This document shows, piece after piece, positions 1-64,000 of a stretch of DNA of 64,000 nucleotides. The translations under genes and the position numbers were made by a program. The notes under the pieces were generated by a model. The model saw only the letters and a list, made by a program, of their open reading frames with translations, had not been told where the DNA came from and searched no databases. The stretch's first letter is position 1; each line of letters begins with the position of its first letter. Source of the DNA: Coriobacteriia bacterium (lineage in GTDB: Bacteria; Actinomycetota; Coriobacteriia; Anaerosomatales; SLCP01); the NCBI GenBank assembly GCA_030603745.1, contig JAUVXE010000005.1, positions 1-64,000 of the forward strand. The letters run 5' to 3'.

Positions 1-1
1 C

Positions 2-301
2 GGGGACCCCGACGCGGTGGCCGCCGGGCTCGTCGACCGCATCCACGAACGCTTCCGTGCGTCCGCCATCCCCGATCTCGCCGAGATCGAGGCGGCGCTC
101 CTCGAAGCCGGCGCGACCGGCGCGGTGCTCTCGGGCGCCGGCCCCACGGTGCTCGGGCTCGTCTGCGCCGCGGACGACTCCGCCGCCCTTGAGCGAGCGC
201 GGCTGGTCGCCGAGGCGATCGGACCGCGCCTCGAGGCGATGCCGGGCCGCCGCGCCCCGCTCGTGCTCGCCGTCGACCGCGCCGGTGCGCGCGTCGGCTG
301 A
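2..301 (+). CDS. thrB: Homoserine kinase, C-terminal part (partial)
   Basis: The open frame runs in from the window edge and ends at the TGA at 299-301, so only about 99 residues are visible. They match the C-terminal half of GHMP-family homoserine kinase, which phosphorylates L-homoserine in threonine synthesis. The best landmark is the glycine-rich motif 3 region, AVLSGAGPTVLGL, where this family reads GA.G..LSGAGP. The remaining tail is alanine/arginine rich. ThrB is favoured over other GHMP kinases because the SGAGPT.L pattern is typical of it, but the substrate-defining N-terminal part is outside the window. Confidence 0.75.
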   Translation, partial: GDPDAVAAGLVDRIHERFRASAIPDLAEIEAALLEAGATGAVLSGAGPTVLGLVCAADDSAALERARLVAEAIGPRLEAMPGRRAPLVLAVDRAGARVG

Positions 302-411
302 GGTGACACCCCCGTCCTGCGGTTCTGTTGACCGGGATGCGCCGGTCGGGGAAGATACTGGACACTCCCGAACACGCGCGGCCCGTCCGGCCCCGATGCG
401 GAGGACTCCCC

Positions 412-1422
412 ATGGATGAGCAGGTCAGCAGACCGATCACCCCCGACGCCGCCCCCCGGGTCACACCGGGGTCCGACCGCGCGCCCGCCGGGCGTGGCAC
501 GGCTTCGAGCACGGGCTGGAAGTGGGTCGTCGGCATCGTCGTCGCGCTGTTCCTCGTGCTGTTCGCCTGTTCCGGGCTCGCCGTCGTCTCGATGCTCGGC
601 CCGGACTCGGGTCCATCGCGCGGCTCCGGCGACGCGGTCGCCCTCCTCCACCTCGACGGCGTGATCGCCGGCACCGGCAGCATCTACTCCGGGATCGTCA
701 CCCCCGAGTACTTCGTCGACCAGCTCCAGCAGGCCGAGGCGGACCCGCGGGTCAAGGCGATCCTCATCCGCGTCGACTCGCCCGGCGGCACGGTGGCCGC
801 TTCCCAGGAGATCGCGATCGAGACCGCGCGCATCGACAAGCCGATCGTCGTGAGCGTGGGTGACGTCGCCGCTTCGGGCGCTTACATGGTCGCCTCGCAG
901 TGCGACGAGATCATCGCCGCCCCCACCTCCTCGGTGGGGTCGATCGGCGTGATCGCGCAGATCCCCAACGTCGCCGGCCTCCTCGACACCCTCGGCATCG
1001 AGTTCACCGTGCTGACCTCCGGCGAGTACAAGGATGCCGGAAGCCCGTACCGGAGCCTGACCGCCACCGAGACCGCGCTGTTCGAGCAGCATCTCGACTT
1101 CGCCTACCGCGAGTTCATCTCCATCGTCGCGGAGGGACGCGGGATGCCCGAGTCCGAGGTCGAGCAGATGGCGAACGGGTGGATCTGGCCTGGTGCGGTC
1201 GCCGAGGAGATGGGGCTCGTCGACGCGACCGGCACCTTCAACGACGCCCTCGACCGCGCGGCCGAGCTCGGAGGCATCGAGGGCGAGCCGCGGATCATCA
1301 GCTACCGTGAGCCGGACCTGAGCTGGCTGTTCCAGTCGCTGATCGGCTTGACGTCGCCGATGGACCGCCTCGGCGGGTCGGCGCTCGAGGGCGACACGCT
1401 CCGGCAGTCCCTTCCGCGGTGA
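412..1422 (+). CDS. sppA: Signal peptide peptidase SppA (short, 36K type)
   Basis: A 336-residue membrane-anchored serine protease of family S49 that cleaves residual signal peptides in the membrane. An unstructured Pro-rich N-terminus (1-34) precedes one transmembrane segment at about 36-60, followed by a single S49 domain. The catalytic Ser-Lys dyad is visible: Ser155 in VAASGAY and Lys207 in GEYKDAG; the SPGGTV loop lies before them. The length fits the single-domain bacterial form rather than the double-domain E. coli protein. The ATG at 412 is chosen because GGAGGA sits seven to eight bases upstream; in-frame starts further upstream lack a ribosome site. It is followed 19 bases later by the metallophosphoesterase gene, so co-transcription is possible. 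Confidence 0.85.
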   Translation: MDEQVSRPITPDAAPRVTPGSDRAPAGRGTASSTGWKWVVGIVVALFLVLFACSGLAVVSMLGPDSGPSRGSGDAVALLHLDGVIAGTGSIYSGIVTPEYFVDQLQQAEADPRVKAILIRVDSPGGTVAASQEIAIETARIDKPIVVSVGDVAASGAYMVASQCDEIIAAPTSSVGSIGVIAQIPNVAGLLDTLGIEFTVLTSGEYKDAGSPYRSLTATETALFEQHLDFAYREFISIVAEGRGMPESEVEQMANGWIWPGAVAEEMGLVDATGTFNDALDRAAELGGIEGEPRIISYREPDLSWLFQSLIGLTSPMDRLGGSALEGDTLRQSLPR

Positions 1423-1441
1423 TCGGCAGAGAGGAGGAGTG

Positions 1442-2239
1442 ATGGGCAGTCGCGACACGTTCGTCATCGCACACGTCTCCGACCTCCACTGTGGCTCGCG
1501 CTACCACATACCCTCGCTCGCGACCCGGGTGATCGACGAGCTCAACGTGCTCGAGCCCGACGTCGTGGTCGTGACCGGCGACCTCACCGACATGGGGTTC
1601 CGGCAGGAGTTCCGGCAGGCGCAGCGGCTCCTCGACCGGCTCGAGTGCCCGCACCGGCTCGTCATGATGGGCAACCACGATTCGCGCAACGTCGGCGACG
1701 AGCACTTCTCGGAGCTGTTCGGTGCCCGGAGCCAGGAGCTCATCGTCGACCGGCTGCGCTTCCTCGGCCTCGACTCGTCCGAGCCCGACCTCGATTCGGG
1801 CCGCGTGGGCCGCGAGCGCTACCGGTGGATCGAGGAGCGGTTCAGCGAGCCCGACGAGTTCAAGGTCGTCTGTATGCACCACCACCTCGTCCCGGTACCG
1901 GGGACCGGTCGCGAGCGCAACATCGTCTACGACGCGGGCGACCTGTTGCGCGTGCTCTCGAACTGCAACACCGACCTCGTGCTCTGCGGCCACAAACACG
2001 TGCCCAACGTGTGGCGCCTCGAGGACATGCTCATCGTCAACGCCGGGACCGCGTGCTCGCACCGGCTGCGCGGCAAGGTCCGTCCCTGCTACAACATCAT
2101 CGAGGTCCGCGAGCTCAGCCGGGTCCGCGTGCTGCTCAAGGAGCCGTTCGCCGAACCGGAGTGCGTCGCCGACTTCCACGACGTCCACCGCCGCTACTGC
2201 GGCTGGAGACCCGACTCCGAGGAAGGGGCCGACGCATGA
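1442..2239 (+). CDS. Calcineurin-like metallophosphoesterase
   Basis: A 265-residue soluble phosphoesterase of the calcineurin-like superfamily. All metal-binding motifs are in order: SDLHCG near the N-terminus, GDLTD, GNHD, then CMHHHLVPVP and GHKHVP. These build a dinuclear metal site that hydrolyses phosphomono- or diesters. The substrate is unknown. Its stop overlaps the start of the cyclic diphosphoglycerate synthetase gene by four bases, so a role in turning over cyclic 2,3-diphosphoglycerate or a related phosphoester is a reasonable guess, but only a guess. AGGAGG lies very close to both the GTG at 1439 and the ATG at 1442; the ATG was chosen. General phosphodiesterases of the cpdA/YfcE type are the main alternatives. 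Confidence 0.8.
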   Translation: MGSRDTFVIAHVSDLHCGSRYHIPSLATRVIDELNVLEPDVVVVTGDLTDMGFRQEFRQAQRLLDRLECPHRLVMMGNHDSRNVGDEHFSELFGARSQELIVDRLRFLGLDSSEPDLDSGRVGRERYRWIEERFSEPDEFKVVCMHHHLVPVPGTGRERNIVYDAGDLLRVLSNCNTDLVLCGHKHVPNVWRLEDMLIVNAGTACSHRLRGKVRPCYNIIEVRELSRVRVLLKEPFAEPECVADFHDVHRRYCGWRPDSEEGADA

Positions 2240-3579
2240 CACGCGTGGTCGCACTCATCGACGGCGAGCACTATCCGCCGGTGGTACGCTTCGCCCTCGA
2301 CGGTCTCGCCGCCGAGTACGAGGTCGTGGGAGCGGCGTTCCTCGGCGGGACCGAGAAGGTCGATCTCGACGCCGGGCTCGACACCTACGGCCTGCCGCTC
2401 GTGGCGGCCGACTCCGCCGAGGAGTCCGTCACCACCGCCATCGAGCGTTTCCGGCCCGATGCCGTCATCGATCTCTCCGACGAGCCGGTCGTGACCTCGG
2501 CGGACCGCTTCCGGCTCGCCGGGATCGCCCTCGGGCACGGCGTCGAGTATCGCGGCGCGGACTTCCACTTCTCGCCGCCCGCCGCGGCCCTGCGGACCGC
2601 GACACCCGCGCTCGCGCTGATCGGCACCGGCAAGCGCGTGGGGAAGACGGCGATCTCGGCCTACCTCGCGCGACATCTCAAGGCGGCCGGCCGCGATATC
2701 GTCGTGCTCGCGATGGGGAGGGGAGGGCCCGCGGAGCCCGAGCTGATCAGGGGCGACGAGGTCGCGCTCACCACGCCCGACCTGCTCGAGCTCGCGCGTC
2801 AGGGCAAGCACGCCTCCTCGGACAACTACGAGGACGCGGTCATGAGTCGCGTGACCACGGTCGGGTGCCGCCGCTGCGGCGGCGGGATGGCGGGCGAGAC
2901 CTTCTTCAGCAACGTCCCCGAGGGCGCCACGCTCGCCGACTCCCTCGGCAAGGAGCTGCTCGTGCTCGAGGGTTCCGGCGCGGCGATCCCCCCGGTGCAC
3001 GCCGACGCGTCGGTGCTCGTGGTGGGGGCGGGGCGCGGGATGACCTACGTGCGCGACTACTTCGGCCCCTTCCGTCTCGGTCTCGCCGACGCCGTCGTGC
3101 TCGCCACCGCCGAGGAGCCCAACGCCTCCGCCGAGGAGGTCGCGGCGCTCACCGCCGCCGTCCGCGAGATGCGGCCTGGGGTGCCGGTGGTCGCGACCAC
3201 CTTCCGGCCCGCGCCGATCGAGCCGGTGGAGGGCGCGCGCGTGTTCTTCGCGACCACCGCCCCCGAGGGAGTGCTGCCCAAGCTCACCGCCCACCTCGAG
3301 GCCGAGTTCGGCTGCACGGTCGTGGGCGCGAGCCCGCACCTGTCGAACCGCTCGCTGCTCCGTGCCGACATGCGTTCATGCGACGGCGCGTACGACCTGC
3401 TGCTCACCGAGCTCAAGGCGGCCGCGATCGACGTGGTCGCCACCGCGGGTGACGAGGCGGGAGTGCCCACCGTGCTCTGCGACAACGTCCCGGTCCCGGT
3501 CGACGGCGGCGACCTCGACGGCGCGCTCGACGAGGCCGCCGCCCTCGCGCTCGAGCGCGCGGCGACGAGGGGAGCGTAG
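2236..3579 (+). CDS. cpgS: Cyclic 2,3-diphosphoglycerate synthetase
   Basis: A 447-residue protein resembling archaeal cyclic 2,3-diphosphoglycerate synthetase, which uses ATP to close 2,3-diphosphoglycerate into the cyclic trianhydride (cDPG), a compatible solute and phosphate store of methanogens. Visible features: the N-terminal LIDGEHYPPVVR block, a P-loop GTGKRVGKTA near residue 133, a Cys-containing segment CRRCGGGMAGETF, and a C-terminal region ending in an acidic-alanine helix. It begins within the stop of the phosphoesterase (ATGA overlap) and is followed directly by 2-phosphoglycerate kinase, the enzyme that supplies the pathway's precursor. The adjacency of the two enzymes supports both assignments. 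No Shine-Dalgarno site is obvious, consistent with translational coupling. Confidence 0.75.
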   Translation: MTRVVALIDGEHYPPVVRFALDGLAAEYEVVGAAFLGGTEKVDLDAGLDTYGLPLVAADSAEESVTTAIERFRPDAVIDLSDEPVVTSADRFRLAGIALGHGVEYRGADFHFSPPAAALRTATPALALIGTGKRVGKTAISAYLARHLKAAGRDIVVLAMGRGGPAEPELIRGDEVALTTPDLLELARQGKHASSDNYEDAVMSRVTTVGCRRCGGGMAGETFFSNVPEGATLADSLGKELLVLEGSGAAIPPVHADASVLVVGAGRGMTYVRDYFGPFRLGLADAVVLATAEEPNASAEEVAALTAAVREMRPGVPVVATTFRPAPIEPVEGARVFFATTAPEGVLPKLTAHLEAEFGCTVVGASPHLSNRSLLRADMRSCDGAYDLLLTELKAAAIDVVATAGDEAGVPTVLCDNVPVPVDGGDLDGALDEAAALALERAATRGA

Positions 3580-4530
3580 GTGACCCGCATCCCGCACACC
3601 AAGACGATCACGCTGTCGGACAAGCGGCACGGCCTGCCCTTCTCCAAGGGCCTGCTCGCCCAGTCGTTCACGGCCACCGGGCTCGCCCCGTCCCGCGCCT
3701 ACGAGGTCGCCCAGGCCATCCAGGACGACCTGCGCGACCGTGACGAGCTCGCGATCTCGATGCAGCGGCTCAAGGAACTCGCGATCGAGTACCTCGAGCG
3801 GATGGCGGGCGACGAGTACGCCGGGCGCTACCGGCGGATGGCCGAGGTCGGCAAGCTCGACACGCCGGTCATCGTGCTCATCGGCGGGACCACGGGCGTG
3901 GGCAAGTCGACCATCGCCGCCGAGGTCGCCCACCGCCTCGGCATCACCCGGTTCATGAGCACCGATTCCATTCGCGAGGTCATGCGTGGTATCTTTACCG
4001 AGGAACTCATGCCCGCGATCCACCAGAGCGCGTTCGACGCGTGGCGCAGCCTGCGAGTCCCGGTACCCCACGGAGCGGATCCCGTCATCGTCGGGTTCCG
4101 TGAGCAGGCGGCAGTGGTCGCCACCGGCGTCAAGGCCCTCATCGATCGCAGCATGAAGGAGGGTGTCAGTCTCGTCATCGAGGGAGTGCACCTCGTACCC
4201 GGATACATCGAGCCTTCGGACTTCCCCGATGCCCGGGTCGTGCAGTTGCTCATCTCCGTCGAGGACGAGGAGGCGCACCGCAGCCACTTCTACATCCGCG
4301 AGGTGCAGACCGACGGGCTGAGGCCGTTCGAGCGGTACCGGTCCAACTTCGACAGCATCCGCATGCTCGGACACTACATCGAGGACCTTGCCCGGGAGCA
4401 CGGGATCCCGGTCATCCACAGCCACCAGCTCGACCGGACGGTGGCGGACACGCTCGAGCACGTCGTCAACCGGGTGCTCGGCACAGGCACGGAGGAAATC
4501 GCCCGCGACCGCGGGCGCGACAGCACGTAG
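3580..4530 (+). CDS. pgk2: 2-phosphoglycerate kinase
   Basis: A 316-residue protein that matches archaeal-type 2-phosphoglycerate kinase, which phosphorylates 2-phosphoglycerate to 2,3-diphosphoglycerate, the first committed step to cDPG. The first ~100 residues resemble an ATP-cone-like regulatory module. The P-loop kinase domain follows, with Walker A GGTTGVGKST near residue 105, a STDSIREVMR segment, and VIEGVHLVPG in the position of the catalytic/Walker B region. The GTG start lies right after the TAG of the synthetase gene and has a GAGGGGAG ribosome site. The gene closes the unit; a transaldolase gene starts 14 bases further on, so transcription may continue. Confidence 0.8.
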   Translation: MTRIPHTKTITLSDKRHGLPFSKGLLAQSFTATGLAPSRAYEVAQAIQDDLRDRDELAISMQRLKELAIEYLERMAGDEYAGRYRRMAEVGKLDTPVIVLIGGTTGVGKSTIAAEVAHRLGITRFMSTDSIREVMRGIFTEELMPAIHQSAFDAWRSLRVPVPHGADPVIVGFREQAAVVATGVKALIDRSMKEGVSLVIEGVHLVPGYIEPSDFPDARVVQLLISVEDEEAHRSHFYIREVQTDGLRPFERYRSNFDSIRMLGHYIEDLAREHGIPVIHSHQLDRTVADTLEHVVNRVLGTGTEEIARDRGRDST

Positions 4531-4544
4531 GAAAGAGAGGGACC

Positions 4545-5207
4545 GTGAAGTTCTTCCTGGATACCGCCAACATCTCCGAGATCGAGGAGGCGGCGAGCTG
4601 GGGCGTGCTCGCCGGGGTGACCACCAACCCCACACTCTACGCCCGCGAGGGCGGCAAGCTCGCCGAGTTCCACGATCACATCGTGCGGATCTGCGAGATC
4701 GTCGACGGGCCCGTCTCGGCCGAGACCGTGGGCCTCAAGCGTGAAGAGATCGTCGCCGAGGGGGTCGAGCTCGCCGCGCTGCACGACAACGTCGTGGTGA
4801 AGGTGCCCACGATGCCCGAGGGGCTCGCGGCCACCCGTGAGCTCGCGAACCGGGGGATCAAGGTCAATATGACCCTCTGTTTCACCGTGCCGCAGGCGCT
4901 GCTCGCCGCCCGTTCGGGCGCCGCGTACGTCTCGCCCTTCATCGGCCGGTTCGACGACATCTCCGAGGACGGCTCCGAGCACCTCGCCAACGTCGTCGCC
5001 GCGCTCAACAACTACGACTTCGGCCACGACGTCGAGGTCATCGCCGCTTCGGTGCGCCATCCGCAGCATGTGCTGCAGGCGGCCCTCATCGGCGCCGACA
5101 TCGCGACCGTTCCGATGTCGACCCTCGAGAAGTGCGTCAAGCATCCGCTCACCGACCGGGGACTCGAAGCGTTCCTCGCCGACTGGGAGAAGGTCAAGAA
5201 CTCATGA
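4545..5207 (+). CDS. fsa: Transaldolase / fructose-6-phosphate aldolase family
   Basis: A 220-residue class I aldolase of the small transaldolase (FSA/TalC) subfamily, a single TIM barrel. It starts MKFFLDTAN, has the TTNPTL signature, and the Schiff-base lysine in NVVVKVP near residue 86. The short length matches the TalC/FSA-type proteins rather than the 310-plus residue TalA/B. Enzymes of this group either transfer dihydroxyacetone between sugar phosphates or make fructose 6-phosphate directly; sequence alone does not separate the two. The start has a GAAAGAGAGG ribosome site, and the stop overlaps the rho start by four bases. Confidence 0.88.
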   Translation: MKFFLDTANISEIEEAASWGVLAGVTTNPTLYAREGGKLAEFHDHIVRICEIVDGPVSAETVGLKREEIVAEGVELAALHDNVVVKVPTMPEGLAATRELANRGIKVNMTLCFTVPQALLAARSGAAYVSPFIGRFDDISEDGSEHLANVVAALNNYDFGHDVEVIAASVRHPQHVLQAALIGADIATVPMSTLEKCVKHPLTDRGLEAFLADWEKVKNS

Positions 5208-6553
5208 GCGCGCGTCCACGCAAGCGCGGCCGCCGCGGCGGCGGGGGCCAGCAACAGCAGCCGCCGCAGCCGTCCGTGAAGCGGGAGGACCTCGAGGCCA
5301 AGAAGGTCGTCGAGCTCCGCGAGATGGCCGCCGAACTCGGCATCGACCACAAGCCGCTCAAGAAGAAGGACGAGCTCGTCGACGCCGTCCTCGAGGCCAA
5401 GGTCAAGGCGGAGGGCTTCGTCGAGATCTCCGGCATCCTCGACGTCCTGCCCGAGGGGTACGGGTTCATCCGCACGAGCGGCTACCTCCCCGGCGATGCC
5501 GACGTCTACTGCTCGATGTCTCAGGTCCGCCGGGGCGAGCTGCGGCGCGGCGACTTCATCCGCGGCCAGGTCCGCCCGCCCAAGGACAACGAGAAGTACC
5601 CGGCCCTGCAGCGCATCGACACGGTCAACGGACGCCCCGCCGAGGAGCTCAAGGGCCGCAAGCAGTTCCGCGACCTCACGCCCGTCTACCCCGACGAGCG
5701 GTTCCGCCTCGAGATCGGCACGGACGGCCTCACCGCGCGGATCATCGATCTCGTCGCGCCGATCGGCAAGGGCCAGCGCGGCCTGATCGTCTCGCCGCCC
5801 AAGGCCGGCAAGACCACGATCCTCAAGGAGGTCGCGGCCTCGATCGCCGCGAACAACCCCGAGTCCTACCTCATGTGTCTGCTCGTCGACGAGCGGCCTG
5901 AAGAGGTCACGGACATGGAGCGCTCGATCAAGGGCGAGGTCGTCTCCTCGACCTTCGATATGCCGAGCGAGAACCACATCGCCGTCGCCGAGCTGGTGAT
6001 GGAGCGCGCCAAGCGGCTCGTCGAGAGCGGCCTGGACGTCGTCATCCTGCTCGACTCGATCACCCGCCTCGCGCGCGCGTACAACCTCGCGACGCCGGCG
6101 AGCGGCCGGATCCTCTCCGGCGGCGTCGACTCGACCGCACTCTATCCGCCCAAGCGCTTCTTCGGCGCGGCGCGCAACATCGAGAACGGTGGTTCGCTCA
6201 CGATCCTCGCGACCGCGCTCGTCGAGACCGGCTCCAAGATGGACGAGGTGATCTTCGAGGAGTTCAAGGGCACCGGCAACATGGAGCTGCGCCTCGACCG
6301 ACGCCTCGCAGACCGCCGGATCTTCCCGGCCATCGACGTCGTGACGAGCGGCACCCGCAAGGAGGAGTTGCTCCTCGACCCGATGGAGGCGCCGTTCGTG
6401 TGGGGCCTGCGCCGAGTACTGCACGGCGTGGACAGCTCGGAGCGGGCGATGGACATGCTCATCAAGGGCCTCAAGCAGACTCCGAGCAATCAGGAGTTCC
6501 TGCACCGGATGGCCAAGAAGGCCGCCGACAAGAGCAACGGCGTCGACCTGTAG
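5204..6553 (+). CDS. rho: Transcription termination factor Rho
   Basis: A 449-residue hexameric RNA helicase that releases RNA polymerase at factor-dependent terminators. The N-terminus has a short Arg/Gly/Gln-rich tail, then the Rho_N helical domain (about 25-65), an OB-fold RNA-binding domain (about 70-140, with GYGFIR), and a RecA-like motor with Walker [10 protein letters not shown] and Walker [12 protein letters not shown]. It lacks the long acidic/basic insertion seen in many other actinobacterial Rho proteins. The ATG overlaps the transaldolase stop. The presence of Rho fits the scarcity of U-tract terminators in this window. Confidence 0.95.
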
Positions 6554-6583
6554 CGCGCCCGCAGCCCGCGCCACCGGCCCTCG

Positions 6584-6612
6584 TTGCCCGGCGTGGTGAC
6601 CCGTGCTACACT
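6584..6612 (+). promoter_or_regulatory. Predicted promoter of rpmE
   Basis: TTGCCC at 6584-6589 and TACACT at 6607-6612 are separated by 17 bases, and TGC precedes the -10 box, giving an extended -10. This would give rpmE its own promoter inside the rho-rpmE gap, with a leader of roughly 55 bases. Confidence 0.55.
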
Positions 6613-6675
6613 TGCTCGGCTTTGTGCGAAGGCGCTGGTCGGAAACCAGTGCCGCTGACCCGGAGGTGACCGTTC

Positions 6676-7098
6676 GTGCGTAAGGGAATCCACCCTGACT
6701 ATGCCGAGAGCACGGTGACGTGCTCGTGCGGCCAGTCGTTCAAGACCCGCTCCACCCAGTCCGAGCTCCACGTCGAGCTCTGCTCCAAGTGCCACCCGTT
6801 CTACACCGGCACCCAGAAGCTCGTCGACTCCGGCGGCCGCGTGCAGCGCTTCGCCGACAAGTTCGGCACCTCGGCCCAGAGCGTCCTCGAGCGCGACGCC
6901 GCCGAGCGTGAGGCCCGCCGCAAGGCGCACGAGGAGGCCGCGCTCGCCGCTCGCGAGGCCCGCGAGGCCAAGGAGGCCGAGAAGGCCGCCAAGGCCGCGA
7001 AGTTCGAGGCCGAGCAGGCCACCAAGACCGGCGAATCCGACGCAGTGGGCGACGCTCCCGCCGCCGAGGAGGCTCCCGCCGAGGAGACCGCCGAGTAG
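6676..7098 (+). CDS. rpmE: Ribosomal protein L31 with long C-terminal extension
   Basis: A 140-residue large-subunit protein. The first ~68 residues are a standard zinc-type (C+) L31: MRKGIHPDY start, a CSCG pair and a CSKCHPFYTG pair that would bind zinc. The remaining ~70 residues are an Ala/Glu/Lys/Arg-rich, probably helical, charged tail ending in an acidic AEETAE. L31 is normally about 70 residues, so this protein is twice the usual size; the frame and codon bias stay consistent to the stop, so the tail is real coding sequence. GTG start with GGAGGTGA six bases upstream, and its own promoter. Confidence 0.92.
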   Translation: MRKGIHPDYAESTVTCSCGQSFKTRSTQSELHVELCSKCHPFYTGTQKLVDSGGRVQRFADKFGTSAQSVLERDAAEREARRKAHEEAALAAREAREAKEAEKAAKAAKFEAEQATKTGESDAVGDAPAAEEAPAEETAE

Positions 7099-7121
7099 GC
7101 GGCCCCTTCGGCCAGACGCAC

Positions 7122-7130
7122 TGCTAGAAT
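7122..7130 (+). promoter_or_regulatory. Extended -10 promoter for thyX unit
   Basis: TGCTAGAAT at 7122-7130 is an extended -10 element in the rpmE-thyX gap, without a convincing -35. It lies about 80 bases before the thyX start. Confidence 0.4.
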
Positions 7131-7213
7131 CGGGAGGCGAGGCGACTCGCCTCCCGTGCCGTATCCGGCCGCTGGGTCCGGATGGCCCCCGTCGCATCCG
7201 AGAGAGGTCGTGC

Positions 7214-7897
7214 GTGGACGTCCGTCTGCTCTACCACACGCCTGAGCCCGAGCGGGCCGTCGCGGTCGGCGCGCGCCTGTGCTACGCCCCGGTAGGCGCC
7301 GCTGAGCTGATGGACGGGCTGTCGGACGAGGCGGTTCGCACGGTGCTCCGCACCATCATGACCTCGGGCCACTTCTCCGCGCTCGAGCACGCGAGCTACA
7401 CCTTCGCCATCGACGGGGTCTCCCGCGCGCTCACCCACCAGCTCGTGCGCCACCGGCTCGCCTCCTACAACCAGCAGTCGCAGCGCTACGTCTCCTACGC
7501 CGAGGAACCGTGCTTCATCGTCCCGCCGAGCGTGGCCGCGGACCGTGCGGCGCTCGAGCGGTTCGAGCAGGCGACGCGCGCGGCGTTCGAGGCGTACCGT
7601 GCGCTCGTGGATGCAGGGGTGCCCGCCGAGGACGCCCGCTATCTGCTCCCCAACGCGATGGAGACCAAGATCGTGGTCACCATGAACGTGCGCGAGCTGC
7701 TCCACTTCTTCGAGCTTCGTTGCTGCAAGCGGGCACAGTGGGAGATCCGCGACCTCGCGCTCGCGATGCTCGCCCTCGCCGAGCCCACCGCGCCCTATCT
7801 GTTCATGGACGCCGGCGCCTCGTGCCGTCGCGGGCCGTGCCGCGAGGGCAAGCTGACCTGCGGCGACCCCTACGAGAGGGCGCCGAGACGTGACTGA
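7214..7897 (+). CDS. thyX: FAD-dependent thymidylate synthase ThyX
   Basis: A 227-residue flavin-dependent enzyme that methylates dUMP to dTMP using methylenetetrahydrofolate and NAD(P)H. The diagnostic ThyX motif RHR..S.N..SQRY is at residues 79-92. The C-terminal part has LPNAMETKIVVTMNVREL and a Cys-rich tail (CRRGPCREGKLTC). The GTG at 7214 is chosen because GAGAGAGG is seven bases upstream; an overlapping GTG at 7210 is in another frame. It overlaps the next gene by eight bases. glyA downstream supplies the methylene-folate cofactor. Confidence 0.93.
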   Translation: MDVRLLYHTPEPERAVAVGARLCYAPVGAAELMDGLSDEAVRTVLRTIMTSGHFSALEHASYTFAIDGVSRALTHQLVRHRLASYNQQSQRYVSYAEEPCFIVPPSVAADRAALERFEQATRAAFEAYRALVDAGVPAEDARYLLPNAMETKIVVTMNVRELLHFFELRCCKRAQWEIRDLALAMLALAEPTAPYLFMDAGASCRRGPCREGKLTCGDPYERAPRRD

Positions 7898-8381
7898 CCT
7901 CCACGCGCGCGTCCCGGTCCCCGGCGAGGAGGCCCTCCGCGGACGGGTCGACCGCTCCATCGTCATCGCCCATCTCGCGGTCCCGCTCGGCCTCGCGTCG
8001 TTCTACACCGGCCTGCTCGCCGAGGGGTGGTCATGGACGGTCTTCGCGACCGTGCTGCCCTTCTTCGCGTTCGGCCTGCGGCCGGCGGTCTGGTCGGTGC
8101 TCGCCGGCTCGCGCAGCCGCGGCAAGGCAGCGCGGGCGCGCCTGCTCGAGCGGCGCGACAACTCCGCGAACACCGCGCTCATCGCGATGGCCGTCCTCGG
8201 CCTCGCCATCATGGACGTCTTCAGGCTGCCCGGCGCCCCGCACTGGACCAACCAGCCCGATGCCGGGCTGATGCTCGCCGGCGTGGCGGTCTACCTCGTG
8301 TGGCTCGCCACGTACGCCCGCGTGCCGGTCGAGGTGCGCGCGGGCTGGGCGGGCCTCTTCGGCAGGAAGGAAACACGCTGA
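7890..8381 (+). CDS. Small membrane protein of unknown function
   Basis: A 163-residue protein with about four hydrophobic stretches (roughly residues 24-45, 49-70, 95-112 and 124-142), a basic loop GSRSRGKAARARLLERRDN in the middle and a basic C-terminus. I do not recognise a family. It starts within the end of thyX and its TGA overlaps the ATG of the yqhQ-like gene, so the three are very likely translated from one message. The position between ThyX and DUF1385 and the tight packing argue it is a real gene. Confidence 0.65.
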   Translation: MTDLHARVPVPGEEALRGRVDRSIVIAHLAVPLGLASFYTGLLAEGWSWTVFATVLPFFAFGLRPAVWSVLAGSRSRGKAARARLLERRDNSANTALIAMAVLGLAIMDVFRLPGAPHWTNQPDAGLMLAGVAVYLVWLATYARVPVEVRAGWAGLFGRKETR

Positions 8382-9349
8382 TGCCGGTCGAGCACACGCA
8401 CATCGGGGGCCAGGCGGTCCTCGAAGGGGTCATGATGCGCGGCAAGCACAACTGGGCGGTCGCGATCCGCACGCCGGACGGATCGATCCACGTCGAGGAG
8501 CACGAGCTCAAGACGGCGGTCTCGAAGCGTCCGTGGCTCGGCAAGCCGATCGTGCGCGGCGTGGTGGGACTGTGGGAGTCCCTCGCCCTCGCGATGAAGG
8601 CGTTCGCCATCTCGGCGGAGTGGGCGGGGGAGACCGAGGAGGAGAAGCTCTCCTCCAAGGAGATCGCGCTCTCGATGGCCCTCGGCGTGGCGCTCGCCGT
8701 CGGGTTGTTCATCATCTTGCCGGCGGTCCTCACGAACCTGATGGTGGGTCAGGCGACCGAGCGGCCCTTCACCTGGAACGTCGTCGACGGCCTGCTGCGC
8801 GTGGTGGCCTTCTTCCTCTACATCTGGGCGATCAGCCGCATGCGCGACATCCAGCGGGTCTTCGCCTACCACGGGGCCGAGCACAAGACGATCCACGCCT
8901 ATGAGCGCGGGCTCCCGCTCGACGCCGAGGTCATCCAGCGGCACCAGACCATGCACGTCCGGTGCGGGACCTCCTTCCTGCTCATGGTCATGGTGATCGC
9001 GATCCTCGTGTTCTCGGTGATCCCGGTGCGCACGGTGACCGACCTGCTCGGCACGGACCACCGGCTCGTGACGCTGCTCGTGGCGATCTCCTTCCGCATC
9101 CTGCTCCTCCCGCTCATAGCCGGCCTCGCCTACGAGGTCATCAAGTGGGCGGGCAAGGCGCCCGACAACCCGGTGGTGCGGGTGGTGCTTTGGCCGGGGC
9201 TCCAGCTGCAGCGGATGACCACCCGCGAGCCCGAGGACTCGATGGTCGAGGTGGCCGTGACCGCGATGCAGCGCGTCGTCGACCGCGAACGGCTCGAGGA
9301 CGCCGTCGCCCGTGGCGAGGCATCTCCGGTCCCGGCCACCGCGAGTTAG
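8381..9349 (+). CDS. DUF1385 family membrane protein (YqhQ-like)
   Basis: A 322-residue integral membrane protein of the DUF1385/YqhQ family. The N-terminus carries the family signature GGQAVLEGVMMRGKH, followed by transmembrane segments near 105-130, 140-155, 200-220 and 225-250, and the conserved YHGAEHKTIHAYE and RCGTSF motifs. The family is widespread next to prfA/prmC and rpmE in Gram-positives, as here, but its biochemical role is not established. ATG overlaps the preceding TGA by one base. Confidence 0.9.
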   Translation: MPVEHTHIGGQAVLEGVMMRGKHNWAVAIRTPDGSIHVEEHELKTAVSKRPWLGKPIVRGVVGLWESLALAMKAFAISAEWAGETEEEKLSSKEIALSMALGVALAVGLFIILPAVLTNLMVGQATERPFTWNVVDGLLRVVAFFLYIWAISRMRDIQRVFAYHGAEHKTIHAYERGLPLDAEVIQRHQTMHVRCGTSFLLMVMVIAILVFSVIPVRTVTDLLGTDHRLVTLLVAISFRILLLPLIAGLAYEVIKWAGKAPDNPVVRVVLWPGLQLQRMTTREPEDSMVEVAVTAMQRVVDRERLEDAVARGEASPVPATAS

Positions 9350-9389
9350 CGCCGTTTCGTCGGCGCGCTCTTTGCTCACGGCCTCTCCC

Positions 9390-9902
9390 ATGACACCACT
9401 CATCCATCCAACGCCGACGGTGCCCGAACCCGGGGCCGAGGCTTCCGCCACGCCCCTGGCAGGCTCGATCGGCCGGGGTGAACGACTCCAGCTCGTGCTG
9501 GCCGGCGTACTCTGGGCCGTCGCGGCGGTCATCCTCGCCAGCCGCGGGGTGAGCTGGCTGCTGCCGCTCGCGTCCTGGCCGGCGCTGCTTCTCGGCGGGA
9601 TCGCTCTCGGCGCGCTCAAGGCCCGCTACATCCTGCGGCCGGTCGCGCGCAAGGTGATCGAGCGCATCCGGGACCGCGGTCCGGCGGCTCCCGTCGCGGG
9701 CTTCCTGTCGATCCGCTCGTGGGTCGTGGTGGTGCTCATGATGGCGGGCGGCCATGCGCTGCGCCTGACCGCCGCGCCGCGCCCCGTCCTCGGCGTGCTC
9801 TACGTCGCCATCGCCTCGGCGTTGCTGATCGCGAGCCGTGCCTACTGGCGTGTCCATGCCTACGGCTGGAGCGAGATCGAGGTCGCCGCAGCGCGTCGCT
9901 GA
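9390..9902 (+). CDS. Hypothetical membrane protein
   Basis: A 170-residue protein with a Pro/Thr-rich N-terminus and about four transmembrane segments (roughly 33-51, 55-72, 103-122, 128-144) in helical-hairpin spacing, ending in a basic tail. I do not recognise the family. No Shine-Dalgarno sequence precedes the ATG at 9390; a GTG at 9420 or a leaderless start are alternatives. It sits alone between the DUF1385 gene and prfA, and codon use is like its neighbours. Confidence 0.55.
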   Translation: MTPLIHPTPTVPEPGAEASATPLAGSIGRGERLQLVLAGVLWAVAAVILASRGVSWLLPLASWPALLLGGIALGALKARYILRPVARKVIERIRDRGPAAPVAGFLSIRSWVVVVLMMAGGHALRLTAAPRPVLGVLYVAIASALLIASRAYWRVHAYGWSEIEVAAARR

Positions 9903-9904
9903 CG

Positions 9905-9913
9905 TGCTACGCT
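9905..9913 (+). promoter_or_regulatory. Possible extended -10 promoter of prfA
   Basis: TGCTACGCT at 9905-9913, immediately after the preceding stop codon, resembles the extended -10 elements before rpmE and thyX. The -35 region is unconvincing. Confidence 0.35.
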
Positions 9914-9953
9914 TGAGGCCGGAACCGACCACTTCGCGAGGAGCCCTTCCCTG

Positions 9954-11021
9954 ATGCGTGACAAGCTCCAGTCCATACTCGACTCCTACGAGGAGATGAC
10001 CGGCCGCCTCGGCGATCCGGCGCTCCTCGCCGACCAGCGTGCCTACTCCGCGCTCGCCCGCGAGCACGCGTCGCTCGCCCCGCTCATCGCCAAGATCGGC
10101 GAGTACTTCTCGGTGCTCGACGGGATCTCGGATGCCGAGGAGATCGTCGAGGCCGAGGCCGACGCAGAGATGCGCGAGCTCGCGAAAGAGGAGCTTGCGC
10201 TGCTCCGCGTCCGCAAACCGGTGCTCGAGGACGAGCTCAAGGTCATGATGCTGCCGAGCGACCCGAACGACGAGAAGAACGTCATCGTCGAGATCCGTGC
10301 GGGTGCGGGCGGTGACGAGGCCGGACTGTTCGCGGGCGACCTGTACCGCATGTACACTCGCTACGCGGAGAGCCAGCGGTGGAAGGTCGAGGAGATCGAC
10401 GCCTCCGAGAACGAGGTCGGCGGCTTCAAAGAGGTCTCGTTCATGGTGAAGGGCAAGGGTGTCTACTCGCGCCTTAAGTTCGAGTCGGGGGTGCACCGCG
10501 TGCAGCGGATCCCCGCCACCGAGTCCGGCGGGCGCATCCACACCTCCACGGCGACCGTCGCGGTCCTCCCGGAAGCCGAGGACGTCGAGGTCGTCATCGA
10601 CCAGAACGATCTGCGCATCGACGTCTACCGGTCGAGCGGTCCGGGCGGCCAGTCGGTCAACACGACCGACTCCGCGGTCCGCATCACGCACCTGCCCACC
10701 GGGCTCGTGGTCCAGTCGCAGAACCAGAAATCGCAGCTGCAGAACCGCGAGAACGCGATGCGGGTGCTGCGCGCGCGTCTCTACGAGCTCGAGCTCGAGC
10801 GCCGGCAGGCCGAGCTCGGCGAGGCGCGCAGGAGCCAGATCGGGTCCGGCGGCCGTTCCGAGAAGATCAGGACCTACAACTTCCCCCAGGACCGGCTGAC
10901 CGACCACCGGATCGGGCTCACCGTGCACAACCTCCCCGCGATCCTGATGGGTGAGATCGGGCCGGTGATCGACGCGCTCGCGGCGGCGGACCGGGCCCAG
11001 CGCCTGGCGGCGGTGGTCTAG
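9954..11021 (+). CDS. prfA: Peptide chain release factor 1
   Basis: A 355-residue class I release factor that ends translation at UAA and UAG. The GGQ tripeptide is in [10 protein letters not shown]. The stop-codon selectivity motif is PAT (in RIPATESGG), the RF1 form, rather than the SPF motif of RF2. The N-terminal helical domain (1-~100) and the [11 protein letters not shown] helix are in their usual places. GAGGAG lies 11 bases before the ATG. Directly followed, with no gap, by prmC, which methylates the glutamine of GGQ. Confidence 0.95.
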
Positions 11022-11888
11022 ATGGCCGAGCGCGTCTGGACGGTCCGAGACGCGCTCGACTGGACGGCGGGCTACTTCGAGCGGGAAGGCGTCGACGCGC
11101 CGCGACGCTCCGCTGAGTGGCTGCTCTCCGCCGCGACCGGGCTCTCCCGGGTCGAGCTCTACGCGTATCACGACCGCCCGCTGGCCGAGGACGAGCGCGC
11201 CACCCTCCGCGAGGGCGTGCGCCGCCGGGCGGCCGGCGAGCCGCTCCAGTACGTGACCGGCGAGATGCCCTTCCGCCACATCGTCGTACACGTCCGCCCG
11301 GGCGTGTTCATCCCGCGACCCGAGACCGAGGTCCTCGTCGACGTCGGCCTCGCGGCCATCGAAGGTATCGAGAAGCCGGTCGTGCTCGACCTGTGCACCG
11401 GGTCGGGCTGCGTCGCGTGCGCGATCGCGACCGAGCACCCCGGCGCCACCGTCTGCGCGACCGAGCTCTCGGCGGGCTCCGCCGAGGTCGCCCGGGCCAA
11501 CACCGCCCGGCTCGGGGTCGCCGAACGGCTCGCGGTGATCGAGGGAGACCTCTTCGGCGGTGTTCCTGAGACACTGAAGGGGAGTGTCGATCTCGTGATC
11601 TCCAACCCGCCCTACGTCCCCACCGCCGATCTGCCCGATCTGCCCGCCGAGGTGCTTGGGTTCGAGCCGCGCCTCGCACTCGACGGCGGGCCGGACGGGC
11701 TCGACGTCGCCCGGCGGATCATGACCGGCGCGCTCGAGTGGCTCAGGCCGGGAGGCGTGCTCGCGCTCGAACTCGATGAGGGTCGTGTGGAGGCCGCGTG
11801 CGCAGGAGCTCAAGAGTGGTATCAAGAAGTAGGAGTCATACGGGATCTCGCCGGACGCGGGAGGATCGTGACCGGCAGGAGACCGTGA
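11022..11888 (+). CDS. prmC: Release factor glutamine methyltransferase PrmC
   Basis: A 288-residue SAM-dependent methyltransferase that N5-methylates the GGQ glutamine of release factors. An N-terminal helical release-factor-binding domain (1-~85) is followed by a Rossmann methyltransferase with motif I VLDLCTGSGCVA and the catalytic NPPY motif in VISNPPYVP. It starts immediately after the prfA stop, the usual arrangement, so the pair is co-expressed. Confidence 0.92.
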   Translation: MAERVWTVRDALDWTAGYFEREGVDAPRRSAEWLLSAATGLSRVELYAYHDRPLAEDERATLREGVRRRAAGEPLQYVTGEMPFRHIVVHVRPGVFIPRPETEVLVDVGLAAIEGIEKPVVLDLCTGSGCVACAIATEHPGATVCATELSAGSAEVARANTARLGVAERLAVIEGDLFGGVPETLKGSVDLVISNPPYVPTADLPDLPAEVLGFEPRLALDGGPDGLDVARRIMTGALEWLRPGGVLALELDEGRVEAACAGAQEWYQEVGVIRDLAGRGRIVTGRRP

Positions 11889-11934
11889 AGTCCGTCAGGC
11901 CAGGGCAGTCCCTATCGAACGGAGGCGGATCGCG

Positions 11935-12576
11935 ATGAGCAAAGTGTTCCACATCGACCCGGAGAAGCCCTCAGCGGAAGTGATAAATCTCGCCGCCACG
12001 GTACTTCGTGACGGCGGGATCGTCGTCTTCCCCACGGAGACCGTGTACGGCATCGGGGCCGCCGCGCACTCGTGCTTCGGCCCCCACGAGATCTTCGACA
12101 TCAAGGTCCGGCCTCTCGACAAACCTCTGCCCTGGCTCGTCGAGGACGAGGACGCGCTCGACATCTACGGAGTCGACGTCCCCGATTTCGCGCACAACCT
12201 CGCGAAGGCGTTCTGGCCCGGCGCCCTCACCCTCGTGGTGAAGGCGTCGGACGCGGTCGGCAAGGACTTCCGTGCCGAGGACGGCACCGTGGGCCTCAGG
12301 AGCCCCGCCCACGAGGTCGTCATGGAGCTCATCCAGGCGTCGGGCGGTCCCATCATCGCCACCTCGGCCAACACCGCCGGCATGCCGGCCCCCGGTGACT
12401 TCGAGGAGGTCGAGGAGCGGATCATCGCCGCCGCCGACGTCGCCCTCGACGGTGGCGAGACCGAGCATCGCACCGCCTCCACCGTGGTCGACTGCACGGG
12501 CGAGGAGCCCCGCATCATCCGAGAAGGCGCGATCCCGGTCGACCAGATCATGGCCGCCGCGCGCGGCGGCGTCTAG
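11935..12576 (+). CDS. tsaC: L-threonylcarbamoyladenylate synthase (Sua5/YwlC/TsaC)
   Basis: A 213-residue enzyme that makes threonylcarbamoyl-AMP for the t6A37 modification of tRNAs reading ANN codons. Single YrdC domain: FPTETVYGIGA near residue 30, the KVRPLDKPLP nucleotide-binding segment near 58, and TSANTAG near 140. It lacks the extra Sua5 C-terminal domain. GGAGG precedes the ATG by about ten bases. It follows prmC in the usual Gram-positive order. Confidence 0.9.
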   Translation: MSKVFHIDPEKPSAEVINLAATVLRDGGIVVFPTETVYGIGAAAHSCFGPHEIFDIKVRPLDKPLPWLVEDEDALDIYGVDVPDFAHNLAKAFWPGALTLVVKASDAVGKDFRAEDGTVGLRSPAHEVVMELIQASGGPIIATSANTAGMPAPGDFEEVEERIIAAADVALDGGETEHRTASTVVDCTGEEPRIIREGAIPVDQIMAAARGGV

Positions 12577-12600
12577 CGTCCCACGGTCCGTGCGGAGGCG

Positions 12601-12629
12601 GGGACACCGCTCCCGCGCTGGTATACAAT
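12601..12629 (+). promoter_or_regulatory. Predicted promoter of rpiB
   Basis: GGGACA at 12601-12606 and TACAAT at 12624-12629 with a 17-base spacer, placed about 58 bases before the rpiB ATG. The -35 matches the consensus at four of six positions, the -10 at five of six. Confidence 0.4.
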
Positions 12630-12687
12630 CGGCGGTGGCGCTCACCGGTGCCACCGCCGAGCCGTCCCCGCCCGAAAGGACCTCCGT

Positions 12688-13134
12688 ATGCGTATCTCAA
12701 TCGGCAGCGACCATGCCGGGTTCGAGATGAAGGAGAAGCTCGAGGAGCACCTTCGCGACCTGGGTCACGACGTCCTCGACGTGGGCACGCACGACGGCGA
12801 CTCCGTCGACTATCCCGACCTCGCCGCCGAGGTCGCCCGATCGGTCGCGGCGGGGGAGGCGGAGCGCGGCGTGCTCGTCTGCGGGTCGGGTATCGGCGTC
12901 GCGATCGCCGCGAACAAGATCGACGGGGTGCGCGCCGCCAACGTCACCGACCCGGAGATGGCGCGCATGTCGCGGCTCCACAACGACGCGAACATCGTGA
13001 CCATGGGAGGCCGCTACCTTCCCGAAGAGCTCGCCCGCGAGATCGTCGACGCCTTTCTCGAGACGTCCTTCGAGGGCGGCAGGCATCAGCGCCGCATCGA
13101 CAAGATCACCGCGCTCGAGCGAGAGCGCTCCTGA
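12688..13134 (+). CDS. rpiB: Ribose-5-phosphate isomerase B
   Basis: A 148-residue RpiB/LacAB family isomerase that interconverts ribose 5-phosphate and ribulose 5-phosphate. Signature elements are [11 protein letters not shown] at the start, the catalytic cysteine in VLVCGSGIG, and the [19 protein letters not shown] stretch. An AAAGGA ribosome site precedes the ATG. It is adjacent to glyA and upp, as in many Firmicutes and Coriobacteria. Confidence 0.94.
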
Positions 13135-13207
13135 CGCGCCAGGCCCCGCGACGACGGTCAAGACAGTGGCGCTCCGCGCCGCGTGGACAGAAGGGAACGA
13201 CGACCAC

Positions 13208-14455
13208 ATGGCCCTCACTCACATCCCCGGCTTCGACCCCGAGGTCGCAGAGGCCCTCGACGCCGAGCTGCGGCGCCAGCGCGACACCATCGAGCTGATC
13301 GCGTCCGAGAACTTCACCTCGGTCCGCGTCCTCGAGGCCGCGGGTACCGTCCTCACCAACAAGTACGCCGAGGGGTACCCCGGCAAGCGGTACTACGGCG
13401 GTTGCGAGAAGGTCGATATCGTCGAGAACCTCGCCCGCGACCGGGCCAAGGAGCTCTTCGGCGCCGAGTACGCCAACGTGCAGCCGCATGCCGGCGCGCA
13501 GGCCAACATGGCCGTCTACTTCGCGATGCTCGACCCCGGCGACACCATCCTCGGCATGAACCTCGCGCACGGCGGCCACCTGACCCACGGCTCGCCGGTG
13601 AACTTCTCGGGCAAGCTCTACGACATCGTGCCCTACGGGCTCGACCCCGAGACCGAGACGATCGACTACGACGAGGTCGCCCGCCTGGCGCACGAGGCCC
13701 GGCCGAAGATGATCGTCGCCGGCGCGAGCGCGTACCCGCGCGCCATCGACTTCGAGCGTTTCCGTGCGATCGCCGACGAGGTGGGCGCCTACCTCATGGT
13801 CGACATGGCCCACATCGCCGGACTCGTGGCGACCGGGGCGCACCCGTCGCCGGTCCCCCACGCGCACTTCGTGACCTCGACGAGCCACAAGACGCTTCGC
13901 GGTCCGCGCTCGGGCTTCATCCTGTGCAAGGAGGAGTTCGGCCCCGCCATCGACAAGGCGGTGTTCCCGGGGATGCAGGGTGGCCCGCTCATGCACATCA
14001 TCGCGGCCAAGGCCGTCGCGTTCCGCGAGGCGATGCAGCCCGAGTTCGCCTCCTACATCGACCAGGTGGTCGTGAACGCCAAGGCGATGGGGGCGGCGAT
14101 GGACGAGTGCGGACTGCGCCTCGTCTCCGGAGGCACCGACAACCACCTGCTCCTCGTCGACCTCACCCCTGCCGGCATCACCGGCAAGGACGCCGAGGCG
14201 CTCCTCGAGGAGGTCGGGATCACCGTCAACAAGAACTCGATCCCCAACGACAAGGAGAGCCCCTTCGTCACGAGCGGCATCCGGGTCGGATCACCCGCGA
14301 TGACCACCCGCGGCTTCACCGAAGGCGAGGCGCACACGGTCGGCTGCCTCATGGCGAACGCGATCTTCCACCGCGACGACGAGCAGCGTCTCGCCGACAT
14401 CGCGGCCCAGGTATCGACGATGCTCGCCGCCCACCCGCTGTACCCTGAGCTGTAG
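13208..14455 (+). CDS. glyA: Serine hydroxymethyltransferase
   Basis: A 415-residue PLP enzyme that interconverts serine and glycine and charges tetrahydrofolate, supplying one-carbon units to ThyX and purine synthesis. Landmarks: LIASENF near 30, [24 protein letters not shown], and the PLP lysine in [14 protein letters not shown]. The ATG at 13208 with an AGAAGGGA site about nine bases upstream is preferred to an upstream in-frame GTG, because the protein then starts just before the canonical first helix. Length is standard. Confidence 0.96.
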
Positions 14456-14469
14456 CGTCCTGACCGAAC

Positions 14470-14485
14470 GGGACCCGCGGGTCCC
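14470..14485. repeat. 16-bp perfect palindrome between glyA and upp
   Basis: GGGACCCGCGGGTCCC is a perfect inverted repeat 14 bases after the glyA stop. It has no U-tract, so it may be an mRNA-stabilising or weak termination hairpin or a protein site. The same GGGACCC/GGGTCCC arms recur before atpE (18183-18201). Confidence 0.5.
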
Positions 14486-14515
14486 GACACGACTCGACCG
14501 GAGGTGTCGCGCCCG

Positions 14516-15169
14516 ATGTCGTCAGCACACCGAGTTGACCACCCCAACGTGGTGGTCATGGATCACCCGCTCATCCAGCACAAGCTCTCGATCCTGCGTG
14601 ACGTCGACACTGGCGCCAAAGAGTTCCGTGAGCTCGTCAAGGAGCTCGCGACCCTGATGGCGTACGAGGCCACGCGCGACTTCCAGCTCGCCGAGACCAC
14701 GGTGACCACGCCGATCACCGAGACCACGACCTACGTGCTCGCGGGCAAGAAGGTCGCGGTCATCCCGATCCTGCGGGCGGGCCTCGGCATGGTGGAGGGC
14801 ATCCTCCAACTCATCCCCGCGGCGAAGGTCGGGCATGTCGGGCTCTATCGCGACCCGGAGACCCTCGAGCCCGTCGAGTACTACTGCAAGCTTCCCGAGG
14901 ACATCGGCGAGCGGGACATCCTCATCGTCGATCCGATGCTCGCGACCGGCGGTTCGGCCGCGGCCGCCGTGCAGTTCCTGCGCGACAAGGGCGCCAAGGC
15001 GATCAACCTGCTCGTGCTCATCGCCGCGCCCGAGGGCATCGAGGAGGTCGTGCGCACCTGTGAGGACGTCCGCATCTACACGTGCGCCGTCGACAGCCAC
15101 CTCGACGACCACGCCTACATCGTGCCGGGTCTCGGCGACGCGGGCGACCGGCTCTTCGGCACCAAGTAG
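14516..15169 (+). CDS. upp: Uracil phosphoribosyltransferase
   Basis: A 217-residue enzyme that converts uracil and PRPP to UMP in pyrimidine salvage. It has [15 protein letters not shown] near the start, the [11 protein letters not shown] segment, the PRPP-binding loop [11 protein letters not shown] and a C-terminal [13 protein letters not shown] uracil-binding region. GGAGGTG lies nine bases before the ATG at 14516; the GTG at 14504 is part of that site and less likely as a start. Confidence 0.96.
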
Positions 15170-15182
15170 GCCGGGGGAGGCC

Positions 15183-15635
15183 ATGCCACGCCCGTCTTGG
15201 GACGAGTACTTCATGCAGATCGCGACCCAGGTCTCGGGGCGCTCCACCTGCCTGCGCCGCCAGACCGGGGCGGTGCTCGTCAAGGACCGCCGCATCCTCG
15301 CGACCGGCTACAACGGCACGCCGGCGGGGCTGCGGCACTGCGAGGAGGTCGGCTGCCTGCGCGAGCAGCGCCGGATCGCCTCGGGCAGCCATCACGAGCT
15401 CTGCCGGGGCATCCACGCCGAGCAGAACGCCGTGATCCAGGCCGCGAGGCACGGCATCTCCATCGACGGCTCGGTCATATACACCACCCATCAGCCGTGC
15501 GTGCTCTGCGCCAAGATCCTCATCAACGCCGGCGTCGTCGACATCGCCTTCCGTGATCCCTATCCCGACCCGCTCTCCGAGGAGCTCCTCGGAGAGGCGG
15601 GCATCGCGCCGCGACGCGTGACCGGGGGCGCGTAG
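15183..15635 (+). CDS. comEB: Deoxycytidylate deaminase (ComEB-like)
   Basis: A 150-residue zinc-dependent deaminase that converts dCMP to dUMP, feeding ThyX. Zinc and catalytic residues are in HAEQNA and PCVLC; an additional Cys/His-containing insertion ([19 protein letters not shown]) fits the dCMP deaminase group, which binds a second zinc. GGGGGAGG precedes the ATG. It is three bases from wecA and 13 from upp, so these three probably share a transcript. Confidence 0.9.
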
Positions 15636-15637
15636 GC

Positions 15638-16741
15638 GTGGGAACCGGTCAGGTCTTCGCACTCGTCGCCGTCGCGGCCGTGGTCACCCTCGTGACCACC
15701 CCGCTCGTCCGGGCGCTCTCGCTGCGCTTCGGCCTCGTCGACCAGCCGGGCGGCCGCAAGGTGCACACCGCGGCGATCCCTCGCCTCGGCGGGGTCGGGA
15801 TCGTGCTCGGCTTCGTCGCGGCGCTCGGCCTGCAGCTGGCGGGCGAGCTCTACTTCGGCTGGCCCGGTTCGCTCGCCGAGGGGAGGGCGCCGGTGATCGG
15901 GTGTCTCGCCGGCCTCGCGATCGTCTTCATCGTCGGCCTGGTCGACGACGTCGTCACCCTGAACGCCGGGCCCAAGCTGATCGGGCAGATCACCGGCGCG
16001 GTCGTCGTGGTGCTCTCCGGCGTGAGCATCGACTTCGTGGGAAGCCCGTTCGGGGGGCTCATCCTGCTCGGCCTGCTGAGCGTGCCGGTCACCGTGGTCT
16101 ACATCGTCGCGTTCACCAACGTCATCAACCTCATCGACGGCCTCGACGGCCTCGCCTCCGGCGTCACCGCTATCGCGGCGATCTCCCTGCTCGTGCTCGC
16201 GCTGCAGAGCAACCAGCCGGAGGCCGCCCTCTTCGCCGCGGCGCTCATCGGGGCGTGCCTCGGCTTCCTGCGGCACAACTTCCACCCGGCGAGCATCTTC
16301 ATGGGAGACTCGGGCTCGATGTTCCTCGGGTTCGCGCTCGCGACGATCTCGCTCCTCGGCATCATGAAGTCGGTCGCCGCGATCGCGCTCGCGGTGCCGC
16401 TGATGATCCTCGGCGTGCCGATCTTCGACACCGCCTCGGCGATCGTGCGCCGCATGCTCCATAAGCGCCCGATCCAGGAGGCCGACAAGGGGCACATCCA
16501 CCACCGGTTGCTCGGCCGGGGCTTCGGCCAGCGCCAGACGGTGCTGATCATCTACGTATGGTCGGCGGCGCTCTCGGTGGGGGGGTACGCCATGCGCTGG
16601 GCGGCCACCCCGGTCAAGCTCTTCTCCTTCGCGGTGCTCGCGGTGCTGACCGCGGTGATGGCGTACTGGCTCGGCCTGTTCGAGGCGGCCCACCATCACG
16701 CCGAAGAGGACACGCCGGCGCTCGAAACGGGCGCGGACTGA
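15638..16741 (+). CDS. wecA: Undecaprenyl-phosphate sugar-1-phosphate transferase (WecA/TagO family)
   Basis: A 367-residue polytopic membrane enzyme, with about eleven transmembrane segments, that transfers a HexNAc-1-phosphate (usually GlcNAc) from UDP-sugar to undecaprenyl phosphate, starting a wall polymer. Family motifs: PGGRKVHTAAIPRLGG near 30, the catalytic FVVGLVDD-type acidic loop (here FIVGLVDDVVTL), NVINLIDGLDGLASG, FMGDSGSMFLG and HIHHRLLGRG. GTG start, three bases after comEB. It is the only sugar-phosphate priming enzyme in the window and could start the polymer built by the 25.8-51.5 kb island. Confidence 0.92.
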   Translation: MGTGQVFALVAVAAVVTLVTTPLVRALSLRFGLVDQPGGRKVHTAAIPRLGGVGIVLGFVAALGLQLAGELYFGWPGSLAEGRAPVIGCLAGLAIVFIVGLVDDVVTLNAGPKLIGQITGAVVVVLSGVSIDFVGSPFGGLILLGLLSVPVTVVYIVAFTNVINLIDGLDGLASGVTAIAAISLLVLALQSNQPEAALFAAALIGACLGFLRHNFHPASIFMGDSGSMFLGFALATISLLGIMKSVAAIALAVPLMILGVPIFDTASAIVRRMLHKRPIQEADKGHIHHRLLGRGFGQRQTVLIIYVWSAALSVGGYAMRWAATPVKLFSFAVLAVLTAVMAYWLGLFEAAHHHAEEDTPALETGAD

Positions 16742-16791
16742 CGCGTCCCGGCCGGGTGGTGGGCACCGCCCGCCGACCGTCGGCCATGTGC

Positions 16792-16820
16792 TTGTTACAC
16801 GGATGGGGTTCGTGTACGAT
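16792..16820 (+). promoter_or_regulatory. Predicted promoter of the atp operon
   Basis: TTGTTA at 16792-16797, 17-base spacer, TACGAT at 16815-16820, in the 237-base gap after wecA. It would give a leader of about 150 bases before atpI; I see no other gene in this gap. Confidence 0.5.
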
Positions 16821-16978
16821 GGGCACGCTTTCCGAGACCCCCGGCCGGAAACGCGATCCGTGACGCACCGGACCCCGGTCCGGCCAGGCGCCGCGCAGGT
16901 CGCTTCGGTACCGCCTCTGACCGGGACGTCTCACGCTGGCATGTCCGGTTCCGATGAGTACTCCCGGAGGGGTCCGCT

Positions 16979-17308
16979 CTGTCCCCAGCACTCGTCGATA
17001 CTCCGCTCGCGCTGCTCGCCAACCCGGTCGTGGCGGCACTCCTCGGCATCGGCCTCGGTGCCGTGCTGCTGCTCATCTCCCGGGCGAGCTTCAAGGCGTT
17101 CACCCCGGAGAACCCCGAGGCGGGTCTCGTCTACGCGGCGGTCGCGCTCGCGGTCCGCATGGTCCTCGCGGGCGTGGCGCTCGTCGCCTACAACTACTTC
17201 GTCAGGGATGGATTCCTGCCGTTCGCCATCGGTCTGGCGGGCGGCTTCTTCGTGCTCTACACCGTCGAGTTGGTCAGGTACGGGAAGGTCTTGTCCCGGT
17301 CCCGGTAA
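16979..17308 (+). CDS. atpI: ATP synthase subunit I (AtpI-like), possible CTG start
   Basis: A membrane protein of about 109 residues with three to four hydrophobic segments, directly ahead of atpB, the usual place for AtpI, an assembly factor for the c-ring. The only in-frame standard start is a GTG at 17030, which has no ribosome site and would cut into the first transmembrane segment. A GGAGG at 16966-16970 instead points to the CTG at 16979, giving an N-terminus SPALVDTPLALLANPVV that completes the first helix. I therefore give the CTG start, but it needs proof. Family assignment rests on position and topology more than on sequence motifs. Confidence 0.6.
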   Translation: MSPALVDTPLALLANPVVAALLGIGLGAVLLLISRASFKAFTPENPEAGLVYAAVALAVRMVLAGVALVAYNYFVRDGFLPFAIGLAGGFFVLYTVELVRYGKVLSRSR

Positions 17309-17324
17309 AGGAGGAAGGAACCGC

Positions 17325-18131
17325 GTGGAAGGCTTCGGTGAAAAGCTCGCGTCAAAGCTCCACCACTACTCGGTGTTGCCGTTCGAGGACACCTACGGAA
17401 CGGTGGAGGCGCTCGACCCGTTCGTGCTCACGAACTACACGTTCTTCCTGATCATCGCGTTCGTGGTCACGCTCGCGTTCTTCCTCGTCGCTGCGAAGAA
17501 GGTGAACCTCGTCCCCAAGGGCATCGGCAACGTCGCCGAGGCGGGCTACGACTTCATCCGCAACCTGTGCATCGACAACATGGGCAAGGAGGGGGCGAAG
17601 TACGCGCCGTTCATCGGGACGCTCTTCTTCTTCATCCTCTTCAACAACGTCATCGGCCTCATCCCGGGCTCGCTGCCGGGCACCGGCTCGATCGGCGTGA
17701 CCGCGACGTGGGCCGTCATGGTCTTCATCGTCTACAACGCGATCGGGTTCCGGAAGAACGGCTTCATCGGCTACCTCAAGAGCTTCGTCCCGAGCGGTGT
17801 CCGTGAGATGGGCCCCGGCGGCCGCTACACGCTCGGGCCGTTCATCTTCGTGCTCGAGATCGTGGGCCACTTCCTGAGGCCGCTCACGCTGGCCGTCCGT
17901 CTCTACGCCAACATGTTCGCCGGCGGCATCATCCTCGGCATCTTCGGCATCTTCATGATCCTCGGCGCCAAGCAGCTCGGCGCCCTCGGGATCACGATGA
18001 CCGGCTTCGGCCTGCTGATGCTGATCATCATGTACGGCTTCAAGGTGTTCGTGGCGTTCATCCAGGCGTACGTGTTCGCGATCCTCACCTCCGTCTACAT
18101 CGGTGGGGCGCTGCACGCCTCGGATCACTAG
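17325..18131 (+). CDS. atpB: F0F1 ATP synthase subunit a
   Basis: A 268-residue membrane subunit that forms the two proton half-channels of F0. The essential arginine lies in TLAVRLYANMFAGG, and the FILFNNVIGLIPG and IQAYVFAILTSVYIGG helices are typical. It starts at a GTG with AAAGGAGG eight to nine bases upstream; in-frame frames further upstream overlap atpI and are not used. A 90-base gap with two hairpins separates it from atpE. Confidence 0.95.
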   Translation: MEGFGEKLASKLHHYSVLPFEDTYGTVEALDPFVLTNYTFFLIIAFVVTLAFFLVAAKKVNLVPKGIGNVAEAGYDFIRNLCIDNMGKEGAKYAPFIGTLFFFILFNNVIGLIPGSLPGTGSIGVTATWAVMVFIVYNAIGFRKNGFIGYLKSFVPSGVREMGPGGRYTLGPFIFVLEIVGHFLRPLTLAVRLYANMFAGGIILGIFGIFMILGAKQLGALGITMTGFGLLMLIIMYGFKVFVAFIQAYVFAILTSVYIGGALHASDH

Positions 18132-18443
<312 letters not shown>

Positions 18444-18480
18444 GCGGCCCCCGACCCGCACGAGTGGAGGTAGTAGACCC

Positions 18481-19026
18481 ATGCTGGTAGGAGTCGCATA
18501 CGCAGCGGAGTCAGGCGAAGGCGCCTCGATCTCGGTCGTCCCGGTACTCGCGGACATCTGGCCGTCGATCATCGCGTTCCTGGTCCTGTTCTTCCTGCTC
18601 AAGAAGTTCGCGTTCGGACCGATCGGCAACGTGCTCGACAAGCGTGCCGAGACGATCCGCGAGTCGCTCGAGAAGGCCGAGGAGACCAAGGTCGAGGCCG
18701 AGCGCCTGCTCGAGGAGTACAAGGTGCAGATGGCCGAGGCGCGTGGCGAGGCCGCGAAGGTCATCGACCAGGGCCGCAAGGTCGCCGAGTCGATGAAGTC
18801 CGAGATCGTCGCGAAGGCCCACGAGGAGGCCGACGGGATCGTCGCGAAGGCCCGCGAGGCCATCGACGCCGAGAAGAAGGCCGCCATGGCCGAGCTCCAG
18901 GGCTCGGTCGCCGACCTCTCCGTCGCCGTCGCCGGCAAGCTGCTCGGAGAGAAGCTCTCCGCCGATGAGCACGCGAAGCTCATCGAGCGCTACGTAGCAG
19001 AGGTGGGGAGCCTCAATGACAACTAG
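18481..19026 (+). CDS. atpF: F0F1 ATP synthase subunit b
   Basis: A 181-residue peripheral stalk subunit: one transmembrane helix at about 28-48, then a long charged helix rich in Glu, Lys and Ala with coiled-coil periodicity. The ~25-residue segment before the membrane helix could be a short extracytoplasmic region. GGAGG is about ten bases before the ATG; the stop overlaps the atpH start by 11 bases. Confidence 0.93.
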   Translation: MLVGVAYAAESGEGASISVVPVLADIWPSIIAFLVLFFLLKKFAFGPIGNVLDKRAETIRESLEKAEETKVEAERLLEEYKVQMAEARGEAAKVIDQGRKVAESMKSEIVAKAHEEADGIVAKAREAIDAEKKAAMAELQGSVADLSVAVAGKLLGEKLSADEHAKLIERYVAEVGSLNDN

Positions 19027-19573
19027 CGGGATCGCAAGGACCTACGCACGGGTCCTCTTCGACCTCGCCTCCGCTGCCGACGCGGTGGACGGTGCCCACG
19101 AGGGCATCCGTGCAGCCGCCGAGGCGGTCCGGTCGCACGTGGACCTGCGCACCGCGCTGATGGACACGGGCGTGCCGGTGGAGAAGAAGCGCGCTGTCCT
19201 GCGGGAGATCTTCGGCGAGGCGGTCACGTCTGAGGTCCTCGCCGTCGTGACGCTCGCCGTCGAGCGGGGTCACGGCGACTCCCTCGGCGAGGTGGCGCGC
19301 CTCTTCGACGAGATCGCGGAGGCCGAGCGGGGGATCGTCGTGGCCGATGTCACGACGGCGGTCGCTCTCGACGAGCGGCTCCGTTCCTCCATCATCGACA
19401 AGCTGGCCGCCGCGCTCGGGCGCCCCGTCACGCTCCGCGAGCGGGTGGACGCGTCGATAGTCGGTGGCGTCATCATCAAGGTAGGCGGCCGTGTCCTCGA
19501 CGGGAGCATCTCCTCCCAGCTCGACGCTGTTCGCCAGAACCTTTCGAACGCATCGCAGGGAGGTGAGGCGTAA
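19016..19573 (+). CDS. atpH: F0F1 ATP synthase subunit delta
   Basis: A 185-residue OSCP/delta subunit that ties the peripheral stalk to the F1 head. It has the ARTYARVLFDLA N-terminal start and the C-terminal GGVIIKVGGRVLDGSI family signature, including the small-domain end. ATG lies within the atpF coding sequence; GTGGGGAG acts as a ribosome site. It abuts atpA. Confidence 0.93.
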   Translation: MTTSGIARTYARVLFDLASAADAVDGAHEGIRAAAEAVRSHVDLRTALMDTGVPVEKKRAVLREIFGEAVTSEVLAVVTLAVERGHGDSLGEVARLFDEIAEAERGIVVADVTTAVALDERLRSSIIDKLAAALGRPVTLRERVDASIVGGVIIKVGGRVLDGSISSQLDAVRQNLSNASQGGEA

Positions 19574-21136
19574 GTGGCAGAGATCACCGCACGCGCTATC
19601 AGCGACGTACTGAAGGCGCAGCTCGAGAGCTTCGAGACCGAGATCGACGTCCGCGAAGTGGGAACCGTCACCTCCATCGGAGACGGTATCGCCCGCGTCG
19701 ACGGATTGCGTGGCGCCATGGCCGGTGAGCTCCTCGAGTTCGTCGGCGGCGACGGCGCCGTCATCTATGGCATGGCCCTGAACCTCGACGAACACGAGGT
19801 CGGCGCCGTTCTCATGGGTGACGCGACCGCCATCAAGGAGAACGACACGGTCCGCACCACGGGCCGCACCGTCGAGGTGCCGTCGGGCCCGGCGCTCCTC
19901 GGCAGGATCGTCAACCCGCTCGGCGAGCCGCTCGACGGCAAGGGTCCGATCGCGGCCGAGGGCTACCGCCCGGTCGAGTTCCGCGCGCCCGGCGTCATCG
20001 AGCGCAAGCCGGTGCACGAGCCGATGCAGACCGGCATCATGGCCATCGACTCGATGATCCCTGTCGGCCGAGGCCAGCGAGAGCTGATCATCGGCGACCG
20101 CCAGACGGGTAAGACCGCCGTGGCGCTCGACACGATCATCAACCAGAAGGGCACGGGCGTCATCTGCGTCTACGTCGCGGTCGGCCAGAAGGCCTCCACC
20201 GTGGCCGGCGTGGTCGAGACACTCGAGCGTTACGGTGCGATGGACTACACCATCGTCGTCTCGGCGGCCGCCTCCGAGCCCGCCCCGCTGCAGTACATCG
20301 CCCCCCTCGCCGGGTGCGCGATGGGCGAGTACTTCATGTACAACGGCGAGGACGGCAAGCCCGCGAGCAAGGATAACCCGGGCCGCCACGTGCTCTGCAT
20401 CTACGACGACCTCTCCAAGCAGGCCGTCGCCTACCGCCAGATGTCCCTCACGCTGCGCCGCCCGCCGGGCCGCGAGGCGTACCCCGGTGACGTCTTCTAC
20501 CTGCACAGCCGCCTGCTCGAGCGCGCGGTCAAGCTCAACGACGACAACGGCGCCGGTTCACTCACCGCGCTGCCCGTCATCGAGACGCAGGCCGGCGACG
20601 TGTCCGCCTACATCCCCACCAACGTGATCTCGATCACCGACGGCCAGATCTTCCTGCAGACGGACCTGTTCTTCCAGGGCGTCCGCCCGGCCATCAACGT
20701 CGGTATCTCGGTGTCTCGAGTCGGTGGCTCGGCGCAGATCAAGGCCATGAAGTCGGTCGCCGGATCGCTCCGCCTCGACCTCGCGCAGTACCGCGAGCTC
20801 GCCGCGTTCGCGCAGTTCGGCTCCGACCTCGACAAGTCGACGCAGCAGACGCTCAGCCGCGGCGCTCGCCTCGTCGAACTGCTCAAGCAGGGCCAGTACG
20901 CGCCCTACCCGGTCGAGCAGCAGGTCATCGCGATCTTCGCCGGGACCAAAGGCTACCTCGACGAGATCCCGGTCGAGGACGTGCTCCGCTTCCGCGACGG
21001 GCTCCTCGAGTTCATCGCCAACGCGCATCCCGAGATCGGCACCGCGATCCGCGACGAGAAGACGCTGTCCGACGAGACCACCGCGAAGCTCACCGAGGCT
21101 CTCAAGGAGTACTCGGCGACGTTCTCGGCAAGCTAG
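19574..21136 (+). CDS. atpA: F0F1 ATP synthase subunit alpha
   Basis: A 520-residue non-catalytic nucleotide-binding F1 subunit. Walker A is GDRQTGKTA, the alpha-type arginine region is in [11 protein letters not shown], and the N-terminal beta-barrel and C-terminal helical domain have standard lengths. The GTG start follows the atpH stop directly with GGGAGG before it. Confidence 0.97.
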
Positions 21137-21146
21137 GGGCTCATCG

Positions 21147-22028
21147 ATGGCGAACCTGCGCGACATCAAGAAGAGGATCGGGAGCGTCGAGTCGACGCGC
21201 CAGATCACGCGCACCATGGAGATGGTCGCAACCGCCAAGATCAAGAAGGCCCAGGAGAAGATCGAGGCCGCGCGTCCCTACGCGCTCTCGATGATGGAGG
21301 TCCTCGGCAACGTGGCCCGGTACGCGAAGGGCGCCGAGCACCCGCTTCTCGAGGAGCACGACGAGCGCAGGCGCGTGGTGGTCATCGCGGTGACCTCCGA
21401 CCGCGGCCTGGCCGGCGCGTTCAACAGCAGCATCCTGCGTCTCACGGAGAACATCATCCGTGACGAGGGTGACGCGGGCGTCAGGGTCGATGTCATCGCG
21501 GTAGGCAAGAAGGCCGCCGGCTACTTCCGCTATCGCGGGATCGAGCCGATCGCCGTCTACCGTGACATCTCCGACAAGCCCACGTTCACCGACGCGAAGT
21601 CCATCGCGGCCCACGTGATCGGCCCGTTCGCCGCCGAGGAGGTCGACGCGGTCTACGTCGCCTTCAATCGGTTCAAGAACGTCGCCGAGCAGAAGCCCGA
21701 GGTGCACCAGCTGCTCCCGATCGAGCGCCGGGTGGTCGACGAGGCCGCCGAAGGCAGCGACGTGAGCGCCGAGTACACCTTCGAGCCCGACGCCCAGTCG
21801 GTCCTCGTCCGGCTCCTTCCGACCTACGTCGAGACGCTCATCTTCCGGGCGCTCATGGAGTCGGCGGCGTCCGAGCACGGCGCACGGCGCACGGCGATGA
21901 AGTCGGCGACCGACAACGCCTCGGAGATGATCACGACGCTCACGCGCAGCTACAACCGCGCGCGCCAGGCGTCGATCACGAACGAGATCGCAGAGATCGT
22001 CGGCGGCGCGGCCGCACTGGAGGATTAG
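21147..22028 (+). CDS. atpG: F0F1 ATP synthase subunit gamma
   Basis: A 293-residue central shaft subunit. It starts MANLRDIKKRIGSVESTRQIT, has the SDRGLAGAFNS motif and ends with the conserved helix containing ITNEIAEIVGGA. It lies ten bases after atpA and its TAG is immediately followed by the atpD ATG. Confidence 0.96.
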   Translation: MANLRDIKKRIGSVESTRQITRTMEMVATAKIKKAQEKIEAARPYALSMMEVLGNVARYAKGAEHPLLEEHDERRRVVVIAVTSDRGLAGAFNSSILRLTENIIRDEGDAGVRVDVIAVGKKAAGYFRYRGIEPIAVYRDISDKPTFTDAKSIAAHVIGPFAAEEVDAVYVAFNRFKNVAEQKPEVHQLLPIERRVVDEAAEGSDVSAEYTFEPDAQSVLVRLLPTYVETLIFRALMESAASEHGARRTAMKSATDNASEMITTLTRSYNRARQASITNEIAEIVGGAAALED

Positions 22029-23465
<1,437 letters not shown>

Positions 23466-23481
23466 GGAGCTGGACTGAGGT

Positions 23482-23901
23482 ATGGAACGCACTCTCCTGT
23501 GCGAGATCGTAACGCCCGAGCGCATCGTCTACACCAACGAGGTGCGCATGGTCGTGGCGCCCACGATCGACGGTGAGATCGGCATCCTGCCGCTCCACGC
23601 GCCGCTCGTGAGCCCGCTGAAGCCCGGTGAGATCCGCGTCATGTACGGGGACGACCGCGTGGAGTGGTTCGCGATCTCGGGCGGCTACGTGCAGGTCCAC
23701 GAGGACAAGGTCATCATCCTCGCCGACCACGCGGCGGCTGCCTCGCAGATCGACGTCGAACGCGCGCGCCAGGCGCTCAAGCACGCGAAGGACCGCATGG
23801 CCGAGCTGCCCGCCGAGGACGAGGTCGGGGTCAACGCCTGTATGGCCGACCTCAACTGGTGTGAGGCGCAGCTCTCGGTCGCGTCGAAGGACCGCGCCTA
23901 G
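23482..23901 (+). CDS. atpC: F0F1 ATP synthase subunit epsilon
   Basis: A 139-residue F1 subunit coupling the shaft to the c-ring and able to inhibit hydrolysis. The N-terminal beta-sandwich has TPERIVYTNEV and GEIGILPLHAPL; a C-terminal pair of helices follows. The last helix carries two Cys residues. The gene ends the operon 30 bases before a strong hairpin terminator. Confidence 0.94.
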   Translation: MERTLLCEIVTPERIVYTNEVRMVVAPTIDGEIGILPLHAPLVSPLKPGEIRVMYGDDRVEWFAISGGYVQVHEDKVIILADHAAAASQIDVERARQALKHAKDRMAELPAEDEVGVNACMADLNWCEAQLSVASKDRA

Positions 23902-23931
23902 CACGGGTGGCCGGTATCGAAGCACGGACGG

Positions 23932-23964
23932 GCGGCGGGCGCGCAAGCGCTCGCCGCTCTCTCG
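23932..23964 (+). terminator. Terminator of the atp operon
   Basis: An 11-bp stem (23932-23942 with 23947-23957, one G-U pair) closes on a GCAA tetraloop and is followed by TCTCTCGT. It is the clearest intrinsic-terminator-like structure in the window. Confidence 0.7.
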
Positions 23965-24097
23965 TATCCGCGGGGTGACCATCCGGTGACGCGCCGCGGT
24001 GCGGGCTTGCCGCCCGGGAAGCGCGTACACTACGGTAGGAAGGTCGTGCCCGGGGCGCCGCCCGGCGGGCACCACCGAGAGGAGACGATCAAGCCGA

Positions 24098-25354
24098 GTG
24101 GGTCCGATCATCGTCAGAGGGGGACGGCCCTTGGCCGGGGAGGTCGTCGTCGCGGGGGCCAAGAACTCCGCGCTCAAGCTCGCCGCCGCCGCGCTGCTCG
24201 CTCCCGGCCGTTCCCGCATCACCAACGTCCCTGACATCAGCGACGTCGCCACGATGGCCGACGTCGTGGCCGGTCTTGGCGCCGTCGTCGAGCGCGAGGA
24301 CCACGCCCTCGTCATCGACGCGACCGAGCTGACCTCCTACGAGGCTCCCTACGAGGTCGTCTCCAGGATGCGCGCGTCGATCGCCGTCCTCGGCCCGCTC
24401 GTCGCTCGTCTCGGCCGGGCGCGCGTCGCGATGCCGGGCGGGTGTGCCATCGGGTCCCGCAAGGTCGACATGCACATCTCAGGGCTGCAGGCCCTCGGCG
24501 TGCGCTTCGCGTTCGAGCACGGCAACATCGAGGCCACCGCGCCGGACGGCCTGCACGGCGCTACGGTCACCCTCGAGTTCCCGAGTGTCGGCGCGACCGA
24601 GAACCTGCTCATGGCCGCCGTGCTCGCGCGGGGCACGACCGTGATCGAGAACGCGGCCCGCGAGCCGGAGATCGCCGACCTCGCCGCGTTCCTCGGCGCC
24701 CTCGGCGCGCGCATCGAGGGCGCCGGGACCCCGACCATCACCGTGACCGGCGTCGAATCGCTCACCCCCGCGGACCATCGGGTGGTGGGCGACCGCATCG
24801 AGGCGGGGACGTTCCTCGTCGCCGGGGCGCTCACCGGCGGGCCGGTCACCGTCCGCGGCGTCGACTCGGCGCACATGGAGATGGTGCTCGTGAAGCTCGA
24901 GCAGGCCGGCTGTCACATCGAGACCGAGCCTGAGGCCATCACCGTCCTGCGCGAGGGTCCCATCCTGCCCGCCGACATCCAGACGCTGCCCTATCCCGGC
25001 TTCCCGACCGACATGCAGGCGCAGTTCATGGCGCTCATGGCCCTCGCCGAGGGAAGCTGCGTCATCACCGAGAACGTCTTCGAGAACCGGTTCATGTTCG
25101 CCGACGAGATCGTCCGCATGGGCGCCGACATCCGGATCGAGGGCCATCACGCACTCGTCAAGGGTGTCGACTCACTCTCCGGCGCACCGGTCCGCTGTCC
25201 CGACCTTCGTGCCGGGGCCGCCCTCGTGCTCGCCGGCCTCGCCGCCGAGGGCGAGACCGAGGTCATGGAGACCACGCACATCGAGCGGGGGTACGAGCGG
25301 TTCGTGGACAAGCTCGCCGCCCTCGGCGCCGACATCGAGACCCGCGAGGAGTAG
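24098..25354 (+). CDS. murA: UDP-N-acetylglucosamine 1-carboxyvinyltransferase
   Basis: A 418-residue enzyme that adds enolpyruvate to UDP-GlcNAc, the first committed step of peptidoglycan synthesis. [11 protein letters not shown] holds the N-terminal lysine, and the PEP-binding/fosfomycin-target cysteine is present (Cys116 in [10 protein letters not shown]), so the enzyme should be of the fosfomycin-sensitive type. The GTG at 24098 is chosen because the protein then starts at the canonical IIVRGGRPL; the GAGAGGAG site is somewhat far (about 13 bases). It is nine bases ahead of fabZ. Confidence 0.94.
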
Positions 25355-25363
25355 GAGGAGCCG

Positions 25364-25786
25364 ATGCTCGACATCGACGGCATCAAGGAGATCATCCCGC
25401 ACCGCTACCCGTTCCTGCTGGTTGACCGGGTCGAGGAGCTCGTGGAGGGGGAGCGTGCCGTCGGGGTGAAGAACGTCACCGCCAACGAGCCGTTCTTCCC
25501 CGGTCACTTCCCCGACTATCCGGTCATGCCCGGCGTGCTGATCGTCGAGGCGCTCGCCCAGGTGGGCGCGGTCGCGCTCCTCTCTCTCGAGGAGAACCGC
25601 GGCAAGCTCGCCCTCTTCGCCGGCATCGACAAGGTGCGCTTCAAGCGGCAGGTCCGCCCCGGCGACACGCTCGTGCTCGAGGTCAGCATCACCAAGCGCC
25701 GGGGCCCGATCGGGTTCGGCGAGGCCAAGGCGACCGTCGACGGGCAGGTCGCCTGCGCCGGAGAGCTGATGTTCGCGATACAATAG
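25364..25786 (+). CDS. fabZ: 3-hydroxyacyl-ACP dehydratase FabZ
   Basis: A 140-residue hot-dog fold dehydratase of type II fatty acid synthesis that forms trans-2-enoyl-ACP. The catalytic His is in [14 protein letters not shown] and the Glu in LIVEALAQ. It begins [16 protein letters not shown], as usual. GGAGGAG precedes the ATG. Close spacing to murA suggests one transcript linking envelope lipid and wall precursor supply. A TACAAT at 25779-25784 over the stop may be a -10 for the next gene. Confidence 0.95.
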
Positions 25787-25845
25787 CTCGGTTGTGGAGG
25801 CGTGCGACGGCACATGCCGGCCGTACTGTCATGAAGGGTTCGCAC

Positions 25846-27141
25846 ATGGGATTGCTGCAGCGTATCGAGGACGGCTCGGCCGTCTTCGGCGTGGTCGGGC
25901 TTGGCTATGTGGGCCTGCCGCTCGCGGTCGAGATGGCCGCGGCGGGACATAGGGTCGTCGGGCTCGAGGTCTCCGAGGAGAAGACCGGCCTCGTCAACGC
26001 CGGCACGAGCTACATCCCCGACGTCCCCGCCGAGGAGTTCGCCGAGCTCGTCTCCCGCGGCCTGATCTCGGCCACCACGGACTTCGCCCGTGCCGCCGAG
26101 TGTGACGCGATCGCGATCTGCGTGCCGACCCCGCTCGACGAGATGAAGGAGCCCGACACCTCCTATATGGAGGCCGCGGCGCGCTCCATCACCCCGCATC
26201 TGCGCGCCGACATGCTCGTGACGCTGGAGTCGACGACCTATCCCGGGACCACCGAGGAGGTCATCCAGCCGATCCTCGAGGAGTCCGGCCTGGTGGTGGG
26301 TGAGACGCTCTACCTCGCCTTCTCGCCGGAGCGGGTCGACCCCGGTAACCCCGTTTTCCAGACGAAGAACACCCCCAAGGTGGTCGGTGGGCGCACGCCG
26401 GCGTGTACCGACCACGCGGTCGCGCTCTACAGCCGTTTCATCGACACGATCGTCCCGGTCTCGTCGACCGGAGCCGCCGAGATGACCAAGCTCCTCGAGA
26501 ACATCTTCCGCAGCGTCAACATCGCGCTCATGAACGAACTCCTCCGCCTCTCCGAGCGCATGGAGATCAACCTGTGGGAGGTCATCGACGCCGCCAAGAC
26601 CAAGCCCTTCGGCTTCATGCCCTTCTATCCCGGACCCGGCCTCGGCGGCCACTGCATCCCGATCGACCCCTTCTACCTCTCCTGGAAGGCCCGCCAGTAC
26701 GACTTCCACACCGAGTTCATCGAGCTGTCCGGCAAGATCAACGAGGATATGCCCTACTACGTTGTCCGCCGCCTCATGGACGCCTTGAACGAGCAGCGCA
26801 AGCCGCTGGCTGGCTCGCGGGTCATGGTGCTCGGCGTCGCTTACAAGGCCGACATCGACGACATGCGTGAGTCGCCCGCGATCAAGGTCGCAGAACTGCT
26901 TCTCGCCAAGGGCGCGGAGATCGTCTACCACGACCCGTTCGTGCCTTCGTTCACGGTCTCGGGCACCGAGGTGCCGTTCGTCGGGCTCACCGCCGAGGAG
27001 CTCGCGTCCGCCGACGCCGTCGTGCTGGTCACCAACCACACCGGGGTGGACTACCCGCTCGTCGTCGAGCACGCCAGGCTCGTGCTCGATACCCGTAACG
27101 CGCTCAAGGGCGAACGCGGCGAGAGCATCGTACGGCTGTAG
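25846..27141 (+). CDS. wbpA: Nucleotide-sugar 6-dehydrogenase (UDP-GlcNAc 6-dehydrogenase-like)
   Basis: A 431-residue NAD-dependent dehydrogenase that oxidises C6 of a UDP-sugar to the uronic acid in two steps. N-terminal Rossmann GLGYVGLPLA, central ESTTYPGTTEE and SPERVDPGN, the catalytic cysteine in GPGLGGHCIPIDPFYLSW, and a C-terminal VLGVAYKADIDDMRESPA domain. The GHCIPIDP form of the active site is typical of the UDP-GlcNAc/ManNAc dehydrogenases rather than UDP-glucose dehydrogenase, but the substrate is inferred. The ATG at 25846 has AAGGG seven bases upstream; ATG 25831 is an alternative. It opens the envelope island and probably supplies a uronic acid to its polymer. Confidence 0.88.
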   Translation: MGLLQRIEDGSAVFGVVGLGYVGLPLAVEMAAAGHRVVGLEVSEEKTGLVNAGTSYIPDVPAEEFAELVSRGLISATTDFARAAECDAIAICVPTPLDEMKEPDTSYMEAAARSITPHLRADMLVTLESTTYPGTTEEVIQPILEESGLVVGETLYLAFSPERVDPGNPVFQTKNTPKVVGGRTPACTDHAVALYSRFIDTIVPVSSTGAAEMTKLLENIFRSVNIALMNELLRLSERMEINLWEVIDAAKTKPFGFMPFYPGPGLGGHCIPIDPFYLSWKARQYDFHTEFIELSGKINEDMPYYVVRRLMDALNEQRKPLAGSRVMVLGVAYKADIDDMRESPAIKVAELLLAKGAEIVYHDPFVPSFTVSGTEVPFVGLTAEELASADAVVLVTNHTGVDYPLVVEHARLVLDTRNALKGERGESIVRL

Positions 27142-27268
27142 GGCGTAACCGACGCGTAACCCGCCGGATGCGTGTGCTGGCGGGGGAGTTGCTCATCAAG
27201 GGGCATGCGCCGGGCCCGAGAAGGACCCGGCGGTGTCGTGAACGACCGAGAAACGAGGCTGAGACAGT

Positions 27269-28669
27269 TTGGGACGACACTCCGCGAACAGCAGAGGGGG
27301 ACGCGCCGCGGGAGGCCGCGACCGGCGCCCGTCAGGCGACCGGCGCCGCACCACGCGAAGCGGCGTCGCCATGGAGGGCGCGCCCAAGATGCGCTCCGAC
27401 CGCCAGCGCCGTCGACGCACCGCCAAGCGGGCCGCGGTGGTGGCGCTGATCGCCCTCGGCGTCCTGTTGGTCGCCGGCGTCGCGGCGGCGGTCGTCTTCG
27501 TGCAGGGCCTTGAGCGCGAGATGCGAAGCGAAGTTGCGCGCGATCCCGGGCTCACGCAGGCACTCACCGAGAAGGCGCCGGAAGAGCCGTTCAACATCCT
27601 GCTCCTCGGCAGCGACGCGAGACCGTCGGAGGAGGCCGCCCGGGCCGACACGATCATCGTCGCCCGCATCGACCCCGAGGCCAAACGCATCTGGATGATC
27701 TCGATACCCCGTGACACGCGCGTCGAGATCCCCGACCACGGGGTGAACAAGATCAACGCGGCCACCTTCTACGGTGGAGCCGCGCTCATGATCGACACGG
27801 TCGAGGAGTTCCTCGGCATGCCGGTCCATCACTACATGGAGGTCGACTTCAACGGCTTCCAGGACATCGTCGACGCGATGGGCGGCATCTACGTCAACGT
27901 CGACGTACGGATCGACGACTGGCGCGCGGCCAGCCATACCGCGAACCGTGACGCCCGCATCATCGAGCCTGGCTATCAGCTCCTCGACGGCGAGCGTGCG
28001 CTCGTGTTCATGCGCAGCCGCGACTTCCCCGACGCCGACTTCACCCGGATGAAGCACCAGCAGGAGTTCTTCAAGGCGCTCGCCTCGCAGTCGATGCGAT
28101 GGAGCAACGCGCTCAAGCTGCCGGGGATGGCCCGTGAGTTCGCCCGCAACGTGACCACCGACATGGGCGTCGGGCAGATCGTCTCGCTCGCCCAGGCGTT
28201 CCGCGGTATCGACGAGTCGAACGTCCAGACGACCACGCTGCCCGGCGAGTGGCGCAGTCCCTACGTCATCGCGGATGCCGAGCACAAGGAGTACCTCGTC
28301 GAGCGCGTCATGGCGGGCGAGGACATCGAGGATCGTCCTGACGCCGAGGAGCCCGCCCGCGCGCCGGGCGACATCACGGTCACGGTTCGGAACGGCGGCG
28401 GAATCGCGGGCTCGGCGGCGATGGCCGCGGAGCGCCTGCGGGCGCGTGGCTTCGACATCCGCGAGGTCGGCAACGCCAACCAGTTCGTGTACGAGGAGAC
28501 GCTCGTCGTCTACCGGGACGACGAGGAGGCCGCCGGCATGGTGGCGCGTCAGCTCAAGACCGACCGCCTCGTGCCGAGCCGGGGGATGTACTCGTTCGAG
28601 ACCGACATCCTCGTCGTGGTCGGATCCGACTGGCGAACGCTCGTGGGAGCCGACGGCTCCGACCGCTAG
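27269..28669 (+). CDS. LCP (LytR-CpsA-Psr) family wall-polymer ligase
   Basis: A membrane-anchored phosphotransferase of about 466 residues that moves a lipid-linked polymer onto peptidoglycan. A basic, disordered N-terminus leads to one transmembrane segment (about 52-72), the LCP domain with NILLLGSDARP, SIPRDTRVEIP and DGERALVFMRSRD, and a C-terminal LytR_C domain (about 372-462). The start is uncertain: TTG 27269 gives MGRHSANSRGG, a common N-terminus in actinobacterial proteins of this kind; ATG 27371 and 27389 would also leave the membrane anchor intact. The 127-base leader contains a CGCCGGG/CCCGGCG stem near 27210-27232. It likely attaches the polymer built by the surrounding genes. 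Confidence 0.85.
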   Translation: MGRHSANSRGGRAAGGRDRRPSGDRRRTTRSGVAMEGAPKMRSDRQRRRRTAKRAAVVALIALGVLLVAGVAAAVVFVQGLEREMRSEVARDPGLTQALTEKAPEEPFNILLLGSDARPSEEAARADTIIVARIDPEAKRIWMISIPRDTRVEIPDHGVNKINAATFYGGAALMIDTVEEFLGMPVHHYMEVDFNGFQDIVDAMGGIYVNVDVRIDDWRAASHTANRDARIIEPGYQLLDGERALVFMRSRDFPDADFTRMKHQQEFFKALASQSMRWSNALKLPGMAREFARNVTTDMGVGQIVSLAQAFRGIDESNVQTTTLPGEWRSPYVIADAEHKEYLVERVMAGEDIEDRPDAEEPARAPGDITVTVRNGGGIAGSAAMAAERLRARGFDIREVGNANQFVYEETLVVYRDDEEAAGMVARQLKTDRLVPSRGMYSFETDILVVVGSDWRTLVGADGSDR

Positions 28670-28671
28670 GT

Positions 28672-29892
28672 CTAGCGCCTCGCCCCTTCGAGCACGCCGA
28701 TGAACCGCTCGGCGAGGTCGTCCCTGCCGAAGCGTTCCTCGGCGAGGCGCCGCGCCCGCGCTCCGATCTCGCGCGTGGCGTCCGGGTCGTCGGCGAGCCG
28801 CTCGATCGCGTCGGCGAGCGCGGCTCCGTCCCCGGGCGGCACGTAGAGCCCGGCGCCATGCTCCTCGACGAGGTCGCGGGTCCATCCCGGCGAGTTGACG
28901 ATCATCGGCTTGCCGGTCGCGAGTCCGTCGAAGAACTTGTTGGGCGAGTTCGTGTAGAGGATCGGCACGTCGGCGAAGAGCGTCATGAGCGCGTCGGCGG
29001 TGCGCGTCACGCGGGGGACGTCGCGCTTTGGCATCGAGCCGGCGAGCACCAGGTTGTCGAGTCCGTGGCGCTCCTTCAGCTCCCGCACCAACGGCAGGGA
29101 CTTCCCGTCCCCGGCGATCAGGAAGACGATGTCGTCTCGCCCGCGCTCCTTCAGGAGCCGCGCCGCCTCGGGAACGGACGCCTCCACCGCGTTCGACGGG
29201 CCGATGGCGCCCGCGTACCCCACCACGAACCGGTCTTCGAGCCCGAACCGCTCCACCAGCTCGGGATCCTTCGGCCCGGGGTGGAACAGGTCGAGGTCGC
29301 ACGAGTTGGGGATCATGTGCACCCGCTCGGCGGGGTAGCCCTCGGCGATGACGCCCTCGGCCATGCCGGGGGAGAGCGCGATCACGGCGGCCGAGCGCCG
29401 GTAGAGGAACCGCTCGAGGGCTTTCGCGACCCTGCCGAGGACCCCCGTGCGGCTGAGCGCGCCCATCTGGATCGCCGCCTCGGGCCACAGGTCGCGGACT
29501 TCGAAGACGAACGGCACGCGATGGCGCGCGGCTGCGATCCAGCCGGGGATGCCTACGGTGAGCGGCGTGGAGGTCGCGATGACGACATCCGGGCGCGGCG
29601 CGGTCATCGCGAGCCAGGTAGCGCCGAAGGTGAAGGCGAGGAATGAGAGGATCCGTCGTCCGTATCCCATGTAGTTCGAGTAGGACACGCGTACCGAACG
29701 GACGTCGATACCGTCGACGTCGCCGCGTGAGAACAGCCGTTCGGAGTAGCTCTTCGGCAACCGCGAGCTGCTCGTGATCATCGTGACCTCGTGTCCCGCC
29801 TCGACCATCCGCCGGCCGAACTCGTAGGAGCGGATGAGCCCGAGCGAGGAGTCGCGGGTGGCGAAGAACTGGTGTACGTAGACGATCCGCAT
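28672..29892 (-). CDS. Glycosyltransferase family 4 (WbuB-like)
   Basis: A 406-residue GT-B fold transferase. N-terminal acceptor domain with VYVHQFFATRD and RSYEFGRRMVEAGHEV; C-terminal donor domain with NSPNKFFDGLATGKPM in the place of the E-x7-E motif. The FEVRDLWPE motif is characteristic of the WbuB/WcaI-like GT4 group that adds N-acetylated sugars during surface polysaccharide synthesis. The ATG at 29892 has GGAG seven bases upstream and is preferred over the GTG 12 bases earlier. It converges on the LCP gene with only two bases between the stops. Confidence 0.85.
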   Translation of the reverse strand: MRIVYVHQFFATRDSSLGLIRSYEFGRRMVEAGHEVTMITSSSRLPKSYSERLFSRGDVDGIDVRSVRVSYSNYMGYGRRILSFLAFTFGATWLAMTAPRPDVVIATSTPLTVGIPGWIAAARHRVPFVFEVRDLWPEAAIQMGALSRTGVLGRVAKALERFLYRRSAAVIALSPGMAEGVIAEGYPAERVHMIPNSCDLDLFHPGPKDPELVERFGLEDRFVVGYAGAIGPSNAVEASVPEAARLLKERGRDDIVFLIAGDGKSLPLVRELKERHGLDNLVLAGSMPKRDVPRVTRTADALMTLFADVPILYTNSPNKFFDGLATGKPMIVNSPGWTRDLVEEHGAGLYVPPGDGAALADAIERLADDPDATREIGARARRLAEERFGRDDLAERFIGVLEGARR

Positions 29893-29982
29893 CGGGCACT
29901 CCACGGGTCCGGGATCGGGACGGTTCGGTGCCGCGTCAGGGTAACACAGGGGAGAGGCGGCGCGGGATGTCCGGCGCGGCCC

Positions 29983-31479
29983 TCATCCTCGGCCACGCCG
30001 TCGGCCGGGGAACCTGAGGGCGAGCTCGCCGAGGTACGCTCGCTCGTCCGGGCGGACGGCCCCTGTCACGAGCAGGGCGACGGCGTAGACTCCGAGCCCG
30101 ACCACGAGCATCGCGGCGAGAAGCGCGGGGGATGCGGTGGCAGAACCGAACGCGGTCTGCAACAGGAGTGCCATCGCGGTAGCGGACACCGCCGTTCGTC
30201 CGAGCATCGACCAGGGGAGCCTCCACTCCATGTAGCGCCGGGACCGGAGATAGGTGAGGCCCAGAAGCAGCAGGTACGAAGCGAGCGTGGTGAACGCGGC
30301 CCCCTGATAGCCGAACCTGGGCACGACGGCGATATTGGCCAGAACGTTGAAGCCGGCGGCGGTGAGCGTGTTGTACATGATGAGCTTGGAGCGCTTGTGG
30401 ATCCCCAGCCCCGTTCCCGCGATGTTCGCGAGCTGGTAGCAGAGCACGCTCGCAGAGACGATGGCCATGATCGGTGCTGCGACCCAGTACTCCTGACCCG
30501 TGAACACCTGCATGAACGGCCGGGCTCCGACGGCGAGTCCCGCGACGAGGGGGAGGCCGGCCATGAGGTAGTAGCGGGTGAACTGGGTCTGGACCTGCTG
30601 CGCGAGCTCCTGCCCGTGCTTCTCGTAGGCCTCCATGAGCATCGGCGTCATCGTGATGAGGAGCGGCATCCCGACGAGCTGCATGATCTTCTCTCCAAGG
30701 CCGTAGGTGACCGAGTACAGCCCGACTTCCGTCGAGTCCCGGAGCGCGGCGATCACGTAACGGTCCGCCAGAACGAGTACCCACGCCGAGAGGCCGACCG
30801 GCACGAGCGGGATGCCGTACGAGAGGAACTCCCTCAGCATCGGGCGGCTCGCCGCAGCGGGGGAGAGACTCCCCTCCGAGCTGACCTGTCTGAGGATGAA
30901 CGGGAAGATGAGCAGACTCCCCGTGACCCCGCCGACGATGATACCGAGGGACCCCCAGCCGAAGACCGCGACCAGCACCACGGAGGCGACGGTCGTCGCG
31001 ATGGTCGTCATCACGCTTAGGAGCGCGAACGGAGAGGCGCGATTCGCGGCGCGAAGGATCTGGAGCAGGGTCGTGGAGAGGTTGCTCAGTACGAGGAATG
31101 CGATGCCCGCCGGAACGAGGGCGAACAGATTGGCACCGAGAGCATCACGGAACAGCCATGCGAGGATCCCGCCCGCGACGCCGACGGCGCTGAGCGACGC
31201 GAGTCCGATCCACAGGACCGTCGAGACGTACTCGTCGAGCCTCCCGTCCTTCTGGCTCGGCCAGTAGAAGCGGACGAGCGATGAGGAGATCCACGCCGAT
31301 CCGATGGCCGCACCGAACGAGACCGCCGAGGAGACCAGGTAGAAGTTCCCGTAGTCCTCGGCGCCGATGGCACGGGTGAACACGGGGACGGTGATCAGCG
31401 AGGTGAGGGCGGGCACGAGGCGCACGGGCAGGTACTTGAAGGCGTCGGAGCCCGCTCGTTTGAGGAAGGTCTTCAGCAT
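29983..31479 (-). CDS. Oligosaccharide flippase (Wzx/PST family)
   Basis: A 498-residue MOP-superfamily protein with about 14 transmembrane segments that would flip lipid-linked repeat units across the membrane. It starts with the family-typical amphipathic region KYLPVRLVPALTSLITVPVFTRAIGAEDYGNF (split here: pore-lining first helix then a GAEDYG turn). It lies upstream of and in the same direction as the WbuB-like transferase, with a 90-base gap. Together with the Wzy- and Wzz-like genes at 49-51 kb it makes a complete Wzx/Wzy set. Confidence 0.85.
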   Translation of the reverse strand: MLKTFLKRAGSDAFKYLPVRLVPALTSLITVPVFTRAIGAEDYGNFYLVSSAVSFGAAIGSAWISSSLVRFYWPSQKDGRLDEYVSTVLWIGLASLSAVGVAGGILAWLFRDALGANLFALVPAGIAFLVLSNLSTTLLQILRAANRASPFALLSVMTTIATTVASVVLVAVFGWGSLGIIVGGVTGSLLIFPFILRQVSSEGSLSPAAASRPMLREFLSYGIPLVPVGLSAWVLVLADRYVIAALRDSTEVGLYSVTYGLGEKIMQLVGMPLLITMTPMLMEAYEKHGQELAQQVQTQFTRYYLMAGLPLVAGLAVGARPFMQVFTGQEYWVAAPIMAIVSASVLCYQLANIAGTGLGIHKRSKLIMYNTLTAAGFNVLANIAVVPRFGYQGAAFTTLASYLLLLGLTYLRSRRYMEWRLPWSMLGRTAVSATAMALLLQTAFGSATASPALLAAMLVVGLGVYAVALLVTGAVRPDERAYLGELALRFPGRRRGRG

Positions 31480-31615
31480 CGGTCTAGCCAGGCTCCGTGC
31501 GATGCGTCGGTTGTGCGGAGCATCTGCGTACCTCGTTCGATCGGCTGGGGCGACTGCCGTCGTCGCGCGGCGTCTCTCGCACGGCGGCGACCGTACGAGC
31601 GCCCTCGCGGGCGCG

Positions 31616-31624
31616 TGTTAGCAT
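31616..31624 (+). promoter_or_regulatory. Possible extended -10 promoter of the BNR_4-CWB2 gene
   Basis: TGTTAGCAT in the 208-base divergent gap between the flippase and the BNR_4-CWB2 gene. It fits the extended -10 style of other promoters here, but the -35 is not clear. No other gene is visible in the gap. Confidence 0.3.
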
Positions 31625-31687
31625 ACATGTCTGAGGATGACTCGACACGGTCGCATCGGCAACAGGTCAGGAACGGAGCCGCAACGG

Positions 31688-34171
31688 ATGTCCATCTCGA
31701 GGCTGGTCGCCACCCTGGTGGCGCTCTCCCTGGTCCTCGCGGCCATGCCTACGACGTTCGCTCAAGCGTTCCGTGCCGACTATTTCGTGAGCGACACCTC
31801 GGGCCAGGCCGTGTACGAGGACATGGCGATCAAGCCCCAGGCGGTCCACCTCGGAGGGGTCACCTACGTCGCCTATCAGGGCTGGCTCAACGATCCCTAC
31901 GTCGCGGCATACGATCACGGGACGGGAACGTGGGACGGGCCGTACAAGGTCGGCGAGAACCCGCTGAAAGACGGGCCGAACCCGCTCAACACCCACGGTG
32001 CGCCCGCACTCCACGTCGATCCTGACGCCCGGCGGCTTCATGTGTTGTGGGGAGGCCATAATCGCGGCGAGATCAGGCACGCGTTCACGACCGGGGTCTC
32101 AGATCTCGGGCGCCCCGTCATCGAGGAGGGCGGCTGGAGTGCTCATCAGGCCTTCGCGGGGGATGCGACCTACCCGCAGGTGGTCTCGTATGAGACTACG
32201 CAGGGGCCTCGAATCGACCTCTTCTACCGGGTCCCGGTGACGCTCGGCTGGGCATCGAGGACGGTCGAAGCAAGCACCCCGGAAGGGCTTCCGGACGCTC
32301 CCGAGATCCCCGTGCTTGCGGGGAGTGCCGGGCAACAACCGGATGGTCGCGGCTGGTATGCGACGGTCGAGGCGGAGGCGAGCGGGAGGGTGCATCTGGC
32401 GGCCATCTCCCAGCTACAGAACGGTTCGGCGTGCCCGTTCGACCGCGAGGAGGTGTACTACCTCTATCGCGAACCGGGGGAGACCCGGTGGCGCGACGTG
32501 ACCGGAGGGTTGATCGGCACGGACGATGATCCGACGCCGAAGCGCGCGAACATGTACGGGACGCCGGCTCTCGTCTTCGAGAAGGAGGGCGACAGCCAGA
32601 ACCAGGTCTCCCTGGCGATCGACGGCCAGGGCGCGCCGGGCCTCGTGTTCCTGACCGGCGAGAAGCACGCCACGGGGACCGAATCGCACACGTGGATGTT
32701 CGCCCGCTGGGACCCGAAAGCGGCCGGAGACGGGGGCGCGTGGACCGCGAGTGCCGTCGCGCGAACGGACCATCTCATGGACTCCGGCTCACTCGACTTC
32801 CCCGACTCCGGGAACCCTGACCATGTCGAGACGTTCCTGGTGGTCGAGGGTTCGACGGGCGCAGGGACCGCGGACCGACGCTACGTCGACCGGGGCGGCG
32901 ACATCTGGCGCTACTGGTCGATGGATGGCGGGGTGAACTGGGACCGAGTCGCGGTTCGCCGTGCCGACGCGGCGCGAGGCGTGCTCTACAACGACCCTCA
33001 GATCGTCCGCTCCGCCGCTCCCGGTGACCCGCCGTTCCAGGGCGAGGCGCGCCTGCTGTTCTGCCAGTGGGACAGCGACGGCGACAACTTCATCAACAAG
33101 GTGTTCCTCTGGGGCGAGGACGGAGTGTTCGCGCAGAATGAGTTCCTGCCAGAGCTGGAGCGAGTCTGGGGCGAGGATCGGATCGAGACCGCGGTGCGCG
33201 TCTCGGAGCGATCGTTCCCGCTCGGCCCTCCTCTTGTGCCGCTCGGGAGTCCGCGGGCGAGCCGCACCGTGTTCGTCGCGACCGGCCTGGACTTCGCGGA
33301 TGCGCTCTCGGCCGTGCCGCTTGCCCACGCCGCCCGGGCCCCGATGCTCTTCGTCTCCGGCACGACACTCCCTTCGGCCGTGGCCGAGGAGATCACGCGG
33401 CTGCGAGGCACTCACTCGCGGGCGCTCGACGTCGTGATCCTCGGCGGCACCTCGGCCGTGTCCGCATCCATCGAGGCGGAGTTGAAGGCACACGCGCACA
33501 CACGACTGGTGCGTCGCATCGATGGACGCGACCGCTACGAGGTCTCCCGTAAGGTCGCGCTGGAGCTCGAGCAGCTGGTCGGCACGCCGGATGGGGTCTT
33601 CGTCGCCAGCGGAACGAGTTTCCCGGACGCGCTTGCCGCGGCTCCCGTCGCTGCCGTCAAGGGGTATCCCATGCTCCTGACGAGACCGGAATCGCTCAAC
33701 GACGACCCTCGCGCCGTCCTGAGCGAGTTCGAGCCCACCGCGGTGTTCGTGGTGGGGGGCGACGGTGCCGTCTCGCCGGAAGTCATGTGGGAGATTGATC
33801 TCGTGGTCCCCGGCTATACGAGCCGTATAGCAGGGGATGATCGTTACGCGACCGCCGTGGAGGTCGCGAAGGTGGGATGTACCGGGGTGTTCGGTGATTC
33901 GGGCGTCTTGAGCATGGATCGGTTCGTGATCGCGAGCGGAGAGGTCTTTCCCGACGCTCTGGCTGGCGGAGTCCTCGCGGCGCGACTCCGTGGCCCGATC
34001 GTACTGACACGCCAGGCGGAACTGCCCGAGTCGACCGCGGGGTTCCTCCTCGACGATGCGGTGGAGGTTCTGAAGGCGTACACGGTCGGTGGGCCGATGG
34101 CCGTGTCTCCCGCCTCACATCAAGGCGTGGGCGAGATACTGCAGTCGAACAAGTCCGCCCAGCGACCCTGA
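31688..34171 (+). CDS. Secreted BNR_4-domain protein with three CWB2 repeats
   Basis: An 827-residue exported protein. A signal peptide (about 1-28, cleaved near TTFAQAF) precedes a ~450-residue beta-propeller-like domain resembling the BNR_4 (BNR repeat-containing family member) group: VAYQGWLNDPYVAAYD, NTHGAPALHVDP, HVLWGGHN and WMFARWDP. Such domains occur in glycan-active enzymes, including polysaccharide lyases and sialidase-like proteins. From about residue 487 there are three CWB2 modules (RVWGEDRIETAV, RIDGRDRYEVSR, RIAGDDRYATAV), which bind anionic wall polymers non-covalently. The ATG at 31688 follows GGAG by nine bases. It probably acts on, or binds, the wall polymer made nearby; catalytic residues cannot be assigned by eye. 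Confidence 0.75.
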   Translation: MSISRLVATLVALSLVLAAMPTTFAQAFRADYFVSDTSGQAVYEDMAIKPQAVHLGGVTYVAYQGWLNDPYVAAYDHGTGTWDGPYKVGENPLKDGPNPLNTHGAPALHVDPDARRLHVLWGGHNRGEIRHAFTTGVSDLGRPVIEEGGWSAHQAFAGDATYPQVVSYETTQGPRIDLFYRVPVTLGWASRTVEASTPEGLPDAPEIPVLAGSAGQQPDGRGWYATVEAEASGRVHLAAISQLQNGSACPFDREEVYYLYREPGETRWRDVTGGLIGTDDDPTPKRANMYGTPALVFEKEGDSQNQVSLAIDGQGAPGLVFLTGEKHATGTESHTWMFARWDPKAAGDGGAWTASAVARTDHLMDSGSLDFPDSGNPDHVETFLVVEGSTGAGTADRRYVDRGGDIWRYWSMDGGVNWDRVAVRRADAARGVLYNDPQIVRSAAPGDPPFQGEARLLFCQWDSDGDNFINKVFLWGEDGVFAQNEFLPELERVWGEDRIETAVRVSERSFPLGPPLVPLGSPRASRTVFVATGLDFADALSAVPLAHAARAPMLFVSGTTLPSAVAEEITRLRGTHSRALDVVILGGTSAVSASIEAELKAHAHTRLVRRIDGRDRYEVSRKVALELEQLVGTPDGVFVASGTSFPDALAAAPVAAVKGYPMLLTRPESLNDDPRAVLSEFEPTAVFVVGGDGAVSPEVMWEIDLVVPGYTSRIAGDDRYATAVEVAKVGCTGVFGDSGVLSMDRFVIASGEVFPDALAGGVLAARLRGPIVLTRQAELPESTAGFLLDDAVEVLKAYTVGGPMAVSPASHQGVGEILQSNKSAQRP

Positions 34172-34187
34172 TCTCGCCGACGATCGT

Positions 34188-35360
34188 CTAGAGCGAGTCG
34201 TAGAGGGCGCCGAAGGCGCGTGCGGTGGATTCCCACGAGTATCCGGCCGCGATGCGCGCTCCCTCGGCGGCGCGACGTCGCGCCAGGTCGGGGTCGTCGA
34301 GGAGGGACCGCACGCCCGCCGCGAGCGCCTCGCTGTCACGCGGCGGCACGAGGACGCCCACGTCTTCCGGAACGACCTCCGCCAGACCTCCGACACGGGT
34401 CGCAACGACCGGGCGGGCGCAGGCCATGGCCTCAAGCGCAGTCAGGCCGAAGCCCTCGTACCGGCTGGGTACCGCGACCACGTCGGACGCGCCGAACCAG
34501 AGGGCGGCCCGGTCCGCGCCGACCGCCCCGGGTGTGAGGATCCCGGGCGAGGGGGGCACGATCGGTTCGGTCCGAGGTCCGACGAGGGCGAGGCGAGCGT
34601 CGGGGTGCCACGAGCGGAGCAGCTGCCATGCATCGATGAGCTCCCTCACGCCCTTGTGCTCCGTGATCCTCCCCACATAGACGATCAGGGGAACCGCTGG
34701 GTCGAGATCGAGTTCGGCGCGGCATGCGTCCCGGGAATGTGGGCGGAACACGGCGTGGTCGACCGCGTTCGGGATCACGGTCACACGGTCGGAGCTTCCC
34801 CGGAGCGCGCCGACCTCCTCGGCGAGTGCTCTTGACGGGGTGACGAGCGCGGTGGCGGTCGAGATGTTGTCCCTGACGATCTGCGTGAGTCCGGGGACCG
34901 GTGAGGTGTCGAGGAGGCCGAGTCCGTGGACGACGAGTACACGGGGAGCGGAGAGTCCTGCCCAGTCGGCGTAGAGGGGCCGATAGTCCGCCTGCTGGAC
35001 GTGCAGGACCGCGTTCGGGAACCGTCGCGCGCCCGATGCGACAAGAAGCGGGCGGACGAGCGCCGTGGGCAGCGGGATCCCGAGTCGTCCGCGTTCGGAG
35101 GAGCGCATCACCCGCGTGGCGATCCCAGCGGCGAGCGCGGGGTGCCGTGCTGCGATACGTGCCGTCTGCGCCAGACTCGCTCCCCGGACGCCGATCGCGG
35201 GCTCGGGTGCGCGACCGTAGACGTGAGAGTCGTCGAGGACCAGGGATTCGCGGCCTGTCCGGGCGAACTCCCCAGCGATCGACTCGGTGTGGATGGCGAC
35301 ACCGCCGATGCTTCCCGCGCTGGAGCCCGGTAGCGGTCCGGAGATGATCACGGGTCTCAT
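34188..35360 (-). CDS. Glycosyltransferase family 4
   Basis: A 390-residue GT-B transferase of the GT4 family. It has GPLPGSSAGSIGGVAIHT near the N-terminus, VTVIPNAVDHAVF at the domain junction, VYVGRITEHKGV, and the nucleotide-sugar motif PSRYEGFGLTALEAMACARPVV. No membrane segment. Donor and acceptor are unknown. Its start overlaps the stop of the upstream transferase by four bases (ATGA), so both are translated from one message. It converges on the BNR_4-CWB2 gene with a 16-base gap. Confidence 0.88.
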   Translation of the reverse strand: MRPVIISGPLPGSSAGSIGGVAIHTESIAGEFARTGRESLVLDDSHVYGRAPEPAIGVRGASLAQTARIAARHPALAAGIATRVMRSSERGRLGIPLPTALVRPLLVASGARRFPNAVLHVQQADYRPLYADWAGLSAPRVLVVHGLGLLDTSPVPGLTQIVRDNISTATALVTPSRALAEEVGALRGSSDRVTVIPNAVDHAVFRPHSRDACRAELDLDPAVPLIVYVGRITEHKGVRELIDAWQLLRSWHPDARLALVGPRTEPIVPPSPGILTPGAVGADRAALWFGASDVVAVPSRYEGFGLTALEAMACARPVVATRVGGLAEVVPEDVGVLVPPRDSEALAAGVRSLLDDPDLARRRAAEGARIAAGYSWESTARAFGALYDSL

Positions 35361-36565
35361 GCGCGGGAGCGGTCCGAGCCGGAGACAGAGGCCGAAAGCT
35401 CGTCGTAGAGGTCGCTCAGGCGGGAGGCTTCGGCCTCGAGATTCCAGCGGTCGAGGACGGCCTGTCGTCCGGCGGACGCGAGGCGCGCCCCGGTCTGTCC
35501 GCTCGCGAGTTCGAGAACCTTCGCAGCGAAGTCAGCGGGATCGCCGGAAGCGAACACCACGCCCGCATCGGCCTCTCGGACGATCCGGGCGAGCGGGGCA
35601 CAGTCGCTGACGACGACTGGCCTTCCAAGCGCCATGTACTGGAAGACCTTGTGTGGGATCGTCGAGTCGGTGTGGGGAGACCGGCGGTGCGGAACGAGAG
35701 CGACGTTGGCCGCACGGACGTACTCCATCGCCTCGTCCTTCGGCAACCTGCCGGTGAACCGTACGGCATCACCGACGTCCATCCGGGCGGCGCGTTCCTT
35801 GAGGGAGTCGAGCGATTCGCCCGAGCCGACGATGGTCAGTCCGGCACGAGGATCGGACTCGAGGATGCGCGGCATCGCATCGATGACGGTGTCGAGCCCG
35901 CGATGCGGGGCGATCCCCCCGACGTAGGTCATCCGAAGACCCTGGGAGAAGTCCGGGGGATCCAGCTCGCTCGGAACCAGCCGCAGGGGTTCGGTGTTGC
36001 CGAACACCGTGACCTTCCCGGGATCCACACCGAGGGAGGTGAGGCGGGTGCGCGCCTCATCCACGACGACGATGACGCGGTCAGCATCGGAGATCGCGCG
36101 GCGCTCGAGACGTGCGGCGCGTTCGGGAGAGAAGGTGAGACGCTGGACGAGCGAGCGATTCCACTGCGCGAGCGCCGCGGGATAGTTCTCGTGCAGGTCC
36201 AGCAGTGCCGGGACACCGGTGACCCGGGCGGCCTTCAGGAGGGAGGGGGCGTAGGGCAGGTCGTGCAGGTGGAGCGCCTGCGCCCCGTGGTCGGTCACGA
36301 GCGAGATCATCGCCCTGCGCCATGATGGCGAGTCCATCGTCGCGTGGAAGATCGCCGAGTCGAGCCGGCGGCGCGTCCGGCTCTCGGGATGCACCCGATG
36401 CCTCACGGCCGTCAGCGGACCGATGCGCTCGACGGTGGGGGTCGAGGCGTCGCCGCGGCACAGAAGGAGCACCTCGTGTCCGTGCGCGGCGAGAACCTCC
36501 GCTTCCTTCTCGATTCGGATGTCGGGAGGGTACGGGTGGTTCGGAAGGAGCATGCCGATGCGCAC
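35357..36565 (-). CDS. Glycosyltransferase family 4
   Basis: A 402-residue GT-B transferase of the GT4 family. N-terminal MLLPNHPYPPDIRIEKEAE, LLDLHENYP in the acceptor domain, and a C-terminal domain with YVGGIAPHRGLDTV and IPHKVFQYMALGRPVV. The GTG start is supported by GAGGAG seven to eight bases upstream; an ATG 66 bases earlier would add a sequence unlike the family. First gene of a two-gene minus-strand unit, divergent from the L,D-transpeptidase gene across a 195-base gap. Confidence 0.87.
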   Translation of the reverse strand: MRIGMLLPNHPYPPDIRIEKEAEVLAAHGHEVLLLCRGDASTPTVERIGPLTAVRHRVHPESRTRRRLDSAIFHATMDSPSWRRAMISLVTDHGAQALHLHDLPYAPSLLKAARVTGVPALLDLHENYPAALAQWNRSLVQRLTFSPERAARLERRAISDADRVIVVVDEARTRLTSLGVDPGKVTVFGNTEPLRLVPSELDPPDFSQGLRMTYVGGIAPHRGLDTVIDAMPRILESDPRAGLTIVGSGESLDSLKERAARMDVGDAVRFTGRLPKDEAMEYVRAANVALVPHRRSPHTDSTIPHKVFQYMALGRPVVVSDCAPLARIVREADAGVVFASGDPADFAAKVLELASGQTGARLASAGRQAVLDRWNLEAEASRLSDLYDELSASVSGSDRSRA

Positions 36566-36672
36566 AGGGTTCTCCTCGGGTATCGCTCGCCGACACACGC
36601 GTGCCGCCCTGGGCTGACTCGATGCGGTCATGCCGGGGGGTGCGGATGGACGATTGGGCAGATTGCCATCAC

Positions 36673-36678
36673 TATACT
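36673..36678 (+). promoter_or_regulatory. Possible -10 box of the CWB2-L,D-transpeptidase gene
   Basis: TATACT in the divergent gap, about 80 bases before the start codon. The -35 region is weak. The gap otherwise holds no gene. Confidence 0.35.
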
Positions 36679-36760
36679 GCTATGTCGGGTGTCGGTGGCG
36701 AGACCTTCGGCTCGGTGTTCGGACGGCCATCCGGAGCGAGCCAGATAGGGGGTGGTCGTC

Positions 36761-38452
36761 GTGGTGAGCTGGAGATCGATCCGGGTGCTGTTGGCGGCGC
36801 TGCTGCTGGCGGGCACGATCCAGGGAGCGAGCCCCGAATCGTCCACCGCCTCGGGCGCGTGGCCCGCGGGCTCGGTGAGGGTCTTGGTCAACGCCGGCAG
36901 GATAGCGGGTCCCGATCGCTACGCCACGTCGGTGAACATCTCCCGGGTCGCATACCCGGGGTGGAGCGGCGTGACGCACGTGGTGATCGCCTCGGGGGAG
37001 GATCGCGCGCTCAGTGACCCACTCACCGCGGCCGGGCTTGCCGGCGTCCTCGGGGCGCCGCTCCTTCTTGTGGACTCTCGCGGCCTGCCGGGCAGCGTGC
37101 GCGCCGCGATCGCGGAGATGCCCCCCGGGTTGACGGCGATCGTCGTCGGAGGTGCCTCCGTCGTTCCCGAGCACGTGGCCCGGCAGATCGAGGGGATACC
37201 GAGCGTCGTGGAGGTCGAGCGCGTTCAGGGCGCGGATCGGTACGGGACCGCTCGCAGCATCGCGGGGCGCATGAAGACGGAACTCGAACTTCGGGGAGAG
37301 GCGCTTCCACCCGTCGCCCTGCTCGCCAACGGCGCCGACCGGTCGGCCTTCTCGGATGCGCTCGCGCTCTCGGCGATCTCGGCGTCCACCAGGGCACCCG
37401 TGCTGCTCCTGGAGCGTTCGAGAGTGCCCGCCGCGACATCCGCGGCGCTTCGGGACCTCGGGCTCGATCGCCGTATCGTCGCGGGCGGCGACAGGGTCGT
37501 CTCCGCACAGGTGCTCGGGACGCTCGGCGCCGAGCGCTGGGCGGGCGTGGACCGATATGCGACCGCCGTAGAGGTCTCCCGTCGGGCCATCGCCTCAGGT
37601 TGGGCGACCGGTGACGAGTTCGGCATGGCTGCGAGTCTGCCCGATGCGCTGAGTGGAGGACCGCTCCTCGGCGTGCGAAGAGGCACTCTCTTGCTCACCG
37701 ATCCGGCGACTCTGCCGCGCGGAACGGCACAGGCCCTTTCCGGCCGGCCTTCGACGACGCGCGTCGCCCTCTTCGGAGGATCTGTGGGTGTCTCGGAGGC
37801 GGTCTTGAACGAACTGCGCGGCGCCCCGGCGCGTCCCGCCATCATGGGGCCGGTGGTCGCCGGCTATGTCGGGAAGCGTGGTCGCGTGTCGGTCCGAACC
37901 GGGAGTAACACGACAGAACTCAAGGTCTACCATGGAGACCGTCTCGTCACGACACGTTCCGCAGCGTCGTACGCGACGGTGGATCTCGGAGTCATCGACC
38001 TGCCCGATGGCACGTTGCGCGTGGTCGCCGGGAACCCGCTGGGCAGAGCGACGGCGACCGAGCAGCGGATGCGACGCCTGGTCTACCCTGCTGCGACATC
38101 GATCGTGGTCGACAAGTCCGACTTCAGGCTGTACTGGGTGCGGCAAGACGTCCTGGTCGAGGCGTTCCCGGTGGGGATCGGGCGCACGAACGCCGAGACA
38201 CCCGTGGGCACGTGGCGCATCGACAGCAAGTATCACACTCCTCCGACGAGCGTGTACGGTCCGAGGAAGATGCGCATGTATCGCAAGGTCGGTTCGCGCT
38301 ATGTCTACACTGCCTACAACATCCACGGTACCAACCAGCCGTGGGCGATCGGCACCAAGGTGAGCGCGGGCTGCGTGCGCATGCACAACGCGGACGTGCT
38401 GCGCCTGTACCCCCAAGTCCCTCTCGGCACCATCGTCGTCACCCGGGAGTAG
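36761..38452 (+). CDS. Secreted L,D-transpeptidase with three N-terminal CWB2 repeats
   Basis: A protein of about 563 residues. A signal peptide (VLLAALLLAGTIQGA) is followed directly by three CWB2 modules (about 45-350; RIAGPDRYATSV, RVQGADRYGTAR, RWAGVDRYATAV), a linker, and a C-terminal YkuD L,D-transpeptidase domain. The catalytic motif is complete, with His522 in NIHGTNQP and Cys538 in SAGCVRMHN. Such enzymes form 3-3 meso-diaminopimelate cross-links or attach proteins to peptidoglycan. In the four neighbouring CWB2 proteins the repeats are C-terminal; here they are N-terminal. The GTG at 36761 or 36764 has AGGGGG at good spacing; the earlier GTG at 36752 is too close to it. Confidence 0.88.
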   Translation: MVSWRSIRVLLAALLLAGTIQGASPESSTASGAWPAGSVRVLVNAGRIAGPDRYATSVNISRVAYPGWSGVTHVVIASGEDRALSDPLTAAGLAGVLGAPLLLVDSRGLPGSVRAAIAEMPPGLTAIVVGGASVVPEHVARQIEGIPSVVEVERVQGADRYGTARSIAGRMKTELELRGEALPPVALLANGADRSAFSDALALSAISASTRAPVLLLERSRVPAATSAALRDLGLDRRIVAGGDRVVSAQVLGTLGAERWAGVDRYATAVEVSRRAIASGWATGDEFGMAASLPDALSGGPLLGVRRGTLLLTDPATLPRGTAQALSGRPSTTRVALFGGSVGVSEAVLNELRGAPARPAIMGPVVAGYVGKRGRVSVRTGSNTTELKVYHGDRLVTTRSAASYATVDLGVIDLPDGTLRVVAGNPLGRATATEQRMRRLVYPAATSIVVDKSDFRLYWVRQDVLVEAFPVGIGRTNAETPVGTWRIDSKYHTPPTSVYGPRKMRMYRKVGSRYVYTAYNIHGTNQPWAIGTKVSAGCVRMHNADVLRLYPQVPLGTIVVTRE

Positions 38453-38521
38453 TCGATCCGGGCCCGGTGCGTGACCCGGCTCGATACTTGCATAGCCCAA
38501 GCCGACCACACAGTCGTCGCG

Positions 38522-38539
38522 CCTGCACATGAGTGCAGG
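38522..38539 (+). promoter_or_regulatory. Leader hairpin of the subtilisin-CWB2 gene
   Basis: CCTGCAC and GTGCAGG form a 7-bp stem with an ATGA loop, ending eight bases before the GAGGAG ribosome site of the 38561 gene. It could influence translation initiation. Confidence 0.4.
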
Positions 38540-38560
38540 TGTCGACCCTGAGGAGACCCC

Positions 38561-41392
38561 GTGAGCATCCGGAACCCCCGCTCGCGTGCCGCCTGGCGGC
38601 GGCACCTCTCGTCACTGCTGGTTCTCGCGATCGCCCTCTCGTGGAACCCGAGCCTCGGCGCCTCGAGCGCCGGCGCGACCGATGAAGCCGGGAAGTCGGG
38701 CGCTGTCCAGGCCGGACAGGGCCGCTTCACGGTCGTGGAGCCGCTCGCGACGACGACCGGCGACCCTGCTCCCGCGCATGCCGAGGGGGGCTCGCGCGCT
38801 GAGGCCGGCACGGTCATTGTTCGGTTTCGCGAGGGGGTTCGCCCCGGGGCGTCGGGCCGGTCCCAGGCCCACGTTCGCTCAGGCGGGAGGTCGGCCCGCC
38901 CGCTGCGCTTCGCACGCGATTTCGAGGTCGTCGAGGTTCCTCCCGGCCTGACCGCCCGGCAGTTGGCGGAGCGATACGCCCGCGAGCCGGGAGTGCTCTA
39001 CGCGGAGCCCGACACCGAGGTCCAGCTCGCCTCGGCCGCAGGGTCCGCTCATGTGGCCGTCCCGGACGACACCTACTTCGGCCGACAGTGGGGTCTGCGA
39101 AACGACGGACAGCGGGGGGGCACGCCCGAGGCCGACATAGGGGTCCTCGAGGCGTGGCGGACGACCCGGGGCTCGGCTGACGTCATAGTCGCCGTGATCG
39201 ACACGGGTGTCGACCACACGCACGTGGACCTGGCGTCCCGGATGGTGGAAGGCCTGGGGTACGACTTCATCGACGATGATGCGGATCCGATGGACGGACA
39301 CGGGCATGGCACCCACGTGGCGAGCATCATCGCGGCCTCTGCAGATGACGGCTTCGGGGTCGCCGGGGTCGCGCCCGACGTCCGGATCATGGCCCTCAGG
39401 GTCTTCGACGATTCGGGAAAGGGGGCGACGGTCGCAGGTCTCGTCGACGCCTTCGCGTTCGCTGAAGCGCATGGCGCGGACATCGTGAACGCATCGTGGG
39501 TAGTCAACACCGAGCATGCTGCACTGCGCGAGGCGATCGCGGGCTCCTCGGCGTTGGTGGTCGCTGCGGCGGGGAACAACAACGCGGACATCGATATGTT
39601 CGGCCGCTACCCTGCGGCCTGGAACGACGAGAACATCCTGGCGGTCGCCGCGACCGATCGGTACGACACCCTGGCCGGCTTCTCGAACCGGGGCGCGAAC
39701 TCCGTCGACGTCGCCGCACCCGGGGTCGACATCCTCGGAGCGATCCCCGGCCGCGAGGACGTGCACTTCTACGACGACTTCTCTGATCTGAGCGCATGGG
39801 TCTCCGAGTTCGGCCGCACCAACGAGTGGGGTCTGTCCAGCGATCACTTCACGAGCTCATCGAGCGCCCTTGCGGACTCGCCCGGCGCGCACTACGCGAA
39901 CGAGGAGGATTCGTTCGTCCGTACGCGTGAGCCGATCGATCTGACCGATGCGGTCGGCGCGAGGCTCGAGTTCGAGATGTTGCTCGACACGGAGTCGGGC
40001 TTCGACGGGGTGCGGCTCCGGGTGCACGACGGCATATCCTGGACGGATCCGAATGACGCGACCTGGAGCGGTTCGACCGGCGGGTCGTTCGACTCGTTCG
40101 TGGTCGACCTGTCCGCTTACGAGGGCCGACAGGTCAGAGTCGGGTTCCAGTTCCTCTCAGACGACACGATCGTCGGGCAGGGTGTCCACATCGATGACCT
40201 GAGGATCGTCTCATCTGCCTCGTCCGGACCCTCGAACCGGCATGCGTACCTGTCGGGGACGTCGATGGCGGCCCCGCATGCCGCAGGTGTCGCGGCGCTG
40301 GCGCTCGCGGCTGCACCCGGGCTGAACGCACCCGATCTGCGGAACATCCTCAGGGGGTCGAGCAACCCGCTACCGGCCCTTGCCGGCAAGGTCGCCACCG
40401 GAGGCCGGATCGACACGCGTGAGCTCTTCACCGTCCGGGCGACGGATGTCGAGCGCCTGTGGGGCTCGGACCGCTACGCGACCGCCGTCGCGCTCGCGAA
40501 AGAGGCCTACCCTGGTTTCGAAGGTGTCGAGTACGTGGTGGTCGCCTCGGGCGAGGATCGCGCGGCCGCCGACCCGCTGGCCGCCGCAGGGCTCGCGGGG
40601 GTACTCCAGGCTCCGCTCCTTCTCGTCCGGTCGGGCGGACTGCCGCCGATCGTCCGTTCCACGCTCGTAGGTCTGCCCGATGACGTGACGGTCATCGTGA
40701 TCGGAGGCGGTGTCGCGGTGTCCAAGCAGCTCGAGACCGAGCTCCTCGGCCTCTCGAGCGTGAGCGAGGTGCAGCGGATCGAGGGGCCGAACCGTTACGC
40801 GACAGCGCGGAGGATCGCCGACCGCATGAGGGCCGAGCTTCAGCATCAGGGTCGACCGATTCCCGAGACGGCGCTCTTCGCCAACGGCGCGGACGCCCAC
40901 GCGTTCTACGACGCGCTCGCGCTCTCAGCGGTCAGTGCCAACAATCACTTCCCCGTCCTGCTCCTGGAGCGCGACCGTGTCCCTGCCGAGACAGCGGCCG
41001 CCCTTCAAGATCATGACCTGCCCGACCGGATCGTCGGCGGGGGTCCGGCCGTGGTGAGCGATTCGGTCGTCTCCACCTTGGGGGCGGATCGATGGTCGGG
41101 GCCGGACCGGTACGCCACCGCAGCCGTGATCGCATCGCGGGCGGTCGATGCCGGCTACTCCTCGTACGGGTTCACGACTGTCGCGGCGGCGCTCCCCGAT
41201 GCAGTCGCGGGGGGAGCCATGGCCGGAAGCAGGGGAGGGGTACTGCTGCTCACGCATCGTGACCGGCTGACACCCGTCACCGCGAACGCCATCCTCTCGA
41301 ACCGAAGCGCGATCTCCCGCCTGTCCGTACTCGGCGGTCCGGCGAGCGTGACCGAGGCGGTTCGGACCGACATGCGCAGCTTGCTGCCCTGA
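38561..41392 (+). CDS. Secreted subtilisin-like (S8) protease with inserted beta domain and three CWB2 repeats
   Basis: A 943-residue exported protease. Signal peptide (to about 35), a propeptide of the fervidolysin/S8 type (about 85-150, GTVIVRFREGV), then the S8 domain with Asp214 (VIDTGVDH), His252 (GHGTHVAS), oxyanion Asn near 339 (AAAGNNN) and Ser568 (SGTSMAAPHAAG). Between the Asn and the Ser is an extra ~150-residue module (about 402-552) that looks like a jelly-roll/MAM-type domain as in immune inhibitor A proteases. Three CWB2 modules follow from about 625. The CWB2 region is very similar to that of the preceding L,D-transpeptidase, suggesting duplication. GTG start with GAGGAG upstream. 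It may process wall proteins or scavenge peptides at the surface. Confidence 0.9.
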   Translation: MSIRNPRSRAAWRRHLSSLLVLAIALSWNPSLGASSAGATDEAGKSGAVQAGQGRFTVVEPLATTTGDPAPAHAEGGSRAEAGTVIVRFREGVRPGASGRSQAHVRSGGRSARPLRFARDFEVVEVPPGLTARQLAERYAREPGVLYAEPDTEVQLASAAGSAHVAVPDDTYFGRQWGLRNDGQRGGTPEADIGVLEAWRTTRGSADVIVAVIDTGVDHTHVDLASRMVEGLGYDFIDDDADPMDGHGHGTHVASIIAASADDGFGVAGVAPDVRIMALRVFDDSGKGATVAGLVDAFAFAEAHGADIVNASWVVNTEHAALREAIAGSSALVVAAAGNNNADIDMFGRYPAAWNDENILAVAATDRYDTLAGFSNRGANSVDVAAPGVDILGAIPGREDVHFYDDFSDLSAWVSEFGRTNEWGLSSDHFTSSSSALADSPGAHYANEEDSFVRTREPIDLTDAVGARLEFEMLLDTESGFDGVRLRVHDGISWTDPNDATWSGSTGGSFDSFVVDLSAYEGRQVRVGFQFLSDDTIVGQGVHIDDLRIVSSASSGPSNRHAYLSGTSMAAPHAAGVAALALAAAPGLNAPDLRNILRGSSNPLPALAGKVATGGRIDTRELFTVRATDVERLWGSDRYATAVALAKEAYPGFEGVEYVVVASGEDRAAADPLAAAGLAGVLQAPLLLVRSGGLPPIVRSTLVGLPDDVTVIVIGGGVAVSKQLETELLGLSSVSEVQRIEGPNRYATARRIADRMRAELQHQGRPIPETALFANGADAHAFYDALALSAVSANNHFPVLLLERDRVPAETAAALQDHDLPDRIVGGGPAVVSDSVVSTLGADRWSGPDRYATAAVIASRAVDAGYSSYGFTTVAAALPDAVAGGAMAGSRGGVLLLTHRDRLTPVTANAILSNRSAISRLSVLGGPASVTEAVRTDMRSLLP

Positions 41393-41416
41393 AGTGCGAG
41401 CGATCGACCAGACCCC

Positions 41417-41425
41417 TGCTATCAT
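41417..41425 (+). promoter_or_regulatory. Extended -10 promoter of the amidase gene
   Basis: TGCTATCAT at 41417-41425, about 40 bases before the start codon and 25 after the previous stop. No good -35. Confidence 0.4.
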
Positions 41426-41466
41426 GGTACGGAGCCGAACGACGTCGTAGCCGAGGAGTAGCTGTC

Positions 41467-43155
41467 GTGTATATCGGACGTGCTGGTGGCGCGCGATCCC
41501 GCGCGCGGTTGCTTGCGATCCCCCTCCTGGTCGCCCTGCTCACCGCCGGCTCGCCGGCGATCGCGGTGGGGGCCCCGGTGACTCCCGCGAACCCGTCGGT
41601 GGTGATCGATCCGGGGCACGGGGGGGTCTATCCCGGCGCTGTCTACGGTGGGGTGACCGAGGCCGACCTGAACCTCCAGATCTCGCGTAGGCTCGCCGAG
41701 GAACTCGCCCGCAGGGGGATCGGGGCCTCGATGACCCGGACGGGTGACGTCACCGTGCGACCGGCGAACTCGATCCCCACCTGGCGATGGGACTCCTCCA
41801 CCGGGCGCTACATCTACCGCGACTGGGGCGGGAGCGACGCGACCTCGCTGCTCCGATGTGATCTTCAGCAGCGGGCCAACATCGGGAACCGATCGCGTGC
41901 CGACGTGTTCGTCTCCATCCACTGCAACGCCGCGGGATCGAGCAGCGCGAACGGCGCCGAGACCTACTGGGCCTCCAACGACCCGGCTGCTCGCCAGCTG
42001 GCGCTCGACGTCCAGGCGGGCGTCGTCGCGCGCACGGGCGCACGCAACAGGGGAGCGTTCTCAGCGAGCTTCTACGTGTTGCGCTGGTCGAACCAGCCCG
42101 CGATCCTGCTCGAGGCAGGATTCATGTCCAATCCTGCGGAGTTGGCGCGTCTCCGTGACCCCGCGTACCAGCGCCAGGTCGCCGCCGGCGTCGCCGATGG
42201 GTTGCAGGTGTACTTCAAGCGGCCGGTGAACGAGGGCCTGACGCGGTACGCGGGAGCCGACCGCTACGAGACGGCGGCAAGCCTGGTGCGAGCCAGGTAT
42301 CCCTCGGCCGACACGGTGATCCTCGCCTCCGGCGATACCTACGCCGACAGTCTGGTGGCCACGCCGTTGGCCGCCGCACGGCAGGCTCCGATCCTCACGG
42401 CGTCCCGCTCGGTCCTGCCCGATCCCACGCGGGTCGAGCTTGCGCGACTGCGGCCCCGGACGCTCATCGTCGTGGGCGGATCGGAGAGCGTGTCGAACGC
42501 GGTACTCGCGGCAGCGGCGAACGCGGCAGGACTGAATCCCTCGGATCCCACCGCGGTCCGCAGGGTCGCCGGGCCTGACCGGTACGCCACCGCGCTGGCG
42601 GTCGCGCACGAGCTGGGCGCTCCAGCGGGGACCGGCGCAGTGCTCGCTTCGGGCATGGGGTTCGCGGATGCGCTCAGTGTCGCGGCGAGTGCCGCCGCGA
42701 GGAACCAGCCGATCCTGCTCACGAACGATGCCGCACTGCAACCCGAGGTGCGAGCGTACATACTGAACGGCGGCACGCCGCGTGTGCTCACCGTCGTGGG
42801 TGGACAGACGGTGATCCCTCAGAGCGTGGTCGCGGGCCTGCCGCATCAGCGTCTCGGCGGCGCTGATCGTTTCGAGACGAACTGGCAGGTCTTCAGTGAC
42901 CGGTATACGAACGAGCAGCGAAGAAGGCCAGTCTTCGTCTCGGGCACGGACTTCCCTGACGCTCTCGTCGCGGGCCCGTGGGCGGCTCGGGAAGGGCGTC
43001 CGCTCCTGCTCGTGGGCAACACCCGGCTCCCGGAGTCCTTCCGGCCGTGGTACTACGCGAACCATGCACAGGTCAGCGATCCGGTGGTGGTGGGCGGCCC
43101 TGCGGCCGTCTCGGCCTATCTCGAGCCGATGCTGCGCAAGATGAAGATGCAGTGA
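41467..43155 (+). CDS. N-acetylmuramoyl-L-alanine amidase with three CWB2 repeats
   Basis: A 562-residue exported Amidase_3 (LytC/CwlV-type) hydrolase that cuts the lactyl-amide bond between MurNAc and the stem peptide. Zinc ligands and catalytic residues are visible: His51 in DPGHGG, Glu65 in GVTEADLN, His152 in SIHCNA and Glu216 in LLEAGFMSNP. Signal peptide at 1-35. Three C-terminal CWB2 modules follow from about 255 (RYAGADRYETAA, RVAGPDRYATAL, RLGGADRFETNW). The domain order matches B. subtilis LytC in reverse (there the CWB2 repeats are N-terminal). GTG start with GAGGAG upstream. Confidence 0.92.
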   Translation: MYIGRAGGARSRARLLAIPLLVALLTAGSPAIAVGAPVTPANPSVVIDPGHGGVYPGAVYGGVTEADLNLQISRRLAEELARRGIGASMTRTGDVTVRPANSIPTWRWDSSTGRYIYRDWGGSDATSLLRCDLQQRANIGNRSRADVFVSIHCNAAGSSSANGAETYWASNDPAARQLALDVQAGVVARTGARNRGAFSASFYVLRWSNQPAILLEAGFMSNPAELARLRDPAYQRQVAAGVADGLQVYFKRPVNEGLTRYAGADRYETAASLVRARYPSADTVILASGDTYADSLVATPLAAARQAPILTASRSVLPDPTRVELARLRPRTLIVVGGSESVSNAVLAAAANAAGLNPSDPTAVRRVAGPDRYATALAVAHELGAPAGTGAVLASGMGFADALSVAASAAARNQPILLTNDAALQPEVRAYILNGGTPRVLTVVGGQTVIPQSVVAGLPHQRLGGADRFETNWQVFSDRYTNEQRRRPVFVSGTDFPDALVAGPWAAREGRPLLLVGNTRLPESFRPWYYANHAQVSDPVVVGGPAAVSAYLEPMLRKMKMQ

Positions 43156-43190
43156 AGGCTGGCCCCACCGCGGGCCCGGACTGTCTGCGG

Positions 43191-43199
43191 TGCTATACT
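43191..43199 (+). promoter_or_regulatory. Extended -10 promoter of the SpoIID-CWB2 gene
   Basis: TGCTATACT at 43191-43199, five of six matches in the -10 plus the TGn extension, 36 bases before the start codon. No clear -35. Confidence 0.45.
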
Positions 43200-43234
43200 T
43201 TACACAGGACTGCACCGCATATCGGGGGTACGTC

Positions 43235-45505
43235 ATGTCTCGTCGCAGCACACGTCGCAGCAGAATCTCGGCCTTGATACGCGCCTCGGGCGTCCTGGCG
43301 CTCACGACCGCGCTGCTCCTCGGCTCGCTCGCCGCCCCTTCGGCCGCCGAGGCGACCGTCCCCACCTTCACCTTCCAGGGCACCGGCTGGGGTCACGGTA
43401 TCGGACTCTCGCAGTGGGGGGCGAAAGGGTTCGCCGAGGCAGGCCGAGACGGAGAGTGGATCGCCCGTTACTACTTCCCTGGCACCACGATCGGGAACGT
43501 CGCACAGACCACCCGGCAGGTGAACCTCGACGCCGCGGCCAACTACCGCGTCGGGACCTCCGGATACAACGCGGGGTTCACCCGGTCCCAGTGGCGCCTC
43601 CGCCCGGGATACGACGGCGCCTCGCTGCGAGTCAACGGGGTCAACTACGCCGACGGGATCTACACGTTCCAGGTGAGCGGGAGTCAGATCCAGCTGAGGA
43701 ACTCGGCCGGATCGGTCCTCAGGTCGTTCACCGGCGCGGTCGACGTGAGCACCGTCGGGGGCGGCACTCCTGCGCTCACTCAGGTGGTCGATGCGTCGGG
43801 CCCGTTCGGGCACACCTTCGTCCGGTATCGCGGGACGATGCGGATCACGGCGAGCAGCGGGAGGCTCAAGCTGTTGAACCAGATCGGGATGGAGGACTAC
43901 CTTCGTGGTGTCGTCCCCCGGGAGAGTCCTTCCTCATGGCACCTCGAAGCTCTCAAGGCCCAGGCGATCGTCGCACGTTCGTACGCGCACCGTAGCCCGG
44001 GGGAGCTCTACTCCACCACGTGGAGCCAGGTCTACAACGGCCATTCAGCCGGATCGAACCGGGGGGCCACCACCCCCCACGAGGCGAGCCGCACCAACCA
44101 GGCGGTCGATCAGACGCGCGACCGGGTGGTGATGTATAGCGGCGCGGTCGTCCAGACGTTCTTCCACAGCTCGTCGGGTGGGCACACCGCCAACATCGAG
44201 GACGTGTGGCTCCGCACGGGTGAGCCGTCCTCGAAGTTCCCGTATCGGCGTGGCGTGCCTGACCCGTTCGTCGAGGCAGCGGGTTGCCCGAACACGCCAT
44301 GGAGGACCGCCGATGTCAAGCAGCTCGACGGCAAGGCGTTGGCGAACGCCCTTCGGACGTATGCGGCGGCCCAGGCTCCGGCCGGGGCGGGTACCTCCGT
44401 CTGGGTGTCCTCGCTGCGCTACGACATCGCCCCCTCCGGCCATGTCCGGACGATCGACATCTCGTGGTCCAACGGTGCCGCGACCCTGGGCTTCCCGGGC
44501 GACACACTCCGAAGCGCGCTCGGCCTGCGGTCGACGCGGTTCGGTCCCACGTTCCCGTTCGAGCGGACCGCTCACAGCGACCGCTACACGACCGCGGTCG
44601 CCATCTCGCAGCGGCTGTATCCTGCCGGGAAACCCGCCAGTGCCGCCGTCATCGCCGCGGGCGAGGACCACCGGTTCCCTGACGCGCTCACCGCGGCGGG
44701 TCTCGCCGGGGCCGTCAACGGCCCGGTCCTGCTCGTCCAGCAGGACTCGATCCGGGGCGAGGTCCTCAGTGAGCTGACCCGCCTCAACGTGAACAAGGTC
44801 TACCTGGTCGGGGGTCCGCAGGCCATCGCGCCATCGGTTCAGGGCGTGCTCGAGTCTCGCGGCTTGACCGTCGAGCGTCTCGCCGGGGATCAGCGGTACG
44901 GCACGGACCGATATGGCACCGCGGCGACGGTCGCGATGGCCATCAAGGAGACAGGCGGGTTCGACGGGAGCGTCCTCGTCGCCTCAGGCGAGAACTGGCC
45001 GGATGCCGCGGTGGCAGCGTCGATCTCCGCCGGGACCGCGCGCCCGATCGTGCTTGTAGCACGGGATTCGGCTCCGGCAGGCAGCGTGCGGGCACTCGCG
45101 GACCTCGGGGCGACGCAGACGATCGTCTTCGGCGGGCCTGCGGTGATCTCCGCCGCGACCATCTCCGAGCTTGGAGTCCCGCCCGTGCGCCGCTTCGGCA
45201 TGACCGGCGACCGCTACGTGCTCGCCGCCGACGTGGCAAGGTGGGCGGTCGCCACCCAGGGCTACACGATCGACCGGCCCTACATCGCGAGCGGGACCAC
45301 ATCGCCGGACGCCGTCACGGGTGGCGTGCTCGCGGGCGCGACTCGCAACCCGTTGCTCTATGTGCGCAGGGACACCGCACCCACGGGTACGGCCACGCTC
45401 CTCGCTCAGGAACGAGCGCGAATCGAGCTTCTCCAGGTCATCGGCGGACCTGCAGCGGTGGGCTACGGGGCGATCTCGTCGATGGCGGCGGCCCTGCAAC
45501 CGTGA
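43235..45505 (+). CDS. SpoIID/LytB-domain protein with three CWB2 repeats
   Basis: A 756-residue exported protein. After a signal peptide (to about 38) comes a SpoIID/LytB region with GTGWGHGIGLSQWGAKG and LKAQAIVARSYAH, HSSSGGHT, and a second VEAAGCPNTPW segment. In B. subtilis, SpoIID is a lytic transglycosylase acting on denuded glycan strands, and LytB is the amidase enhancer; both belong to this family. The family-typical glutamate region GMEDYLRGVVPRE is present. Three CWB2 modules follow from about 450. No other sporulation gene is in the window, so a role in wall turnover, together with the adjacent amidase, is more likely than sporulation. ATG 43235 follows GGGGGT. Confidence 0.9.
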   Translation: MSRRSTRRSRISALIRASGVLALTTALLLGSLAAPSAAEATVPTFTFQGTGWGHGIGLSQWGAKGFAEAGRDGEWIARYYFPGTTIGNVAQTTRQVNLDAAANYRVGTSGYNAGFTRSQWRLRPGYDGASLRVNGVNYADGIYTFQVSGSQIQLRNSAGSVLRSFTGAVDVSTVGGGTPALTQVVDASGPFGHTFVRYRGTMRITASSGRLKLLNQIGMEDYLRGVVPRESPSSWHLEALKAQAIVARSYAHRSPGELYSTTWSQVYNGHSAGSNRGATTPHEASRTNQAVDQTRDRVVMYSGAVVQTFFHSSSGGHTANIEDVWLRTGEPSSKFPYRRGVPDPFVEAAGCPNTPWRTADVKQLDGKALANALRTYAAAQAPAGAGTSVWVSSLRYDIAPSGHVRTIDISWSNGAATLGFPGDTLRSALGLRSTRFGPTFPFERTAHSDRYTTAVAISQRLYPAGKPASAAVIAAGEDHRFPDALTAAGLAGAVNGPVLLVQQDSIRGEVLSELTRLNVNKVYLVGGPQAIAPSVQGVLESRGLTVERLAGDQRYGTDRYGTAATVAMAIKETGGFDGSVLVASGENWPDAAVAASISAGTARPIVLVARDSAPAGSVRALADLGATQTIVFGGPAVISAATISELGVPPVRRFGMTGDRYVLAADVARWAVATQGYTIDRPYIASGTTSPDAVTGGVLAGATRNPLLYVRRDTAPTGTATLLAQERARIELLQVIGGPAAVGYGAISSMAAALQP

Positions 45506-45518
45506 GAGACGCCGTCCG

Positions 45519-45540
45519 CGCCAGGCGGCTGCGCCTGGCG
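45519..45540 (+). terminator. Hairpin after the SpoIID-CWB2 gene
   Basis: CGCCAGGCG and CGCCTGGCG form a perfect 9-bp stem with a GCTG loop, 14 bases after the stop codon. No U-tract follows, so it is either a weak terminator or an mRNA end-protecting hairpin. Confidence 0.5.
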
Positions 45541-45589
45541 ACCATCCACATGTCAGAGCGAAGCACCGTGATGCCGCAGGGAGCGACCG

Positions 45590-46804
45590 ATGGGTGACCG
45601 TCTCGGCGCAGTGGTGTTCGCGAAGCTGTTCCCGAACCCCGCCGAGCCGTATCGTGGCATCTTCGTGGCCGACCAGTGTCGTGCGACCGCGTGGGCAGTC
45701 GACTGGACGGTGGTCGCACCGGTTCCGTGGGTACCACGGTTCGCAGCAAGACTCTTCGGCAAGCCCTACGTGAAGGGGAACAGGTCGTTCGAGGGCCGGA
45801 CGCTCTTTCACCCCCGCTACCCGGTGCTTCCGAGACGGCTCTTGTACGCGACGGTCGCGCCACTCATACGGAGGACGGCGCGCGGCGCGTTCAGGCGTGC
45901 GGTCGCCGAGGTCGATGCCCGCCTCGTTCACGTTCATGACCTCTATCCCAGCGGAGCGGCCGCATGGCGCCTGTGTGAGGAGGTTCGGCTCCCATATGTA
46001 CTCACGGTTCACGGACTGGACCTCTACTCGAACCTGGCCAACCCTCGCTGGCGCTCCCAGATCATTGCGGCAGCCAGGGGGGCGGCGGCGATCGTGTGCG
46101 TCGGGACCCCGCTCGCTCAAGACTGCGTGGCGGAGCTGGGTGTCGACCCGGCTCGCGTTCTCGTCATCCCGAACACCTACGACACGACGCGCTTCGTGCC
46201 GCTTGCGCGTGAGCGGAGTGCGGACGGCGCCATCCGTCTGGCGACACTCGGTCGCCTGTCGAGGGAGAAGGGCCACGACCTTCTGCTTCGTGCTCTGGCC
46301 ATGCGACTCGCTGCCGGTTCCTCGCTCAAGCTGACCTTCATCGGAGACGGCCCGGAGCTCCCCGCGCTCGAGGCCCTCGCCGACGAGCTCGGAGTCGGCG
46401 ACCATGTGACCTTCACAGGCACGCTCCTCGGACCCGACGTGCCCTCGGCCTTCGCCGAGTCTGACGTGTTCGTGTTGCCATCCCGCTCGGAAGGCTTCGG
46501 CGTCGCACTCATCGAGGCGCTTGCGACAGGTCTCCCGGTCGTCGCGACCCGTTCGGGTGGACCTGCCGACATCGTCGGCCCCGACGACGGCGTGCTGGTG
46601 GAGGCGGGAGACGCGAGCGCGCTGGCTCACGGCATCGCCGACGTCGTCGCGAACCTCGACCGTTTCGACACGCAGCGGATCGCGATGCGCGCCGCTGAAC
46701 GTTACTCCCCCGAAGCGGTCGGCACGCGGCTCGTCCGCCTCTATCGAGAGGTGCTCGCGGGTGAGCCCGTCTCCGGCACGCTCGCCGAGGAGGGCCGGCC
46801 GTGA
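45590..46804 (+). CDS. Glycosyltransferase family 4
   Basis: A 404-residue GT-B enzyme with LVHVHDLYPSGAAAWRL and LTVHGLDLYSN in the acceptor domain, VIPNTYDTTRF, LGRLSREKGHDLLL, and the GT4 donor motif PSRSEGFGVALIEALATGLPVV. No membrane segment. ATG with GGGAG upstream; its stop overlaps the GTG of the next transferase by four bases. It opens a plus-strand run of three transferases, Wzy and Wzz that are overlapping or nearly so, and so probably one operon. Confidence 0.88.
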   Translation: MGDRLGAVVFAKLFPNPAEPYRGIFVADQCRATAWAVDWTVVAPVPWVPRFAARLFGKPYVKGNRSFEGRTLFHPRYPVLPRRLLYATVAPLIRRTARGAFRRAVAEVDARLVHVHDLYPSGAAAWRLCEEVRLPYVLTVHGLDLYSNLANPRWRSQIIAAARGAAAIVCVGTPLAQDCVAELGVDPARVLVIPNTYDTTRFVPLARERSADGAIRLATLGRLSREKGHDLLLRALAMRLAAGSSLKLTFIGDGPELPALEALADELGVGDHVTFTGTLLGPDVPSAFAESDVFVLPSRSEGFGVALIEALATGLPVVATRSGGPADIVGPDDGVLVEAGDASALAHGIADVVANLDRFDTQRIAMRAAERYSPEAVGTRLVRLYREVLAGEPVSGTLAEEGRP

Positions 46805-47955
46805 GTCGGTACATCGTGATGCTCGCGAGCGGGAACGGCACCGCGGATCCCCGCATCGCGAAGGAGGCCGAGGCGCTCGTCGCGGCCGGTCACCGGATCG
46901 TGGTCCTCGCCTGGGATCGGGCAGGCGAGAACCCGCGCGTGATCGAACGCGAGGGGTGGCGCATCGAGGCCCACGGCCCGCCGGCGCGCCACGGGGCCGG
47001 AGCGCGGAACATCCTCGGGTATCGCCGGTACTGGACTGCCGCCGCTCGCCGTGTCGCCGAACTGAAGCCCGACGTCGTGCACGCGCACAACCTCGACACG
47101 GTCCCTGCTGCCCTGAAAGCGATGAGGCTCCTCGGCGAGCGGCCCTGGCTGGTCCTCGACTTCTGGGAGATCTATCGTGAGAGTCGTGCGTTGCCCGGGC
47201 GTGGGGTCGTCGGCGTTCTGGCGAGGTGGGCGGCTCGCCGTCTCGAGCGTCGATCGATCCCGCAGGCGGACTTCGTGATCACCGTGGTCCAAGGACAGGT
47301 CTACTACTACGAAGAGCTCGGCGCGCGAGAGGTCGTGGTCGTCGAGAACGCCCCCGATCTCGAGCGCTACGCAGTGTACGGCGGTCCGGCCGCGTCCGGT
47401 GAGTTCGTGGTCGGGTTCATCGGCCAGAAGCGGTGGGTGCCGTCGCTCGAGACGCTCATGCGTGCGATTCAGCCGTACCCTGACGTCCGTGCCGTGCTCG
47501 TGGGAGGCGGACCCTCGGAGGCCGAGGTCGCGCGCCTCGCCGCCGGCATGGAGCGTGTCGAGACCCGCGGCCAGGTCCCGCCTGAAGAGATCCCCGCCCT
47601 CTACCGCACGGTGGACGCCGTCTACGCCTGCTACGACACGTCTCTCCTGAACTGGCGCACGAGTCTTCCGGTCAAAGCGATGGAAGCGATGGCTCTGGGC
47701 CTTCCGGTCCTGGTATCGAAGGGGAGCTGGATGGGAGCGTTCGTCGAGGAGCACGGCATCGGCTACGCGGTCGATGACACGGACCCCGCGGATGTCGGTC
47801 GCGCGATAGCGGACCTCGCAACCGACCGCGAAGCCGCCCGCGAGATGGGGCGCCGGGGTCGTGCGATCGCGGAGCGCGAGCTCAACTGGGCGTCGGCGGC
47901 CGGTCGACTGGTGGATGCCTACTCGCGCATGGAGCGTCGCGATGCGGACGCCTGA
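46801..47955 (+). CDS. Glycosyltransferase (GT4-like)
   Basis: A 384-residue GT-B transferase: MLASGNGTADPRIAKEAEAL at the start, VVHAHNLDTVPAAL, VVVVENAPDLERY, VGFIGQKRW and SLPVKAMEAMALGLPVL. Slightly shorter than typical GT4 proteins. The GTG start overlaps the previous stop, and its 3-prime end overlaps the next gene by 14 bases. Sugar specificity is unknown. Confidence 0.83.
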   Translation: MSRYIVMLASGNGTADPRIAKEAEALVAAGHRIVVLAWDRAGENPRVIEREGWRIEAHGPPARHGAGARNILGYRRYWTAAARRVAELKPDVVHAHNLDTVPAALKAMRLLGERPWLVLDFWEIYRESRALPGRGVVGVLARWAARRLERRSIPQADFVITVVQGQVYYYEELGAREVVVVENAPDLERYAVYGGPAASGEFVVGFIGQKRWVPSLETLMRAIQPYPDVRAVLVGGGPSEAEVARLAAGMERVETRGQVPPEEIPALYRTVDAVYACYDTSLLNWRTSLPVKAMEAMALGLPVLVSKGSWMGAFVEEHGIGYAVDDTDPADVGRAIADLATDREAAREMGRRGRAIAERELNWASAAGRLVDAYSRMERRDADA

Positions 47956-49321
47956 CGCCCTGACCGCGGCACCGGTCACGTCCCCCACGCCGATCCTGGT
48001 GCTCGCGCACGAGTTCCCGCCGGTCGCCGGCAGCGGGGTGCAGCGGATCGCCAAGCTCTGCAAGTACCTGCCGGAGTCGGGATTCGTACCACACGTGGTC
48101 TCGACGCTGCCGGCAGCCGGTCAGCCGCTCGATCACTCGCTTCAGGCCGATGTGACCGGAGTGGGGGTGGTCCGGCTGCCGTCACGCAACCCTTCCGTGG
48201 CGATCGCGAGGGTGCTCAGGCCGTTGAAGACGGTCCGCCGAGGAGCCCGGAGGCGCCCCGCCCTCGAAGAGCCCGACATCCCGGACGCGAACCCGGTTTC
48301 GCCGCCTTCGCGCGTCCCGCTCAGCATCCGGCTCGCCAGGTGGGTGACGATGGACGACGCCTCCCTGTGGTCGCGGGTCGCCTCGCGAGCGGGGGTGCGG
48401 CTGGGCCGCGCGACGGGTGCGCGAGTGGTCATCGCCTCGGGTCCGCCGTTCTCCGTGCTGGTGGCAGGCGCGAGGACCGCCGACGCGCTCGGCCTTCCGT
48501 TCATCGCGGACATGCGAGACGCGTGGACCGCGAACCCGGGCGCGTCCACGGGGCGCCGTGCGGCCGTCGAGCGTCGGCTTCTCGAGACGGTGATGAGGCG
48601 CGCGGACGCGGTGCTGTGCGTGTCCGAGCCGATCGCGGTCGAGGCCCGCCGTGCCGGTGCGAGGCGTGTCGAGGTGATCCCGAACGGATTCGATGCCGAG
48701 GAGATCCCCCGGTGGGAGCCTGTTCCCGACGGCGTGGTTCGGGTGACGTTCATGGGTCGCTACTACGGGCTGACCGATCCCGAGCCGTTCTTGCGGGGTC
48801 TCGCGACGCTCGACCCCCGTGGACCCGGCTCCTTCGCGCGGGGGGCCGGCGACGTCCGCTTCGATTCGATCGGTCCGCCCAACGAGCGCTTCGAGACGCT
48901 GGTCCGTGCGCTCGGGATCGCCGACCGGGTGACCTCTCACGGGTTCCTGCCACACGATGCCGCGCTCACGCAGGTCAGCCATGCAGACGTAGGACTCGTG
49001 TCGCTCGCCGATGTGCCGGGAGCGGACGCTGTGTATACTGGCAAGCTGTTCGAGTACCTCGGGATGGGACTCCCAGTGCTCGTCGTGGGGCCGGCCGACG
49101 GCGCTGCCGCGCGGCTCGTCCGAGAGGCGTGCGCCGGCTGGGTGATCCCGCCGGGCGACAGCGAGGCGATCGGCGAGCTGCTCGCGAGCCTCGCCGTTCA
49201 GAAGTTGGTCGAGGGCCGGATTCGCATCTCGCCGCGTCGCGAGGTCGTCGACTCGTTCGAACGCAGGACCCAGACGCGGTTCTACGCCGATGTCATCTCC
49301 CAGGCGTTGGCGCATCGATGA
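47942..49321 (+). CDS. Glycosyltransferase (GT4-like)
   Basis: A 459-residue GT-B transferase with LAHEFPPVAGSGVQRIAKL near the N-terminus, FIADMRDAWTANPGA, VEVIPNGFDAEEI and YTGKLFEYLGMGLPVL. A ~45-residue Arg/Pro-rich insertion lies at about 80-125. The ATG at 47942 has GGAGCG six bases upstream and sits inside the preceding coding sequence; upstream in-frame starts lack such a site. The FPPVAGSG..R pattern resembles transferases of exopolysaccharide clusters. Confidence 0.83.
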   Translation: MRTPDALTAAPVTSPTPILVLAHEFPPVAGSGVQRIAKLCKYLPESGFVPHVVSTLPAAGQPLDHSLQADVTGVGVVRLPSRNPSVAIARVLRPLKTVRRGARRRPALEEPDIPDANPVSPPSRVPLSIRLARWVTMDDASLWSRVASRAGVRLGRATGARVVIASGPPFSVLVAGARTADALGLPFIADMRDAWTANPGASTGRRAAVERRLLETVMRRADAVLCVSEPIAVEARRAGARRVEVIPNGFDAEEIPRWEPVPDGVVRVTFMGRYYGLTDPEPFLRGLATLDPRGPGSFARGAGDVRFDSIGPPNERFETLVRALGIADRVTSHGFLPHDAALTQVSHADVGLVSLADVPGADAVYTGKLFEYLGMGLPVLVVGPADGAAARLVREACAGWVIPPGDSEAIGELLASLAVQKLVEGRIRISPRREVVDSFERRTQTRFYADVISQALAHR

Positions 49322-49336
49322 GGAGAGCACGTCCGC

Positions 49337-50734
49337 ATGACCGAGATCGCTCAGCAGAGTAGGACGATAGGCACGATTCCCGCGCGGGCTTGGCTCGTCG
49401 TCGCCATCGCCGCGGGAACCGCAGCCGGTCTGCTCGTGGGTGCCGAGGTCGATCCTGTGCGTGTCGTGGCGGCGGTGTTCGGAGGGGTGGCCGCGGCGCT
49501 GGTGCTGTGGCGCTTCGAGTGGGGGATACCGCTGATCGTCGCCGCGATGCCTCTCCAGGTCGCCGGCAGGGTGCTGACTTCGCCGGTCGTCGTGACCCTC
49601 TTTCAGATCGCACTGGTTCTCACGATCGTGTCGTACGGGCTGAGCCTGCTGCGCGGCCGCGCCGCGTTCCGTCTGTCGGCGGTGGACGCCGGGATACTCT
49701 CGTTGCTCGCCGCCGCAGTGATCTCGCTGCCGAACTCGCTGAACATGGGTGCCACGGCGATGGGGATCGTCAGGCTCTCATTCATGTGGCTTCTTGTAGT
49801 GGTGGTCGCGAACGGGCTCACGACCTGGCGAGCGGCCCACAGGGCTGCGGCGCTGCTGGTCGCGACCGGGGTGGCGACCGGAGGTCTCGCGCTCGCGCAG
49901 TACCTCCTGCCCGGGTTCGAGGTCGGGAACATCCTCATGATCAACCAGGGCGGAGGACGGTTCCTGCGGCGGGTCGGAGCCTTCTTCTTCGATCCGAACT
50001 ACATGGCAACGTTCCTGAGCATCGTGGTGCTGATCGCTCTCGGAGCCGCGATCCATGCCAGGCGACCCCGTGCCGCGCTCGCGTGGCTCGCCGCATCCGC
50101 GGTACCTGCGGCGGGCCTGTTCGTCTCGTTCTCTCGCACCGGCTGGGTCGGCGCGGCGGCCGGTGTTGTCGTGTTGGCCCTCACGGCGCCGGCGCGCAGA
50201 CGCCTTCCCCTCATGGGGGCGCTGATCGCGCTCGGGTTAGTCGTTGCCGCGCTCAATCCGGAGGGCCTGACCACCCGGGTCGCCTCGATCGCCGACACCC
50301 AGCGCGACATGTCGGTCGCGACGCGCTACCACATGTTCACCTCGGCGATCGAGATCGCCCGCGACAACTGGGTCTTCGGGACCGGGCTTGGCGCGTTCGA
50401 CGAGGCGTACCCCGCCTACCGGCAGATCGGTTCGCGGGCCGACATCACCAAGCCGCACCAGCTCCCGATCGCCCTGGTCGCGGAGATGGGCATCGCGGGC
50501 CTGATCGCCGAAGTGGTCCTCATCGTGGGCCTCGTCGCGACCTTCTGGCGACGGCGCTCAGGCGGGTGGACAGCGATGGAGTCCTACGCTGCGGCCGCTC
50601 TTGTCAGTGTGGTGGCGGTGCAGTCGTGGTTCCAGTACTACCTGTACTTCGAGTATCTGTGGTTCATGGTCGCGTTGGCCGTGGTCGGAAACCGGCTCGC
50701 ACGAGCCGATGAGGAGGCGCGTGATGACGGATAG
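49337..50734 (+). CDS. O-antigen ligase / Wzy-type polymerase
   Basis: A 465-residue polytopic membrane protein, with about 11-12 transmembrane segments, of the Wzy_C (O-antigen ligase/polymerase) superfamily. A periplasmic loop at about 330-375 contains VATRYHMFTSAIEIARDN, FGTGLGAFDE and KPHQLPIALVAEMG, the region with the conserved Arg and His residues of this superfamily. With a Wzx flippase and a Wzz-like protein nearby, polymerase is the more likely role; WaaL-type ligase cannot be excluded. GAGAGCACG precedes the ATG; overlaps the Wzz-like gene by 11 bases. Confidence 0.85.
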   Translation: MTEIAQQSRTIGTIPARAWLVVAIAAGTAAGLLVGAEVDPVRVVAAVFGGVAAALVLWRFEWGIPLIVAAMPLQVAGRVLTSPVVVTLFQIALVLTIVSYGLSLLRGRAAFRLSAVDAGILSLLAAAVISLPNSLNMGATAMGIVRLSFMWLLVVVVANGLTTWRAAHRAAALLVATGVATGGLALAQYLLPGFEVGNILMINQGGGRFLRRVGAFFFDPNYMATFLSIVVLIALGAAIHARRPRAALAWLAASAVPAAGLFVSFSRTGWVGAAAGVVVLALTAPARRRLPLMGALIALGLVVAALNPEGLTTRVASIADTQRDMSVATRYHMFTSAIEIARDNWVFGTGLGAFDEAYPAYRQIGSRADITKPHQLPIALVAEMGIAGLIAEVVLIVGLVATFWRRRSGGWTAMESYAAAALVSVVAVQSWFQYYLYFEYLWFMVALAVVGNRLARADEEARDDG

Positions 50735-51473
50735 GATGACAAGAGGCACGACGATGCGGATCGTGCGGCGAGACTGGCTGATCGTGCTCGCGTGCATGAT
50801 CGCCGCGATCGCCACGGCGACCCTTGCGAGCCTCGGTGCGCAGACGGTCTACGAGGCGCAGGCACGAATCGAGTTGGACACCGTCAGCATCGGCCAGAAC
50901 GCACGATTCCCGCGGGCCGATCAGCTCATCGCCTACGCACAGAGCGCGACGCTCGCGAGCGAGCTGGCCGACCGCCACGGGCTGACGGTCGAAGAGGTGG
51001 AGTCGGAGCTGAACGCCTTCTCCGTCGGCACCGCGCAGGAGCGCGTGATCGTAGGCTACGCGGCGCACGACCGGGATCTCGCCGAACGGATCGCCCAGTC
51101 GGCGGCTCAGGCCGTCTCGGAGTATGGATACGAGGTGGTCGGCCCGTTCCTCGAGATGCAGCACTCCCTCATCGAGGACGGTTTTGAGACGCTCGACGTC
51201 CTCGAGCCTCTGGTCGAGGTGAATCCTCTGGCCCGCTTCAACGTCTGGACGGTTCGGCGAAGCGTGGAGAGCGAGCGGTTCAACCTGACTCAGATGGAGC
51301 AGGCATACCTCTACGACGGGACCGTCAGCGTCGTCACACGCACTCGCGAAGAGGCACTCCTTCGTGCTGCGGTCGGCGGTGCCATAGCCGGACTCGCGCT
51401 CGCGGGGTTGCTCGTCGTGATCCGGGAGGTCCTGGCTCGCCGCGAGATGGGCGCGGATGCCTGCGAGACGTAG
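50724..51473 (+). CDS. Wzz-like chain-length determinant protein
   Basis: A 249-residue protein with two transmembrane segments, at about 14-34 and 212-233, flanking an extracytoplasmic helical domain, the polysaccharide co-polymerase topology. The YEAQARIEL stretch after the first helix is typical of the Wzz domain. There is no tyrosine-kinase domain, so it is not a CpsCD-type autokinase. The ATG at 50724 lies inside the end of the Wzy-like gene with GAGGAGG in good position. It would set polymer length with the Wzy protein. Confidence 0.75.
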   Translation: MTDRMTRGTTMRIVRRDWLIVLACMIAAIATATLASLGAQTVYEAQARIELDTVSIGQNARFPRADQLIAYAQSATLASELADRHGLTVEEVESELNAFSVGTAQERVIVGYAAHDRDLAERIAQSAAQAVSEYGYEVVGPFLEMQHSLIEDGFETLDVLEPLVEVNPLARFNVWTVRRSVESERFNLTQMEQAYLYDGTVSVVTRTREEALLRAAVGGAIAGLALAGLLVVIREVLARREMGADACET

Positions 51474-51518
51474 TAGGCACCTGGCCGGAGTCCCACCGTC
51501 GCATGTGAGGAGCGGTAT

Positions 51519-53653
<2,135 letters not shown>

Positions 53654-54892
53654 GTGGCGTCCGGTATCGGGAACATCCCCCGCACCATCTGGTGGGAGGA
53701 CGGCAAGGTCCTGCTCGTGGACCAGACCCGGCTCCCGCTCGTGGGCGACGTGCTCGTGTGCAACACCTACGACGGCGTCTGCACCGCGATCCGCACGCTC
53801 GCCGTGCGCGGCGCGCCGGCCCTCGGCGTGGCCGCCGCCCTCGGCGTGGCGTTGTGGGTCGCGAGCGAGTCCGACGGGATCGCCACGGTCGACGAGTTCC
53901 TCGGCGAGCTCGATCGCGTTGCCGACGAGATCACCGCGACGCGCCCCACCGCCGTGAACCTCTTCTGGGGCGCCGAGCGCATGAAGGCGCTCACGCGCGA
54001 CAACGCCGACCTGCCGCTGCCTGAGCTGAAGGAGCTCGTGATCGCGGAGGCGCTCGCGATGCAGGCCGAGGACGAGGAGCGTAACCGCGCGATCGGCGCG
54101 GCCGGCGCGGCCCTCATCGAGCCGGGCTCGCGCATCCTCACGCACTGCAACGCCGGCTCGCTCGCCACTGCGTACTTCGGCACCGCGCTCGGCGTGATCT
54201 TCACCGCGCACGAGCAGGGCAAGGTCGAGGGCGTGTGGGTCGACGAGACCCGGCCGGTGCTGCAGGGCGCGCGCCTGACCGCGTGGGAGCTCAAGATCGC
54301 GGGCGTGCCGAGCACGCTCATCACCGACAACATGGCGGCGAGCGTGATGCGCGCGGGGCTCGTCGACGCGGTCGTGGTCGGCGCGGACCGGATCGCCGCC
54401 AACGGCGATGTCGCCAACAAGATCGGCACCTACGGGCTCGCGGTGCTCGCCAAGGAGCACGGCATCCCGTTCTACGTCGCCGCGCCCACGTCCACCGTCG
54501 ACCTCACGCTTGCGAGCGGTGACGACATCGTGATCGAGGAGCGAGACCCGCGCGAGGTGACCGGCTTCACGGTCTCGGGCACCTTCGAGCCCGACAGCCC
54601 GGCGGCGAGCCGCGCGTTCGACCTGCTCACGGAGAGCGGCGCGTACGCGCTGCCCGTCGCCAAGGGCCACGCCATGGAGATCACGCGCAAGGGCGGGGCG
54701 TACCAGTTCGACGGCTGGTTCCGCATGGCGCCTCCCGGCGTCGACGTCTTCAATCCCGCGTTCGACGTGACGCCCGCGGCCTACGTGACCGCGATCATCA
54801 CCGAGTGCGGGGTCGCCCGTGCCGACTACGCCGCGTCGCTCGCCGCGACGTGTTCCGGGGCCGGAGGGCTCGACGAGATCCGCCGGGGCTAG
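53654..54892 (+). CDS. mtnA: S-methyl-5-thioribose-1-phosphate isomerase with insertion
   Basis: A 412-residue member of the eIF2B-alpha/MtnA family that isomerises 5-methylthioribose 1-phosphate to the ribulose form in methionine salvage (or 5-deoxyribose 1-phosphate in the related disposal path). [12 protein letters not shown], the catalytic Cys165 in THCNAGSLA and Asp245 in [14 protein letters not shown] are present. Family members are about 340-360 residues; here about 48 extra residues (310-358) lie between the DPREVTGF strand and [15 protein letters not shown], the substrate-lid region. The GTG start directly follows the ahcY stop, so both are coupled. Confidence 0.9.
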
Positions 54893-54903
54893 GCGGTCGG
54901 AGG

Positions 54904-55884
54904 ATGGACGTCACCGGGCTCACGGAGATCGTCCTCACTCTCCTCGGCCTGGTCGCGGTCGGCTGGCTGCTCAAGCGCTTCGGGGTCCTCTCCGCCGAGG
55001 ACTCCCGGCCGATCCACGCGGTGATCGTGTACGCCGGCCTGCCGGCGCTCGTGTTCCGCTCGGTCCACGGCGCGGAGCTCTCGACCGAGCTCGCGCTCGT
55101 GGCGGCGGTGGCCTGGGTCGTGTTCGCCCTCTCCGCGCTGCTCGCCTGGGGCGCGACGCGCGCGCTCCGGCTCCCGCCCCGGGTCGCGGGCGGCTTCATC
55201 ATCGCGGCGGCTCTCGGTAACACCGGCTACATCGGGTACCCGGTCGCGCAGGCGCTCCTCGGCGATGCGGGCCTCGTGCGGGCGATCTTCTACGACGTCT
55301 TCGGCACCGTGGGGGCCCTGCTGTTCGTGGGGCTCGTCATCGCGCAGCACTACGGACGCATCGGGGAGTCGGGAAGCGAGGCCGGGGGCGCACCGGCGCT
55401 CGAGCCGGTCGCGTCCCGGGTGTCGCGCCATGCAGGGCGGGTCAACCCGCTACGCGAGGCGCTCACCTTCCCCGCGGTGATCGCCCTCGGTGTCGCCGTT
55501 CTCACGCGGCCGCTGCCGGTTCCGGAAGTGGTCAGCTCCGGGATAGACGCCCTCGCTATGCTGGTCGTGCCGTTGATCATGCTCTCGGTGGGACTCACCC
55601 TCGAGGTGCGGCGGATGGCGCACCGGCCGATCGCGCTCGGGATGCTGGCTGTGATCCGTCTGCTCGTGGCGCCGCTCGTCGCGATCGTCGTCGGCTCCCT
55701 TCTGCTCGACGACCCCGCCGCGCTCCGGCTCGTGGTCCTCGAGGCGGGGATGCCGGCGATGATGCTCTCGATCGTGGTCGGCGCGCGGTTCGGTCTCGAC
55801 CGGGAGTTCCTGACGTCAGCCGTCGTGCTCACGACCGTGGCCTCGGTGGCCACCATCCCGCTCATGCAGCTGATCGTCGGCTGA
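54904..55884 (+). CDS. AEC (auxin efflux carrier) family transporter
   Basis: A 326-residue membrane protein with about ten transmembrane segments arranged as two five-helix repeats. Family marks: YAGLPALVFRSV, GNTGYIGYPVAQALLG and the C-terminal LEAGMPAMMLSIV. Members export or import small organic anions such as malate, malonate or amino acids; the substrate here is unknown. GGAGG lies immediately against the ATG, which is too close, so the true start might differ. The arginine-rich segment at about 160-180 is the central cytoplasmic loop. Confidence 0.85.
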   Translation: MDVTGLTEIVLTLLGLVAVGWLLKRFGVLSAEDSRPIHAVIVYAGLPALVFRSVHGAELSTELALVAAVAWVVFALSALLAWGATRALRLPPRVAGGFIIAAALGNTGYIGYPVAQALLGDAGLVRAIFYDVFGTVGALLFVGLVIAQHYGRIGESGSEAGGAPALEPVASRVSRHAGRVNPLREALTFPAVIALGVAVLTRPLPVPEVVSSGIDALAMLVVPLIMLSVGLTLEVRRMAHRPIALGMLAVIRLLVAPLVAIVVGSLLLDDPAALRLVVLEAGMPAMMLSIVVGARFGLDREFLTSAVVLTTVASVATIPLMQLIVG

Positions 55885-55933
55885 GGAGGGGGGCCGCCCG
55901 TGTCCGGCTCCCGCCGCCGGAGAGGGGGCCGGG

Positions 55934-56614
55934 ATGGGGCTGGTGCTCGACGCGGTGCTCGAGGCGATCCTTCCCACGCGATGCGCGGGGTGCGACCTTC
56001 CGGGCGGGCTGCTCTGCGACCGGTGCGCCAACGCGCTCCCGCGTATCGAGCATGCGTGGGCGTGTCCCCGGTGCGGTGCCCCCTTCGGCTACCTGACCTG
56101 CACCGAGTGCTGGACGAGCGAGCCGGCGTTCGAGGCGGGGACGTGCGCGGGCGCGCTCGGGCCGCCGCTGTCGCGCGCAATCACGCTCTACAAGGACTCC
56201 GGCGAGCGCCGCCTCGCGCCCGTCCTCGGCGACCTGCTCGCCGCGTCGCTGCAGCCGTGGGACGGCTGGCCGCAGGCGGTGGTGGCGGTGCCCGCCTCCG
56301 CCGAGGCGGTCCGGCGCCGGGGCTTCGACCACACCGCCCTGATCGCCGCACACGTCGCCACCCGCCTCGGCGTGCCGCGGCTCGACGCGCTCGGCTGTGC
56401 GGGCGCCCGCGACCAGCGTGCCCTCGGTCGGCTCGCGCGGGCCGTCAACGTGGCCGATGCGTTCGTCGCGCGACCGGGGCTCGTGCTGCCGCCGCGGGTG
56501 TTGTGCGTCGACGACGTCATGACCACGGGTTCGACGCTTGACGCTGCCGCGGCGTCACTGCTCGCCGCCGGCGCCGAGCGGGTGAGGGTCGGTGCCATCG
56601 CCCGTGCATGGTAG
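55934..56614 (+). CDS. comF: ComF family phosphoribosyltransferase-like protein
   Basis: A 226-residue protein with an N-terminal zinc-finger region of CxxC pairs (CAGC, CDRC, CPRC, CTEC) and a C-terminal type I phosphoribosyltransferase fold with PRPP loop VDDVMTTGST and the RGFDHTALIA motif. In B. subtilis ComFC is needed for DNA uptake; other members are called double zinc ribbon/PRTases with unclear chemistry. GAGGGGG precedes the ATG. In many Gram-positives comF lies next to raiA (hpf), as it nearly does here (hpf is 4.4 kb downstream). Confidence 0.9.
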   Translation: MGLVLDAVLEAILPTRCAGCDLPGGLLCDRCANALPRIEHAWACPRCGAPFGYLTCTECWTSEPAFEAGTCAGALGPPLSRAITLYKDSGERRLAPVLGDLLAASLQPWDGWPQAVVAVPASAEAVRRRGFDHTALIAAHVATRLGVPRLDALGCAGARDQRALGRLARAVNVADAFVARPGLVLPPRVLCVDDVMTTGSTLDAAAASLLAAGAERVRVGAIARAW

Positions 56615-56617
56615 AAT
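56609..56617 (+). promoter_or_regulatory. Extended -10 promoter of the structured RNA
   Basis: TGGTAGAAT at 56609-56617, over the comF stop codon. A transcript would begin near 56624, exactly at the 5-prime side of the closing stem of the predicted RNA. Confidence 0.45.
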
Positions 56618-56622
56618 ACGCC

Positions 56623-56874
56623 TGCTTTCACCCGGGTCTGTGGTTGCGGGTGCGCGAGCACCTCAGTCCATGGTAGGCGCGGCCGAAAGGATCCACGTAA
56701 GCCGGGGGCGTATGCCCTCGCGCGAGCATGGCGCGCCTTAGGGGTAAGTCGTACCGTCCGACCTGCGGCCCACAGAGTCGCGGGCGGACGAGAGGGCCGG
56801 TAGTGAGATAGCATCAAGCGGAAGCCCCGGTATGCGAGTGTGGGGTCAAAGACCAGGTCAGCCGGGTGAAAGCA
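56623..56874 (+). ncRNA. Predicted structured RNA (raiA-motif-like candidate)
   Basis: This ~250-base segment has no coding frame with sensible start or family and folds strongly. Its ends pair: 56623-56635 with 56862-56874, 13 bp without mismatch. Inside are 56638-56640 with 56859-56861; a stem on a GCGA tetraloop (56649-56653/56658-56662) backed by TGG/CCA; 56675-56681 with 56732-56738 (7 bp) enclosing a GTAT-loop hairpin at 56704-56719; 56755-56760 with 56785-56790 extended by 56762-56767/56779-56784; and a GGTC/GACC hairpin at 56844-56854. Size, closed ends and location right behind comF with hpf (raiA) nearby suggest the raiA-motif RNA of clostridia and actinobacteria; this is inference. 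tmRNA, SRP and RNase P marks are missing. Confidence 0.55.
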
Positions 56875-56901
56875 TCGCAATCCGACACGAGGAGGCACGG
56901 A

Positions 56902-57720
56902 ATGGTTCTGCACAGGATCGGTCTCGTCGCGCTGACGTTCGCCCTCATGGTGGCGGTCGTCGGGTGTGCACCTGCCGAGGAGCCCGGACCTGCGCTCGAG
57001 CCCAAGGTCGCGCCTCCCGTCATCGCAGAGGAGGGCGTCTTGCGGGTCGGCGTCGACCTCGGCTACCCGCCCTACGCCGGGACCGACAAGGGCCGCGAGG
57101 CCGGGATCGACATCGACGTCGCCTCCGCGCTCGCCACCGAGCTCGGCCTCGAACTCGAGCTCGTGAGCATCGAGGCGTCCGCGGCCGCCGAGGCGCTCAG
57201 CTCGGGAGACGTCGACATCTTCATGTCGGTGCCGTTCACCGAGTCCGCGGTGCTCGAGGTCTCCTTCGCCGGCTGGTACACCGCGAGCGGACCCGCCGTA
57301 TTCTCGAGCGTCGAGGACACGCTCACCGCCGAGCCCGCCCCGGGCCAGACGACCGCTGTCCAGCAGGGCTCCGAGGCGTACTGGGCGCTCTCGTTCGAGT
57401 ACGGCGAGGCGGCACTCGTCGTGACCGACAGCCTGCGCGATGCCTTCGAGGCCCTCGACCGTGGCGAGGTCTCCGTGGTGGTGGGCGACGCGCTCACCGG
57501 GGCGTACCTGCTCCGCGACTTCGAAGGCCTCGGCTTCGCCGGCCAGTACGGCCCGGCGACCCCGATCGGCATCGCGGTGGCGACCGACGCCGATACGCTC
57601 GGGACCGCTGTCAGCGAGGCGCTCGATGCCCTCGCAGCCGCCGGCGTGCTCGACACCATCCGCGCCAAGTGGGTCGACGACCTGCCCGTACTCGAGACCG
57701 GCGAGCTCGGCGAATCTTAG
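56902..57720 (+). CDS. Amino acid ABC transporter substrate-binding lipoprotein
   Basis: A 272-residue family 3 solute-binding protein (SBP_bac_3). The lipoprotein signal ends at Cys22 (AVVGCAP), so it is tethered outside the membrane. VGVDLGYPPYAG and the GIDIDVASALATEL segment are typical, and ADTLGTAVSEALDAL and IRAKWVDD close the domain. It lies just behind the structured RNA with GAGGAGG seven bases before the ATG. It is diverged from the second binding protein, so it may bind a different amino acid or be a receptor-like variant. Confidence 0.88.
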   Translation: MVLHRIGLVALTFALMVAVVGCAPAEEPGPALEPKVAPPVIAEEGVLRVGVDLGYPPYAGTDKGREAGIDIDVASALATELGLELELVSIEASAAAEALSSGDVDIFMSVPFTESAVLEVSFAGWYTASGPAVFSSVEDTLTAEPAPGQTTAVQQGSEAYWALSFEYGEAALVVTDSLRDAFEALDRGEVSVVVGDALTGAYLLRDFEGLGFAGQYGPATPIGIAVATDADTLGTAVSEALDALAAAGVLDTIRAKWVDDLPVLETGELGES

Positions 57721-57761
57721 TCGCATAGAATCAGCGCATTCACGTATACTTGCACGTCGTT

Positions 57762-57790
57762 TTCACATACTCGCGCGTTTGGTGTATCGT
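57762..57790 (+). promoter_or_regulatory. Possible promoter of the second binding protein gene
   Basis: TTCACA at 57762-57767 and TATCGT at 57785-57790 with a 17-base spacer, in the 142-base gap. A second -10-like TATACT lies at 57745-57750. The gap is visibly more AT-rich than the flanks. Confidence 0.35.
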
Positions 57791-57862
57791 TATCCCTCGG
57801 TGGTAAGGACCGCGCGCATCCGTTTCGCGCACGGAACCGTTCATAGATATGAGGGAGGAACG

Positions 57863-58684
57863 ATGCTCAACGCAAAGAAGGTGCTCCTGCTTGCGCTGGC
57901 GGTCGTGTTGGCCCTGGGCGTCATGGGTCTCGCGGGCTGCGGCAGCGATGAGCCGGCCGACGAGCCGGCCGACGAGCCCGCCGAGGAGTTCGAGTTCACG
58001 CTCATCCAGGAGGGTCGCCTGATCGCCGGTTCCGACACGGCCTACCCGCCCTTCGAGTTCATCGAGGACGGCGAGGTCATGGGCTTCGACGTCGATCTCG
58101 TCGCCGCGATCGCCGAGCGCCTCGGTCTCGAGTACGAGTTCCGCACCTACAACTTCGACGCGCTGATCGTCGGCCTCCAGGGTGGGACCGAGTTCGACAT
58201 GATCGCCTCGGCGATGACCATCACCGAGGAGCGCGCGCAGCAGATCGACTTCTCCGATCCCTACATCGACTCTAACCAGTCGCTGACCGTTCGCGCCGAC
58301 AGTGACATCGAGACGCTCGCCGATCTTGCAGGCCTGCGCATCGGTGTCCAGTCCGGCACCACCGGCGAGGAGTACACCCGCAACAACCTCCCCGAGGGCG
58401 CCACGGTGGTTCCGTTCGAGAACATCCTGCAGGCTATGCAGGCCCTGCAGGCCGGCGAGGTCGAGGGTGTCGTCAACGACCTGCCCATCTCCGCCGACAT
58501 CGTGCTCGACGAGACCCGTGAGCTCGTCATCGTCGAGGAGCTCATCACCGACGAGCAGTACGGGTTCGCCTTCAACAAGGACAACCCCGGCCTGCGCGAT
58601 GCCGTCAACGCCGCCCTGGCCGAGATCAAGGCCGACGGGACCTACGACGACATCTACCGCAAGTGGTTCGGCGAGACTCCGTAA
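57863..58684 (+). CDS. Polar amino acid ABC transporter substrate-binding lipoprotein
   Basis: A 273-residue SBP_bac_3 lipoprotein with acylated Cys26 (GLAGCGSD) and an acidic, repetitive linker (three EPAD-type repeats). The binding domain has GSDTAYPPFEF, GFDVDLVAAIAERLG, MTITEERAQQIDFSDPY and GVQSGTTGEEY, the features of glutamine/polar amino acid binding proteins. GGGAGGAA precedes the ATG. A hairpin separates it from the permease gene, so it is probably made in excess. Confidence 0.93.
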   Translation: MLNAKKVLLLALAVVLALGVMGLAGCGSDEPADEPADEPAEEFEFTLIQEGRLIAGSDTAYPPFEFIEDGEVMGFDVDLVAAIAERLGLEYEFRTYNFDALIVGLQGGTEFDMIASAMTITEERAQQIDFSDPYIDSNQSLTVRADSDIETLADLAGLRIGVQSGTTGEEYTRNNLPEGATVVPFENILQAMQALQAGEVEGVVNDLPISADIVLDETRELVIVEELITDEQYGFAFNKDNPGLRDAVNAALAEIKADGTYDDIYRKWFGETP

Positions 58685-58722
58685 GCGCGGAGCCGACGCG
58701 TACGACGCGTTTATGACATGAT

Positions 58723-58754
58723 ACGGGGCGGGATTCTTCGGGGTCCCGCCCCGT
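58723..58754 (+). terminator. Hairpin between binding protein and permease genes
   Basis: ACGGGGCGGGA and TCCCGCCCCGT form a perfect 11-bp stem with a ten-base loop. No U-tract follows. It probably acts as a partial terminator or 3-prime stabiliser that keeps binding-protein mRNA above permease mRNA. Confidence 0.6.
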
Positions 58755-58804
58755 AACTGTGCATAGCGTCTGAAGTCTGCCCCTGAACGAAGGACAACGA
58801 CAGG

Positions 58805-60157
58805 ATGGTTCACGACGGCGCCACCCGCACGACCCGCTGGACGGCGATCGCGCTGATAGCGCTCGCACTCGCGCTGCTGCTGCCGACGGCGGCCGGCGCG
58901 GCGCTCCCCGCCGAGGCGGATGTCACGTACATACCGGTCACCGCGACGATCGATCAGGTCACGGTCGAGTTCGTGGTCCCCGCCGAGGAGGTCGCGGCGC
59001 CCGCGGTCCTCATGTTCGAGTTCCCGCCCGAGCTACGGGCCGGCAGCATCCGCGGCACCGACGTCCGCATCACGAGCGACATCCGGCCGCCTGCTGTGGC
59101 CTCGGCCGACGACCGGATCACGCTCACGATGAACCCGGCGCCCGCTCCGGGGTCGATCCTCTCGATCAGGATCGGCGGCCTCACCACTCCTGAGGAGCCC
59201 GGTGTCTACACCGTCATCGCGCGCTTCGGCGAGCAGGGTGCCGAGGCGCCCCTCGGCGAGTTCGGGATCGATGTGCCCAAACCCAATCCGCTCCAGGCGA
59301 TGTTCCGCGCCATGGAGCGCGTGCCGTTCCTCCGGCAGTTCTTCTCGCCGAGTATCATCTGGGGCGCGCTCCCGCTGTTGTGGCGTGGTTTCCAGGTGGC
59401 CGTGCTCATCCTCGCGGTCTCCTACACGTTCGGCATCCCGCTCGGCCTGACGCTCGCGTTCATGAAGATGGCGCGGTTCCCGCTGCTTCGGTGGCCTGCC
59501 ACGGCGTTCATCGACGTGGTGCGGGGGACGCCGCTTCTCGTCCAGCTGCTGCTCGTCTACTTCGGCATCACGTTCGTGCCGGGGTGGCGGGAGCTGATGA
59601 ACGCCCTCGGCCCGCTCGCGAGCTGGCAGCTGTACTCGATCGACGCGACCCAGTTCCTCCGGGCGATCCTCGTCCTGTCGATGAACTCCTCGGCGTACAT
59701 GGCCGAGATCTTCCGGGCGGGCATCCAGTCGATCCACAAGGGCCAGCTCGAGGCGGCGCGCTCGCTCGGCATGACGTGGCCCAAGTCGATGGCGTTCGTG
59801 ATCATCCCGCAGACGGTGCGGCGGATCCTCCCCACGATGATGAGCGAGTTCATCCTACTGTTCAAAGACACGTCGATCCTGTTCGCGGTCGGCATCTTCG
59901 AGCTCACGCTGCAGGCGCGCACGATCCAGGCGGCGAAGTTCAACATGTCGCCCTACATCGCGGCCGCCGGCTTCTACCTGATGCTGACGATCCCGCTCGG
60001 GCGATTCGTCGCGAACCTCGAGGCGCGACTCTCGGTCGCCGAGACCGGTCGCGGGCCGGACACCAAGAAGCGGGGGGGCAGGCGTGGCCGGCTGCCGCTC
60101 AAGCTGGGCCGTGAGGCCGTCACGCCGATCGCGTCGGACGAGGTGAAGGACCGATGA
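58805..60157 (+). CDS. Amino acid ABC transporter permease with N-terminal extracytoplasmic domain
   Basis: A 450-residue protein. The C-terminal part (about 175-415) is a standard HisM/GlnP-type permease with about five transmembrane helices, [17 protein letters not shown] and the EAA loop [21 protein letters not shown] that contacts the ATPase. Unusually, it is preceded by a hydrophobic segment (about 12-34) and a ~125-residue Pro/Val/Glu-rich beta domain that would lie outside the cell. GlnP-type permeases are usually 215-320 residues. In GlnPQ-type fusions the extra domain is a solute-binding protein, but this one does not look like SBP_bac_3. The C-terminus is basic. Start ATG 58805 with AACGAAGGA upstream; overlaps glnQ by four bases. 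Confidence 0.88.
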
Positions 60158-60894
60158 CACAGACCGACCACATGGTATGCATCGAGGATCTCCACAAGAG
60201 CTTCGGCGACCTCGACGTGCTCAAGGGGGTCGATCTTGAGGTGACCCGCGGCGAGGTCGTGGTCATCCTCGGCCCGTCCGGCTCGGGCAAGTCCACGTTG
60301 TTGCGCTGCGTGAACCGCCTTGAGGAGCCGACCGGCGGCAAGGTCTTCATCGAGGGCATCGAGGTGACGGACCACAAGACCGACATCAACCGGGTGCGCG
60401 AGCGGGTGGGGATGGTGTTCCAGTCGTTCAACCTCTTCCCGCACCTCACCGCGCTCGGGAACGTGATGCTGGCACAGCGCAAGGTGCTCAAGCGCTCCAG
60501 GGAGGAGGCCGAGCGCATCGCTCGGCAGCAGCTCGACAAGGTGGGGCTGTCCGACAAGGTCGACGCCTACCCGATCCAACTCTCCGGCGGCCAGCAGCAG
60601 CGCGTGGCGATCGCCCGGGCTCTCGCGATGGATCCGCATGTCATGCTCTTTGACGAGGTCACCTCGGCGCTCGATCCTGAGCTTGTCCGAGAGGTGCTTG
60701 AGGTCATGAAGTCGCTCGCGCAGGCGGGGATGACGATGATGGTGGTCACGCACGAGATGGGCTTCGCGCGTGACGTCGCCGACCGCGTGATCTTCATGGA
60801 CGAGGGCGTGATCGTCGAGCAGGGGAGCCCCGACGAGGTGTTCGACGACCCGCAGAGCGAGCGGACGAAGGACTTCCTCGGCCACATCAGGTGA
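60154..60894 (+). CDS. glnQ: Amino acid ABC transporter ATP-binding protein
   Basis: A 246-residue ATPase that powers the permease. Walker [11 protein letters not shown]-loop [10 protein letters not shown], signature LSGGQQQR, Walker [15 protein letters not shown] and switch His in VVTHEMGF are all intact. The [14 protein letters not shown] stretch is characteristic of the GlnQ/HisP polar amino acid group. ATG overlaps the permease stop (ATGA). Confidence 0.96.
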
Positions 60895-60985
60895 CGATCC
60901 ACCGATGCCCGCCGCGATGGCGCCGCCAGGCCCGTGCGGTGGGTATCTTCATGGTACAGACACAAGCTCTCAAGGAGGTCCCACG

Positions 60986-61537
60986 ATGAAGATGATCATC
61001 AAAGGTCGCCACATGGCGCTCACTGACGCGATCCGCGACTACGCGGACGAGAAGATCGGCCGGGTCAGCAAGATCCTCGACGGCGAGCACATGACCACCG
61101 AGGTCGAACTGTTCGTCGAGAAGAACCCCTCGATCGAGAACAGTCAGGTCGCCGAGGTGACGGTGTGGACCAAGGGTCCGGTGATCCGTGCCAAGGAGGC
61201 CGCCCCCGACATGTACGCCGCGATCGATCTCGTCTCCGAGAAACTCGAGCGTCAGTTCCGCAAGTACAAGGGCAAGATGCAGGACCGCCACTCATCGAAG
61301 GCCCCCATGCCTCCGATGCCCGCGGTCGAGCCGATCGGCTTCGAGGAGGAGGCCGAGCCCGCGATCGTGAAGACGAAGGCGTTGGAGCTCAAGCCGATGA
61401 CGCCTGAGGAGGCGATCCTGCAGCTTGAGCTGCTCGGCCACGACTTCTTCGTGTTCACCTCGGCGGAGACGGAGTCCGTGAGCGTGCTGTATCGGCGGCA
61501 CGACGGCGACTACGGCCTCATCGAGCCGAGAGTCTGA
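60986..61537 (+). CDS. hpf: Ribosome hibernation promoting factor, long form
   Basis: A 183-residue RaiA/HPF protein that inactivates 70S ribosomes in stationary phase. The N-terminal S30AE domain (1-~105; IIKGRHMALTDAIRDYADEKI) binds the decoding centre. A linker and the C-terminal dimerisation domain (about 125-180; MTPEEAILQLELLGHDFFVF, YRRHDGDYGLIEP) make it the long form that pairs ribosomes into 100S dimers. GGAGG precedes the ATG. A hairpin at 61559-61588 ends the unit. Confidence 0.95.
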   Translation: MKMIIKGRHMALTDAIRDYADEKIGRVSKILDGEHMTTEVELFVEKNPSIENSQVAEVTVWTKGPVIRAKEAAPDMYAAIDLVSEKLERQFRKYKGKMQDRHSSKAPMPPMPAVEPIGFEEEAEPAIVKTKALELKPMTPEEAILQLELLGHDFFVFTSAETESVSVLYRRHDGDYGLIEPRV

Positions 61538-61558
61538 CCAGCAGCGATGGGCGCGAGT

Positions 61559-61588
61559 CGATGGCGGTGCCTCCGGGTGCCGCCATCG
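61559..61588 (+). terminator. Hairpin after hpf
   Basis: CGATGGCGG and CCGCCATCG form a perfect 9-bp stem with a 12-base loop, 21 bases after the hpf stop. No U-tract. Confidence 0.5.
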
Positions 61589-61654
61589 GCCGTTATGCAC
61601 GCCGAGGAGATCGGCGGCAGGGGAGTTGCGGCACTTCGGGATTCCGGGGGCAAG

Positions 61655-61684
61655 TTGACACGCTCGATGAGCCGGACATAAAGT
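61655..61684 (+). promoter_or_regulatory. Predicted promoter of the 61766 gene
   Basis: A consensus TTGACA at 61655-61660 with TAAAGT at 61679-61684, spacer 18. The leader would be about 75 bases. The 228-base gap otherwise holds only the hpf hairpin and no supported gene. Confidence 0.45.
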
Positions 61685-61765
61685 GGTGGAAGGGTGCCGT
61701 GCGCGGCGCTCTGCTGGTAGGACGCTTGGAGCGTTGTAGCATCGCATCGAAGCAAGGGGCGCCTG

Positions 61766-62434
61766 GTGGACCAGCACGTGTCGCACGTATCGATCGATGA
61801 TATCGAGGACGCGCTCGGGCAGGTATCCGAGATCAAGGCCGCGCGTGTCGTGGCGTCTCCCGAGGGACATATACAGGAGATCCACGTGCTCGCTCTTCCT
61901 GCGAAGTCGCCCAAGCAACTCGTGCGTGACATCGAGTCGACGATCATGGCTCGATTCGGCATCCCCGTCGACCACAAGAAGATCTCCATCGCACAGCTCG
62001 GATCCGATGCCGTCCCGCAGGTCAGCGCGCCTGAACCGCATCAACTCGGTCGGCCGAGGATATCCTCTATCACCGCGAACACCAGCGGGCTGAAAGCTGC
62101 TGCCACCGTCGTTCTCGAGATCGAGGGCGTGACCTACACGGGGGAGGCGTCCGGCCCCGCGAGCCAGACGGGCCGCCTGAGAGTGGTGGCGCAGGCCGCG
62201 CTCGACGCACTCGACGGGTACACGGGCGGGGAGTACAGCTTCGCGCTTGAGGATGTCGCCATCATGCGCCTCGGCCGCGAGGACGTGGCCGTCTCATGTA
62301 TCGCTCTCGTGTCGCCCCTCGGCGAGCAGTCGTTCGCCGGTTCCGCGCTGGTGCGCCAGAGCGACAACGATTCCATAGTCCGAGCGACTTTGGACGCGAT
62401 CAACAGGCGCGTGGGCTTCTTGACAACGACATAA
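61766..62434 (+). CDS. Conserved-looking protein of unknown function
   Basis: A 222-residue soluble protein that I do not recognise. The first ~75 residues (VSHVSIDDIEDAL to KKISIAQL) have a beta-alpha-beta pattern with a regular helix KSPKQLVRDIESTIMARFG. A Pro/Gln-rich linker precedes a second alpha/beta domain (about 95-220) with VVLEIEGVTYTGEASGP and LRVVAQAALDALDGY, a layout seen in small dsRBD-like or dimerisation domains. No membrane segment, signal or metal motif. GTG start; its ribosome site AAGGGGCGCC is weak. It sits between the hibernation factor and the HD-GYP gene. Confidence 0.7.
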   Translation: MDQHVSHVSIDDIEDALGQVSEIKAARVVASPEGHIQEIHVLALPAKSPKQLVRDIESTIMARFGIPVDHKKISIAQLGSDAVPQVSAPEPHQLGRPRISSITANTSGLKAAATVVLEIEGVTYTGEASGPASQTGRLRVVAQAALDALDGYTGGEYSFALEDVAIMRLGREDVAVSCIALVSPLGEQSFAGSALVRQSDNDSIVRATLDAINRRVGFLTTT

Positions 62435-62529
62435 TCACGGTTTGGACCGATGCCGTGGCCGCCGCAACGAACACTGTACGCACACAATCGAGCGGAGCGG
62501 ACAGCGTTCTTCCATCGCTAGCGGGATGG

Positions 62530-62563
62530 GAGAAGACCTTTGCACCGGATAGGGGGTCTTCTC
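62530..62563 (+). promoter_or_regulatory. Hairpin overlapping the ribosome site of a small ORF
   Basis: GAGAAGACC (62530-62538) pairs with GGTCTTCTC (62555-62563), 9 bp, loop 16 bases. The AGGGGG at 62551-62556 straddles loop and stem, and the ATG of the 25-codon ORF follows three bases after the stem, so folding would control its translation. Confidence 0.45.
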
Positions 62564-62566
62564 ACT

Positions 62567-62644
62567 ATGAAGCGGATCATCATTCTTCTCAGCTCGCTTA
62601 CCGCGCTGGTTCTCAGCGGCGGTGCCATCATGAAGGTTGGATAG
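62567..62644 (+). CDS. Putative 25-residue hydrophobic peptide
   Basis: MKRIIILLSSLTALVLSGGA then five more residues: a basic start followed by a hydrophobic stretch, like a bare signal peptide or a small membrane peptide. AGGGGG is ten bases upstream of the ATG. It lies 58 bases before the HD-GYP gene. It has no Cys, so it is not an AgrD-type autoinducer as such. It could be a leader peptide or chance. Confidence 0.35.
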   Translation: MKRIIILLSSLTALVLSGGAIMKVG

Positions 62645-62702
62645 GGAGAACATCTGGCTGGGGTTGTCGGTCCAAGATTCGGAAGCCAGCGGGGGGTAAG
62701 TG

Positions 62703-63980
62703 ATGGTGAGCCATCGAGCCTCCCGCTGGTTTTCCGTCCTTTCATATACTGTTCTTGCTGTCGGCTTGGTGACGGTACTGGTCTCATTCGCCGCCCGGCC
62801 CTTCGCCCTGAGTGCCACGTTCGCCGTTCTGTTGATTGCTGCTATCGCTTCGGAGAACGCAGCATTACCGCTCCCAAGAGGCGGTACCACCTCGCTCGCA
62901 TACCCCATGATTACTGCGGCCGCGATGCTGTTGGGGCCCGCGGCAGCTGGAGTCGTTGCCTTGTCGTGTACGGTGACCCTGCGCGAACTTCGTCGTGGCG
63001 TCGAAATGAATGTGGCAGCCATCAACGCTGGGCAGCTTGGCTTGTCTGCTACCCTGCCGGCCTGGATGTACGTGGTTCTGGGAGGCAGGATACTGCTTTC
63101 ACCGGATGGCGCCGTGAGACCACTCGCAGCTGCCGATTTTCCCGACATGCTGTTGCCCTTGGCTACGCTGGGGCTCGCCACATTCCTGGTGAACGCTGCG
63201 CTCGTCAGCGCCGGCATTGGACTCAAGAACAGGGTCTCGCCACTCAAGGTCTTGCGTTCAAACATCGCATGGACTTTCTCGTCTTACATGTCGCTGGTTG
63301 TCCTGGGGGTTGCAGTCGCGCAGGTGTTAACGGTTCACCCTGCAGCATTCATCCTCCTGGTGTTTCCATTGGTCGTGTCTCGTCAGCTCTATCAGCGCTA
63401 TCTGGTGCTCAAGGGGACATACCTCGACACGGTTCGCTCGCTGGTCGCTGCGCTGGAGGCGAAGGATCCGTACACGAGGGGGCACTCGGAGAGGGTAGCG
63501 GAGTACGCAGCAAGCCTGGCTGAAGAGCTCGGACTTGAGGAGCGAGAAATCGAACAGGTTCGAATGGCGGCGCAGCTACATGATCTTGGGAAGGTCGCGA
63601 TTGACAGCGAGCTCCTCCACAAGCCATCGCAGCTGACAGCACCGGAGTACGAAGCGATTCAACGACACCCTGAAGTCGGCGCCGAGATTGTTGCTCGTGT
63701 ACCCGAGCTGGCGGCGCTTACTGAGGTTGTGAGGTTTCACCACGAGCGCTGGGATGGGACCGGCTATGCGGTCGGCTTGTCCGGCGACCGAATTCCACTG
63801 CAGGCCCGCATTTTGGCAATCGCGGACAGTTACGACGCGATGACCACTGCGCGACCGTATAGGGAGGCGCTCGCCCCAAGAGAGGCATTGTCCGAGATCG
63901 CCAACTGTGCAGGAAGCCAGTTCGATCCCAGTTTGGTGGGATTCTTCATCCAGCAGAGGCAGGAGGTCGAACAGCGGTGA
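62703..63980 (+). CDS. Membrane-bound HD-GYP domain protein
   Basis: A 425-residue protein: an N-terminal membrane sensor with about six to seven transmembrane segments (1-~230), then an HD-GYP domain (about 235-415) of the cyclic di-GMP phosphodiesterase type. Metal and catalytic motifs are visible: RGHSERVAEYA, AQLHDLGKVAI, IQRHPEVGAEI, FHHERWDGTGY, RILAIADSYDAMT. The hallmark GYP is GYA here. The gene is less GC-biased at third codon positions than the rest of the window, hinting at transfer or a different origin. The ATG at 62703 has GGGGGG six bases upstream. It ends 20 bases before the window edge. Confidence 0.87.
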   Translation: MVSHRASRWFSVLSYTVLAVGLVTVLVSFAARPFALSATFAVLLIAAIASENAALPLPRGGTTSLAYPMITAAAMLLGPAAAGVVALSCTVTLRELRRGVEMNVAAINAGQLGLSATLPAWMYVVLGGRILLSPDGAVRPLAAADFPDMLLPLATLGLATFLVNAALVSAGIGLKNRVSPLKVLRSNIAWTFSSYMSLVVLGVAVAQVLTVHPAAFILLVFPLVVSRQLYQRYLVLKGTYLDTVRSLVAALEAKDPYTRGHSERVAEYAASLAEELGLEEREIEQVRMAAQLHDLGKVAIDSELLHKPSQLTAPEYEAIQRHPEVGAEIVARVPELAALTEVVRFHHERWDGTGYAVGLSGDRIPLQARILAIADSYDAMTTARPYREALAPREALSEIANCAGSQFDPSLVGFFIQQRQEVEQR

Positions 63981-64000
63981 TTGCCGGGCGAGGCGCGCAT

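Follow-up and report, generated by a model that had tools for sequence, protein, structure and literature searches.

A raiA-motif RNA directly upstream of a solute-binding lipoprotein gene in the class Coriobacteriia

Background

The raiA-motif (ModT) RNA, whose molecular activity is unexplained, belongs to the most abundant RNAs of Clostridioides difficile and Clostridium acetobutylicum (PMC11706538). In C. difficile and C. acetobutylicum it affects the stationary-phase transition and sporulation and acts in trans, as judged by complementation in trans, these two clostridia being the only organisms in which trans-action has been shown (PMC11706538). Its typical neighbours are comFC, in 74% of cases, and raiA/hpf, in 66% (PMC11706538), and according to a review the raiA RNAs are often located upstream of periplasmic-binding-protein genes (PMC11477304).

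The RNA described here lies in a 64,000-nucleotide stretch of DNA from a Coriobacteriia bacterium (the window). In common with ModT of C. difficile and C. acetobutylicum, it has a full-length match to the family model, the helices P1, P3, pk-1 and those of the 3' domain, comFC upstream, its own sigma-70-type promoter and a single copy in the genome; it differs in being GC-rich, in its extended variable hairpins, in having no terminator and in having a solute-binding lipoprotein gene directly next to it, and it possesses the P2 hairpin that the C. difficile RNA lacks (PMC11706538). With riboswitch-type leaders it shares a structured 5' element at a short distance from a transporter-type gene, but it has no recognisable expression platform and the raiA-motif family is trans-acting where tested.

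Results and discussion

Identity and distribution of the RNA

The gap between the stop codon of comFC (56612-56614) and the next ATG (56902) is exactly 56615-56901. For this gap an earlier note, made from the letters alone, had proposed a raiA-motif RNA or, failing that, a new class of RNA, and had called for a scan with RF03072 and all other Rfam models. Three lines of evidence confirm the first proposal: the match to the Rfam covariance model, the synteny of the locus, with comFC before the RNA and hpf after it, and the covariation among relatives. The scan (cmscan) matched RF03072 (raiA RNA) at 56627-56870 of the forward strand with 159.1 bits and an E value of 6.4e-41, above the gathering score of 101.3 bits and over model positions 1-209 of 209; no other Rfam family and no tRNA was found in the whole window, and the genome has one copy of the RNA. 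The match excludes a new class of RNA, and together with the covariation described below it contradicts the broader rival in which the gap holds either a new class or a spacer structured by chance, which is vanishingly improbable. The window RNA is a genuine, well-supported member of the known raiA-motif family, and what is notable is the lineage-specific leader setting of the RNA, not its family identity, nearly every genome of the group having the RNA.

The raiA-motif RNA was found in 54 of 61 relatives, in 189 of 199 Coriobacteriia genomes, almost always as a single copy, and in 137 of 396 genomes drawn from the phylum. Three of the ten class genomes without an RNA match (G001, G027 and G146) have a match to SBP1, the gene that follows the RNA in the window, at the start of a contig, and in these the RNA was probably lost to assembly; two (G012 and G039) have no match to any SBP either, and the others have only weaker, SBP2-like matches. 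Genome G020, which is 98% complete, has neither the RNA nor SBP1. Contigs of metagenome-assembled genomes end at or next to the RNA-SBP1 junction in G001 (C125), G027 (C12), G146 (C28 and C16) and at loci L163 and L147. The raiA RNA looks as if it were a frequent assembly break point, which accounts for at least part of the cases in which the RNA seems to be missing. One metagenome-assembled genome (G008) has two raiA RNA loci (L037 and L038), one of them with hpf directly after SBP1 and without transporter genes, and is possibly a mixed bin.

Promoter and structure

The extended -10 promoter element that the earlier note placed at the edge of the gap is present as TGGTAGAAT at 56609-56617 of the forward strand, where its -10 hexamer overlaps the stop codon of comFC. 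Such an element occurs no more than 25 nt upstream of the RNA in 55 of 60 class loci, compared to 0.6% of random stretches, and lies mostly 9-10 nt ahead of the start of the RNA model with near-constant spacing; the shorter pattern TANNNT is found just upstream of the RNA in all 60. Transcription from this sigma-70-type promoter overlapping the end of comFC would start at about position 56624.

The 13-bp perfect terminal stem, the further stems and the GNRA tetraloop of the earlier note all proved to be present in the sequence. The terminal stem, P1, pairs 56623-56635 with 56862-56874 across 226 nt; its outer four base pairs are outside the Rfam model, and its 3' strand is not followed by a T-tract. 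The P2 hairpin (56648-56663), recognized by both fold and covariation, carries the GCGA tetraloop at 56654-56657. Covariation defines the remaining helices: the P3a/P3b stem (56666-56692), which consists of 56666-56669 paired with 56689-56692 and 56672-56674 paired with 56682-56684; the pseudoknot pk-1, in which 56675-56681 of the P3 loop pair with 56732-56738 of the pk-loop; a variable hairpin (56703-56720) that pairs 56703-56708 with 56715-56720; and a 3' domain (56750-56834) with an outer helix (56750-56754 with 56830-56834), a second helix (56755-56759 with 56786-56790) that carries a lineage-specific extension, and a third helix (56794-56797 with 56824-56827), all on the forward strand. 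The minimum free energy is -119 kcal/mol, compared to -104.4 ± 4.8 kcal/mol in dinucleotide shuffles (z = -3.0), of which one in 200 was as good.

The covariation test of the stems that the earlier note had proposed was carried out on an alignment of 60 class RNAs. RNAalifold predicted 46 pairs, 25 of them with compensated changes. Under the Rfam structure of the window RNA, 87.9% of the cells of the alignment are paired and 28 pairs have two-sided changes. A structure with P3a/P3b and pk-1 was built after the published cryo-EM description, which defines pk-1 as seven consecutive pairs between the P3 loop and the pk-loop (PMC11751092), the assignment of the cryo-EM helices P3 and pk-1 to columns of the alignment being putative. 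Under this structure, 95.5% of the cells are paired (86.8% in shuffles) and 35 of 57 pairs have two-sided changes, neither value being matched by any of 500 shuffles, which is strong covariation across the 60 relatives; when partners are slid out of register, pairing falls to 30-45% of cells. Two-sided changes occur in nine of the 12 helix pairs of P1 (97.9% of cells paired), in five of six pairs of P2 (helices 3 and 4), in three pairs of P3a/P3b (100% paired), in three of the seven pairs of pk-1 (helix 7; 96.9% paired) and in all six pairs of the variable hairpin (helix 8; 72.8% paired), and the helices of the 3' domain (helices 9-11) are 98.7-100% paired. The fold of the family also includes non-canonical core contacts and a second pseudoknot, pk-2, whose two pairs make it too short for covariation analysis. 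The nested helix that Rfam draws through columns 92-136 of the alignment is paired in 51.8% of the cells of the class, and P3a/P3b with pk-1 fits better there; the stored structure of RF03072 may deserve revision.

Gene neighbourhood

All genes around the RNA are on the forward strand. Upstream is comFC (55934-56614), a phosphoribosyltransferase with a zinc ribbon, both Pfam matches being slightly below gathering. Downstream are SBP1 (56902-57720), a family-3 solute-binding lipoprotein with an AlphaFold pLDDT of 90.9 that is the partner of the RNA throughout the class; SBP2 (57863-58684), a canonical family-3 solute-binding protein; the permease (58805-60157) and ATPase (60154-60894) of an amino-acid ABC transporter; and hpf/raiA (60986-61537), a long-form ribosome hibernation factor (PF02482 and PF16321). 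The position behind comF and upstream of hpf on which the earlier note had relied thus stands insofar as comFC adjoins the RNA, but hpf is about 4.1 kb downstream, behind SBP1, SBP2, permease and ATPase, and the gene directly downstream is SBP1. The two typical neighbours of the family are therefore both found, comFC directly upstream and hpf beyond the ABC operon.

The order comFC-RNA-SBP1-SBP2-permease-ATPase-hpf recurs in the 41 loci of the order to which the window belongs, with few exceptions that are mostly contig ends. SBP1 follows the RNA directly, at a distance of some 30 nt or less, in 57 of 60 class loci; in the families of the class beyond this order it is next after the RNA in 16 of 19 loci. 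Two of these families, f18 and f22, which appear to be Atopobiaceae/Coriobacteriaceae-like, have hpf next after SBP1; in the four loci of family f19, which appears to be Eggerthellaceae-like, comFC is either inverted or displaced, a match to hpf was not found within 6.5 kb, and SBP1 nevertheless stays beside the RNA. At two loci of family f21 (L102 and L103), SBP1 is replaced, at an equally short distance from the RNA, by the gene of a small, probably helical protein (beginning MPIETEKIDE or MPIDAEKIDE). A gene of the SBP_bac_3 family is within approximately 0.9 kb of the RNA in all 60 class loci, including the three without SBP1.

In a reciprocal search with the SBP1 profile alone against 84,980 species, the RNA was directly upstream on the same strand in 79 of 80 SBP1 relatives, the eightieth beginning at a contig edge. 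The profile was built from RNA-linked SBP1s, and of 161 confirmed matches only the best 80 were retained; the result therefore establishes a link to the RNA for the SBP1 clade, but not for every SBP in the class. These relatives are Coriobacteriia wherever a class is named, several of them Anaerosomatales, and the others are metagenome-assembled genomes labelled Actinobacteria, Actinomycetota or Actinomycetes. One Aeromicrobium is also among them, apparently through an error of binning or labelling.

The raiA-motif RNAs of other Actinomycetota (L108-L135) have in common with the window RNA the family and the comFC/hpf neighbourhood, but in these loci the RNA is between comFC and hpf, hpf is next, no SBP was found within 1.5 kb of the RNA, and a T-tract usually follows. 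A T-tract after P1 was found in 16 of 24 loci outside the class, which were picked by best score and not at random, and in four of 60 class loci (Fisher P = 3e-8; the measure of a T-tract is crude). What is added here to the reviewed association with periplasmic-binding-protein genes (PMC11477304) is the class-wide, leader-like tightness of the link between the RNA and SBP1.

SBP1 is a lipoprotein with the family-3 solute-binding fold. In family-3 solute-binding proteins, an arginine holds the carboxylate of the ligand and an aspartate its amino group. The arginine is present in SBP2 and absent in all 38 aligned SBP1 sequences; a looser alignment, which is gapped at this column, adds 78 SBP1s, of which only one has it. 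The aspartate is kept in 72 of 79 SBP1s. A tryptophan (W161 in the window protein) is invariant in the 38 aligned sequences. SBP1 may have a ligand that is not one of the standard amino acids, or may act as a sensor.

The RNA-SBP1 junction and the mode of action

A probable explanation of the locus as a whole is that a single trans-acting raiA-motif RNA has its own promoter, is read through into SBP1 and is linked to nutrient limitation. The covariance model and the covariation show that the RNA folds into the compact core of the family with its multiple helices and pseudoknot; as a homologue of the clostridial RNAs, it would most likely be a trans-acting, abundant and stable RNA that helps cells to leave exponential growth. 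With no intrinsic terminator in Coriobacteriia, unlike most other Actinomycetota sampled, transcription should continue into SBP1, so that RNA and SBP1 would be co-transcribed and the mature RNA would be either cut out of a longer mRNA or kept as its 5' end. The lasting link to SBP1, often together with an amino-acid importer and hpf, would fit a role at the transition to nutrient limitation and ribosome hibernation.

The same junction bears on a second explanation, that the RNA of Coriobacteriia is (also) cis-acting, a riboswitch-like leader controlling SBP1 and perhaps the importer and hpf. In almost every locus of the window's order, about 22-50 nt separate the RNA from the start codon of SBP1, which has a good Shine-Dalgarno sequence, and this order-wide spacer would equally suit a cis-acting leader, which counts against the trans explanation. 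Cis action is further favoured by the presence of SBP1 directly downstream in the class and of the RNA in the reciprocal search (among the best 80 of 161 matches), by the SBP_bac_3 gene close to the RNA at every class locus, by the loss of the T-tract in Coriobacteriia only, by the survival of the link in the f19 loci, and by the Rfam typing of RF03072 as 'Cis-reg; riboswitch'. However, no terminator-like site was found in 56400-57900, and a terminator-type switch was rejected on that ground. The Shine-Dalgarno sequence of SBP1 (GAGGAGG, 56889-56895, forward strand, 15 nt past the P1 stem) has no predicted pairing with the RNA core, which makes a simple riboswitch unlikely; over 35 loci the mean pairing probability with the core is 0.06, from energy models that treat pseudoknotted RNA poorly, and a riboswitch by Shine-Dalgarno sequestration has no support from this value. 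No expression platform of either type was found coupled to the RNA core, though a subtler or ligand-induced one may exist; no conserved sequence was seen in the spacer, and the ability of the clostridial RNA to complement in trans (PMC11706538) is evidence against a riboswitch. On balance a cis role is unlikely, but the leader position suggests that the RNA either is processed out of a longer transcript or has a cis role as well.

A third explanation, that the strong promoter of the RNA has been co-opted for expression of SBP1 and the neighbours have no functional relation, is rather doubtful. The gap is so short that there is little room for a separate SBP1 promoter, and SBP2, permease and ATPase may be transcribed separately, from a promoter-like site that lies between SBP1 and SBP2 (57762-57790, TTCACA-17-TATCGT); but class-wide retention of the link through rearrangements of the neighbours exceeds what promoter sharing readily explains.

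Conclusions

Few bacterial RNAs of unexplained biochemical function are as abundant and as conserved as the raiA-motif RNA. In Coriobacteriia it is locked class-wide to one lipoprotein gene with no terminator between them, which makes SBP1 a concrete partner, and this setting raises the question of a processed leader versus a trans-acting RNA. A speculative and improbable idea is that in this class the RNA and SBP1 form an obligate RNA-protein gene pair, in which a bifunctional 5' leader would yield the trans-acting RNA and couple its synthesis or release to a lipoprotein that senses nutrients. If that were true, the RNA-SBP1 pair would be the first genetic handle on what the raiA RNA responds to.
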